From positions 1 through 35,425 of the forward strand of contig JAOZOU010000012.1 in the NCBI GenBank assembly GCA_029933125.1: 35,425 nt of DNA, written 5' to 3'. The notes beneath the pieces were generated by a model. That model ran no database searches. It was not told where the DNA came from and saw only the letters and a program-made list of their open reading frames with translations. The DNA comes from a bacterium. Lineage in GTDB: Bacteria > Arandabacterota > Arandabacteria > Arandabacterales > Arandabacteraceae. Positions within the stretch are counted from its first letter, which is position 1; the number at the start of each line of letters is the position of its first letter. Shown here piece by piece: positions 1 to 35,425 of this stretch. The translations under genes and the position numbers were made by a program.

Positions 1-77
1 GGGCCCATAGCTCAGCTGGTCAGAGCGCCCGGCTCATAACCGGAAGGTCCTAGGTTCGAAGCCTAGTGGGCCCACCA
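1..77 (+). tRNA. tRNA-Met (anticodon CAT)
   Basis: A complete cloverleaf can be folded. The acceptor stem GGGCCCA pairs with TGGGCCC, the anticodon loop CTCATAA (33-39) carries CAT at 35-37, the T-arm contains GGTTCGAAG, and CCA is encoded at 75-77. The acceptor stem begins with a normal G-C pair, so it is not an initiator tRNA of the usual CGCGGGG type. A CAT anticodon is shared by elongator tRNA-Met and lysidine-modified tRNA-Ile2, and the two cannot be separated with certainty here. Met is the default call. Confidence 0.93.
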
Positions 78-89
78 ATTTTTTATGAT

Positions 90-166
90 GGGCGATTAGC
101 TCAGCGGTTGAGAGCGCCCGCCTCACACGCGGGAGGTCACTGGTTCAATTCCAGTATCGCCCACCA
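90..166 (+). tRNA. tRNA-Val (anticodon CAC)
   Basis: A complete cloverleaf lies 12 bases after the first tRNA. Acceptor GGGCGAT pairs with ATCGCCC, anticodon stem CCCGC pairs with GCGGG around loop CTCACAC, the anticodon CAC is at 124-126, the T-loop is GGTTCAATT, and CCA is encoded at 164-166. It reads GTG valine codons. The short spacing implies that both tRNAs are cut from one precursor, whose promoter lies before this window. Confidence 0.95.
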
Positions 167-211
167 AAGAGGACTGAGTGATGATTGTAAGGATGAAAAA
201 GAGAAGACTAC

Positions 212-228
212 GTCACACGGCGTGTGAC
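212..228 (+). repeat. Perfect 7-bp hairpin after the tRNA pair
   Basis: GTCACAC (212-218), loop GGC, GTGTGAC (222-228), followed by TTTCCT. It lies between the tRNA genes and the stronger terminator at 238-270. It may be a weak first terminator or a processing and protection hairpin at the 3' end of the tRNA precursor. The following T-run is short, so its terminator function is uncertain. Confidence 0.5.
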
Positions 229-237
229 TTTCCTGGC

Positions 238-270
238 AGCGTGTGCCGAACATCGGTACACGCTTTTTTT
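238..270 (+). terminator. Intrinsic terminator of the tRNA transcript
   Basis: An 11-bp stem (238-248 with 254-264, one G-T wobble at 245/257) encloses the loop AACAT and leads directly into seven T residues (264-270). This is a textbook Rho-independent terminator. It overlaps the upstream extension of the next reading frame, which argues that translation of that gene starts after it, at about 287. Confidence 0.9.
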
Positions 271-286
271 GTTGGGTGCGTCTGAG

Positions 287-1357
287 GTGAAAGCTTCAAT
301 TCTAGATGAGCTCCTTCTTGAATTTGCACCATCTCAAGATGAATTCAAGAACGAGCTTCTAGTGGGTAGTCCTGATATTGATGTGTCAAGATTTTATGTT
401 GCCTGGAATACACTTCAGCTCGATGGCATTCTCAAACGATCGGGCTCGGAGGGAGGGGTCTATGTTGCCTATCTTGGTCTCATCAATGAGCACTTAAGAT
501 GCCTACTTTCTTTGAGTATGAAACCTCTGGAGAATGTCGTCGTAAGAGTTGTTGGAGACACCTGGAGATATCATTCGTGGGGAGTGGCTGCAAAGCTTGC
601 ACGTGACCTGGGGTTGGCTGAAACAGTGCCTGTAAGAGTACTAGGTCATGAAACCAACTACAAGCTCGTCACATTTGTTCCTTCGAGGGATGTTCCCAAG
701 GTTCGTGAGTCACTTTTTGCTTCAGGGGCGGGTCGCTACGGTGAGTATTCAAAGTGTTCATTTAGGGCTTTGGGGAAAGGAACCTTCCTCGGTTCTAAGG
801 CGAGCAAGCCAGCCTACGGAAAGCCTGGTCGTTTTGAAGAGATTGAGGAGGAGCGCCTCGAGGTTATCGTTCCTTTCGAAAGGCTTACGCGTGCAGTAGC
901 AGCCCTGCGCAAGGCGCATCCATATGAGGAACCTGTTGTCGAAGCATATGAGGTTGAGTCAGATAAGCAATATGGTGAAGGAAGAATTGGCTTTGTGCCT
1001 TCTCGAGATATTCGGGAAGCATCAAGGAGAATGGCTTCTGTGCTTGGTTCGCAACCAATCTATCTCAATGGCCAGCCTTCAGGGAATTGTGTGATGATCT
1101 GGGATGGCAATCCTGTTGAAGGGCTCTACGAGGCTTCGCTGCGCAATGTCGACCTCTACATCGGTAGCGATAGCGGCGGGCTTGCGAGGCTTGTAAGTGG
1201 TGCTTTTGACTTCGCTGTCATCGAATTCCCTGCATATTGCTTCACCTTCACGGGAGCCAGAGAGCTCATCTATTTGGTTCGGGAAAGATCCAAACATGAG
1301 GCATGGGGATTGAGGACTTTCTTGCCCTCAAAGGTAGGTAGGGAAGGAGTGAGTTAA
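287..1357 (+). CDS. Divergent Nif3/YqfO-family protein
   Basis: A 356-residue product counted from GTG 287. The middle part, about residues 125-235, matches the CutA/PII-like insert of Nif3 proteins of the YqfO type: YKLVTFVP, then KCSF, GTFLG, a conserved HPYEEP and GEGRIGFVP. The flanking halves should be the two parts of a Nif3 dinuclear-metal domain, but they are strongly diverged. I find no HHP motif in the N-terminal half. In the C-terminal half, VDLYIGSDSGG and EFPAYCF replace the usual GDxxYH and GHxxTE ligand motifs. Metal-dependent activity therefore looks lost. The frame is open back to GTG 224, but a terminator hairpin at 238-270 covers that extension; TTG 269 and TTG 272 are alternatives. 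The stop codon overlaps the next start (TAATG). Pairing with a C4 zinc-ribbon protein gene is a common arrangement for this family. The biochemical role is unknown. Confidence 0.8.
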   Translation: MKASILDELLLEFAPSQDEFKNELLVGSPDIDVSRFYVAWNTLQLDGILKRSGSEGGVYVAYLGLINEHLRCLLSLSMKPLENVVVRVVGDTWRYHSWGVAAKLARDLGLAETVPVRVLGHETNYKLVTFVPSRDVPKVRESLFASGAGRYGEYSKCSFRALGKGTFLGSKASKPAYGKPGRFEEIEEERLEVIVPFERLTRAVAALRKAHPYEEPVVEAYEVESDKQYGEGRIGFVPSRDIREASRRMASVLGSQPIYLNGQPSGNCVMIWDGNPVEGLYEASLRNVDLYIGSDSGGLARLVSGAFDFAVIEFPAYCFTFTGARELIYLVRERSKHEAWGLRTFLPSKVGREGVS

Positions 1358-2064
1358 TGAAAGCCACTAAGGAACTTCTTCTTAAGCTGCAGCAGCTTGA
1401 TGACGAGATTGACTCGCTTGTTGCGGAGCAGGAGGCAATACCCGAGAAGAAGAGTGAGCTCAAACAATCTCTTGAGGAGGTTACCAAGAGACTTGAGCAG
1501 GCAAAGCAGGAATCAGTTGAACTTGCTAAAAGGCGCAAAGATCTTGAGATTGAGCTCGAATCCATGGATGAAAAGAAAATGCGTTTCCAGACGCAGCTCT
1601 TGCAGGTAAAGACAAATCGTGAGTATGAGGCGCTTCAGCATGAGATAACCGCACTTGAGGAGCATAAGTCAAATCTTGAAGATGAAATCCTCGAAGCACT
1701 TGAACGCAGTGAAATCCTAGCTGGCAAGATCAAAGAAGAGGAAGCCAAACTTAAAGCTGAGACAGAGAGGGTGAGGCAGACTGAGGTTGCACTCGATGCG
1801 CGTTCGAAGGAACTGGACGATATGCTGGCTATAAAGCAGGACGAGCGAATGCGCCTCGTCTCCAATCTTGATGCGATTCTTCTCAAAAGGTATGAGCGCA
1901 TAAGGGCAAGTAAGGGCGGTACAGCAGTTACAACTGTTGTAAATGGAGCCTGTGGTGGCTGTTTTCGCCGAATTCCTCCTCATGAGATGCAAAATCTCAA
2001 ACGTGATGATCGACTGATAACATGTGAAGGTTGCGGGAGGATAATAATCTGGAAGCCAGAGTGA
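1357..2064 (+). CDS. Coiled-coil C4 zinc-ribbon protein (DUF164/CdsZ-like)
   Basis: A 235-residue product. Residues about 1-175 are a Glu/Lys/Leu-rich heptad region expected to form a long antiparallel coiled-coil hairpin, with the family-typical VKTNREYEALQHEI at about 84-97. A C-terminal zinc ribbon uses C199, C202, C223 and C226 in two CxxC pairs. The length and layout match the bacterial DUF164 family, whose molecular role is poorly defined; nucleic-acid or chaperone-like functions have been proposed. It overlaps the Nif3-like gene by one base, and its stop overlaps the probable GTG start of the RNase H gene by four, so the three are probably translationally coupled. Confidence 0.85.
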   Translation: MKATKELLLKLQQLDDEIDSLVAEQEAIPEKKSELKQSLEEVTKRLEQAKQESVELAKRRKDLEIELESMDEKKMRFQTQLLQVKTNREYEALQHEITALEEHKSNLEDEILEALERSEILAGKIKEEEAKLKAETERVRQTEVALDARSKELDDMLAIKQDERMRLVSNLDAILLKRYERIRASKGGTAVTTVVNGACGGCFRRIPPHEMQNLKRDDRLITCEGCGRIIIWKPE

Positions 2065-2651
2065 AGGCTATGAAGAAAGGTGATCTTGCTTACGCTTTGC
2101 GCCTCCTTGCTTCCGGGCAAGGTATTGTCGATGTCTGGAAGGAAGCAGGCTATAGTTCACGCAAGGAGCTTGCCGATGAGCTTTTCGCTTTGGCTGAGAA
2201 TCTTGAGAAGAAGGGAGTAAAGAAGAGCTTTAGGGTTATTGTCTATACCGATGGTGCATCGGCGGGGAATCCTGGGGAGGCAGGATGTGGAGCTATCGTA
2301 ACTGACGAGAAGGGTGAAGTACTTCTTGAGGATTACGCCTATCTAGGAAAGACAACCAATAATGTTGCCGAGTATCATGGGGCAATTCTTGGTCTCAGGC
2401 GGGCGCAAGAACTTGGAGCGACTGATGTTGAGCTGAGGCTTGACAGCAGTCTCCTTGCAAATCAGATTAAGGGAGGATACAAGGTCAAAAGCAGAAGGCT
2501 TGCTGGCCTCTACCAGGATCTTATGAGAATTGCGAAACAATTTGAATCACTTGAGGTTACATTAATTAAGAGTTCGGAGAACAGCCAGGCAGATCGTCTA
2601 GCCAACTTGGCCATTTCAACTCGAAAGCGAGGTGAGCCCGGAGCAGGCTAG
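2061..2651 (+). CDS. Ribonuclease HI family protein
   Basis: A 196-residue product with an RNase H fold. The catalytic acidic residues are in order: D64 (YTDGASAGNPG), E104 (NNVAEYHGAI), D128 (RLDSSLLANQIKGG) and D178 (QADRLAN). The enzyme cuts the RNA strand of RNA-DNA hybrids. About 55 N-terminal residues precede the fold, a basic region that may help bind substrate. The start is taken as GTG 2061, which overlaps the upstream TGA and has GGAAG five bases upstream; ATG 2070 is the alternative. The last codons and TAG stop (2637-2651) form the 5' strand of helix P1 of the RNase P RNA, so mature rnpB overlaps this reading frame. Confidence 0.9.
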   Translation: MKAMKKGDLAYALRLLASGQGIVDVWKEAGYSSRKELADELFALAENLEKKGVKKSFRVIVYTDGASAGNPGEAGCGAIVTDEKGEVLLEDYAYLGKTTNNVAEYHGAILGLRRAQELGATDVELRLDSSLLANQIKGGYKVKSRRLAGLYQDLMRIAKQFESLEVTLIKSSENSQADRLANLAISTRKRGEPGAG

Positions 2652-3014
2652 GTTGTCGCGTAGAGCTCAGCTCTGTGAGGAAAGTCCGAGCTCCGTAGGG
2701 CAGGGTGCTGGGTAACGCCCAGTGGGAGCGATCCCAAGGAAAGTGCCACAGAAAGTAAACCGCCAGCTATGGCTGGTAAGGGTGAAAGGGTGAGGTAAGA
2801 GCTCACCATTGCCTCCGGCGACGGAGGCAGATCGGCAAACCCCACCCGGAGCAAGACCGAATAGGGGAACAGAAGTGGCCCGCTTCGCTATGATTCCCGG
2901 GTTAGGTCGCTTGAGGTGCGAGGTAACTCGCATCCCAGATTAATGACACCACCGGCAGCGGGCTTGCGGACGGTCTTCTGCCGGGACAGAACTCGGCTTA
3001 TTGCCTGCTCCGGG
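2637..3014 (+). ncRNA. rnpB: RNase P RNA, bacterial type A
   Basis: The catalytic RNA that matures tRNA 5' ends. Helix P1 is 2637-2648 (CCCGGAGCAGGC) paired with 3003-3014. Conserved blocks appear in order: GAGGAAAGTCCG at about 2677, the P4 strand and following loop at about 2701-2722, ACAGAAAGTAAACCGCC at about 2748, GGTAAGGGTGAAAGGGTG at about 2776, and the 3' conserved block from AGATTAATGACACC through GACAGAACTCGGCTTA at about 2937-3000. A P18-like hairpin (CCGGCAG with CTGCCGG) lies between the parts of the last block. The overall arrangement is of the ancestral A type. I see no convincing promoter just before it, so it may be processed out of the upstream mRNA. Confidence 0.96.
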
Positions 3015-3033
3015 CGTCCGCTCACGATTTTGC

Positions 3034-3062
3034 TTTGAGCCTCATAGCCGATCTCCGATACT
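3034..3062 (+). promoter_or_regulatory. Possible weak promoter before rel
   Basis: TTTGAG (3034-3039), 17 bases, GATACT (3057-3062), between the end of rnpB and the rel start at 3096. The spacing is ideal, but both hexamers depart from consensus, so this is only a candidate. Read-through from rnpB is the alternative. Confidence 0.3.
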
Positions 3063-3095
3063 CATATAGAAGGAGCTTATACAGGGGTTTGGGGA

Positions 3096-5246
3096 ATGGC
3101 AGCCGATCTTCTGACACCACAAGAGCTTGTTGCCGAGCTAAAGCAGCTGCGGCCAAGTCTCAACACTGAGCTTATTGTGAAAGCATATGAGTTTAGCAAG
3201 AATGCTCATGCTGGGCAGATGCGGCTTTCAGGCGACCCTTATGTCTCCCACTGTGTCGAGGTTGCTCGCATCCTAGCAAGTCTTCATCTTGATTCTATGG
3301 CTATTGCTGGTGGCTTGCTTCACGACATTGTGGAGGATACCGATTGCAGTCTTGATGATGTTCGGAAGACTTTTGGCAAAGGTATTGCAGCAATCGTTGA
3401 TGGTGTTACCAACATAAGTGAGATGGAATTTGATAATCCAGAGAAGGAGCAAATGGAGCAGTACCGCAAGATGCTGCTCTCCATGGCGAAGGATGTTCGC
3501 GTTATCCTGATAAAGCTCGCCGACAGGCTCCACAACATGCGAACTCTGCAATATCTCAAGCAAGAGGATCAAAAACGTATCGCAAAGGAGACCCTTGAAG
3601 TTTTTGCCCCTCTTGCTCACAGACTCGGTATTGCCAAGATAAAGTGGGAGCTTGAGGATCTATCGCTTAAGTATCTCGATCCCGAAGCCTACGACTACCT
3701 TGCTGCGCAGATTGCTGAGAGCCGTGAGGAGAGAGAGCAATACATAGAGGAGTTTAAGGGACCGCTGGTTGCCAAACTCCAAGAGGCAGGGGTCGATGCC
3801 AAGATAGAGGGGCGCGCTAAGCACTTCTACAGTATTTACATAAAGATGAAAAAGCAGGGAAGGCCAATTGAGGACATATACGACCTGCTTGCCATAAGAG
3901 TACTTACCAAGACGGTTGAGGATTGTTACAAGGCCCTGGGGATAATTCATGGGGAATACACGCCTGTGATTGAACGCATAAAAGACTTCATAGCAACTCC
4001 CAAGAAGAATGGTTATCGGTCGCTTCACACAACCGTTCTTGGTCCGCGACACAAGCGGATTGAGATCCAGATCAGAACCCATGAGATGCACAAGATTGCT
4101 GAGGAAGGAATTGCAGCTCACTGGCGTTATAAGGAAGGTGCAAGGGTAGATGTTGAGCTTGATCGCAGGCTGGCCTGGCTGAGACAGACGCTCGAGTGGT
4201 CGATGGATCTTACCGATCCCAAAGAGTTCATGCATTCTCTTAAAGAAGACCTGTATCACACTGAAATATTTGTCTTTACGCCCAAGGGTGACCTCAAGAA
4301 TCTGCCTCAGGGAGCTACCCCTATCGACTTTGCCTATGCTGTTCATACAGAAGTTGGCAATCACTGCGCAGGTGCCAAGGTCAACGGCAAGTTGGTTCCT
4401 CTTGATACTGAGCTCAAGAGTGGTGATACGGTCGAGATAATAACTCAGACAAGTGCCGAGCCGAGTATTGACTGGCTCAAGATTGTTCGTACTGCGACGG
4501 CTCGTTCCCGCATACGGCGCTACCTCAAGGCCAAAGGCTTCGCCGAGAGCGTAAGCCTCGGCAGGGAGCTGCTTGAGAAGCAATTCCGAAAGCGTGGAAA
4601 GAGATTGCCATCTGAAAAGGAATTCGATGAAATTGCCCAATCTTTTGGGAGAAGTGATTCAGAGCACCTGCTTTTTGCTGTTGGGAGCGGCGAGATCTCG
4701 AGTCAGCAGGTTTTCAACAAGGTTTATCCGCCTGAACCGGAGCAACTTGGTCTTCCCAGGAGGCACACTCCTTCTGGTGGAGCTCAAACAATAAGTGTCC
4801 AGGGTATGGGCAACATTGTTGTCAGATTCGCCAAGTGCTGTCAGCCAGTTCCAGGAGATGAGATCATCGGACTTGTCACAAGAGGTCATGGCATTTCAAT
4901 ACATCGTGTCGGATGCAGCAACGTTCTGAGAGAAGACATACCTGAGGAGCGCTTGATGCAGGTTGACTGGGATACGCAGAAGAATCAGACATTCCCTGCT
5001 GAGATAAGTCTTGTCTGCGAGGATAGGCAGAATCTTCTTGCCGATGTGGCTCGTGCCATTGCTGATGAAGGTGCGAACATAGCCAATGCCGACATTCGCA
5101 CTCAGAGCGGTGTCTCGGCAGGTGCTTTCACAGTCGAGGTGAGAAATAAGAAGCATCTTGAAGCAGTGATGAGAGCAATTGAGAAAGTCAAAGGGGTGCG
5201 AACTGTAACCAGGCGTGGCGAGGTTGGATCTCGTGAGGCAGGATAG
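3096..5246 (+). CDS. rel: Bifunctional (p)ppGpp synthetase/hydrolase (Rel/SpoT family)
   Basis: A 716-residue, full-length long RSH protein. Its N-terminal HD hydrolase domain has the expected ligands (H52, LLHDIVEDT with H76-D77, and KLADRLHNMRTL at about 140-150). The synthetase domain (about 235-345) has RIKDFIATPKKNGYRSLHT and IEIQIRT..GIAAHW. A TGS domain (about 390-450) starts IFVFTPKGDLKNLPQGAT. A Cys-rich regulatory region has FAKCCQPVPGD and a later VGCSN, and a C-terminal ACT domain occupies about 640-716. Intact HD and synthetase motifs suggest both synthesis and breakdown of the stringent-response alarmone. Translation starts at ATG 3096 after a GGTTTGGGG sequence. The following gene begins one base after the stop. 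Confidence 0.96.
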   Translation: MAADLLTPQELVAELKQLRPSLNTELIVKAYEFSKNAHAGQMRLSGDPYVSHCVEVARILASLHLDSMAIAGGLLHDIVEDTDCSLDDVRKTFGKGIAAIVDGVTNISEMEFDNPEKEQMEQYRKMLLSMAKDVRVILIKLADRLHNMRTLQYLKQEDQKRIAKETLEVFAPLAHRLGIAKIKWELEDLSLKYLDPEAYDYLAAQIAESREEREQYIEEFKGPLVAKLQEAGVDAKIEGRAKHFYSIYIKMKKQGRPIEDIYDLLAIRVLTKTVEDCYKALGIIHGEYTPVIERIKDFIATPKKNGYRSLHTTVLGPRHKRIEIQIRTHEMHKIAEEGIAAHWRYKEGARVDVELDRRLAWLRQTLEWSMDLTDPKEFMHSLKEDLYHTEIFVFTPKGDLKNLPQGATPIDFAYAVHTEVGNHCAGAKVNGKLVPLDTELKSGDTVEIITQTSAEPSIDWLKIVRTATARSRIRRYLKAKGFAESVSLGRELLEKQFRKRGKRLPSEKEFDEIAQSFGRSDSEHLLFAVGSGEISSQQVFNKVYPPEPEQLGLPRRHTPSGGAQTISVQGMGNIVVRFAKCCQPVPGDEIIGLVTRGHGISIHRVGCSNVLREDIPEERLMQVDWDTQKNQTFPAEISLVCEDRQNLLADVARAIADEGANIANADIRTQSGVSAGAFTVEVRNKKHLEAVMRAIEKVKGVRTVTRRGEVGSREAG

Positions 5247-5247
5247 C

Positions 5248-5991
5248 ATGTTTGAAGTTAAGCCCGTCTATGAGACCTACCTCGATATAACCTGGCTCTT
5301 CTATCCTGAGCTTGACAGTTTCAACCTTGCTCATGGCATTGGTGTTTTCAAGAATGCCGCAAGCCTGGTTCACTCATTCGATTATCTTGAAGGCGTAAGG
5401 TATGTCTTTTCCAGGCGTTTCGCTTCCTCGGTTAGGGAGCTAATCGTACCTCATCAGGTTCATGGAAGCCACATTAGCATTGTCTCCTCAGCAGGCCCAG
5501 GAGTTCTCATGTGTGATGGTCTCATAACCTCTCAAAAGGATCTTGCACTTGGTATTAGTGTTGCTGATTGCATTCCGCTTTTGGCTTTTCATCCTGGAGG
5601 ACGGGTCGTTGGCGTAGCCCACTGTGGGTGGCGAGGCATAGCTTCTGGCATTGTCCGTGAGTTTTGCAACAAGATCGAGGTGATGGGTTTTGCCATCGGT
5701 GAGATATTCTTCCTCTTAGGACCAGCCATCGGACTGTGCTGCTACGAAGTTGGTGAGGATGTGCTTTTGCAGTTTGATCCATCGGCAGTAGGGGCGCACT
5801 CAAGCAAGAAGGGTGAAAGACTCTATCTTGATCTTAAGGCAATTGTCGTGGATGAGCTTCAAACCCAAGGGGTAGAGCAAGCCAAGATTCTAATTGACAA
5901 AACGTGCACATCGTGTCAAAAGTCTTTATTGACTTCTTATAGGGCGAGCGGTCCGGAGTGCGGACGTATGCTCGCCGTTATTGCATCATAG
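5248..5991 (+). CDS. pgeF: YfiH/PgeF family (laccase-domain) protein
   Basis: A 247-residue product with the family's Cu/Zn-type metal site: HQVHG at about 69-73, SVADCIPL with C108, and VAHCGWRG with H125. It also has the conserved GPAIGLCCYEVG and the C-terminal DKTCTSC..SYRASG..CGRMLAVI. Members were once called polyphenol oxidases. They are now linked to purine nucleoside cleavage (FAM118B/LACC1-like) and to keeping peptidoglycan free of wrong residues. ATG 5248 is preferred; it sits one base after the rel stop and has GTGAGGCAGGA upstream. An in-frame GTG at 5215 would overlap rel and add 11 atypical residues. Confidence 0.88.
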   Translation: MFEVKPVYETYLDITWLFYPELDSFNLAHGIGVFKNAASLVHSFDYLEGVRYVFSRRFASSVRELIVPHQVHGSHISIVSSAGPGVLMCDGLITSQKDLALGISVADCIPLLAFHPGGRVVGVAHCGWRGIASGIVREFCNKIEVMGFAIGEIFFLLGPAIGLCCYEVGEDVLLQFDPSAVGAHSSKKGERLYLDLKAIVVDELQTQGVEQAKILIDKTCTSCQKSLLTSYRASGPECGRMLAVIAS

Positions 5992-6001
5992 GAGGTTGAG
6001 A

Positions 6002-6541
6002 ATGAAAAAGCTCTTATTTTTTGGCTTTCTCGTGCTTCTGACTGCCCAAGCGCATGCAAGTGGAGCTCTTGTATATGGTCGGGTTGCCTACGATGGCTCA
6101 ATATGTAACGGGTGTAGCAGTGAGCCTCAAACCGCAAATCTACTTGGTTACCTTCGCTGGATAGATATCTTCCCGCTTGTGGATTTTAGCCTTGGTCTTG
6201 ACTATGTCCGTACGAGTGTCAGTGGTGAATGTGGCAAGTTAACTTTCACGGACTACGGTGTCAATGGCTCAGGCACGCTCACGCTTTTCAGCCTTGGTGT
6301 TGTCAAAACCTATGCCGGTGGTGGCGTTTCCTATCACTTTTTGCGCTACAGTGGGAATGAGTGTAGGAGAAGGCTAAAGGAGAACGAGCTTGGCTATCAT
6401 GGCCTTATTGGCTTGAGAAGCACATTTCCCTTGTGCCCCGTAAATGGTTTTGTTGAAGGAAGGCTTTCAAAGGTTGGCGGGGGTGGGACAATTACGATGA
6501 AGAGTTTACGCTTGGGGCTTGTGATTTCCATTGGAGGCTAG
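6002..6541 (+). CDS. Small predicted outer-membrane barrel protein, unknown function
   Basis: A 179-residue product starting at ATG 6002 behind a strong AGGAGG. The N-terminus (MKKLLFFGFLVLLTAQAHA, then SG) is a clear signal peptide. The rest is a run of alternating, Gly- and aromatic-rich strands such as DFSLGLDYVRTS, AGGGVSYHFL and SLRLGLVISIGG, as expected of a small 8-stranded outer-membrane barrel. Five cysteines (CNGC, GEC, NEC, PLC) lie mostly in predicted loop regions and could form disulfides. It does not end in the usual aromatic residue. It lies between pgeF and dtd in an otherwise cytoplasmic block, and the gap to dtd is three bases. I do not recognise a specific family. Confidence 0.75.
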   Translation: MKKLLFFGFLVLLTAQAHASGALVYGRVAYDGSICNGCSSEPQTANLLGYLRWIDIFPLVDFSLGLDYVRTSVSGECGKLTFTDYGVNGSGTLTLFSLGVVKTYAGGGVSYHFLRYSGNECRRRLKENELGYHGLIGLRSTFPLCPVNGFVEGRLSKVGGGGTITMKSLRLGLVISIGG

Positions 6542-6544
6542 CGC

Positions 6545-6982
6545 TTGAGAGCTGTTGTCCAGAGGGTAAGGGAGGCTCGTGTAAAGGTTGACGGAAATGT
6601 TGTTGGTGAGATTCAAAGAGGGCTAGTCATCCTGCTTGGGGTGAGAAAAGGTGATGATGAGGAAAAGGCAAAATGGCTTGCCAAGAAGTGTGCAGGATTG
6701 AGAATCTTTGAAGATGAAAAGGGTCTCATGAATCTTGCCCTTAGCGATGTTGGAGGGTCAGCTCTTGTTGTCTCTCAGTTCACACTCTATGGAGATTGCG
6801 AGAAAGGTAGGCGCCCGAGTTTTACCGATGCAGCTGCCCCTGATGAGGCTGAGCATCTTTATCGAGTCTTTATCGAGACACTTCGTCAAGATGGCATAAG
6901 GGTCGACACAGGCATCTTCCAAGCGCGTATGCTTGTTGAGATTGCAAATGATGGACCAGTGACCCTGATTGTTGAAAGGTAG
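6545..6982 (+). CDS. dtd: D-aminoacyl-tRNA deacylase
   Basis: A 145-residue product of standard Dtd length. It removes D-amino acids (and glycine mischarged on tRNA-Ala) from tRNA. The N-terminus MRAVVQRVREARVKVDG is typical. The SQFTLYGD motif and the C-terminal NDGPVTLIVE, which holds the Gly-Pro motif that builds the cross-subunit active site, are both present. The start is TTG 6545, with GGAGGC about seven bases upstream. The gene is packed between the barrel protein gene and maf. Confidence 0.95.
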   Translation: MRAVVQRVREARVKVDGNVVGEIQRGLVILLGVRKGDDEEKAKWLAKKCAGLRIFEDEKGLMNLALSDVGGSALVVSQFTLYGDCEKGRRPSFTDAAAPDEAEHLYRVFIETLRQDGIRVDTGIFQARMLVEIANDGPVTLIVER

Positions 6983-6986
6983 GTCA

Positions 6987-7589
6987 GTGGCAGGAACTTT
7001 CCCCTTCCTAAGTCGGAAGATAGTCCTCGCTTCATCTTCACCAAGAAGAAAAGATCTCTTAGGTCTTATTAGAATTCCTCATGTCATTGTTCATCCTCAG
7101 GTTGTTGAGGAGAATTATGGTTATGAAGATCCTGTTGCGCATGTGCTCAGGCTCTCCCGACTTAAGGCACTCTCGGTGAAGCCTAAATTCACTGAGGGTT
7201 TTATTCTTGGTGCAGATACAACAGTGGTGCTCGATGGCAACATCTTGGGTAAGCCTGAAGATCCGCTCCAAGCCAAAGCAATGCTAAGAAAGTTGAGTGG
7301 TAGAAGGCATGAGGTCTATACAGGGCTAACCCTGATCGATGCCAAAACTGGAAAGGAAGTTCAGGGCTATGAGCGCACCTCTGTGAAGATAAGAAGATTG
7401 AGCCTTGAGGAGATAGATGCCTATGTGGCAACAGGTGAGCCTCTGGACAAGGCTGGTTCCTATGGCATCCAGGGCTATGGTGCTGGCATTGTTGAAAAGA
7501 TTGAAGGTTGCTATTTCAATGTTGTTGGGCTTCCAATTGTGCGTTTGGTTATGCTCGTAAGGGAACTTGAGAGAATCTGTGGAGGATAG
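6987..7589 (+). CDS. maf: Maf-family nucleotide pyrophosphatase
   Basis: About 200 residues. It hydrolyses non-canonical or excess nucleoside triphosphates (dTTP/UTP-type in the YhdE group). Family motifs are in order: LASSSPRRKDLL, GADTTVVLDGNILGKP, LSGRRHEVYTGLTL, and EPLDKAGSYGIQGYGAGIVEKIEGCYFNVVGLP. The start is set at GTG 6987 because AAAGGTAGG lies just upstream and the dtd stop is four bases before. An in-frame TTG at 6969 would overlap dtd. Confidence 0.93.
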   Translation: MAGTFPFLSRKIVLASSSPRRKDLLGLIRIPHVIVHPQVVEENYGYEDPVAHVLRLSRLKALSVKPKFTEGFILGADTTVVLDGNILGKPEDPLQAKAMLRKLSGRRHEVYTGLTLIDAKTGKEVQGYERTSVKIRRLSLEEIDAYVATGEPLDKAGSYGIQGYGAGIVEKIEGCYFNVVGLPIVRLVMLVRELERICGG

Positions 7590-7593
7590 TGAG

Positions 7594-8013
7594 ATGGCTG
7601 TAAAGACCTTTACATTTGACCTCAGCACGAAGGGGTTCGCCGACATAATCGATGTAACCGATGAGGTTGAGAGTTTCATAAAAGATTCAGGTCTGAAGGA
7701 CGGGCTTGTCACGGTTTTCATTCCCGGGTCAACGGGTGGCGTTACGACAGTCGAATTCGAATCAGGTCTTGTAAAAGATCTCAAAGAAGCCTTTGAAAGA
7801 ATAGCACCTAGTTCGCTTACCTATGCTCATGACGCTCGCTGGGGAGATGGCAATGGTTTTTCTCACGTTCGCTCATCGCTTCTTAAAACATCGCTTTCAG
7901 TGCCGTTTAGCAAGGGCAACCTCTTGCTTGGCACATGGCAGCAGATTGTCGTAGTGGACTTTGATAACAGATCAAGACACCGCAAAGTGATCGTCCAGAT
8001 TATGGGGGAGTGA
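7594..8013 (+). CDS. YjbQ/UPF0047 family protein
   Basis: A 139-residue product that starts at ATG 7594 behind GGAGG. It has the conserved core of the YjbQ fold, including VTVFIPGSTGGVTTVEFE, AHDARWGDGNGFSHVRSSLL and LLLGTWQQIVVVDFDNRSRHRKVIVQIMG. Family members can replace thiamine-phosphate synthase weakly in vivo, but the natural reaction is not settled. It ends three bases before mtnA. Confidence 0.9.
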   Translation: MAVKTFTFDLSTKGFADIIDVTDEVESFIKDSGLKDGLVTVFIPGSTGGVTTVEFESGLVKDLKEAFERIAPSSLTYAHDARWGDGNGFSHVRSSLLKTSLSVPFSKGNLLLGTWQQIVVVDFDNRSRHRKVIVQIMGE

Positions 8014-8016
8014 GCA

Positions 8017-9060
8017 ATGATTGAACCTCCAGTGAAGCCAATAGAATGGCTCGAGGAAAGCATTCGCATAATTGATCAGAGGCAATTACCCCTGTGCGAG
8101 GTCTATCTTGAGCTTAAGACAGCAAGCGAGGTGGCGGATGCTATAAAGACAATGGCACTCAGAGGAGCGCCTCTTATAGGTATTGCAGCAGCAATGGGTG
8201 TTGCACTTGAAGCTCTTCATAATAAGGATCTTGAGGAAGCAACGTTCAAGGCTGAACTCGAAAATACCATAGCTAGCCTCCGAGCTACGCGTCCTACAGC
8301 AAAGAATCTCTTCTGGGCCTTAGAAAGGATGGAAGGAGTTCTTAAGGCGGCGCAACCAACTGAGCAGGCGGTGGCAGATTTAAGAGCAGAAGCTCTCAAG
8401 ATCTATGACGAAGATCTTGAGACGGGAAGAAGGATGGCTACCATCGGTGCGCAACTTATAAAGGATGGCTCGACCATCCTCACCCACTGCAATGCTGGTG
8501 GACTTGCAACATCAGGCTTTGGAACAGCTCTTGCCCCTATGTATCTCGCTCATGCAAATGGCATAAGATTCAAAGTCTATGCAGATGAGACACGCCCACT
8601 ACTTCAAGGTGCTCGCCTTACGGCATGGGAGCTGAACAAGGCTGGAATAGATGTTACAGTCATTTGTGATAGCACTGCCCACGGACTCCTTCGTCAGAGG
8701 CGAATCGATATTGTCTTTGTTGGTGCTGACAGAATTACGACATCAGGGGACTTTGCCAATAAGGTTGGCACATATGGAGTTGCCCTTTCAGCAAATGCAA
8801 GCGGCATACCGTTCTATGTCATTGCTCCTACGTCGACCATCGACCTTGACCTAGCTAGCGGCAGTGAGATTCCAATTGAGGAAAGATCGCCCGAAGAGGT
8901 AAGCGTGATAGGTGGGACGCGCTTTGTGCCTCAAGGCGTCAAAGCTTATAACCCAGCTTTTGATGTTACACCTCACAACCTTGTGACGGGCTTCATAACC
9001 GAGAAGGGCCTGATTGATAGACCCTTCGCAACAAATCTCAAACGCCTGGTCAGGAGCTGA
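8017..9060 (+). CDS. mtnA: Methylthioribose-1-phosphate isomerase
   Basis: A 347-residue product of the normal length. It converts methylthioribose-1-phosphate to methylthioribulose-1-phosphate in methionine salvage. The signatures are [16 protein letters not shown] near the N-terminus, the catalytic-Cys loop [19 protein letters not shown] and the catalytic-Asp segment [19 protein letters not shown], then the C-terminal [20 protein letters not shown]. No other methionine-salvage gene is in this window. The protein could also act on related 1-phosphate sugars such as deoxyribose- or ribose-type by-products. Confidence 0.94.
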
Positions 9061-9071
9061 CCGCAAAGGCG

Positions 9072-9099
9072 TTGACAAGCATAGGATGTGATGTTAAAT
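9072..9099 (+). promoter_or_regulatory. Sigma70-type promoter for rplM-rpsI
   Basis: A perfect -35 TTGACA (9072-9077), a 16-base spacer, and -10 TTAAAT (9094-9099) preceded by TG. It lies just after the mtnA stop. It predicts an RNA start near 9106 and a leader of about 40 bases before the rplM ATG at 9147. Confidence 0.75.
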
Positions 9100-9146
9100 T
9101 GGTTCAAAGCACCTCTTTAGAGTGCCAAGAGCGTGGGAGGAGCCCA

Positions 9147-9560
9147 ATGGGGAATAGTATTGAACGCAAGTGGTATGTTGTTGATGCTAATGGCAAGGTG
9201 CTTGGAAGACTTGCCAGCAAGGTGGCTCGTATCCTTCGAGGTAAACACAAGCCTGAGTATGCACCACACATTGATGTTGGGGATCATGTAATCGTTATCA
9301 ATGCTGCTGGTATTGTACTTACAGGTAAGAAGGCAAGTCAGAAGGAGATGACACGCTATAGCGGCTACCCTGGTGGCCTAAAGCGTATCAAGTATGAAAA
9401 GCTACTCAAGGATAAGCCCGAGTTTGTCGTTGAGAAGGCAATAAAGGGGATGCTTCCCCACACAAAGCTTGGAAGAAAGATGGCAAAGAAGCTAAGGGTC
9501 TATGCGGGGCCTGATCATCCTCATCAGGCGCAGAAACCCGAACCATTAGAGATCGATTAA
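9147..9560 (+). CDS. rplM: 50S ribosomal protein L13
   Basis: A 137-residue product typical of bacterial L13. It has [69 protein letters not shown] and [17 protein letters not shown]. The start is ATG 9147, with GTGGGAGGAG upstream. The frame stays open upstream to TTG 9072, but that codon is inside the -35 box, so the extension cannot be real. It is followed by rpsI as in most bacteria. Confidence 0.97.
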
Positions 9561-9574
9561 GAGGGGGTGAATGT

Positions 9575-9964
9575 TTGAAGGTTCTTAGTCAGGCAACTGG
9601 TAGAAGGAAGGAGGCGGTTGCTAGAGTTCTCGTCAGAAAGGGTGAGGGCAGGGTTCTTGTCAATGGCAAGTCCCTCAAGGATTACTTCCAGAGAGAGGCT
9701 ATCGTTGTTCATGCTCAGGAGCCGCTAAAGGTCTATCCTTCTCCTGAAAAGGTTGACATCATATGCGATGTCAGGGGCGGTGGCAAAAGTGGGCAGGCTG
9801 GTGCTGTGAGGCTTGGCATAGCACGAGCGCTTGCCCTGATCGATCCGTCGCTCCATAAACCTCTTAGAGATGCTGGCTATCTTTCGCGTGATCCTCGCAT
9901 GAAGGAGCGCAAGAAGTATGGACAGCCTGGTGCGAGGAAGCGCTTCCAGTTCTCTAAGAGATAG
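9575..9964 (+). CDS. rpsI: 30S ribosomal protein S9
   Basis: A 129-residue product. It has the N-terminal ATGRRKEAVARVLVRKGEGRVLVNGK, GGGKSGQAGAVRLGIARAL, and the C-terminal basic tail RKKYGQPGARKRFQFSKR, whose last residues reach the P-site tRNA. The start is TTG 9575 behind GAGGGGG; the ATG at 9571 is out of frame and closes at once. It is cotranscribed with rplM. Confidence 0.96.
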   Translation: MKVLSQATGRRKEAVARVLVRKGEGRVLVNGKSLKDYFQREAIVVHAQEPLKVYPSPEKVDIICDVRGGGKSGQAGAVRLGIARALALIDPSLHKPLRDAGYLSRDPRMKERKKYGQPGARKRFQFSKR

Positions 9965-9977
9965 TGGTGAGTTCACA

Positions 9978-10061
9978 CATCTCCTGATTCCCCTTTCGGG
10001 TCTGAAGCTCGCTTCAGTTAAGGGGATATGAAGGAGATGGAGGTTTAACCCGAAAGAGAGG
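9978..10061 (+). promoter_or_regulatory. Structured rpsB leader with predicted pseudoknot
   Basis: Nested helices are visible: outer stem CATCTCCT (9978-9985) with AGGAGATG (10032-10039), middle stem TCCCCTT (9989-9995) with AAGGGGA (10020-10026), and inner hairpin CTGAAG (10002-10007) with CTTCAG (10012-10017), closed by the loop CTCG. The linker TCGGGT (9996-10001) is complementary to ACCCGA (10048-10053), just before the GAGAGG ribosome-binding site, giving an H-type pseudoknot. The pairing can grow by three pairs into the middle stem. Feedback control of rpsB-tsf by S2 through the rpsB leader is known in Proteobacteria. This element is likely its equivalent, which is inference. Confidence 0.7.
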
Positions 10062-10068
10062 TTAGAAA

Positions 10069-10836
10069 ATGGCATTAGAGGGCATCACCATGAAGAGCCT
10101 GCTTGAAGCAGGCGTTCAATTTGGTCATCAACGACGAAGATGGAATCCCAAAATGAAGAAGTACATCTTCGCCGAGCGCAAGGGCAACTACATCATCGAT
10201 CTTCAGAAAACACTTGAGTGCCTTGATGAAGCCCTTGAGGCGATCAAGAAATGTGTGGAAGATGGTCGGCTGGTGCTTTTCGTTGCCACCAAGAAGCAGG
10301 CAAAGGATGTTATTCGCGAGGAGGCACGTCGGTGTGACATGCCCTATGTAACTGAGCGCTGGCTCGGTGGCATGCTTACAAATTTCAAAACGATCCGCAA
10401 CAATGTTAAGCGCCTTGAGGAACTCGAGGCGATGGAGGCTGATGGTAGACTTGCTGCGCTTTCGAAGAAGGAAGCAACCTCACTTCTTAAAGAAAAGATG
10501 AAGCTTGAGAAGATCCTCGATGGTATCCGTAAGATGGATGTGCTTCCAGGTATGGTCTTCATTGTTGATACCCGGAAGGAAAGGATAGCAGTTGCTGAGG
10601 CAAATCGTCTTAACATTCCCATAGTTGGAATCGTTGACACCAATTGCGATCCCGATCCAATAGACTATCCAGTCCCTGGAAACGATGATGCGATTCGTTC
10701 GATAAAGCTTTTCGCCCGCGCCGTAGCCAATGCGATTATTGAAGCCAAGGGGATCAGCACCGAAGGTGCTTTCGAACCAGGTGTTGAAGAAGCCGAGATT
10801 GTGGAAGAAGCCGAGACATCTGAACAGCATGAGTGA
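10069..10836 (+). CDS. rpsB: 30S ribosomal protein S2
   Basis: A 255-residue product of standard length with [46 protein letters not shown] and [24 protein letters not shown]. The C-terminal tail is acidic ([18 protein letters not shown]). ATG 10069 follows GAGAGG. Expression is probably controlled by the structured leader immediately upstream. tsf follows after 17 bases, the usual rpsB-tsf pair. Confidence 0.97.
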
Positions 10837-10853
10837 CGGTCTGGAGGTAGGAG

Positions 10854-11453
10854 ATGGAGGTTTCGATTGATAAGGTTAAAGCCCTGCGTGAGAAAACGGG
10901 CGCAGGAATTATGGATTGCAAAAAGGCTCTTGCTGAGACCAATGGCGACATTGATGCTGCTGTTGAGTTCTTGAGGAAAAGAGGAATAGCCAAAGCTGCA
11001 AAGCTTGGCTTAAGGAAGGCTGCTGAAGGTCTTGTACATGCCTATATTCATCCTGGTGGGAGGATTGGCTCACTTGTCGAGGTGAACTGTGAGACTGACT
11101 TCGTTGCAAGAACTGAGGAGTTTAAGGCTCTTGTAAAGGATATAGCTATGCAGATTGCTGCAACTTCACCTCGTGCGCTTACACCTGAAGACCTTGATAG
11201 GGACGTTGTTGAGAAGGAAAAGGAGATTTACAGGAGTCAGGCTATTGCTGAGGGCAAACCAGACCACATTGTTGAGAAAATAGTCGAAGCTAAGATTCAA
11301 AAGTTCTATGAGGAAGTTTGCCTACTTGAGCAAGCCTTTATCAAGGACCCTGATGTCAAGGTCGGAGATCTTGTTAAGGAACTATCGGGGAAGGTTGGAG
11401 AGAACATCGTTGTAAGAAGGTTCGCTAGGTTCCAGCTCGGAGATTTGTCCTAG
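10854..11453 (+). CDS. tsf: Elongation factor Ts, short form
   Basis: A 199-residue product. It recycles EF-Tu from GDP to GTP. The N-terminal UBA-like module has LREKTGAGIMDCKKALAETNGDIDAAVEFLRKRG, and the core has the TDFVARTEEFK motif that inserts at the EF-Tu nucleotide site. The length matches the short EF-Ts of groups such as Thermus and Thermotoga rather than the roughly 280-residue E. coli form, so one core subdomain is absent or reduced. ATG 10854 has GGAGGTAGGAG upstream. Confidence 0.95.
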   Translation: MEVSIDKVKALREKTGAGIMDCKKALAETNGDIDAAVEFLRKRGIAKAAKLGLRKAAEGLVHAYIHPGGRIGSLVEVNCETDFVARTEEFKALVKDIAMQIAATSPRALTPEDLDRDVVEKEKEIYRSQAIAEGKPDHIVEKIVEAKIQKFYEEVCLLEQAFIKDPDVKVGDLVKELSGKVGENIVVRRFARFQLGDLS

Positions 11454-11468
11454 GTAGGTGGGACCCAA

Positions 11469-12194
11469 TTGGCTAAGCCTCGATACAAGCGTGTTGTGCT
11501 CAAGGTGAGCGGTGAGGTTATGGGTGGTGGCTCATCAGCATTTGATCTTGAGTTCATGAAGAAGCTTGTTCGAGAGATCAAGGAAGTCAGGGATCTCGGA
11601 GTCGGGATAGGGGTAGTTGTTGGGGGTGGAAATATCCTTCGTGGCAGCCAAGCTCAGGAGCGAGGGCTTAGCCGGGTTTCAGCTGACTATATCGGAATGC
11701 TTGGGACAGTGATAAATGGGATTGCCCTAAGGGACGTTGCCTCAAGCATCGGCCTGGACTTAAGGATAATGACATGTCTCTCAGGAAGTGGTATCGTTGA
11801 TATATACGTTGTTGAGGATGCAATAGAGCATATCGAAGAAGGCTATCCGATCGTGCTTGTCGGTGGTACTGGAAATCCTTTCCTCACTACAGATACAGCG
11901 GCTGCTTTGCGAGCTGCTGAAATCAGGGCAGATGCTTTACTCAAGGCAACGAAGGTGGACGGTGTCTATACTTCTGATCCTATGGTGGATAAGAGTGCAA
12001 AGAAGTTTGAAAGCATCTCTTACAAGGAGGCTGCGCAGCTCGATCTTAAGTTCATGGACAGATCTGCTCTCTGGATCTGTCAGCAGATGAACATACCCAT
12101 AGTTATCTTTAACATTCATGAGAAAGATGGGTTCAAGCGGGTTGTGCTTGGTGAGAAAATTGGAACCATAGTTGAGGGGGTGTCAGATGATTGA
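11469..12194 (+). CDS. pyrH: UMP kinase
   Basis: A 241-residue hexameric amino-acid-kinase fold enzyme that makes UDP from UMP. It has RVVLKVSGEVMGG at the N-terminus, VVVGGGNILRG, GTGNPFLTTDTAAALRAAEI and DALLKATKVDGVYTSDP. The start is TTG 11469. Its stop lies inside the frr start region, with an overlap of eight bases. The order tsf-pyrH-frr is conserved widely. Confidence 0.96.
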   Translation: MAKPRYKRVVLKVSGEVMGGGSSAFDLEFMKKLVREIKEVRDLGVGIGVVVGGGNILRGSQAQERGLSRVSADYIGMLGTVINGIALRDVASSIGLDLRIMTCLSGSGIVDIYVVEDAIEHIEEGYPIVLVGGTGNPFLTTDTAAALRAAEIRADALLKATKVDGVYTSDPMVDKSAKKFESISYKEAAQLDLKFMDRSALWICQQMNIPIVIFNIHEKDGFKRVVLGEKIGTIVEGVSDD

Positions 12195-12744
12195 CGATAT
12201 CCTCCAGGATGCTGAAGATCGTATGAAGAAGAGCCTCTCAGCTTTTCGCAGAGAGCTGGCTGGCATAAGGACAGGCAAAGCTACGACCACTTTGCTTGAT
12301 TCCGTCAAGGTTGAGTGCTATGGACAGGTGATGCCCCTGAATCAGGTAGCCAGCATAAGTGTTCCTGAGTCCCGCCTCATACTTGTTCAGCCCTGGGACA
12401 GAACCATTGTGGGTGATGTTGAAAGAGCCATTCATAAGTCTGACCTTGGTCTGGTTCCCAACACAGACGGAAATGTGATAAGAATCTCCATCCCACCTTT
12501 GACAGAGGAGCGCCGAAGGGAACTTGTCAAAGTAGTCCGAAAACAGGCCGAAGATGCGAGGGTATCAATCCGCAACATCAGGAGAGATGCGAACGAGAGC
12601 CTCAAGAAAGCCCAGAAGGATGGCACAATCTCCGAGGATGATTCGCACAAAGCAATGGACAAAGTCCAGAAGCTTACTGATAAGTATATTGCCGAAATAG
12701 AGGATGCTCTCAAGGCCAAAGAGGCGGAGATCATGGAGGTTTAG
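12187..12744 (+). CDS. frr: Ribosome recycling factor
   Basis: A 185-residue product of the standard length. With EF-G it splits post-termination ribosomes. It has the conserved LAGIRTGKATTTLLDSVKVECYGQVMPLNQVASISVPE and the three-helix-bundle tail ending in a DKYIAEIEDALKAKEAEI segment. The start is ATG 12187, with GAGGGGG at 12174-12180. A longer reading from TTG 12172 is rejected because it would include that ribosome-binding site. Confidence 0.96.
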   Translation: MIDDILQDAEDRMKKSLSAFRRELAGIRTGKATTTLLDSVKVECYGQVMPLNQVASISVPESRLILVQPWDRTIVGDVERAIHKSDLGLVPNTDGNVIRISIPPLTEERRRELVKVVRKQAEDARVSIRNIRRDANESLKKAQKDGTISEDDSHKAMDKVQKLTDKYIAEIEDALKAKEAEIMEV

Positions 12745-12755
12745 GCTAGCCTCCA
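12734..12755 (+). repeat. Inverted repeat across the frr stop codon
   Basis: TGGAGG (12734-12739) pairs with CCTCCA (12750-12755) around a 10-base loop that holds the frr stop codon and the palindrome GGCTAGCC. There is no T-run. It is the only visible structure in the 50-base gap before uppS; the function is unknown. Confidence 0.35.
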
Positions 12756-12794
12756 GACCTTCAACCATCTCTTCCCACTGGGGATCAAGAATCG

Positions 12795-13562
12795 ATGAAA
12801 GACAAAGACCTCAAAGCCCTCGAGAGAAAAATCCTCAAGAAGGGTAATCTGCCGAGACACATTGCAATAATTATGGATGGCAATGGGCGATGGGCAAAGA
12901 AACGTGGTCTTCCCAGAGTTGCAGGTCATAGGGCTGGGATAAAGGCTGTGAGGGAAGTTGTCAAAGGATGTGCCAGTCTTGGAATTGATTACCTTACGCT
13001 TTATACGTTTTCAGTTGAGAACTGGAATCGACCCGTTAGAGAGGTTAATGCTCTGATGCGTTTCCTCAAGGAAACGCTGCGCAAGGAAGTTGACGATCTC
13101 CATCGCAACAACGTAAGGCTGAGGACAATAGGACGAACCGAGGATCTCCCTGCTTCTGTCAGGAGGGAGATCGACAGGGCAGTATCTATCCTTGATAATA
13201 ACACAGGGCTAACTCTTGTTCTTGCGCTCTCCTATGGCGGGAGGGTTGAGATAGTTGAGGCGATTCGCAAAATTGCCGAGAGCGTAAGGCGGGGTAAGCT
13301 AAAGCCTGAGGAGATTGACGCAGATACGGTAAGCAGGCATCTTTACACAGGGGGTATGCCTGATCCAGATCTCCTTATAAGAACGAGTGGGGAGATGAGG
13401 ATAAGCAATTTTCTGCTTTGGCAGATTGCCTATTCTGAGCTGTGGATAACTGATGTCCTATGGCCAGATTTTCGCAGGAAACATCTCTACGAAGCTATTA
13501 TGTCTTACCAGGAAAGGGAAAGGCGCTTTGGGAGAGTCCCATCACGGAGGAAGTCAAGATAG
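12795..13562 (+). CDS. uppS: Isoprenyl transferase (undecaprenyl diphosphate synthase)
   Basis: A 255-residue cis-prenyltransferase that makes the lipid carrier for peptidoglycan and surface polysaccharides. It has HIAIIMDGNGRWAKKRGLPRVAGHRAG with the catalytic Asp, YLTLYTFSVENWNRP, LALSYGGRVEIVEAI, and the C-terminal PDLLIRTSGEMRISNFLLWQIAYSE. The usual C-terminal pattern is RTSGExRxSNFxxWQ, which is intact. The ribosome-binding site is weak (GGGGATC). The end overlaps cdsA. Confidence 0.96.
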   Translation: MKDKDLKALERKILKKGNLPRHIAIIMDGNGRWAKKRGLPRVAGHRAGIKAVREVVKGCASLGIDYLTLYTFSVENWNRPVREVNALMRFLKETLRKEVDDLHRNNVRLRTIGRTEDLPASVRREIDRAVSILDNNTGLTLVLALSYGGRVEIVEAIRKIAESVRRGKLKPEEIDADTVSRHLYTGGMPDPDLLIRTSGEMRISNFLLWQIAYSELWITDVLWPDFRRKHLYEAIMSYQERERRFGRVPSRRKSR

Positions 13563-14379
13563 TCAGGATCGAAGCAGAAACCTTGCAAAGAGGATTCTTG
13601 TCGGCGCAATCCTGATCCCGATAGTTTTAGCGATTACCCACGTTGGTGGCCTCCCCTTCACACTTTTCGTCGCCTCCCTTGCTGTCATTGCCTACGCTGA
13701 ATTCAGTCATATGTTTGCTTCCTTTAGCCCCTCTGTGGGTCTCGGCTCGATTTCCTCTTTTGCGATCTGCCTGACCTTTGGTCTAAAGCCCAAAGCAATG
13801 CCAGTTGTCCTTACCTTTATATTACTTGCCCTTCTTGTTGAAAGGCTTCTGCGGGTGGGAAGAGATGATTTTGCCAAAAGCTCAGCAGCAAGTTTTCTTG
13901 GTATCGCCTATACAGGCTGGCTTCTCGGGCATTTTATTCTTCTCAGAAACCTAAGTGGCCTTACCGCCTCTCTCAAAGGTAGCCGCCTTGTCTACCTTGT
14001 TCTCATTCTTACCTGGACATATGATACGCTTGCATATGCAGTCGGTGCATTCATGGGGAGGAGAAAGATCTTCACAAAGATTTCTCCATCCAAGACTTTT
14101 GAGGGAACACTTGCCGGCTTTCTTGGCTGCATTCTTGCCGCTTTCGTATCGCGAGCAACCTTTGCCACCTTAAGTATCAGAGCTTCAATAACCATAGCTC
14201 TGCTTGTCGCCTTCTTCGGACAGATGGGTGATCTTGTTGAATCGATGTTCAAGCGCAGCGTTGGAATAAAGGATTCCTCGCACATTCTTCCCGGGCACGG
14301 TGGCATCCTTGATCGCTTTGATAGCCTTCTTTTCGCTGGCCCTGTTATCTATTATTATGTCAGGTTAGTGATGCTATGA
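13528..14379 (+). CDS. cdsA: Phosphatidate cytidylyltransferase
   Basis: About 283 residues, an integral membrane enzyme that makes CDP-diacylglycerol for phospholipids. Multiple hydrophobic segments run from ILVGAILIPIVLAITH onward. The CdsA signature SMFKRSVGIKDSSHILPGHGGILDRFDS is complete near the C-terminus. No ATG, GTG or TTG lies between the uppS stop and the first membrane segment. The most plausible start is TTG 13528, inside uppS and behind AGGAAAGGGAAAGG; an ATG at 13453 is further upstream. The stop overlaps dxr (ATGA). Confidence 0.92.
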   Translation: MGESHHGGSQDSQDRSRNLAKRILVGAILIPIVLAITHVGGLPFTLFVASLAVIAYAEFSHMFASFSPSVGLGSISSFAICLTFGLKPKAMPVVLTFILLALLVERLLRVGRDDFAKSSAASFLGIAYTGWLLGHFILLRNLSGLTASLKGSRLVYLVLILTWTYDTLAYAVGAFMGRRKIFTKISPSKTFEGTLAGFLGCILAAFVSRATFATLSIRASITIALLVAFFGQMGDLVESMFKRSVGIKDSSHILPGHGGILDRFDSLLFAGPVIYYYVRLVML

Positions 14380-15545
14380 GAAAGGCCTCTAAACAGATAG
14401 TCATTCTGGGTTCAACAGGCTCAATAGGCAGAAATACTCTCGATGTTGTGCGTTCCCTAGGTGGAAACCTAAAAGTCCTGGGGCTTTCAGCGCGGAGCAA
14501 TGTAGAAGAGCTAGCTGCCCAGAGCCTGGAATTTAAGCCCCAGGTTGTTGCTCTTACTGATAGTAGGGCGGCTCGGGAGTTTGCCTCGAGATTTCCAGAC
14601 CTTAAAGTTCTTTCGGGTGAGCAAAGCCTTGTCGAGCTTGCATCTCTGCCAAGGGCGGATCTCGTCGTTGTTGCAGTCGTCGGTTCGGCTGGCATATTGC
14701 CAAGCCTTGCAGCAATCGAGACTGGTAAAGACGTTGCTCTTGCAAACAAAGAGAGCTTGGTTGCGGCAGGCGAAATCATAGTTAGTGCTGCCAGGAGCAA
14801 GGGAATAAATCTTCTACCAATTGACAGTGAACATAGTGCCATTTATCAGTGTCTGAAGGGAGAGAAGATCGAAGGTGTTAGAAGGATCTTGCTTACAGCC
14901 TCGGGTGGACCTCTCATAGACAAGGAGCCAGGGGAGATTGAGGCAACAGGGATTGCTGAAGCCTTGAGGCATCCAACTTGGCAAATGGGCAAGAAAGTCA
15001 CTATTGATTCAGCCACCCTTCTCAACAAAGGCTTTGAAGTGATTGAGGCTCACTGGCTCTTTGGGCTTGAACCTGAGAGAATCGATGTCGTTGTTGAAAG
15101 GAATTCAATAGTACACTCACTGGTTGAGTTTGTTGATGGCTCCATGCTAGCCCTTCTTTCACCACCCGATATGCGCTTGCCAATTCAATTTGCCCTTACC
15201 TATCCGGTGAGGCTCCGCACCAAGCTTGAGTCCATAGATCTGACTGAGATTGCAGGCTTGAGATTTGAAAAGCCGGATTTTGATAAGTTTCCGTGTCTCG
15301 GACTCGCCTACGACGTTGCTAAAAAAGGAGGAACTGCACCTGCGGTACTCAGCGCAGCAGATGAGGTCGTTGTTGATGCTTTCCTTGAGGGTAAAATCTC
15401 ATTCGGTGATATCCACCGCATACTCAGGGAGGTTGTGGAATCTCACGACATCAAGCCTAAGGGCAATCTTAATGAGATACTGAAAGCGGATAGGTGGGCG
15501 AGGCAAAAGGCAAAGGTAATCGTTGACGATATTATGAAGGGATAA
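14376..15545 (+). CDS. dxr: 1-deoxy-D-xylulose 5-phosphate reductoisomerase
   Basis: A 389-residue, full-length product. It makes methylerythritol phosphate, the committed step of the MEP isoprenoid pathway, which feeds UppS next door. It has the NADPH motif GSTGSIGRNTLDVV, ALANKESLVAAGE, the metal-binding PIDSEHSAIYQC, and HPTWQMGKKVTIDSATLLNKGFEVIEAHWLF. It starts with a four-base ATGA overlap with cdsA, and rseP follows after two bases. Confidence 0.97.
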   Translation: MRKASKQIVILGSTGSIGRNTLDVVRSLGGNLKVLGLSARSNVEELAAQSLEFKPQVVALTDSRAAREFASRFPDLKVLSGEQSLVELASLPRADLVVVAVVGSAGILPSLAAIETGKDVALANKESLVAAGEIIVSAARSKGINLLPIDSEHSAIYQCLKGEKIEGVRRILLTASGGPLIDKEPGEIEATGIAEALRHPTWQMGKKVTIDSATLLNKGFEVIEAHWLFGLEPERIDVVVERNSIVHSLVEFVDGSMLALLSPPDMRLPIQFALTYPVRLRTKLESIDLTEIAGLRFEKPDFDKFPCLGLAYDVAKKGGTAPAVLSAADEVVVDAFLEGKISFGDIHRILREVVESHDIKPKGNLNEILKADRWARQKAKVIVDDIMKG

Positions 15546-15547
15546 CC

Positions 15548-16846
15548 ATGTTGTGGAATGCATCATATTTCCTTGCTGGACTTCTAATCACCCTTAGCAT
15601 TCTCATCTTTGTTCATGAGTTAGGTCACTTCGTAGCCGCCAAGCGCTCTGGGGTCAGGGTTGAACGCTTCTCAATAGGTTTTGGACCCAAAATCGTGGGT
15701 TTCGAGCGTGGTGGTACTGAGTATGTCATAAGTGCGATACCTTTCGGTGGTTATGTGAGGATGGCAGGGGAAGATCCCAGTGGGCCAACAACAGGTGCCA
15801 AATGGGAGTTCATGTCCAAGGACAAGAAGACACGCGCTCTGATAGTGGCTGCCGGTCCGCTCATGAATTTTGCTCTATCAATTGTAATTCTTACAATGCT
15901 TGCTGGGCTTGTGGGTGTGGAGAAGATATCGACCCGTGTAATCGGAAAGGTTGCACCTGACTCGCCTGCTGCAAGAGCGGGGCTTAGGATGGGAGATGTC
16001 ATTGAGGCTGTTGGTGCTGAGAAGGTCACCGATTGGGATGGGGTTATGAGGGGTTTTGAGAAAAATCTCGGTCAAAAGGTTGAGATCGTTTTTCAGCGTG
16101 AGGCAAAGCCTGAGACAACTAGCATCGACCTTCGCAATCTGGATTCATTTGCAGACATAGGCATAGAGGTTCTCCGCGAGCCAATTGTTGGGGACGTTGC
16201 CTGGCAGGGACCAGCCTATGGCGCCGGTATTCGATCCGGGGATAGAATAGTTGAAGTTGATGGAAAGCCTATTGCTACCTGGGATGATCTCAGAGAAGCA
16301 ATTCTTCCATATCCAGGTGATACACTTGAGATCGTCTGGCAAAGAGGTGAGGAGATTCACACTTCAAGGATAGTTCCCAAAGATGCAAATGGCTTTGGCC
16401 TTATTGAGATAACACCGATGATCGAACGTCACAGAGCTAATCCCATTGAGGCCCTGAAGTTGGGAATCAACATGTCGCTTTGGGCAGCCAAGCAAATTCG
16501 TCATGTGACAAAATTCTTTGCTGCCCTGTTTGGCCACAAAGGTTCTGCCGATGCTGTTGGTGGACCCATCCGCATAGGAGAAGTGGCAGGCGATGCCTTA
16601 AGGTGGGGGATCTCGAACTTCCTGTGGTTCATTGCGCTCATAAGTGCCCAGCTAAGTGTTGTCAATCTCATACCTATACCTGTTCTTGATGGTGGCCACA
16701 TCCTCCTTCTGGGAATCGAATCCATCACAAGGCGTCCTGTCACAGCTCGCCAGCGAATAATTGCTCATCAGATTGGCTTTGCCTTCCTGGTTGCTTTCAT
16801 GCTTCTCGTTACACTTCATGATATTCTTAGGGTTGCTGGCAGGTAG
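15548..16846 (+). CDS. rseP: RIP zinc metalloprotease RseP/RasP
   Basis: A 432-residue inner-membrane site-2 protease. Zinc motif HELGH is at H23-H27, inside the first membrane segment. Two PDZ domains follow (about 115-190, APDSPAARAGLRMGDVI, and 205-285, GPAYGAGIRSGDRIVEVDG). The third zinc ligand lies in NLIPIPVLDGGHILLLGIE, then a last membrane segment. It cleaves membrane-bound anti-sigma factors and remnant signal peptides. Its last 20 bases overlap the convergent lipoprotein gene. Confidence 0.96.
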   Translation: MLWNASYFLAGLLITLSILIFVHELGHFVAAKRSGVRVERFSIGFGPKIVGFERGGTEYVISAIPFGGYVRMAGEDPSGPTTGAKWEFMSKDKKTRALIVAAGPLMNFALSIVILTMLAGLVGVEKISTRVIGKVAPDSPAARAGLRMGDVIEAVGAEKVTDWDGVMRGFEKNLGQKVEIVFQREAKPETTSIDLRNLDSFADIGIEVLREPIVGDVAWQGPAYGAGIRSGDRIVEVDGKPIATWDDLREAILPYPGDTLEIVWQRGEEIHTSRIVPKDANGFGLIEITPMIERHRANPIEALKLGINMSLWAAKQIRHVTKFFAALFGHKGSADAVGGPIRIGEVAGDALRWGISNFLWFIALISAQLSVVNLIPIPVLDGGHILLLGIESITRRPVTARQRIIAHQIGFAFLVAFMLLVTLHDILRVAGR

Positions 16847-17141
16847 GTGTGGTGTGGCTCTTCTCGAGGATGTCCTCATAGATCTCGTACCACAGATCAG
16901 GATCGCTTCCATATCTTATGAGCAGTGAGTCTGCAAGGGCTTTGATATCTTCGGGCCAGGGAGTAGCCTTAAGTTCGCTTGAGAAAACCTCAGGGTTGTG
17001 GCCGTAGGCTTTCTCAAGGTAGATGCTCGTTGAAAGAACATCTATGAAGCGCTCGATATCAGGCTCATCGCGCTGTTCTACGGCTTTACAACACCCAAGT
17101 AACGGCAATATCATGAGGAGCAAAAAGCTGCGAATTTTCAT
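16827..17141 (-). CDS. Small predicted lipoprotein, unknown function
   Basis: A 104-residue product. The N-terminus MKIRSFLLLMILPLLGC is a lipoprotein signal with lipobox LLGC (Cys17). The mature part is hydrophilic and helical, with DIERFIDVLSTSIYLEKAYG and ADSLLIRYGSDPDLWYEIYEDILEKS. This helical, Tyr/Trp-rich pattern faintly recalls DUF4296-type small lipoproteins of Bacteroidetes, but the resemblance is only by eye. The start is ATG 17141. No ribosome-binding site is visible upstream, and a TATAAT box lies nine bases before the start, so the mRNA is probably leaderless. The gene overlaps the 3' end of rseP tail-to-tail and is divergent from tamA. Confidence 0.75.
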   Translation of the reverse strand: MKIRSFLLLMILPLLGCCKAVEQRDEPDIERFIDVLSTSIYLEKAYGHNPEVFSSELKATPWPEDIKALADSLLIRYGSDPDLWYEIYEDILEKSHTTPTCQQP

Positions 17142-17150
17142 TACAAATTG

Positions 17151-17156
17151 ATTATA
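17151..17156 (-). promoter_or_regulatory. -10 box of the lipoprotein gene
   Basis: Read on the minus strand, this is a perfect TATAAT ending nine bases before ATG 17141. The transcript would begin about two or three bases before the start codon. The -35 at the usual distance (about 17174-17180) is poor. The box is part of the symmetric ATTATAAT (17151-17158). Confidence 0.5.
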
Positions 17157-17158
17157 AT

Positions 17159-17177
17159 CCATTGGAACACCCAATGG
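17159..17177. repeat. Perfect inverted repeat, candidate operator
   Basis: CCATTGG (17159-17165), AACAC, CCAATGG (17171-17177). It lies between the two divergent promoters, directly behind the lipoprotein -10 box and about 20 bases before the tamA -35 box. Position and symmetry fit a dimeric regulator that could control both genes; as RNA it would form a 7-bp hairpin. Confidence 0.5.
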
Positions 17178-17197
17178 ACACCTATATTTTCGTTGTG

Positions 17198-17227
17198 TTG
17201 ACATGGGAAATAGGCCTCTGCTAATAT
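17198..17227 (+). promoter_or_regulatory. tamA promoter, leaderless type
   Basis: A perfect -35 TTGACA (17198-17203), 18-base spacer, and -10 TAATAT (17222-17227). The tamA ATG at 17240 is only 12 bases after the -10 box, so the leader would be about five bases and there is no room for a ribosome-binding site. Confidence 0.7.
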
Positions 17228-17239
17228 GCGCACAGAAAA

Positions 17240-19132
17240 ATGAAGAAATTCATAATCTTACTTATTGCAATCCTCATTCTAACTGCCTTTCCCATAGGGT
17301 CTGAGGCAGCGAGAAAGCGCTTGCCTGGCGGTCCTGCTGTAAGGAAGATCCATATCGTTGATCTCCAAAGGTATAGCGAGAAAAAGATAAAGTCGCTCAT
17401 GCGAACCAAGGAAAGTCGTTTTCTCAGGACCAAGCATTACAGGGAAAGCACACTTGAGTCTGATCTTGTCTCAATTGTTGCCTTCTACCGGAACAATGGT
17501 TTTCTCAAAGCTCAGGCAGTAGTTGATACGATTGTTTTCGATGATAACCATGAAAATGTCTGGATAACAATCAGGGTAAACGAGGGCGAACAGACAATCG
17601 TTGGCAAGATTGAATTTGTGGGCAATCTTGCCCTTTCTGATGCTGATCTGCGTCACCTGATTGCGCTTAAGGCCGGAGAACCCCTGGACGAGCGCAAGAT
17701 AGCTGCTGACAAATATGCTATCTATGCGAAGTATGCAGATATAGGATACGTTTACGCAACGATAAGCCATAAGATATCAGGTTCGAACGGAGCTGCCACC
17801 GTAAGATACGTTATCAATGAGGGTGAGCCTGCGCTGGTGGGTTCGCTTGCTGTGAGAGGGAATAACCACACATCATCCAAACTCATAGAACGTGAGATTG
17901 AGCTTAAGCCAGGGCAACTGTTCTCCCGGGAGAAAATCATTGATAGTCAGCAGAATCTCTACAATACAGGTCTCTTTAAGGATGTGGATATTGAACCAGT
18001 CGCTGCTAGTAGTGACTCAGATAAGGTTGATCTCCTGATAAGAGTTAAGGAACGCAAGATGAGGGAAATCTCCCTGGCAGTTGGCTATGGAACAAGGGAT
18101 GAAGCAAGGATGACTCTTGGCTGGCTTCACCGTAATCTTTGGAACACAGGTAGAGAGCTTCAGCTTCGAGGTATAGTTGCCTCAAAGGATTTTGACAAGG
18201 GCCTGACACGCAAACGTGGAGAGGCAGCCATAACCGACAGGTGGCTTTTCGGTAGACGAATCGTTGGGGCCATCGCCATGTTTGGTCAGGAAACTATCGA
18301 GGATTATCAGCAAGTCCCGGGAGGCGAATATACACTGGTAAGGATTGGTGGTGACTTTAGCATCAAGAAGGAATTCTCTCGCAATACACGACTTACGCTG
18401 ACATATACCCATGAAATTGTGGATGTAAGAGAGCCTAGCTGGACTGTTGAGAATCCTGAGGAGCTTCGCCTCACGCTTGGTCAGGAAATCAATCGATCAG
18501 CCACATTGTTTATGGAAAGGGATACGAGGCTACCCTTCTTCGATCCTCACGAAGGATCCCTGCTTCGTCTCGTTATCAAAAGAGCTGGTGGTATCTTTAA
18601 GGGTGACAACGACTATAGCAAAATGACTCTGAGCTGGTCTTCATACCATCGGTTTTACGCAAATGCGGTTCTTGCCATAGGCCTGCGCTTAGGTTTCGCC
18701 GAGGCTTTCGGAGTATCACGAGACAAAGGTGTCCCGGAATATGAAAGATTCACGGCTGGCGGCTCGAGCACTATCAGAGGCTATGATGAACGCGAGTTTG
18801 GTCCCGGGGATTTCCTTGCGGTTGGAAATCTGGAGATCCGCTATCAGCTCTTCTGGAGACTTGTTGGTGTGATGTTTCTTGACATGGGTAATGCCTGGCC
18901 AAGCATAAGGGATGTCAGCATATCTGACTTTGACATCTCCGTTCCGGCAAGTGAATATTCTGCGAGGAGAACGGATGACGTGAAGTATAGCTTGGGTTTG
19001 GGCTTGGGAATCCAGACACCCGTTGGTCCCGCAAGGCTAGACTATGGATTTAGATTGAAGCGCGCTTTCCTGGAATCAGGCAGGAAGGAAGCTTCAGGTA
19101 TGCTACACATCACAATAGGACATACATTCTGA
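17240..19132 (+). CDS. tamA: Omp85-family outer-membrane assembly protein, TamA-like
   Basis: A 630-residue product with a signal peptide (MKKFIILLIAILILTAFPIGSEA). About three POTRA domains cover residues 34-275, with VNEGEQTIVGKIEFVGN and INEGEPALVGSLAVRGN as typical POTRA turns. A 16-strand-size barrel region covers about 275-630. The Omp85 signature STIRGYDEREFGPGD (the RGY lid motif) and GLGLGIQTPVGPARLDYGF are present, and the protein ends in Phe. BamA usually has five POTRAs, so the short periplasmic arm and the tamB gene immediately downstream (stop and start overlap) support TamA. The pair inserts outer-membrane proteins or moves lipids. Ribosome-binding signals are absent, consistent with leaderless translation. 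Confidence 0.87.
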   Translation: MKKFIILLIAILILTAFPIGSEAARKRLPGGPAVRKIHIVDLQRYSEKKIKSLMRTKESRFLRTKHYRESTLESDLVSIVAFYRNNGFLKAQAVVDTIVFDDNHENVWITIRVNEGEQTIVGKIEFVGNLALSDADLRHLIALKAGEPLDERKIAADKYAIYAKYADIGYVYATISHKISGSNGAATVRYVINEGEPALVGSLAVRGNNHTSSKLIEREIELKPGQLFSREKIIDSQQNLYNTGLFKDVDIEPVAASSDSDKVDLLIRVKERKMREISLAVGYGTRDEARMTLGWLHRNLWNTGRELQLRGIVASKDFDKGLTRKRGEAAITDRWLFGRRIVGAIAMFGQETIEDYQQVPGGEYTLVRIGGDFSIKKEFSRNTRLTLTYTHEIVDVREPSWTVENPEELRLTLGQEINRSATLFMERDTRLPFFDPHEGSLLRLVIKRAGGIFKGDNDYSKMTLSWSSYHRFYANAVLAIGLRLGFAEAFGVSRDKGVPEYERFTAGGSSTIRGYDEREFGPGDFLAVGNLEIRYQLFWRLVGVMFLDMGNAWPSIRDVSISDFDISVPASEYSARRTDDVKYSLGLGLGIQTPVGPARLDYGFRLKRAFLESGRKEASGMLHITIGHTF

Positions 19133-22100
19133 TGAAAAGGGCAACAAAAGGGACTCTCTATTTTATCATAGTCGTCACGATAGTTATACTTGGGACAGTA
19201 GCTGTTCTGCGTTTTCAGAGTGAGCGCGTAGCCATCCGCCTAGGTGATTATGTCACTGCCAAAATAGGTTCTGATCGCAATCTCGTGGTTGAGATTGGAG
19301 ATATCGGTGGAAGCTTTCTCAGAGACATTAGACTCAAGGATGTTTGCCTTAGCTACGTTGGTGGGGAAGTACCCAGAGTCTTACTTTCAGCTCCAGAGGT
19401 CTATTTAAAGTTCAATCTCTTCACACTCTTGAGAAAGCAAGTTGAGATTGACTCTATCCACATTACATCACCCCATCTTGTTATCCCTCTCGCTGCTGAT
19501 GGTTCGCGCATCTACCCTACGGGCGATAAGGCTAGGAGCAAAGGTAAGCCATCACCACTTAGGATAAGGCACATGACGATAGAGAATGCCTCGGTCATCT
19601 GGCAAGACCATACCCCGAGGGTCATAAGTGATATCAACTTGACTGCTAGTTTGGCCAAGCAAGAAAACGTAACGAGGTTGAGTGTGGAAAGGTGCAATTT
19701 CAAGTATCAGGATCATATGGTGATCCGAAGCCTGGCAGGCATCCTCGAGATACTTCCCGATAGGCTCGTCCTGGGCAAGACAGCCCTCGAGACCCCTTCT
19801 AGCAAGTTGACAGTTGAGGGCTTCTTTGGCATATCAGACAATGACTCCCTCAGGGTGAGTCTCTTTGCTGACAGCCTCGATGTCGGGGAACTTGCTACTG
19901 CTCTCAAGGGCTCGCCTCAGCCTGAAGGTAGAATCTCAGGCAAGGTAATTGCATCTGGAACCAGGAAAAATCTTAAGTTCTCGCTTGGGATCGCCGGCAA
20001 CATTGATGATTGGTACTTTGATGATCTTAAAGGCAAGGCATCCTATGGGAGAAAAACCTTAAGGATAGCCTCACTCAGAGGAGTTCTAAACGGTGCTCCG
20101 ATTAGGTTGTCTGGTAGATACATCTTGAGCGATCCACCTCGCTATGCCGGCATAGTTGGCTTCTCGGGGCTTGACCTCTCCCAATTCATCGCAAGTACAA
20201 GTGGCAGATATGCTTCGGACCTTGCTGGATCGATACGCTTTGAAGGCGAAGCTTTCGATAGGAGACGCTTCCGCCTAGCCATATTTCCTAGGCTTACACG
20301 TGGTAGATATGAGAGTTGGAAATTTGATGGGCTAGCCGGTAAAGCCACGTTTGATGCTTCATCAGTTCGCCTTGATAGCGTTACTGCCTGGGTGGAGAGT
20401 ACGAAGGTTACAACAACGGGGACAATAGAATTCGATGGAGATACATGGCTTGACTTCGCTTTTGACAGTGATAACCTAGCTGACCTTGAGCGTTACTATG
20501 GCGTCAAGGGCTTGAGGGGTAAGACGCACGGACATGGCCATTTCACCTATCAATATGGAACATCGCTTGTTGAAGTCTCATCTGTGGGAAGAGCAATTGA
20601 GTACGGAGGCTCGAGACTTGATAGTGTGGACTTGTCTCTCAAGCTCGTACATGAGGCTGAGGAGCTTAAAGGTGAGGCTTCAATCTTTGGAAGGAAGGTC
20701 ACCATCAAGGAGCTTAGGGGAAAGGAACTCCTTGCAGATCTTGAGATAGATGGAAAGCGAATAGCAATAAAAAGACTTGTTCTAACTCGGCCCTCGGATG
20801 AACACATTGGTGCCATAGGCAGCATTGCTCTTAAGCCCAAGGGCTTTGACATTTCCATAGATCACCTTCTTTTTGAAACAGGCTCATATGTATGGGAAAC
20901 ACCTCAGGCCTTTAATGTCTCCTATCGGCAGGATTCAGTCTCAATAGATGATTTCGATCTCGTTTCATCCATAGGTCGCCTCAAGTTTAGCAACGCTTCC
21001 TATGTAGGGGGGATCTATCACCTGGCCCTCGGGATCGAGGAGCTCAACCTCGGTTCCTTGAAGCAAGTTTTCACGGCAGGTATTCCTACGGGACTTCTCG
21101 ACTTAACTCTTGAGATTGCAGGCTCATATGAGAGCTTGACCTTCGCTTCAGGTTTTGAAATAGCCAATGGAGAAATAATGGGTGTGAGATATGATAGGTT
21201 AAGTGGTAAGCTCAACTACGACGGCAAGATGCTGAGGGTTGATCGCCTCAATCTCAGCCAGAATGGCGGTAAGGTTGATCTTTCCGGCTTCATGCCTATT
21301 GATCTATCGCCTGCAGCAATCTCAAGTCACTCAAAACATGGAAATCTACAGGCTCTTATACAGGATCTTGGTGAGTTTGAGATTGCCACAGCCAGCATGG
21401 ACATATCAATCTTGAGACCCCTTTTGCCGCCACTTCGCAAGTTAAGTGGTTACGCTGATCTCAAGATGACTGTAAGCGGGAGCAAGACAACGCCGAGGAT
21501 TGTCACTGAAGGAGAGCTCAGGCAAGCCCAATACGGTAATGTAGGTCTTGGTGAGATAAAATGGAGCGTCATCTATGAGGATTCGCTTCTTAGGATTGCT
21601 CATCTTAACTTCGGTAGGAAGGACCAGAGAGGCGAGATAGCGGGAGTTTTTCCTATAGCGATATCAATTCTTCCCTTCGAGAGTGAAGTGCTTGAGTCAC
21701 CTATGAATATTTCAATAAAGGCTCAAAACGGTGACCTTGGTCTATTGTGTGAGGTGATTCCCAAGCTCAAGGTGTGTAGAGGATCCTATTTCTCAGACCT
21801 GCGCATCGCTGGTACGATCAAGGATCCTGAATTCTATGGTTCAGTAAAGCTCTCAAATGCACGTCTTCGAATCGAAGGTGTTGCTCAAGATCTTCGCAGC
21901 ATTTTCTTGGATGCCGAGGCTGACGGGAAGCGGTTTATTATTCACAACCTTAAAGCTGAGGATGGAGCCCTGGCTGGCTCTGGATTCATTGAGATGCAAC
22001 AACTCGCTATAACGAATTGGCATGTTGCTCTCAAATTTGATGACTATCGGCTAACAGAATTTGAGGATCTCTATGCCAGGCTCTATGGTGGGATTGAGAT

Positions 22101-23007
22101 TGACGCTGAACGCCTCGAAAATGGAAGGGTGGTTCCGCTCATAACAGGCAAAGTCAAGATTCGGGAAGGAGAGTATTTCTACGCGTTGGGGGGTGAGGGG
22201 GGAGAGTTCATGGGACCCACAACGAATCCCTCATGGCTATTGAATGTTGAGATTGAGATTCCCAATGCCTTTTGGATAAGAGGCAATGATATAGAGGCCG
22301 AGCTTCAGGGAGACTTGAGCGTTAAGCGAACTGGTCAGGGCCTGGTCGTCCTGGGGACTTTAAGAACCCTGAGAGGAAAATTCTATGTTTATCATAACTC
22401 CTTCAGGATAACCAGCGGTGAATTCAGATTTGCAGATGTCACCAGTCTTAAAAAAGCTTATATTGATGTTGAGGCTGAAGCTACCGTGCTTGATGAGAGG
22501 ATAAAGATAAAAGCGAGCGGATATGCGGATAATCTTGACATAACTGCAACCTCTGAAAGTGGCTGGACTGAAACTCAAATCTTTGAGGCGTTGACCTTGA
22601 GGCGTAAGGCAAGTGAAGAAGGTGGAGGTGGGGTTTTGTCCTCGGCATTCTTGCGATCATGGGCGCTTGCACTTGCAAATCATCTTGGAAATGATGTGGC
22701 TCGAGAACTAAACCTCGACCAGTTTGGTATCGAAATTGAGGATACAGGGGAGGGTAGTGCTCTTGCTGCCACAAGAGTGACCATAGGTAAGTATCTCATG
22801 CCGAATATCTACCTCCAATTTAGTCAATCGCTTGGAAGTCTTTATGGTGATCGAACCCGGTTCACTCAGAGAGGCCTCTCATATCCTGAAAGGCAGTTCT
22901 CAGTTGAGTACCGCCTGAGTGACCGCTTCTCCATTGAAGGCCAGACCGGCACTGTCGGTGGTCTGGGCTATTTCGATGTTGACCTTAAGATGAAGTTTGG
23001 ATACTGA
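19132..23007 (+). CDS. tamB: Translocation and assembly module protein TamB (AsmA-like/DUF490)
   Basis: A 1291-residue product. A single N-terminal membrane anchor (residues about 8-27, LYFIIVVTIVILGTVAVL) is followed by a very long repetitive beta region typical of the bridge-like hydrophobic groove of AsmA-like proteins. The C-terminal DUF490 part has GLVVLGTLRTLRGKFYVYHNSFRITSGEFRF, a predicted TSESGWTETQIFEALTL segment, GKYLMPNIYLQFSQSL and a final VEYRLSDRFSIEGQTG..DLKMKFGY. It is thought to span the periplasm and carry phospholipid, or help barrel insertion, with TamA. It overlaps tamA by one base (TGATG). Confidence 0.92.
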   Translation: MKRATKGTLYFIIVVTIVILGTVAVLRFQSERVAIRLGDYVTAKIGSDRNLVVEIGDIGGSFLRDIRLKDVCLSYVGGEVPRVLLSAPEVYLKFNLFTLLRKQVEIDSIHITSPHLVIPLAADGSRIYPTGDKARSKGKPSPLRIRHMTIENASVIWQDHTPRVISDINLTASLAKQENVTRLSVERCNFKYQDHMVIRSLAGILEILPDRLVLGKTALETPSSKLTVEGFFGISDNDSLRVSLFADSLDVGELATALKGSPQPEGRISGKVIASGTRKNLKFSLGIAGNIDDWYFDDLKGKASYGRKTLRIASLRGVLNGAPIRLSGRYILSDPPRYAGIVGFSGLDLSQFIASTSGRYASDLAGSIRFEGEAFDRRRFRLAIFPRLTRGRYESWKFDGLAGKATFDASSVRLDSVTAWVESTKVTTTGTIEFDGDTWLDFAFDSDNLADLERYYGVKGLRGKTHGHGHFTYQYGTSLVEVSSVGRAIEYGGSRLDSVDLSLKLVHEAEELKGEASIFGRKVTIKELRGKELLADLEIDGKRIAIKRLVLTRPSDEHIGAIGSIALKPKGFDISIDHLLFETGSYVWETPQAFNVSYRQDSVSIDDFDLVSSIGRLKFSNASYVGGIYHLALGIEELNLGSLKQVFTAGIPTGLLDLTLEIAGSYESLTFASGFEIANGEIMGVRYDRLSGKLNYDGKMLRVDRLNLSQNGGKVDLSGFMPIDLSPAAISSHSKHGNLQALIQDLGEFEIATASMDISILRPLLPPLRKLSGYADLKMTVSGSKTTPRIVTEGELRQAQYGNVGLGEIKWSVIYEDSLLRIAHLNFGRKDQRGEIAGVFPIAISILPFESEVLESPMNISIKAQNGDLGLLCEVIPKLKVCRGSYFSDLRIAGTIKDPEFYGSVKLSNARLRIEGVAQDLRSIFLDAEADGKRFIIHNLKAEDGALAGSGFIEMQQLAITNWHVALKFDDYRLTEFEDLYARLYGGIEIDAERLENGRVVPLITGKVKIREGEYFYALGGEGGEFMGPTTNPSWLLNVEIEIPNAFWIRGNDIEAELQGDLSVKRTGQGLVVLGTLRTLRGKFYVYHNSFRITSGEFRFADVTSLKKAYIDVEAEATVLDERIKIKASGYADNLDITATSESGWTETQIFEALTLRRKASEEGGGGVLSSAFLRSWALALANHLGNDVARELNLDQFGIEIEDTGEGSALAATRVTIGKYLMPNIYLQFSQSLGSLYGDRTRFTQRGLSYPERQFSVEYRLSDRFSIEGQTGTVGGLGYFDVDLKMKFGY

Positions 23008-23017
23008 GGTATCTAAG

Positions 23018-25960
23018 ATGAAAAGGATTGCATTTATCCTGATCGGCTTTTCACTCTTACCATCGCTTGCCTTTGGCTTTGGTAAGAACAAGATACAGTA
23101 CAGAGGTTTTGAGTGGCTCATCCTGAAGTCAAAGCACTTTGATATCTATTACTATGATAATCAGCGCTTCCTTGCTGACCGGGTTGCTCTTCTGGCTGAT
23201 GCCTCCTATGATTCCCTGAGCCATTATTTCAATCATGAGCTTTCGACACGAATTCCAATGCTTGTTTATAAGTCGAGTAATGAATTCCGGGAAACCAATG
23301 TTACCCTCGAACTTATCGGTGAAGGTGTTGGGGGATTCACCGAGATGTTTAAGAACCGAGTTGTCATTCCATTCTCGGGCTCTTATGAGGAGCTCCGACA
23401 TGTTATCATGCACGAGCTCACTCATGTTTTCAGCTTCGATATGCTCTATGGTGGTCTGCTTGAATCGATATTCACACGGCAGTATCTCTTTGCGTTACCG
23501 CTCTGGTTCCTTGAGGGGCTTGCGGAATATGGATCGGAATACTGGGACAGCGAAGCAGAGATGGTTATGAGGGATGCAACCATAAATGAATATTATTTTG
23601 CTCTATATGAGGATGTGCGGGGCTATCTGGCTTATAAAGAAGGTCAGTCGGTCATCAAGTATATAGCAGATAAATACGGAAGACAGAAGCTCACAGATAT
23701 TATCCAAAATATCAGTACAACCCGCAGCCTTGAGAAAGCCCTGCTCAATAGCATTGGAGTGGATAGCAAGGGACTTACGGAAGCCTGGGTGAAGCATATA
23801 AAGAAGCGATACTGGCCGGAGGTTGCAGTTCGAGAGGATCCTGAGGACATTGGCTCAAAGCTTACCGATCATACTACTGATGGCTCATTCATGAATATCA
23901 TGCCTGCCATATCACCGGATGGACAGAAGCTTGCTTTTGTTTCAGATAAGAGTGGTTACAGAGACATATATCTCATGTCAGCCATAGATGGGAGAATAAT
24001 AAGGCGCTTGGTGAAGGGGCAGAGAAGCAAGGATTTTGAATCTTTTCATGAGCTCCGTTCAACTATATCATGGTCTCCCGATGGTAACTACATTGCTTTC
24101 GTGAGCAAGCGTAAGGATAAAGATGACATCTACATAGTGGATTCGGAGAGGGGGAAGGTCAGGAGGCGGATAGAGCTCGACTTTGATGCCATCTACAGAC
24201 CCAATTTCTCACCCGATGGCGGTAAGCTTGGCTTCATTGGCATTGAAGACGGAAGGCCCGGCATTTACACCTATGACCTTGAAACTGGAGAAGTTGAAGC
24301 CCTTCATACAGGAGCCCTTGAGTACCTTGCTTTTTCATGGTCTCCCGATGGCACCAAAGTTGCTTTCTCTGCTATCTTGCCGGGTTATGTGGATTCGCTC
24401 GATATCTTTGGGAAGGTTGATCCCAAGAGGAGACCTGACAGAAACATCTACCTTCTCAGTGTCGACGATGGCAAGGTCGAGCAGCTCACATTTTGTCGAA
24501 GCGAAGATGTTTCGCCTGTTTGGTCGCCGGATGGCGAGAAATTACTCTTCGTATCAGACCGTGAGCGAGCCTATGACCTCTACATATATGACGTCGCAGA
24601 CTCAACAACTGCTCAGCTTACCAATGTGCTTGGTGGCATCTTCAGCCCAAGCTGGTCAAAAGAGGGTGACCGCTTGGTATTTTCGGTTTTCTCCAACGGG
24701 GGCTGGGATATCTATCAGGTGAAGGATCCGCTTGGTGAGCTCAAGCCAATAAAGAAATTTCGGGAGAGCCAATGGCAACCTGATATACCCTGGATTGAAG
24801 AGTGCAACGCCCTTGCATCGCAGGGTGGCTCGGCGCCGGGCCTAAGTGTGCCGGATACCCTTGACTATGAGGTGACCAAGTATAAGGTGAAGTTCACACC
24901 CGATTGGCTTGCTGGTTCATTCCAGTATAGTTCAGCATTCGGGCTTGGAGGATTGACTCGCCTTTCCGTAAGCGACATACTTGGCAACCATAGAATCTAT
25001 ATTGCCTCTGATTTCTTCTCTTCGTTTTCTGAGACGGATTTCCTTGCTATCTACTATTATCTTGCTCGCAGGACTGATTATGGCTTCGGGCTTTTCCACT
25101 TCAAGAACTATTACTATTCGGATCGCACGACCCTTGGAGCCCCAATTGGGGAGGGGAATGAAGAGAAGCTCTTCTCTGAAAGAAACTATGGTGCTGTCTT
25201 TGCAATGTCATTTCCTCTGGACACCTACCGCAGGTTTGACTTTGACTTTACAGCAATGCGCATAGATCGAGAGGTTTACAAGGACGAATTCGACTATGTT
25301 GATTTGGAGTTGCCCATCGAATACCGTGAAACTGAGGATCTCTTCATTCCTAGACTATCCTATGTTAAGGATACAACCATCTGGGGACCCACTGGTCCAG
25401 CAGGCGGAACACGCTACATGCTGAGTGTTGAGAGATCGATAGTGGATGTCCTTGGAAGTGATCGCTCCTTCACAAATGGAGTCATCGACTATAGGAAATA
25501 TCTGCGCTTCTCACGGCGTACCCAGTTTGCAACACGTCTCTTCGTGGCAACGAGCCAGGGTGCACAGCCTTTGACTTTCTATGTTGGTGGAGGTAACAGC
25601 CTGCGGGGCTACGAGGATTTTGAGTTCGAAGGGAACAATGTCTTGCTTGGCAACTTTGAGCTTCGTTTTCCTTTTATCGAGCGCCTTGTGACTCGTGGGC
25701 CAATTCCTCTTTCGCTTGGCGGTGTGCGCGGTGTCTTGTTCTTCGACATTGGGGGGGCTTGGAGAGGAGATTTCGAAGATCTAAGGGTTGCCCGTGTTGT
25801 CGATGGTCAGGAAGAGCTTAAGGATCTCAATGCTAGCTATGGTTTTGGTATGAGGCTCTGGTTGGGTTACTTTCTAGCAAAGATCGACTTCGCCTGGGCA
25901 ACTCGCTTCAATGGCACACTTGGCAGAAGGGTTCACTTCACGCTTGGGGGAGAGTTCTAA
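23018..25960 (+). CDS. Metallopeptidase - TolB-type propeller - Omp85-like barrel fusion
   Basis: A 980-residue product starting at ATG 23018, with GAGGT upstream and a signal peptide ending near LAFG. Residues about 25-265 look like a gluzincin metallopeptidase (peptidase-MA-like): HELTH (132-136) and a Glu 30 residues later in EGLAEYGSE (E166), all three zinc ligands intact. Residues about 285-580 hold five or six TolB/PD40 repeats, each with a motif like SPDGQKLAFVSD or SWSPDGNYIAFVS. From about 615 to the end is an outer-membrane barrel with an Omp85-type NSLRGYEDFEFEGNNVLLGNFELRFPF, VLFFDIGGAWRG and a final Phe. No POTRA is seen. The gene follows tamB after 10 bases and probably shares its transcript. 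A role in cell-surface or periplasmic protein turnover or export is inference. Confidence 0.82.
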   Translation: MKRIAFILIGFSLLPSLAFGFGKNKIQYRGFEWLILKSKHFDIYYYDNQRFLADRVALLADASYDSLSHYFNHELSTRIPMLVYKSSNEFRETNVTLELIGEGVGGFTEMFKNRVVIPFSGSYEELRHVIMHELTHVFSFDMLYGGLLESIFTRQYLFALPLWFLEGLAEYGSEYWDSEAEMVMRDATINEYYFALYEDVRGYLAYKEGQSVIKYIADKYGRQKLTDIIQNISTTRSLEKALLNSIGVDSKGLTEAWVKHIKKRYWPEVAVREDPEDIGSKLTDHTTDGSFMNIMPAISPDGQKLAFVSDKSGYRDIYLMSAIDGRIIRRLVKGQRSKDFESFHELRSTISWSPDGNYIAFVSKRKDKDDIYIVDSERGKVRRRIELDFDAIYRPNFSPDGGKLGFIGIEDGRPGIYTYDLETGEVEALHTGALEYLAFSWSPDGTKVAFSAILPGYVDSLDIFGKVDPKRRPDRNIYLLSVDDGKVEQLTFCRSEDVSPVWSPDGEKLLFVSDRERAYDLYIYDVADSTTAQLTNVLGGIFSPSWSKEGDRLVFSVFSNGGWDIYQVKDPLGELKPIKKFRESQWQPDIPWIEECNALASQGGSAPGLSVPDTLDYEVTKYKVKFTPDWLAGSFQYSSAFGLGGLTRLSVSDILGNHRIYIASDFFSSFSETDFLAIYYYLARRTDYGFGLFHFKNYYYSDRTTLGAPIGEGNEEKLFSERNYGAVFAMSFPLDTYRRFDFDFTAMRIDREVYKDEFDYVDLELPIEYRETEDLFIPRLSYVKDTTIWGPTGPAGGTRYMLSVERSIVDVLGSDRSFTNGVIDYRKYLRFSRRTQFATRLFVATSQGAQPLTFYVGGGNSLRGYEDFEFEGNNVLLGNFELRFPFIERLVTRGPIPLSLGGVRGVLFFDIGGAWRGDFEDLRVARVVDGQEELKDLNASYGFGMRLWLGYFLAKIDFAWATRFNGTLGRRVHFTLGGEF

Positions 25961-28114
25961 TTGGACCTCTTCCGCGATCTCAATCCTTCACAACGTGAGG
26001 CTGTTACTTACTTGGGTGGTCCCCTGCTTGTGCTTGCAGGTGCAGGTAGTGGGAAGACACGGGTATTGGCTCACCGCATAGCATTTCTAGTAGCAGGCGC
26101 ATCTGTTGCACCTTATGAGATCCTTGCTGTCACTTTCACTAATAAGGCGGCAGGTGAAATGGCCGATCGTGTTCGGGGACTTGTTGGTGATGTGGCATCT
26201 GGAATCTGGATGGGTACCTTTCACTCCATCTGCGCAAGAATACTGAGGATCGAAGCGAAGAAATACGGTCTTATGCCCAACTTCACTATCTATGATGAGC
26301 ACGACCAGCACCTCCTTATGAAACAGGTTCTCAAGGATCTTGGGATCTCAGATGGTTGTATCACTCCAGCAAGTGCGCTTTCGCGAATAAGCGGTCTTAA
26401 GTCAAATCTTGTCACACCGGATGAGCTTGAGGAGTATGCATCGAGCCCTTATGACCTGAGGTTTGTTGAGATCTATCGAGCATATGAGAAAGCCTTGCAT
26501 AACAACAATGCACTGGATTTTGATGATCTCATAGTTATTCCTGTTAGGTTGATGAAGCGGCTTCCTGAAGTGCTTCAAAGATATGCAACAAGGTTCAAGC
26601 AAATCCTCATCGATGAGTACCAGGACACCAACAAAGCCCAGTATGAGCTGGTGAGGTTACTCTCCGGTTACCATCGTAATGTTTGTGCGGTAGGTGATGA
26701 TGATCAATCCATCTACAGGTGGCGGGGGGCTGATATCACTAACATACTCAACTTTGAGAATGACTTTCCGGATGCTAAGGTTATCCGACTTGAGAGATCC
26801 TACAGATCGACCAAGACAATTCTGGCTGCCTCGCAGGCTGTCATCAAAAACAATCGCAAACGCAAGCCCAAAGAGCTCTGGACTGAGAATGAAGTCGGAA
26901 ACAAGCTCCTTGTAGCTATGGTTGGAGATGAACAAGCTGAAGGTATTTTCATCAGTGATAAGATAGAAGAGCTGAGAGAATCCCAGGGACATGCATATGC
27001 TGACTTTGTAGTACTCTATCGCACAAATGCTCAGTCACGCTCTATTGAGGATTCTCTTAGGAGGCGAGCCATCCCCTATGTTATCGTGGGTGGGGTAAAA
27101 TTCTATGAGCGTAAGGAGATAAAGGATATAATCGCCTATCTCAAGGTCATCGCAAACCCCAGGGACTCAGTGAGCCTTCTCAGAATAATCAATGTTCCCA
27201 ATCGCGGAATTGGCGATGTAACCATTCGCCGTATCAAGGAATTTGCTTCTTCAAGAGGTCTCTCCATAAGTGATGTCCTCAATAGCCTCACCGATATTGA
27301 AACACTAACAACTGGCCAGAGGCAGAGCCTGATGAAGTTTGCTGACATGCTTGCTGAGCTCAGGCAAAAGGCTAAGGCAAGTTCTGTTCCTGAGCTTATT
27401 GCCTTTGTTGCTGAACGCTCGGGCTATCTTGCTCATCTTAAGAAGCAAGGTACGGTTGAAGCTATCTCAAGATTGGAGAATATCGAGGAGCTTGTTGCTG
27501 GTGCCTATGAATTCGAGGAGAGATCACAAGAGCCAAGCCTGGCGAAGTTTCTTGAGGAAGTATCCCTGATTATGGACATCGATCTCTGGGATGACAGGCG
27601 AGATGCAGTTAGCCTGATGACGCTGCACAATGCAAAGGGGCTTGAATTCCCGATAGTTTTCATAGCTGGAGCGGAGGAAGGCTTGCTGCCCCACCATACC
27701 TCGCTCGAGGACGAAGATGAGTTAGAGGAGGAGCGACGTCTCTTCTATGTCGGATTGACTCGTGCTAAGAAAATGGTCTTCATTACAATGGCGGTTGGAA
27801 GACGAACTTTCCAAGGATGGATGCCCCAGACAGGCTCGAGATTTGTTGCTGAGATTCCAGTTGAATTTATTGAGTTTGAGGATTTGACTCAGCCTGCAGG
27901 TGGGATGTCAGACGATACATGGGGAAGTGATATGGTTATTACAAAGGGAGCCAGGGTGAAACATCCCGACTGGGGAGTTGGCAGAGTCATTGCATGTGAT
28001 GGTTATGGAAAGCACCTGAGATTGCTTGTGAGGTTTGAGGGTGGTATAACCAAGCGTCTGCTTGCACACTATGCCAATCTCGAGATTCTTGATGACGCAG
28101 ATGGTTTTTACTGA
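25961..28114 (+). CDS. pcrA: ATP-dependent DNA helicase PcrA/UvrD
   Basis: A 717-residue superfamily 1A helicase with the motifs in order: Walker A LAGAGSGKTRV, Ia TFTNKAAGEM, II DEYQDTNKAQYEL, III GDDDQSIYRWRGAD, IV LERSYRST, V MTLHNAKGLEFP and VI RRLFYVGLTRAKK. The C-terminal GARVKHPDWGVGRVIACDG..LLVRFEGG is the Tudor-like, RNA-polymerase-binding domain of PcrA/UvrD. It acts in repair, replication restart and transcription-conflict resolution. It starts at TTG 25961 immediately after the preceding stop, behind GGGGGAG. Confidence 0.95.
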   Translation: MDLFRDLNPSQREAVTYLGGPLLVLAGAGSGKTRVLAHRIAFLVAGASVAPYEILAVTFTNKAAGEMADRVRGLVGDVASGIWMGTFHSICARILRIEAKKYGLMPNFTIYDEHDQHLLMKQVLKDLGISDGCITPASALSRISGLKSNLVTPDELEEYASSPYDLRFVEIYRAYEKALHNNNALDFDDLIVIPVRLMKRLPEVLQRYATRFKQILIDEYQDTNKAQYELVRLLSGYHRNVCAVGDDDQSIYRWRGADITNILNFENDFPDAKVIRLERSYRSTKTILAASQAVIKNNRKRKPKELWTENEVGNKLLVAMVGDEQAEGIFISDKIEELRESQGHAYADFVVLYRTNAQSRSIEDSLRRRAIPYVIVGGVKFYERKEIKDIIAYLKVIANPRDSVSLLRIINVPNRGIGDVTIRRIKEFASSRGLSISDVLNSLTDIETLTTGQRQSLMKFADMLAELRQKAKASSVPELIAFVAERSGYLAHLKKQGTVEAISRLENIEELVAGAYEFEERSQEPSLAKFLEEVSLIMDIDLWDDRRDAVSLMTLHNAKGLEFPIVFIAGAEEGLLPHHTSLEDEDELEEERRLFYVGLTRAKKMVFITMAVGRRTFQGWMPQTGSRFVAEIPVEFIEFEDLTQPAGGMSDDTWGSDMVITKGARVKHPDWGVGRVIACDGYGKHLRLLVRFEGGITKRLLAHYANLEILDDADGFY

Positions 28115-28123
28115 AACCTATCT
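28099..28123. terminator. Hairpin shared by two convergent stop codons
   Basis: AGATGGTTT (28099-28107) pairs with AAACC-T-AUCU (28114-28123), one bulged base, around loop TTACTG. The pcrA stop (28112-28114) and the convergent gene's stop (28118-28120) both lie in it, and only three bases separate the two genes. Neither side has a long T-run, so a bidirectional terminator role is only a suggestion. Confidence 0.4.
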
Positions 28124-31100
28124 GAGCAGAATAACCTTACGTGTGAGTCTCTGGTTCCCGTTTTGAATTGAAACAAAGTAAGTGCCACTGGCCGTTGGAT
28201 TCCCATCATTATCAAGGCCATCCCAGATCACAAGATCTGCGTTGCCAGCAGGCGAAAGTATTGTTCTAACGAGTCTTCCCCTTATATCAAAGATGTCAAT
28301 ACGAATGGGGTATCTCATCGAGCCAGAGGTGAGAATATTGAGCCTTTCCTTGAAAGGAACAGGATACAGCGCCCTGAGCAAAGCTTGGTGAGTTTCATTG
28401 GCAATACCCGCCGGTGAGGTATCCAGCCAGTCAGAATAGTCAACATCACCATAGAACATTGAAGGATCTGGATCAGATGAGCCCCACCAATTGGCCTGAG
28501 CCTTTATCTCATTGGATGTTGTGTTGTAGATGGCATACTGAGCATTCAGACGTATATCGTTGAGCCCACCGAGACCTGAAGATTCATCACCCAGTATGGG
28601 ATTGCTGTAAACATATATTCCAACACCAATTGCATTTGAGACTATTGAGGTTTTTGAAACAACAGGGCTTGAATAGTATGCCGCCTTTATGCCGCAATCA
28701 CCATTGTAACCAATCCAGCAAGAATCTATCTGCGGGGAGCTATTGCTTAGATAGATTCCGCAAAGTGAATTGTGCTCAAATCTGTTTCCTGGGAGGATAG
28801 AGGGTGTTGAAGAATAACATGCCAATCCATGGCCTTCAACTGTTGAGTAAAAACGATTATCCTCAAGGATTGCAGTTGAACCGCCCGAAACAACCAAGCC
28901 ATCGTATTTGTTTGAGGTGAGCATGTTTCCAACAATAATTGGCGCACCTCCATTGACGTTTATGCCATAATCACAGTTGGAGATGGTATTGTGATCAAGA
29001 TAAGGTGAGAGGTCATTTGTCTTTATACCAACGACGCACTCTGACATTCTGCACTCGCTCACTACTACATCATCTGTCTCACACTCAACTCCTGTGATGG
29101 CTCCGTGTATGAATATGCGTGAGAGCCCAGCATGGCCAGTGTCTTTGATAAGTACACCACTCCATGTATCCCTGGCATATGGTTTGGCAGCGGGCTCGAG
29201 AACCACAGGACTTGCAGTGGACCCAGATGCATAAAGATTTCCTTCAACAATTATTTCGCAACGATCTTCGGAGATTCCAGCCGGGTAAACCGAATCATGC
29301 ACAAGTCTGATAAGGCTGGATCTATCAAAGGTAAGGGTTGCTCCCTCACCCACAACCACATCACCAACCACGTCAATCCTGCCACCTATTCTGAGAGAGC
29401 CAGTAATCTCACCATAAAGGGGCTGGGCATAGGTGCCACTTCTGGTTGGGCTAGATCTCGTGGTTGGCCATTCGACTCTACCACCCTGGCTCCCCAAGTC
29501 GAGAACAAAGAGAAGTGAATCACTTGATCCCGCAAAAATTTCGATATTAGAGTCAGCATCGATATCCCAGGCTGTCACATCTGCGGCGCACAGGGCCTTC
29601 ATGGGTACAGGCGAGATAAGGTAGCCAAGAGATGGATTAAGAAGATGGATTCTTCCATCCTTTGTGGCAACCATTATTTCGGCTTGGCCATCTTCATCAA
29701 CATCCGCAATGGCGCATCCTCCCTGAATCGAAGAGCCAAGATCAGCGCTATAAGCAATGACTCCATCATCGATTTCATAAAGTTGGCCAGATCCACTGAG
29801 GCAGACCAACTCAAGATCCAGGTCCCCATCAAGATCACCAAGAGATAAGCTGGCTGGTGCTTGAGGGCAAATAACACTGCTTGTGCGGTGGCCGTCATCT
29901 GCATCAAAGATAGCAACGGTATCATCTATCGCAGCAACAATCTTAAGTATCCCATCACGCTCAAGATCGCCTGCAACGGCACACGATATATTCCCCACAA
30001 GCTTTTTCTCCCACTGCAATGTGGGAGGTTCTTCTGAACAAGTTAGACAGGCTAAGGTGCCTGATGTGGTTGCGAAGACAATCTCCTTAAAGCCATCAAG
30101 ATCAGTGTCGCAGACAACGATTGAGGAAAGCTTGTTACCGTAGCCCGGGACATCATATGTCCATCTCCATGATCCAGAGGCATCAAAAGCGGCCAGTTGA
30201 GAATAGGACGAGTAGGTTCCGAGAAGGATTTCATAAGAACCGTCACCATCGAGATCGCTTACAACTGGTGAAAGGACAGGATAATCGGTGTACCGCCTCC
30301 ATATGGTGGAACCATTCGCCCCTTCCAGCACAAGCAGTGAGGATCTTGTTGTGAGTATAGCTTCCGTTAGACCGTCACCATTGAGATCGAAGGCCGTTGG
30401 CTCGATTCCCTTATAATGATGTGGCATTCCCAGATCGTCTCTCGACCAAAGCGCATGTCCATCAAGTGCAATTGCTTGGGCACAGGAACCATCGGAGGCA
30501 ACTAGAATTTCAGATGTCCCATCGTTGTTGAGATCAGCAACGACTTCCCCAGCTGGATCATCTCCAAGCTTTACAGGGAAACCGTCCTGACAGGGGTAGA
30601 CATAGACCATCTCCTGTAGGGAATTGTTAGTCTCATCAAGTTCCTGGATACTATCCCCAGGGTCAGCAACCAGGTAGAGGTCAACATCACCAGCAGCCAG
30701 AGGGCCGACTGTGAAATCCACCTTTCGCTTTTCCCACCCCCAGAAGTCTGTCAAAACCTCCGACCCTACTTGCACACCTCCGCTATCTGGATTTCCAGCA
30801 TAAATGTCTACTCTGAACTGCCCAACGTTCGCACCGCCCGCATTCCAGACCTCAGCTTCAAGATGGATGTTATCGTCAGGTGTTGGGAACTTAGGATCGA
30901 CTTTTACAGAGTAAGGGCGAATGGTAATATCAGGTGCAGCAGCAGGGTAATCATGCAAAACGAAATTCAAACATGGGTCACCAAAAAGGTTGAATTGCCT
31001 CACATATTCTACATTTCCCAATGCAAGGAGATGGCGAGTCTTGGCTTCGAAGATAAGCTCACCAAGAAAAGTACACCCGTTGACAAAGAGCGCTTTGATT

Positions 31101-32509
31101 ATCTCTGGAGCAAAAACTGTTGTAGCTCCGCCACCAGCCTCGCGGGAGGAAGCCAAGCAAGCGATTGCACCATCGTCGGGTTCAACTACCAATCTCTCTG
31201 CAAGGCAATCGTAGCCCCCGTCGCTATATGCTACCGCCGTGTTGTCGAACCAGCCACTGCTACAGGATATCGAAAGCACGATTGCGAGCCTATCGGAATT
31301 CTCAAGGTCCTCTATGCGTGCGCTCCTAAAGACTCGCTCATGGCGGGCACCCCAGTCAAACTTGTCGCCATCTCCACTATAGAGGACGAATAGCCTGCCC
31401 GCATTGACGGAATCGATAAAAGCTTGAGTTGCCTGGGCATCACCCTGGTCGGTGAGGGGAAAGTCATATCTGTAGAAGCGTGAGATCTCATATTCCTCGG
31501 GAACATATGCCTCGAGACTGTCAAACAATACAACATAATCTTCATTCTCTGCGAAGTAGCATCCTGCCACAAAAAGCAAAGAAGTTGTCCATGCATCAAA
31601 AGGAAGGGGAGAGTAAGCTCGTAGCTTCCGGTAGTAGTTTATCAGCTCTTGCTCGTTACCAACGGGTATGCGGCCGATCATTATGTCTTCAAAGTCATCT
31701 TCTCCAACAAGACAGGCGTAGAAATGATCGGATGCTTCCATGTTAAGACCATAGCCATCGTATTCTGGAACCATCTTGGTTACATTATCATCTTCATAGG
31801 CATCTCCCAGGAGTACAACGAAACCGAGGTGACCATCTCCGTGATGTTCAGCACTTGCGGAGGAGTAAAGCCTCTTGATGAAATCCTTTATCGCAACAGC
31901 GCTATAGGCTGAGATATTGATGACATCGATGATGGCAACATTGAGTCCCATGTGCTCAGCCCAGAGCATTGCGAGCGAATCAACATAGGAGCTCGTATAG
32001 ATACAGTGCCCAACAATGAGCAGAATGTCAGCCTTGGCATCGCGACATTGTGCAAGATTCACACACCGGGTGACACAACCACCATCTGTGCTGGCAAGCT
32101 CAGATATGCCTTGAGGATCATAACCCACAACGAGTCTTCTCAAAGCGCCTGCTAGTGGACCAGTGTCGACTGATATTGGGGTCAAGGGGTCTTCATATGT
32201 AAGGGATAGTTCTAACCGAGTATGAGGCTCAATTTGATCGTCTATACGAAAGATGCCTATTCGCTGATCACGGATGTAGGCGGTTTCAACAAGGTGTGAT
32301 CTGAGCAATCTTTGCTGAGTCCTTATCTCGACCCTGAATGCTTGGCACTCAGGCAAGGGCAGACAAATGGTCTGGCTCGTATGATCAATCTCGTCACTTG
32401 AGAATGCCAGTGTCTTCGAGATTGCCTGAGCTCCGAAAACATCAGGGGGACCGATAGCCAGAAGCGCTACAATCCCCCCGAGAAGGACCCCGCTAAACCT
32501 TATTTTCAT
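28118..32509 (-). CDS. Giant secreted gingipain-family (C25) protein with propeller, beta-helix and sorting domain
   Basis: A 1463-residue product from ATG 32509, behind GGGGGAAG. It has a signal peptide (about 1-27) and a prodomain-like start. Residues about 155-515 are C25 peptidase-like: VVLLGDAYED, SDHFYACLVGEDDFEDIMIGRIPV, and candidate nucleophile C416 in SISCSSGWFDN. At the usual catalytic His the protein has D380 (YSGDGD instead of YSGHGD), so proteolysis is doubtful. A CARDB-like domain (about 525-640) has DPGDSIQELDETNNS. About eight FG-GAP/VCBS repeats (about 640-1005) have DLNNDGTSE- or DLDGDGSYE-like loops. A right-handed beta-helix (about 1035-1350) follows, and the end (about 1380-1463) is a FlgD-Ig/type-IX-like sorting domain: YPVPF, IRGRLVRTI, WDGLDNDGNPTASGTYFVS. 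Cell-surface display or release is inferred. Confidence 0.85.
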   Translation of the reverse strand: MKIRFSGVLLGGIVALLAIGPPDVFGAQAISKTLAFSSDEIDHTSQTICLPLPECQAFRVEIRTQQRLLRSHLVETAYIRDQRIGIFRIDDQIEPHTRLELSLTYEDPLTPISVDTGPLAGALRRLVVGYDPQGISELASTDGGCVTRCVNLAQCRDAKADILLIVGHCIYTSSYVDSLAMLWAEHMGLNVAIIDVINISAYSAVAIKDFIKRLYSSASAEHHGDGHLGFVVLLGDAYEDDNVTKMVPEYDGYGLNMEASDHFYACLVGEDDFEDIMIGRIPVGNEQELINYYRKLRAYSPLPFDAWTTSLLFVAGCYFAENEDYVVLFDSLEAYVPEEYEISRFYRYDFPLTDQGDAQATQAFIDSVNAGRLFVLYSGDGDKFDWGARHERVFRSARIEDLENSDRLAIVLSISCSSGWFDNTAVAYSDGGYDCLAERLVVEPDDGAIACLASSREAGGGATTVFAPEIIKALFVNGCTFLGELIFEAKTRHLLALGNVEYVRQFNLFGDPCLNFVLHDYPAAAPDITIRPYSVKVDPKFPTPDDNIHLEAEVWNAGGANVGQFRVDIYAGNPDSGGVQVGSEVLTDFWGWEKRKVDFTVGPLAAGDVDLYLVADPGDSIQELDETNNSLQEMVYVYPCQDGFPVKLGDDPAGEVVADLNNDGTSEILVASDGSCAQAIALDGHALWSRDDLGMPHHYKGIEPTAFDLNGDGLTEAILTTRSSLLVLEGANGSTIWRRYTDYPVLSPVVSDLDGDGSYEILLGTYSSYSQLAAFDASGSWRWTYDVPGYGNKLSSIVVCDTDLDGFKEIVFATTSGTLACLTCSEEPPTLQWEKKLVGNISCAVAGDLERDGILKIVAAIDDTVAIFDADDGHRTSSVICPQAPASLSLGDLDGDLDLELVCLSGSGQLYEIDDGVIAYSADLGSSIQGGCAIADVDEDGQAEIMVATKDGRIHLLNPSLGYLISPVPMKALCAADVTAWDIDADSNIEIFAGSSDSLLFVLDLGSQGGRVEWPTTRSSPTRSGTYAQPLYGEITGSLRIGGRIDVVGDVVVGEGATLTFDRSSLIRLVHDSVYPAGISEDRCEIIVEGNLYASGSTASPVVLEPAAKPYARDTWSGVLIKDTGHAGLSRIFIHGAITGVECETDDVVVSECRMSECVVGIKTNDLSPYLDHNTISNCDYGINVNGGAPIIVGNMLTSNKYDGLVVSGGSTAILEDNRFYSTVEGHGLACYSSTPSILPGNRFEHNSLCGIYLSNSSPQIDSCWIGYNGDCGIKAAYYSSPVVSKTSIVSNAIGVGIYVYSNPILGDESSGLGGLNDIRLNAQYAIYNTTSNEIKAQANWWGSSDPDPSMFYGDVDYSDWLDTSPAGIANETHQALLRALYPVPFKERLNILTSGSMRYPIRIDIFDIRGRLVRTILSPAGNADLVIWDGLDNDGNPTASGTYFVSIQNGNQRLTRKVILLR

Positions 32510-32635
32510 ATCCGCACTTCCCCCCGGTAGCCTCACGCCAGGCAAGACTACCCTCTCACTTCCTTATGTTGTTGAGTGCGGTGCTCTCTAGAGCTTCTTG
32601 TCTCCTCCCTTTGTGACGGTAGAGCAAGGTAGTTC
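32510..32635 (-). other. Gap between two minus-strand secreted-protein genes
   Basis: A 126-base gap. On the minus strand it holds a 5-bp hairpin GCTCT-AG-AGAGC and, at the end, the purine-rich ribosome-binding region of the 1463-residue protein. I see no good -35/-10 pair and no T-rich terminator, so transcription probably reads through from the upstream gene. Confidence 0.4.
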
Positions 32636-33268
32636 TTATCTGAAGAGCCCCTTGATAGCACTCCAGGTCGTCACATCATTAGCCATTCCGCAGTCGTAAA
32701 GATCGAGCTGCATCTCGAAGCCTACGTTGTCATCCATCCAAGTTGGGCTGGACTCGTCGCAATCACGCATATAGTATCCTTGGTAACTACCGTCACCGCA
32801 AAGGTGAGCATACGCGCCAGTACCATCCTGGATGATTATAACCGCACCGGAAAGGCCGTTCATGCACTCGTTAGGATCAAGAATGCCATCGGAATCCAGA
32901 TCAAGGAACTGGAAGGTCATGTCACAAGACCCGTGCATGGTACCTACACCAGTGTGGTCAAGATCAAGGATGCAATCTCTAAACTCAGCAGTCCAGATAT
33001 GCTCGTCTGGGTCATAAACATAGTAGTTTGTCCAGATGTATGCCCATCTTGCGTTGGGATCACTGGCATCAGGCCAACCATCATCATTGACCTCGATCCA
33101 CCACTGACCGGGAGCAATGTCACCACCATCAATCTGCCCTGAATAGACAGGATCATTATTGATGACCATGTTACCAAGGCCTGTGCAATGGAATTCAAGG
33201 TGTTGATCGGCCCAAGCGAAACCAACAGCGAGAACAAGCGCAGCTACTAAAGCCACGAGAGTTTTCAT
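32636..33268 (-). CDS. Secreted protein with EF-hand-like loop, paralog 1
   Basis: A 210-residue product from ATG 33268, behind GGGAGG. The signal peptide is MKTLVALVAALVLAVGFAWA. The mature part shares with the next upstream gene a DDxGWPxxxDP..R..W pattern (residues about 61-76) and a Gly/Cys-containing strand leading to an Asp-rich loop. Here that loop is a textbook EF-hand or dockerin-like calcium site: D123, D125, D127, G128, D131, E134. Several cysteines (C28, C99, C115, C135 and others) suggest disulfides. The C-terminus is TTWSAIKGLFR, nearly the same as the paralog's tail. I do not recognise a named family; the product is probably exported. Confidence 0.75.
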   Translation of the reverse strand: MKTLVALVAALVLAVGFAWADQHLEFHCTGLGNMVINNDPVYSGQIDGGDIAPGQWWIEVNDDGWPDASDPNARWAYIWTNYYVYDPDEHIWTAEFRDCILDLDHTGVGTMHGSCDMTFQFLDLDSDGILDPNECMNGLSGAVIIIQDGTGAYAHLCGDGSYQGYYMRDCDESSPTWMDDNVGFEMQLDLYDCGMANDVTTWSAIKGLFR

Positions 33269-33289
33269 CGTCTAACCTCCCTATCCTTA

Positions 33290-33318
33290 CTTATAGCCAG
33301 TCCGAGTAATCTCCTTAA
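33290..33318 (-). promoter_or_regulatory. Possible promoter of paralog 1
   Basis: On the minus strand, TTAAGG (33318-33313), 17 bases, TATAAG (33295-33290). The -10 is good and the -35 weak. The predicted RNA start would be near 33283, about 15 bases before ATG 33268. The gene may also be read from the strong promoter at 34142-34170. Confidence 0.35.
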
Positions 33319-33370
33319 CATGCCTATCTTACCTGCGCATCCCCCCTTCCACTATGGTTATTGAAGCCTG

Positions 33371-34015
33371 CTAACGATATAGTGCTTTTATCTGCCCCCA
33401 GCTTGTCTGCTCAGTTGCTGATGGACAACCCTCCATCATCGTCAGGTTGCCGCCATCATAAAGCGTGTCTGGACCTGGTGGTATGACAAAGGAAAAGTAA
33501 TTGCTTGCAATAGCACCCCAGCCAAATTCACATGCCATCTCGCCACCACTCGGATCGCTACAGAGCTTCGAGAGCCTAGCATCGAAAAGATGCTGCTTGT
33601 CACGTTCCCACAGCTGAAGCACTCTATCCTCATTGATGTCTCTTACCGTAATCTTGGCATTGATCGTTCCCTCACACCAGCCAACATAGCCGGGAGGGGC
33701 TGCTGTAGTGCTGAGATAGAATCTGCCTTGAAGCCGCCCATACCAATTGGCAGCGCCTGGTATGGAGTCATAATTGTCCTTGAAATACCAGACCCATAGA
33801 GAATCAAAGCGCTCCTGAGGATCGGTAGGCCAGCCTGAGTCATCAAACCAGATCTCAAGAGTTCCCTCTCCACCACTTGTGAGAACACCGATGTAGTGGG
33901 GTGAGGGCCCCAGAATGCCGCCATCGCTTATGATGCTGTAATCGAAGTTCCACGAACTAGCAACTGCTGGAAGCAGAACGAGACCGAGAAGGGCTACAAG
34001 ACCTCCTTTTTTCAT
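33371..34015 (-). CDS. Secreted protein with degenerate EF-hand loop, paralog 2
   Basis: A 214-residue product from ATG 34015. The start is fixed by AAGGAG just upstream, which lies inside the longer reading from ATG 34036. It has a signal peptide (MKKGGLVALLGLVLLPAVASS). Residues about 58-69 (DDSGWPTDPQER) and the following Trp/Tyr-rich strands align with paralog 1. The matching Asp-rich loop (DINEDRVLQLWE, residues 126-137) has Arg instead of the conserved Gly and Gln instead of one acid, so calcium binding is probably weakened. The tail is TSWGQIKALYR. Function unknown. It is the promoter-proximal gene of a probable three-gene minus-strand operon. Confidence 0.75.
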   Translation of the reverse strand: MKKGGLVALLGLVLLPAVASSWNFDYSIISDGGILGPSPHYIGVLTSGGEGTLEIWFDDSGWPTDPQERFDSLWVWYFKDNYDSIPGAANWYGRLQGRFYLSTTAAPPGYVGWCEGTINAKITVRDINEDRVLQLWERDKQHLFDARLSKLCSDPSGGEMACEFGWGAIASNYFSFVIPPGPDTLYDGGNLTMMEGCPSATEQTSWGQIKALYR

Positions 34016-34141
34016 AGTAACACTCCTTGCTTTCATATGTTAGACTCGCGCCCGTGGCCTATAGCTAATATCCGCTTACATCACCACCTTTCTTTATGAA
34101 ACAGCCTCACGCGCCGATCACATACTCTGACTACAGTTGTG

Positions 34142-34170
34142 ATTCTACCACAAAGTCCTTTCAAAGTCAA
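34142..34170 (-). promoter_or_regulatory. Strong sigma70-type promoter for the secreted-protein operon
   Basis: On the minus strand, TTGACT (34170-34165), 17 bases, TAGAAT (34147-34142). Each hexamer differs from consensus at only one position and the spacing is ideal. The RNA start is predicted near 34135, which leaves about 120 bases before ATG 34015. Confidence 0.75.
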
Positions 34171-34303
34171 CTCAAATAGATATCTGATTTTTGCGAACTC
34201 TTGTCTAAGGTAAGGCCAATTTTGGCAATAAGTTATCCCTTCCAAGGTTATTCTTTGTTAGAAATCCGAAGAACGTATGTAACTTACCGGGTGCAGGTAT
34301 TGA

Positions 34304-34332
34304 TTGACGTACTCGATGGCCCGAGTTAGTAT
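34304..34332 (+). promoter_or_regulatory. Promoter of the PorV/PorQ-like gene
   Basis: TTGACG (34304-34309), 17-base spacer, TAGTAT (34327-34332). The spacer itself carries the inverted repeat ACTCG (34311-34315) and CGAGT (34322-34326), a possible operator, since a protein bound there would block the polymerase. Confidence 0.65.
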
Positions 34333-34380
34333 TGAGATAGAGAGGCTCCCTTAGCAAACCAATCTCGACGGGGCTAGAAA

Positions 34381-35412
34381 TTGCGAAAGCTCAGCAACCA
34401 AGCAGCACTGGTGATCCATCTCCCTCGGCCTCACCAATCGCCCTTAGTGGCTTGTCTTGGTCTGATGCTTCTCCTGGTATCCAGTGCCCTGGGAGCGACC
34501 TATGGAAGCCTCAGCATAGAAAGCTTCGATGGCTCAGGCACCCATGGTCTTGTCGCCGATGCTAGAACCATAGACAACATGTTCTGGAATCCTGCCAGCC
34601 TAGGCTACTCCGCAAGAAGCGGCGCTTTCGCAGCACTCACCAATTATCTCGTGGCTGTCAGGATCTACTCGATCGGTTGTCAGGTTAGCTACGGGGGAAA
34701 GGGATTTGGGCTTTTTGTCAATGCTCTTAGGAGCGGGGATCTCACCCGAACGACGGGCGATGACCCCGGAGGTGGGCTTGGCGAAACTTTCACTTACAGT
34801 GAAACCACACTTGGTCTAAGTTCAGGGTGGCGATGGTCGCGATTTGTGTCATTCGGCACGACCTATAAGATGATATCGAGGCAATGTGATGGCGATGCCG
34901 AGTTTTTTGCCTTCTCTGACATGAGCTTGATGTCGAGCGTGAAAATTGGTGCCTGGCAGTACTCAGCAGCTCTTTGCGCTCAGAATATGCCTATGCTTTA
35001 CTATCCTGATAGCGATGAGAATGGTGAAGGCAACAATGGATACACAAATGGTGGTGTCGAGATCGGGCTGGCTGGAGTGAATCCTGATAAAGGCATTGGC
35101 ATTGGGATGAGTCACCGCTGGTCAGAAGGGCGGAGAAAAGAGATAAGATTTGGTACAAGTCTCGAGCCATCACAAGACTTCAGATTTAGTCTCGGCCTGA
35201 GAAAACGTATTGGTCATTTTTCCGATGCCAGCCAGAATCTATCATGGCATAGGGGGCTATGGGCTGCGTTCTCAGTAAGATTCGGAAGGTGTTGGCTGGG
35301 TTACGCATTCGAGGATTTTAGTCCGCTCGACAATGTCCATCATTTTACGCTTTCCTTCGAATTGGCACAAGGGGTAGCGTCAAGGTTTGTTCGCAAATTC
35401 TTTGAGGGGTGA
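34381..35412 (+). CDS. PorV/PorQ-like (UPF0164) outer-membrane protein
   Basis: A 343-residue product from TTG 34381, with GGGG eight bases upstream. It has a long N-terminal region ending in a hydrophobic signal core (ACLGLMLLLVSSALGA). The mature protein looks like a FadL-type barrel of the PorV/PorQ group: DARTIDNMFWNPASLGY near the N-terminus, then repeated strands such as TTLGLSSGWRWSRFVSFGTTYKMIS and RFSLGLRKRIG. In Bacteroidetes, PorV shuttles C-terminally tagged cargo in type IX secretion. The nearby protein with a sorting domain makes such a role possible here, but other UPF0164 barrels are not linked to secretion. Start codon choice is moderately sure. Confidence 0.7.
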   Translation: MRKLSNQAALVIHLPRPHQSPLVACLGLMLLLVSSALGATYGSLSIESFDGSGTHGLVADARTIDNMFWNPASLGYSARSGAFAALTNYLVAVRIYSIGCQVSYGGKGFGLFVNALRSGDLTRTTGDDPGGGLGETFTYSETTLGLSSGWRWSRFVSFGTTYKMISRQCDGDAEFFAFSDMSLMSSVKIGAWQYSAALCAQNMPMLYYPDSDENGEGNNGYTNGGVEIGLAGVNPDKGIGIGMSHRWSEGRRKEIRFGTSLEPSQDFRFSLGLRKRIGHFSDASQNLSWHRGLWAAFSVRFGRCWLGYAFEDFSPLDNVHHFTLSFELAQGVASRFVRKFFEG

Positions 35413-35425
35413 TCTCCTCCATTGC

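Follow-up and report, generated by a model that had tools for sequence, protein, structure and literature searches.

A pseudoknotted leader RNA upstream of rpsB in an Arandabacterota genome, with a possible kink-turn among its relatives

The region preceding rpsB in the window, by which we mean the whole analysed stretch of 35,425 nucleotides (contig JAOZOU010000012.1), very probably encodes an S2 (rpsB) mRNA leader that likely takes part in S2 feedback; we put the probability of this reading at about 0.87. The analysis established the structure, covariation, position and class identity of the leader, and by homology with E. coli S2 feedback is its likely function. The original prediction had already read the region as an S2 leader, and this was supported by the covariation of all helices and the pseudoknot together with reciprocal matches to the t44/rpsB families. 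The features, in window coordinates, are as follows.

9575..9964, + strand: rpsI (S9), the gene upstream of the leader (open reading frame)
9974..10055, + strand: S2 (rpsB) leader RNA, whole element (RF00127 30.5 bits, RF01815 24 bits, model R2 78.8, model R3 73.7)
9978..9985, + strand: P1, 5' strand, its last base a 3n-like position (fold, covariation)
9986..9987, + strand: GA on the 5' side of a kink-turn-like tandem G-A pair (GA/GA in 73 of 100 leaders)
9989..9995, + strand: P2, 5' strand (fold, covariation)
9996..10001, + strand: pseudoknot 5' strand UCGGGU, the bulge between P2 and P3 (conserved core GGGU, 9998-10001)
10002..10007, + strand: P3, 5' strand (fold, covariation)
10012..10017, + strand: P3, 3' strand (fold, covariation)
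10020..10026, + strand: P2, 3' strand (fold, covariation)
10027..10029, + strand: loop UAU ahead of the 3' GA (read either as 3 nt or as 2 nt with a U-U mismatch)
10030..10031, + strand: GA on the 3' side of that tandem G-A pair (comparison of leaders)
10032..10039, + strand: P1, 3' strand (fold, covariation)
10040..10043, + strand: GAGG after P1, not the rpsB Shine-Dalgarno sequence (conserved, 75 of 100 leaders)
10048..10053, + strand: pseudoknot 3' strand ACCCGA (conserved core ACCC, 10048-10051)
10056..10061, + strand: GAGAGG, the rpsB Shine-Dalgarno sequence, outside the 6-bp pseudoknot (role inferred from its spacing to the ATG at 10069)
10069..10836, + strand: rpsB (S2) (open reading frame; 77-78% identity to S2 of order relatives)

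The open reading frames on the + strand run in the order rplM, rpsI, a 104-base gap, rpsB, tsf, pyrH and frr, which are the genes we take these to be from their protein sequences; the rpsI product was presumptively named in the same way, with a C-terminal KRFQFSKR. The leader lies between rpsI and rpsB, directly upstream of the latter. Inspection by eye showed the end of rpsI directly ahead of rpsB, like in the window, at loci L002, L003, L004, L017 and L018, and an unrelated upstream region in place of the rpsI end at most other leaders. A promoter-like site (TTGACA, a spacer of 17, TAAATT, with a preceding TG) occurs at 9072-9100, one of seven such sites found where 5.2 are expected. Because this site precedes rplM, rplM-rpsI-rpsB-tsf may form one transcript with the S2 leader internal to it. 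The window also holds a class A RNase P RNA (2640-3015) and two tRNAs, Met at 1-77 and Val at 90-166.

P1, P2 and P3 together constitute the minimum-free-energy fold of the leader, which bears out the three helices that had been predicted beside rpsB. The helices are stacked, and an internal loop separates P1 from P2. With flanks included (9965-10090), none of 200 shuffled sequences folded as well (z -3.67). The 90-nt core alone showed a modest excess of stability (z -1.95, with 10 of 200 shuffles as good), and its single-sequence z-scores, which were not relied upon, were weak at -1.7 to -2.3. Because the core is weaker than the flanked fold, we regard the energy evidence as moderate and let the case rest on comparison. 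Two short sequences bordering P1 are conserved in nearly all leaders, CACAC before it (9974-9978) and GGAGG after it (10039-10043), and neither is the Shine-Dalgarno sequence of rpsB. Among 100 leaders GAGG also occurs as GUGG, GCGG, GAAG and GUCG.

The reading of the stems as an attenuator or terminator of transcription between rpsI and rpsB draws on the stable G+C-containing stems of the intergenic stretch. These stems are followed by GGAGGUUUAACC rather than by a U run, no terminator-like site was found within 9978-10061, and in relatives, too, the knot sits immediately ahead of rpsB. We consider such a function extremely unlikely and rejected it for lack of a site within 9978-10061.

The comparison was carried out with three covariance models. 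The first, R1, was built from alignment A2, comprising the window and three relatives from its order or family with a complete leader. A search of 100 loci with R1 produced 43 matches at E≤0.05, all of them just upstream of rpsB by coordinates. R2 was built from these 43 and matched 68 of the same loci at E≤1. It recognized a single place in the genome that holds the window, the window leader, at 78.8 bits. Across 386 genomes, 373 of which have a detected rpsB, R2 found the leader in 120 genomes at 121 places (E≤0.1). Of the window's phylum, the whole-genome set contains 8 genomes, and nothing in a collection of named genomes exceeded 65% S2 identity. Of the 110 places examined in sequence (loci L136-L245), 103 are followed by S2, the remaining 11 places lie upstream of rpsB by coordinates, and all 111 places with E≤0.0022 directly precede rpsB. 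The seven matches with no S2 downstream (L236, L239, L240, L241, L242, L243 and L245) have E values of 0.0036-0.07 and are probably due to chance. R2 gave no leader match in 266 of the 386 genomes, where the leader class is missing or has diverged too far; by eye, some of these genomes look like carriers of diverged forms. The third model, R3, was built from alignment A7 (100 rows, from the genomes of the window search) and scores the window at 73.7 bits. Among loci L002-L030, 20 of 29 were matched by R3 at E≤1, more than before. Twelve contigs from a viral collection (L113-L124) encode an S2 protein, and these seem likely to be host DNA or prophage edges.

In a set of 193 genomes, the Rfam model RF00127 found 11 leaders and RF01815 found 1, versus 61 genomes for R2 at the same E cut-off as RF01815 (E≤0.01; a count from a table, taken to cover the same 193 genomes). 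The S2 feedback RNA thus extends well beyond what both Rfam models recover and, since these models recover few S2 leaders, annotation pipelines miss most of them.

Covariation was evaluated on A7, in which each of the 100 places contributes one row. All 23 of its 23 pairs change on both sides. Standard pairing was found in 90.4% of cells, against 55.8% with shuffled partners and 42-51% with slid partners, and two-sided changes occurred in 858 cells versus 265 after shuffling; fitting A7 to the model structure makes it lean towards that structure, and common descent is not accounted for in the permutation tests. Two-sided changes are nevertheless hard to explain by alignment fitting alone. The innermost pair of P1 fits poorly, being non-standard in 62 of 100 leaders. 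Within the phylum, where four sequences could be compared, two-sided changes were seen in 6 of 25 pairs.

For the pseudoknot a partner-swap test was used instead of column counting, because the pseudoknot tail has indels in A7. Bulges paired with their own tails far better than with tails swapped from other leaders (n=99, z 7.5, 0 of 3000 permutations), also when swaps were confined to GC strata (z 6.1, 0 of 3000), and five control segments of the same leaders gave z values of -0.9 to 1.1; like the covariation counts, these permutations take no account of descent. The pairs found across leaders include GGGU/ACCC, UGGU/ACCA, CGGU/ACCG, GCGU/ACGC, GAGU/ACUC and UGUU/AACA. Covariation in the helices and in the pseudoknot, proposed beforehand as the way to check the structure, was thus observed for every helix and, with z 6.1 to 7.5, for the pseudoknot.

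The predicted pairing of TCGGGT with ACCCGA is present (9996-10001 with 10048-10053), but it ends two bases before GAGAGG and not right before it. Its GGGU/ACCC core (9998-10001 with 10048-10051) is the sole part of the pseudoknot kept in the three near relatives. An extension to 9 bp, for which two alternative folds had been proposed, deserves separate consideration. The 9-mers at 9993-10001 and 10048-10056 are indeed complementary, and the longer pairing reaches the first G of GAGAGG. It uses C9993, U9994 and U9995, i.e., the three inner P2 pairs, so that a switch between two states with different access to the ribosome-binding site could be envisaged in which the longer pseudoknot opens the inner part of P2. 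In a simple model without pseudoknot terms, the duplex energy goes from -8.5 kcal/mol for 6 bp to -12.9 kcal/mol for 9 bp, while freeing the strands costs 5.4 and 12.2 kcal/mol, respectively, relative to the unconstrained fold; the gain from the extension is therefore smaller than its cost in this estimate. A run of 9 was found in 1 of 99 leaders, that of the window, and non-cognate combinations of bulge and tail reach 9 in 0.8% of cases; in the near relatives L002, L003 and L004 the longest runs are 4, 5 and 4. The overlap with the middle stem is thus formally there, but the two folds proposed from it found no support: a switch of this type is very unlikely, and the 9-bp pairing was rejected as a conserved feature since it occurs at about chance level and no second fold is conserved. 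What is conserved is a core of 4-5 bp, and the additional pairs are about what chance provides.

Access to the ribosome-binding site could also be controlled by masking, if the AACC of the tail paired with GGUU at that site unless the pseudoknot formed, which would expose or hide the site. The predicted fold of the window does pair UUUAACC with the GGUUAGA region, and 10060-10065 is mostly paired in the ensemble of that fold. Across 99 leaders, however, the tail pairs with its own downstream region no better than with those of other leaders (z -0.15 and 0.21); the pseudoknot, unlike this pairing, passes the own-partner test. Masking is therefore unlikely; what speaks for it comes from the window's own fold, and it was not retained as a candidate.

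The internal loop between P1 and P2 has a distinctive composition. Tandem G-A pairs and a 3-nt loop next to two helices correspond to the kink-turn consensus. In A7, both strands of this loop carry GA in 73 of 100 leaders; none has it on the 5' strand alone, 8 have it on the 3' strand alone and 19 have neither (Fisher p 2e-14, uncorrected for descent). For 61 of these 73 GA/GA leaders, the longest P2 is obtained when 3 nt are left as the loop ahead of the 3' GA. Alignment A6, with 68 rows that include the named genomes, has GA/GA in 32 of 68, 27 of these with 3 nt. Judged from their sequences, relatives of the leader likely carry a kinked-helix (kink-turn) motif, and the poor innermost pair of P1 can be read as the 3n-3b position of a kink-turn. 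Loci L137 and L139 are what we take to be textbook cases. In the window's phylum, GA/GA occurs in the window, L003, L004 and L017, and not in L002. The loop of the window itself is ambiguous: a 3-nt register gives a C helix of 5 bp with a G-U pair, and the best fold instead leaves 2 nt and a U-U mismatch. No report of a kink-turn in an rpsB leader was found in the literature searched, a selection that does not cover key E. coli studies.

We tentatively propose, at slightly less than even odds, that the S2 leader is an ancient autoregulator, very widely shared among bacteria, that exists in two architectures. In many lineages a kink-turn between P1 and P2 would bend the stem, bringing the bulge to the tail and so building the pseudoknot, while the form of E. 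coli, the species in which the control was studied, is without the kink-turn. If so, the RNA recognized by S2, or by a kink-turn binder, would be bent in a way that is not seen in the E. coli model. Should the kink-turn form, it would offer a concrete, testable feature for how S2 recognizes its mRNA; S2 is a late-binding protein whose rRNA sites, in the part of the source available to us, are described as not obviously resembling the leader (Meyer et al. 2009, PMC2704228). A kink-turn in the S2 leader is worth a test.

In E. coli, where S2-mediated control rests on experiment, excess S2 represses rpsB-tsf via the leader, with S1 needed for the full effect, and the Shine-Dalgarno site lies outside the S2 operator; the available portion of the same source calls the mechanism of S2 control unclear even for E. 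coli (PMC10931766). A further paper, as far as its accessible text goes, deals with rpsB mRNA decay in Staphylococcus and has no bearing on the leader (PMC4608709). By analogy, a regulatory scheme for the window can be sketched. The bulge between P2 and P3 pairs with the tail just after P1 and thereby makes the element a compact knot, which likewise stops short of the Shine-Dalgarno sequence, by two bases. S2 present in excess over 30S subunits would bind this leader, probably helped by S1, and the bound protein might stabilize the knot beside the Shine-Dalgarno site and block or trap the 30S subunit. If initiation on rpsB were blocked in this way, expression of tsf behind it would be expected to fall as well, as in E. 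coli. Because the Shine-Dalgarno sequence lies outside the conserved pairing, steric blocking or 30S trapping is likelier than masking by base pairing.

The relation to known S2 leaders was examined with Rfam. No match at the window leader was obtained at gathering level. At a lax threshold, t44 (RF00127) fell on exactly the leader stretch with 30.5 bits (E 4e-4) and rpsB (RF01815) on the same stretch with 24 bits (E 0.03); 18 loci from relatives gave three t44 matches, all sub-threshold. Because both window scores are below the gathering scores (44 bits for RF00127 and 40 bits for RF01815), the leader is not filed under either family. In the opposite direction, R3 matches the E. coli K-12 leader, annotated as tff/T44, with E 5e-11, so that t44 recognizes the window (E 4e-4) and R3 recognizes E. 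coli. By this reciprocal similarity, which is not a phylogeny, the window leader and its E. coli counterpart fall into one RNA class. Both have their parts in the same order: CACAC, P1, P2, a bulge (GGGGU in E. coli), P3, GGAGG and AUAACCCC. They differ in the loop between P1 and P2, which in E. coli, by eye, is GGCA opposite G and lacks the GA/GA pair, and in the upstream gene, which is map on the other strand in E. coli, whereas rpsB of the window comes after rpsI.

Meyer et al. (2009, PMC2704228) describe their rpsB motif, in the part of the paper available, as having P1, an optional P2, P3 and a junction that forms a pseudoknot with a 3' extension. Its hosts there are Alpha-, Gamma-, some Beta-, Delta- and Epsilonproteobacteria, Cyanobacteria and some Firmicutes, and in several of these groups P2 is missing or very short, the form lacking it being described for Cyanobacteria, Firmicutes and most Gammaproteobacteria. 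The window leader resembles this motif in lying upstream of rpsB, in its long P1, which leads into a junction bearing P3, and in the junction strand that pairs with the 3' extension after P1. P1 and P2 of the window together correspond to Meyer's P1 and the bulge to J2-3, and the window leader is the form without the side stem that those authors call P2. It differs in its score below the RF01815 gathering score, and the accessible part of the motif description makes no mention of a kink-turn (PMC2704228). The leader (rplJL) for L10 offers a parallel only: it too is a ribosomal protein leader, with a kink-turn recognized by its protein according to the portion of the source available (PMC10931766), but protein, gene and fold are different. 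The suggestion that the leader of this lineage could be a new version holds for the phylum as far as could be seen, but not for the class, which together with its pseudoknot was already described in 2009 from Cyanobacteria and some Firmicutes as well as Proteobacteria (PMC2704228). The window leader is thus a member of a known S2 leader class in a lineage that is, as far as could be seen, new to it.

Follow-up and report, generated by a model that had tools for sequence, protein, structure and literature searches.

The window, i.e., the whole stretch of DNA analyzed, comprises 35,425 nucleotides of contig JAOZOU010000012.1 (GenBank assembly GCA_029933125.1). It harbors on its plus strand an intact open reading frame (23018-25960) which starts with an ATG at 23018, ends with a stop codon at 25960 and encodes a protein of 980 amino acids. 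A signal peptide, a gluzincin peptidase of the Peptidase_MA_2 family, a TolB-like propeller and an Omp85 barrel follow each other in this single chain. The signal peptide MKRIAFILIGFSLLPSLAFG (amino acids 1-20; 23018-23077, plus strand like all features of the gene) is devoid of a lipobox cysteine; residues 1-19 were poorly conserved in an alignment of 44 sequences and were modeled with a pLDDT <50. The peptidase domain (amino acids 21-288; 23078-23881) was delimited by a Pfam match to Peptidase_MA_2 (PF13485) at residues 78-262, which scored 45.7 bits against a cut-off of 32.4, and by the modeled domain and its conservation. It contains the zinc-site motif HELTH (amino acids 132-136; 23411-23425) and E166 within EGLAEY (EGLAEYGSE; 23513-23515), the presumed third zinc ligand. 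A profile match above cut-off combined with HExxH and a downstream glutamate assigns this domain to the gluzincins of PF13485, and zinc-dependent proteolysis is predicted. The TolB/PD40-type β-propeller (amino acids 289-590; 23882-24787) matched PD40 with 127.7 bits (cut-off 20.9), and the barrel (amino acids 626-980; 24893-25957) matched Omp85 PF01103 at residues 686-980 with 67.9 bits (cut-off 24). The barrel carries an RGY motif of the VRGF/L6 type (amino acids 863-865; 25604-25612) and an FxDxG motif (amino acids 908-912; 25739-25753), in which D910 and G912 were each present in 43 of 44 sequences.

A structure model was built with AlphaFold from the alignment of 44 natural sequences and reached a mean pLDDT of 84.9 and a pTM of 0.85; it replaced a model from the single sequence (pLDDT 36), which was discarded. 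The model comprises the peptidase (about 21-288) and the propeller (about 289-590), followed by a linker of poor prediction quality and, between residues 626 and 976, by the 16 strands of the barrel. Long and short loops alternate in the second half of the barrel; the longest (847-874) connects strands 11 and 12 and holds the RGY motif, and FxDxG lies on strand 13. Omp85 barrels have their N-terminal side in the periplasm, and the position of RGY in the longest loop corresponds to the L6 arrangement of Omp85 proteins; in the model, the N-terminal domains would therefore lie on the periplasmic side, opposite the long loops. The best neighbors in a Foldseek comparison with the PDB were TolB (E 5e-12), which headed the lists for the propeller, and BamA, represented by barrel-only entries with a target TM of about 0.57-0.61. 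A sequence search of the PDB with the peptidase profile returned weak matches only (collagenase, 0.016; glutamyl aminopeptidase, 0.1), as might be expected of a gluzincin with no close solved relative; the assignment of the peptidase fold is based on the Pfam match and the conserved residues. POTRA domains were absent from the 980 amino acids in the Pfam scan, and in the model the propeller runs into the barrel. Hence, the protein has the 16-strand C-terminal barrel and the L6 and FxDxG motifs of the Omp85 superfamily, but not its POTRA domain.

Ten residues (H132, E133, H136, E166, Y206, D824, R826, R863, E881, and R883) were identical in all 44 aligned sequences; G864 was kept in 41 of them and the final phenylalanine was nearly invariant. 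The peptidase was the best conserved domain with a mean pairwise identity of 41%, as compared to 30% for the propeller and 33% for the barrel. In view of these invariant residues, a chance open reading frame was dropped as an explanation. A previous sequence-only reading of this DNA had described a chain of three parts whose gluzincin site is intact and whose Omp85 barrel lacks POTRA, and Pfam, the invariant residues and the 16-strand model bear this out. The signal peptide, HELTH at 132-136, E166 in EGLAEYGSE, the RGY motif and a gap of 10 bases after tamB were all found in the sequence as claimed. Of the C-terminal barrel and the peptidase fold on which that reading depended, the model shows a 16-strand Omp85-type barrel with matches to BamA and a peptidase domain.

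The gene upstream, tamB (19132-23007, plus strand; 1291 amino acids; PF04357, 117 bits), ends 10 bases before the fusion gene. Lipid transport or assistance in protein assembly across the periplasm is the presumed function of TamB-type bridges. tamB is preceded by a gene for a TamA/BamA-like Omp85 protein of 630 amino acids with three POTRA stretches (17240-19132, plus strand; PF07244 and PF01103), whose best NCBIfam match is BamA, just below cut-off. The Omp85 gene of the TamA/TamB system also adjoins tamB, but TamA has POTRA domains and the fusion protein has none. A TamA orthologue was ruled out on this ground; a separate tamA-like gene with POTRA domains is located in the same operon. A TolB orthologue was also ruled out: TolB shares the propeller alone, by sequence and by fold, and scored 168.5 bits against an equivalog cut-off of 343; all TolB and BamA-type NCBIfam matches of the fusion protein remained under their equivalog cut-offs. 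Immediately downstream, a uvrD/pcrA helicase gene identified by Pfam and NCBIfam (25961-28114, plus strand) abuts the fusion gene and is probably a housekeeping neighbor. The order tamB, fusion gene, uvrD was kept within the window's class wherever contigs permit, with tamA upstream where visible, and uvrD adjoins the fusion gene in this class only.

Several further genes of this region were observed. The three-POTRA Omp85 gene at 17240-19132 follows rseP, a position in which bamA is often found; a second Omp85 protein of 807 amino acids, probably BamA, is encoded on contig C141. Between rseP and tamA lies a small gene for a probable lipoprotein (16827-17204, minus strand), which has a relative at the same place in locus L020. 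Convergent with uvrD, a gene on the minus strand (28118-32545) encodes a protein of 1475 amino acids, whose C25 (gingipain/PorU-like) peptidase domain is accompanied by FG-GAP and β-helix repeats and by a sorting tail for type IX secretion. The gene stays beside the operon across the class (L015, L017, L018, L020, and L059), and the features of its product point to a substrate of type IX secretion outside Bacteroidota.

Scanning of public genomes yielded 49 loci of the fusion gene, and the same single-chain fusion was found in at least ten bacterial groups. Groups with loci were Eisenbacteria, Zixibacteria, Calditrichota, WOR-3, Marinimicrobia, Ignavibacteria, Balneolaceae, Mcinerneyibacteriota, Aminicenantes, Acidobacteria, and Elusimicrobia. 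All eight genomes examined from the window's phylum possess the gene, as do 125 of 198 sampled genomes of the phylum comprising Melioribacteraceae and Balneolaceae; among the matches listed from these 198 genomes, single open frames span nearly the whole profile. Several genomes contain two or three copies. In 99 Acidobacteriota genomes, peptidase-profile matches with E <1e-49 were located in frames of 927-1272 amino acids with three exceptions. Split genes were considered for these three short matches and rejected: two were cut off at a contig end, and the third is a full-length gene interrupted by a run of N. Weaker peptidase-profile matches in Acidobacteriota represent other peptidases in frames of many lengths. 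A barrel-less relative of 633 amino acids, consisting of peptidase and propeller, is encoded on plasmid pSR116 of Salinibacter ruber (L103:5944-7845); it is annotated as "basic secretory protein-like protein", and its gene lies upstream of a serine carboxypeptidase S10 gene. Relatives are thus nearly always fused, and the barrel was lost at least once; among the relatives found, this barrel-less copy is the one exception to the fusion on which the sequence-only reading had relied.

Linkage of the fusion gene to tamB recurred beyond the window's class. In Balneolota, the order is aroB, a TamB-family gene, rnr and the fusion gene; in Ignavibacteria and others, tamB, rnr and the fusion gene follow each other, tightly packed in most examples read. 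In one genome (G147), tamB is a divergent near-neighbor of the fusion gene. A Pfam-confirmed tamB was located within ≤10 kb of the fusion gene in seven of 38 other genomes, as compared to 0.46 expected by random placement (Poisson 6e-7), a figure which overstates independence and serves as a guide only since some of the tamB-linked genomes are closely related. In L081, the label TamB derives from a weak single-sequence match. The Balneola gene of 1559 amino acids beside rnr has no Pfam match and weak TamB similarity, and its orthologue at the same place in L080 matches PF04357; it was labeled TamB-family in the trees and left out of the chance estimate. The recurrence of tamAB adjacency, which the sequence-only reading had made a test of its proposal, thus held in several phyla for tamB more than for tamA: no tamA was found beside the fusion gene at the Balneolota and Ignavibacteria loci. 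In two Balneolota genomes (G087 and G213), one tamB adjoins a different Omp85 gene (654-677 amino acids) and a second TamB-family gene is part of the order tamB, rnr, fusion gene; there may be two TamB-Omp85 pairs in these genomes.

The family was further resolved by a tree of 63 rows with SH-aLRT support and by a second tree. The window's branch comprises 35 rows (support 97), of which 23 are linked to tamB and 12 have no tamB in reach. In its paralogous sister clade (clade B; support 100), the fusion gene is followed in 18 of 18 rows by a gene which Pfam identified as a PQQ propeller. A third set of rows has no shared neighbor. The deep branching order is weakly supported and differs in the second tree. 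In clades A to C, the catalytic residues are conserved without exception. The second copy, which belongs to clade B, is regularly followed by the PQQ-propeller gene and a protein of about 240 amino acids belonging to no Pfam family (L046:12793-14651 and equivalents), a pair seen in Calditrichota, Marinimicrobia, and Ignavibacteria; the PQQ protein of L046 starts with a lipobox-like stretch, as read by eye.

Nine relatives from Bacteroidota-type genomes form one CATALYTICALLY dead clade with a support of 100 in the second tree. They match the whole-length profile and retain (L/M)RG(F/Y), and Pfam barely detects them. HExxH was found nowhere in these nine proteins; the equivalent of EGLAEY was readable in eight of them, e.g., as PDWFVTGASAY, and contains no glutamate. 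No tamB match was present in the regions examined around these genes. In the vicinity of three of them (L117, L118, and L120), a confirmed PorU gene (type IX secretion system) is located, followed by PorV in L117 and L118; the relative in L121 is possibly near porU as well, and a gene for an MBL-fold hydrolase-like protein is a common neighbor. The architecture is kept here without the active site; a role shared by the family would therefore require no proteolysis, at least in this branch.

Part of this architecture has been named before. Heinz and Lithgow described in 2014 a WD40-Omp85 group with a TolB-like propeller directly N-terminal to the Omp85 barrel and without POTRA, and likened it to a fusion of BamA and BamB (PMC4104836). 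The sequence-only reading had been unable to name the fusion; its propeller and barrel half already had this name. The window's protein fits the main-text description, which mentions the propeller alone and to which it adds an N-terminal gluzincin, and its family is likely the published WD40-Omp85 group. The "Metallo" Omp85 group of the same authors is separate and defined by PF00149, a domain different from the gluzincin. At least one POTRA is found in BamA, TamA, and PlpD and none in the WD40 and noNterm Omp85 subfamilies. Literature searches for Peptidase MA/PD40/Omp85 and for PF13485, together with the main text on WD40-Omp85, returned no published description of a peptidase on a propeller-Omp85 fusion. 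Features which appear to be new are the N-terminal gluzincin with its invariant residues, the recurrent linkage to tamB (and rnr), the sister clade with its PQQ-propeller gene and the branch of dead enzymes. Other Peptidase_MA_2 or BSP-type gluzincins share HExxH and the downstream glutamate, but in the window's protein this domain is fused to propeller and barrel.

Two known systems are relevant for the function. PlpD, the patatin-Omp85 protein of P. aeruginosa and the one enzyme-Omp85 fusion that has been studied, likewise combines an N-terminal enzyme and an Omp85 barrel in a single chain, but its parts are a patatin lipase and a POTRA domain instead of a gluzincin peptidase and a propeller. 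Its enzyme domain was shown to be periplasmic, passage of a folded domain through a barrel of this type was judged unfavorable, and loss of plpD raises phospholipid levels (PMC11116518). BepA (YfgC) is a zinc peptidase promoting or degrading LptD on the BAM complex (PMC8423444). As a zinc peptidase at the outer-membrane assembly machinery it is a functional analogue for quality control; however, it belongs to family M48 and is not fused to a barrel.

The best explanation for the whole of these data, which we put forward with somewhat less than even confidence, is a periplasm-facing Omp85 protein in which a propeller takes the place of POTRA domains and a protease serves in processing or quality control at the TamB bridge. 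Such a protein would contribute to the biogenesis of the outer membrane, at the end of the bridge that reaches this membrane. The TolB-like propeller would stand in for the POTRA domains, bear the N-terminal gluzincin and dock partners or clients, both domains facing the periplasm; the barrel would lie in the membrane and offer a surface for assembly or insertion, and clients stalled at the bridge would be trimmed or destroyed by the peptidase, in the manner of BepA on BAM. We prefer the periplasm for two reasons, the orientation of Omp85 barrels, whose N-terminal side is periplasmic, and the precedent of PlpD, which keeps its enzyme there. A periplasmic peptidase is indeed quite probable, and proteolytic activity of the window's member is equally so; a physical or pathway link to TamB is slightly favored, and a role in processing or quality control, drawn by analogy, is conceivable but rather doubtful. 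The 12 of 35 rows without tamB count against this explanation, as does the clade keeping the architecture without an active site, so that the shared role would not depend on proteolysis. The barrel-less copy beside the S10 carboxypeptidase gene also counts against it, since it fits a degradative role without assembly function.

The same observations bear differently on the alternatives. A type Vd-like autotransporter, whose barrel sends the peptidase (and the propeller) to the surface to degrade external protein, would have the order of enzyme, linker domain, and Omp85 barrel known from the first PlpD model; surface delivery is among the options that Heinz and Lithgow raised for enzyme-Omp85 fusions (PMC4104836), and the Salinibacter copy beside a carboxypeptidase gene fits a feeding protease. 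We consider it improbable, however, because PlpD, the type Vd prototype, has a periplasmic enzyme and passage of a folded domain was judged unfavorable (PMC11116518), the folded peptidase and propeller that would need to pass amount to about 590 residues, and tamB linkage and a catalytically dead clade ill suit a feeding enzyme. This linkage also renders it improbable that the neighborhood is uninformative and the protein a periplasm-facing general or nutrient protease with the barrel as mere anchor. Apart from the tamB and PQQ clades, the neighbors are highly variable, and rnr, uvrD, murA-like and PGI neighbors are housekeeping genes, so that tamB might reflect clustering of envelope genes; yet tamB linkage recurs in two gene orders, in separate phyla and above chance, and the retained Omp85 L6 and FxDxG motifs exceed the needs of an anchor.

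It seems less unlikely, though still unlikely, that barrel and propeller form the outer-membrane partner of a TamB-type bridge (in Balneolota of the second TamB) in phospholipid delivery, with the peptidase fold mainly as scaffold or regulator. G087 and G213, with one tamB beside another Omp85 gene and a second TamB-family gene beside rnr and the fusion gene, would agree with this, as would the barrel motif retained in the dead-enzyme clade, the rise of phospholipid upon loss of plpD, and TamB/AsmA being predicted lipid-transfer proteins with N-termini related to VPS13 (PMC6791001). On the other hand, tamA is present in the window's own operon, strictly kept catalytic residues in clades A to C argue for catalysis, and the dead-enzyme clade has no tamB neighbor in the regions examined. 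As to the explanation favored here, the sequence-only reading had offered a surface or periplasmic protease, perhaps clearing or exporting clients of TamAB, as an inference. Its observation was confirmed and its interpretation is partly supported: the periplasm agrees with our topology, the surface is the weaker choice given the periplasmic enzyme of PlpD, and proteolysis is not universal since one clade has no active site.

Conserved in several phyla beside tamB and equipped with its own peptidase, this Omp85 protein is an immediate candidate for the outer-membrane partner of TamB outside Proteobacteria. It also adds a further type of enzyme-Omp85 fusion to the one represented by PlpD. Since catalytic, PQQ-linked, tamB-linked, and catalytically dead branches exist, the purpose of the peptidase can be approached by comparing them. 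At its widest, and with little confidence, the family might represent a protease-armed, POTRA-less Omp85 machine that partners TamB-type bridges across many phyla, with a peptidase acting on bridge clients and a pseudoenzyme scaffold in one clade.
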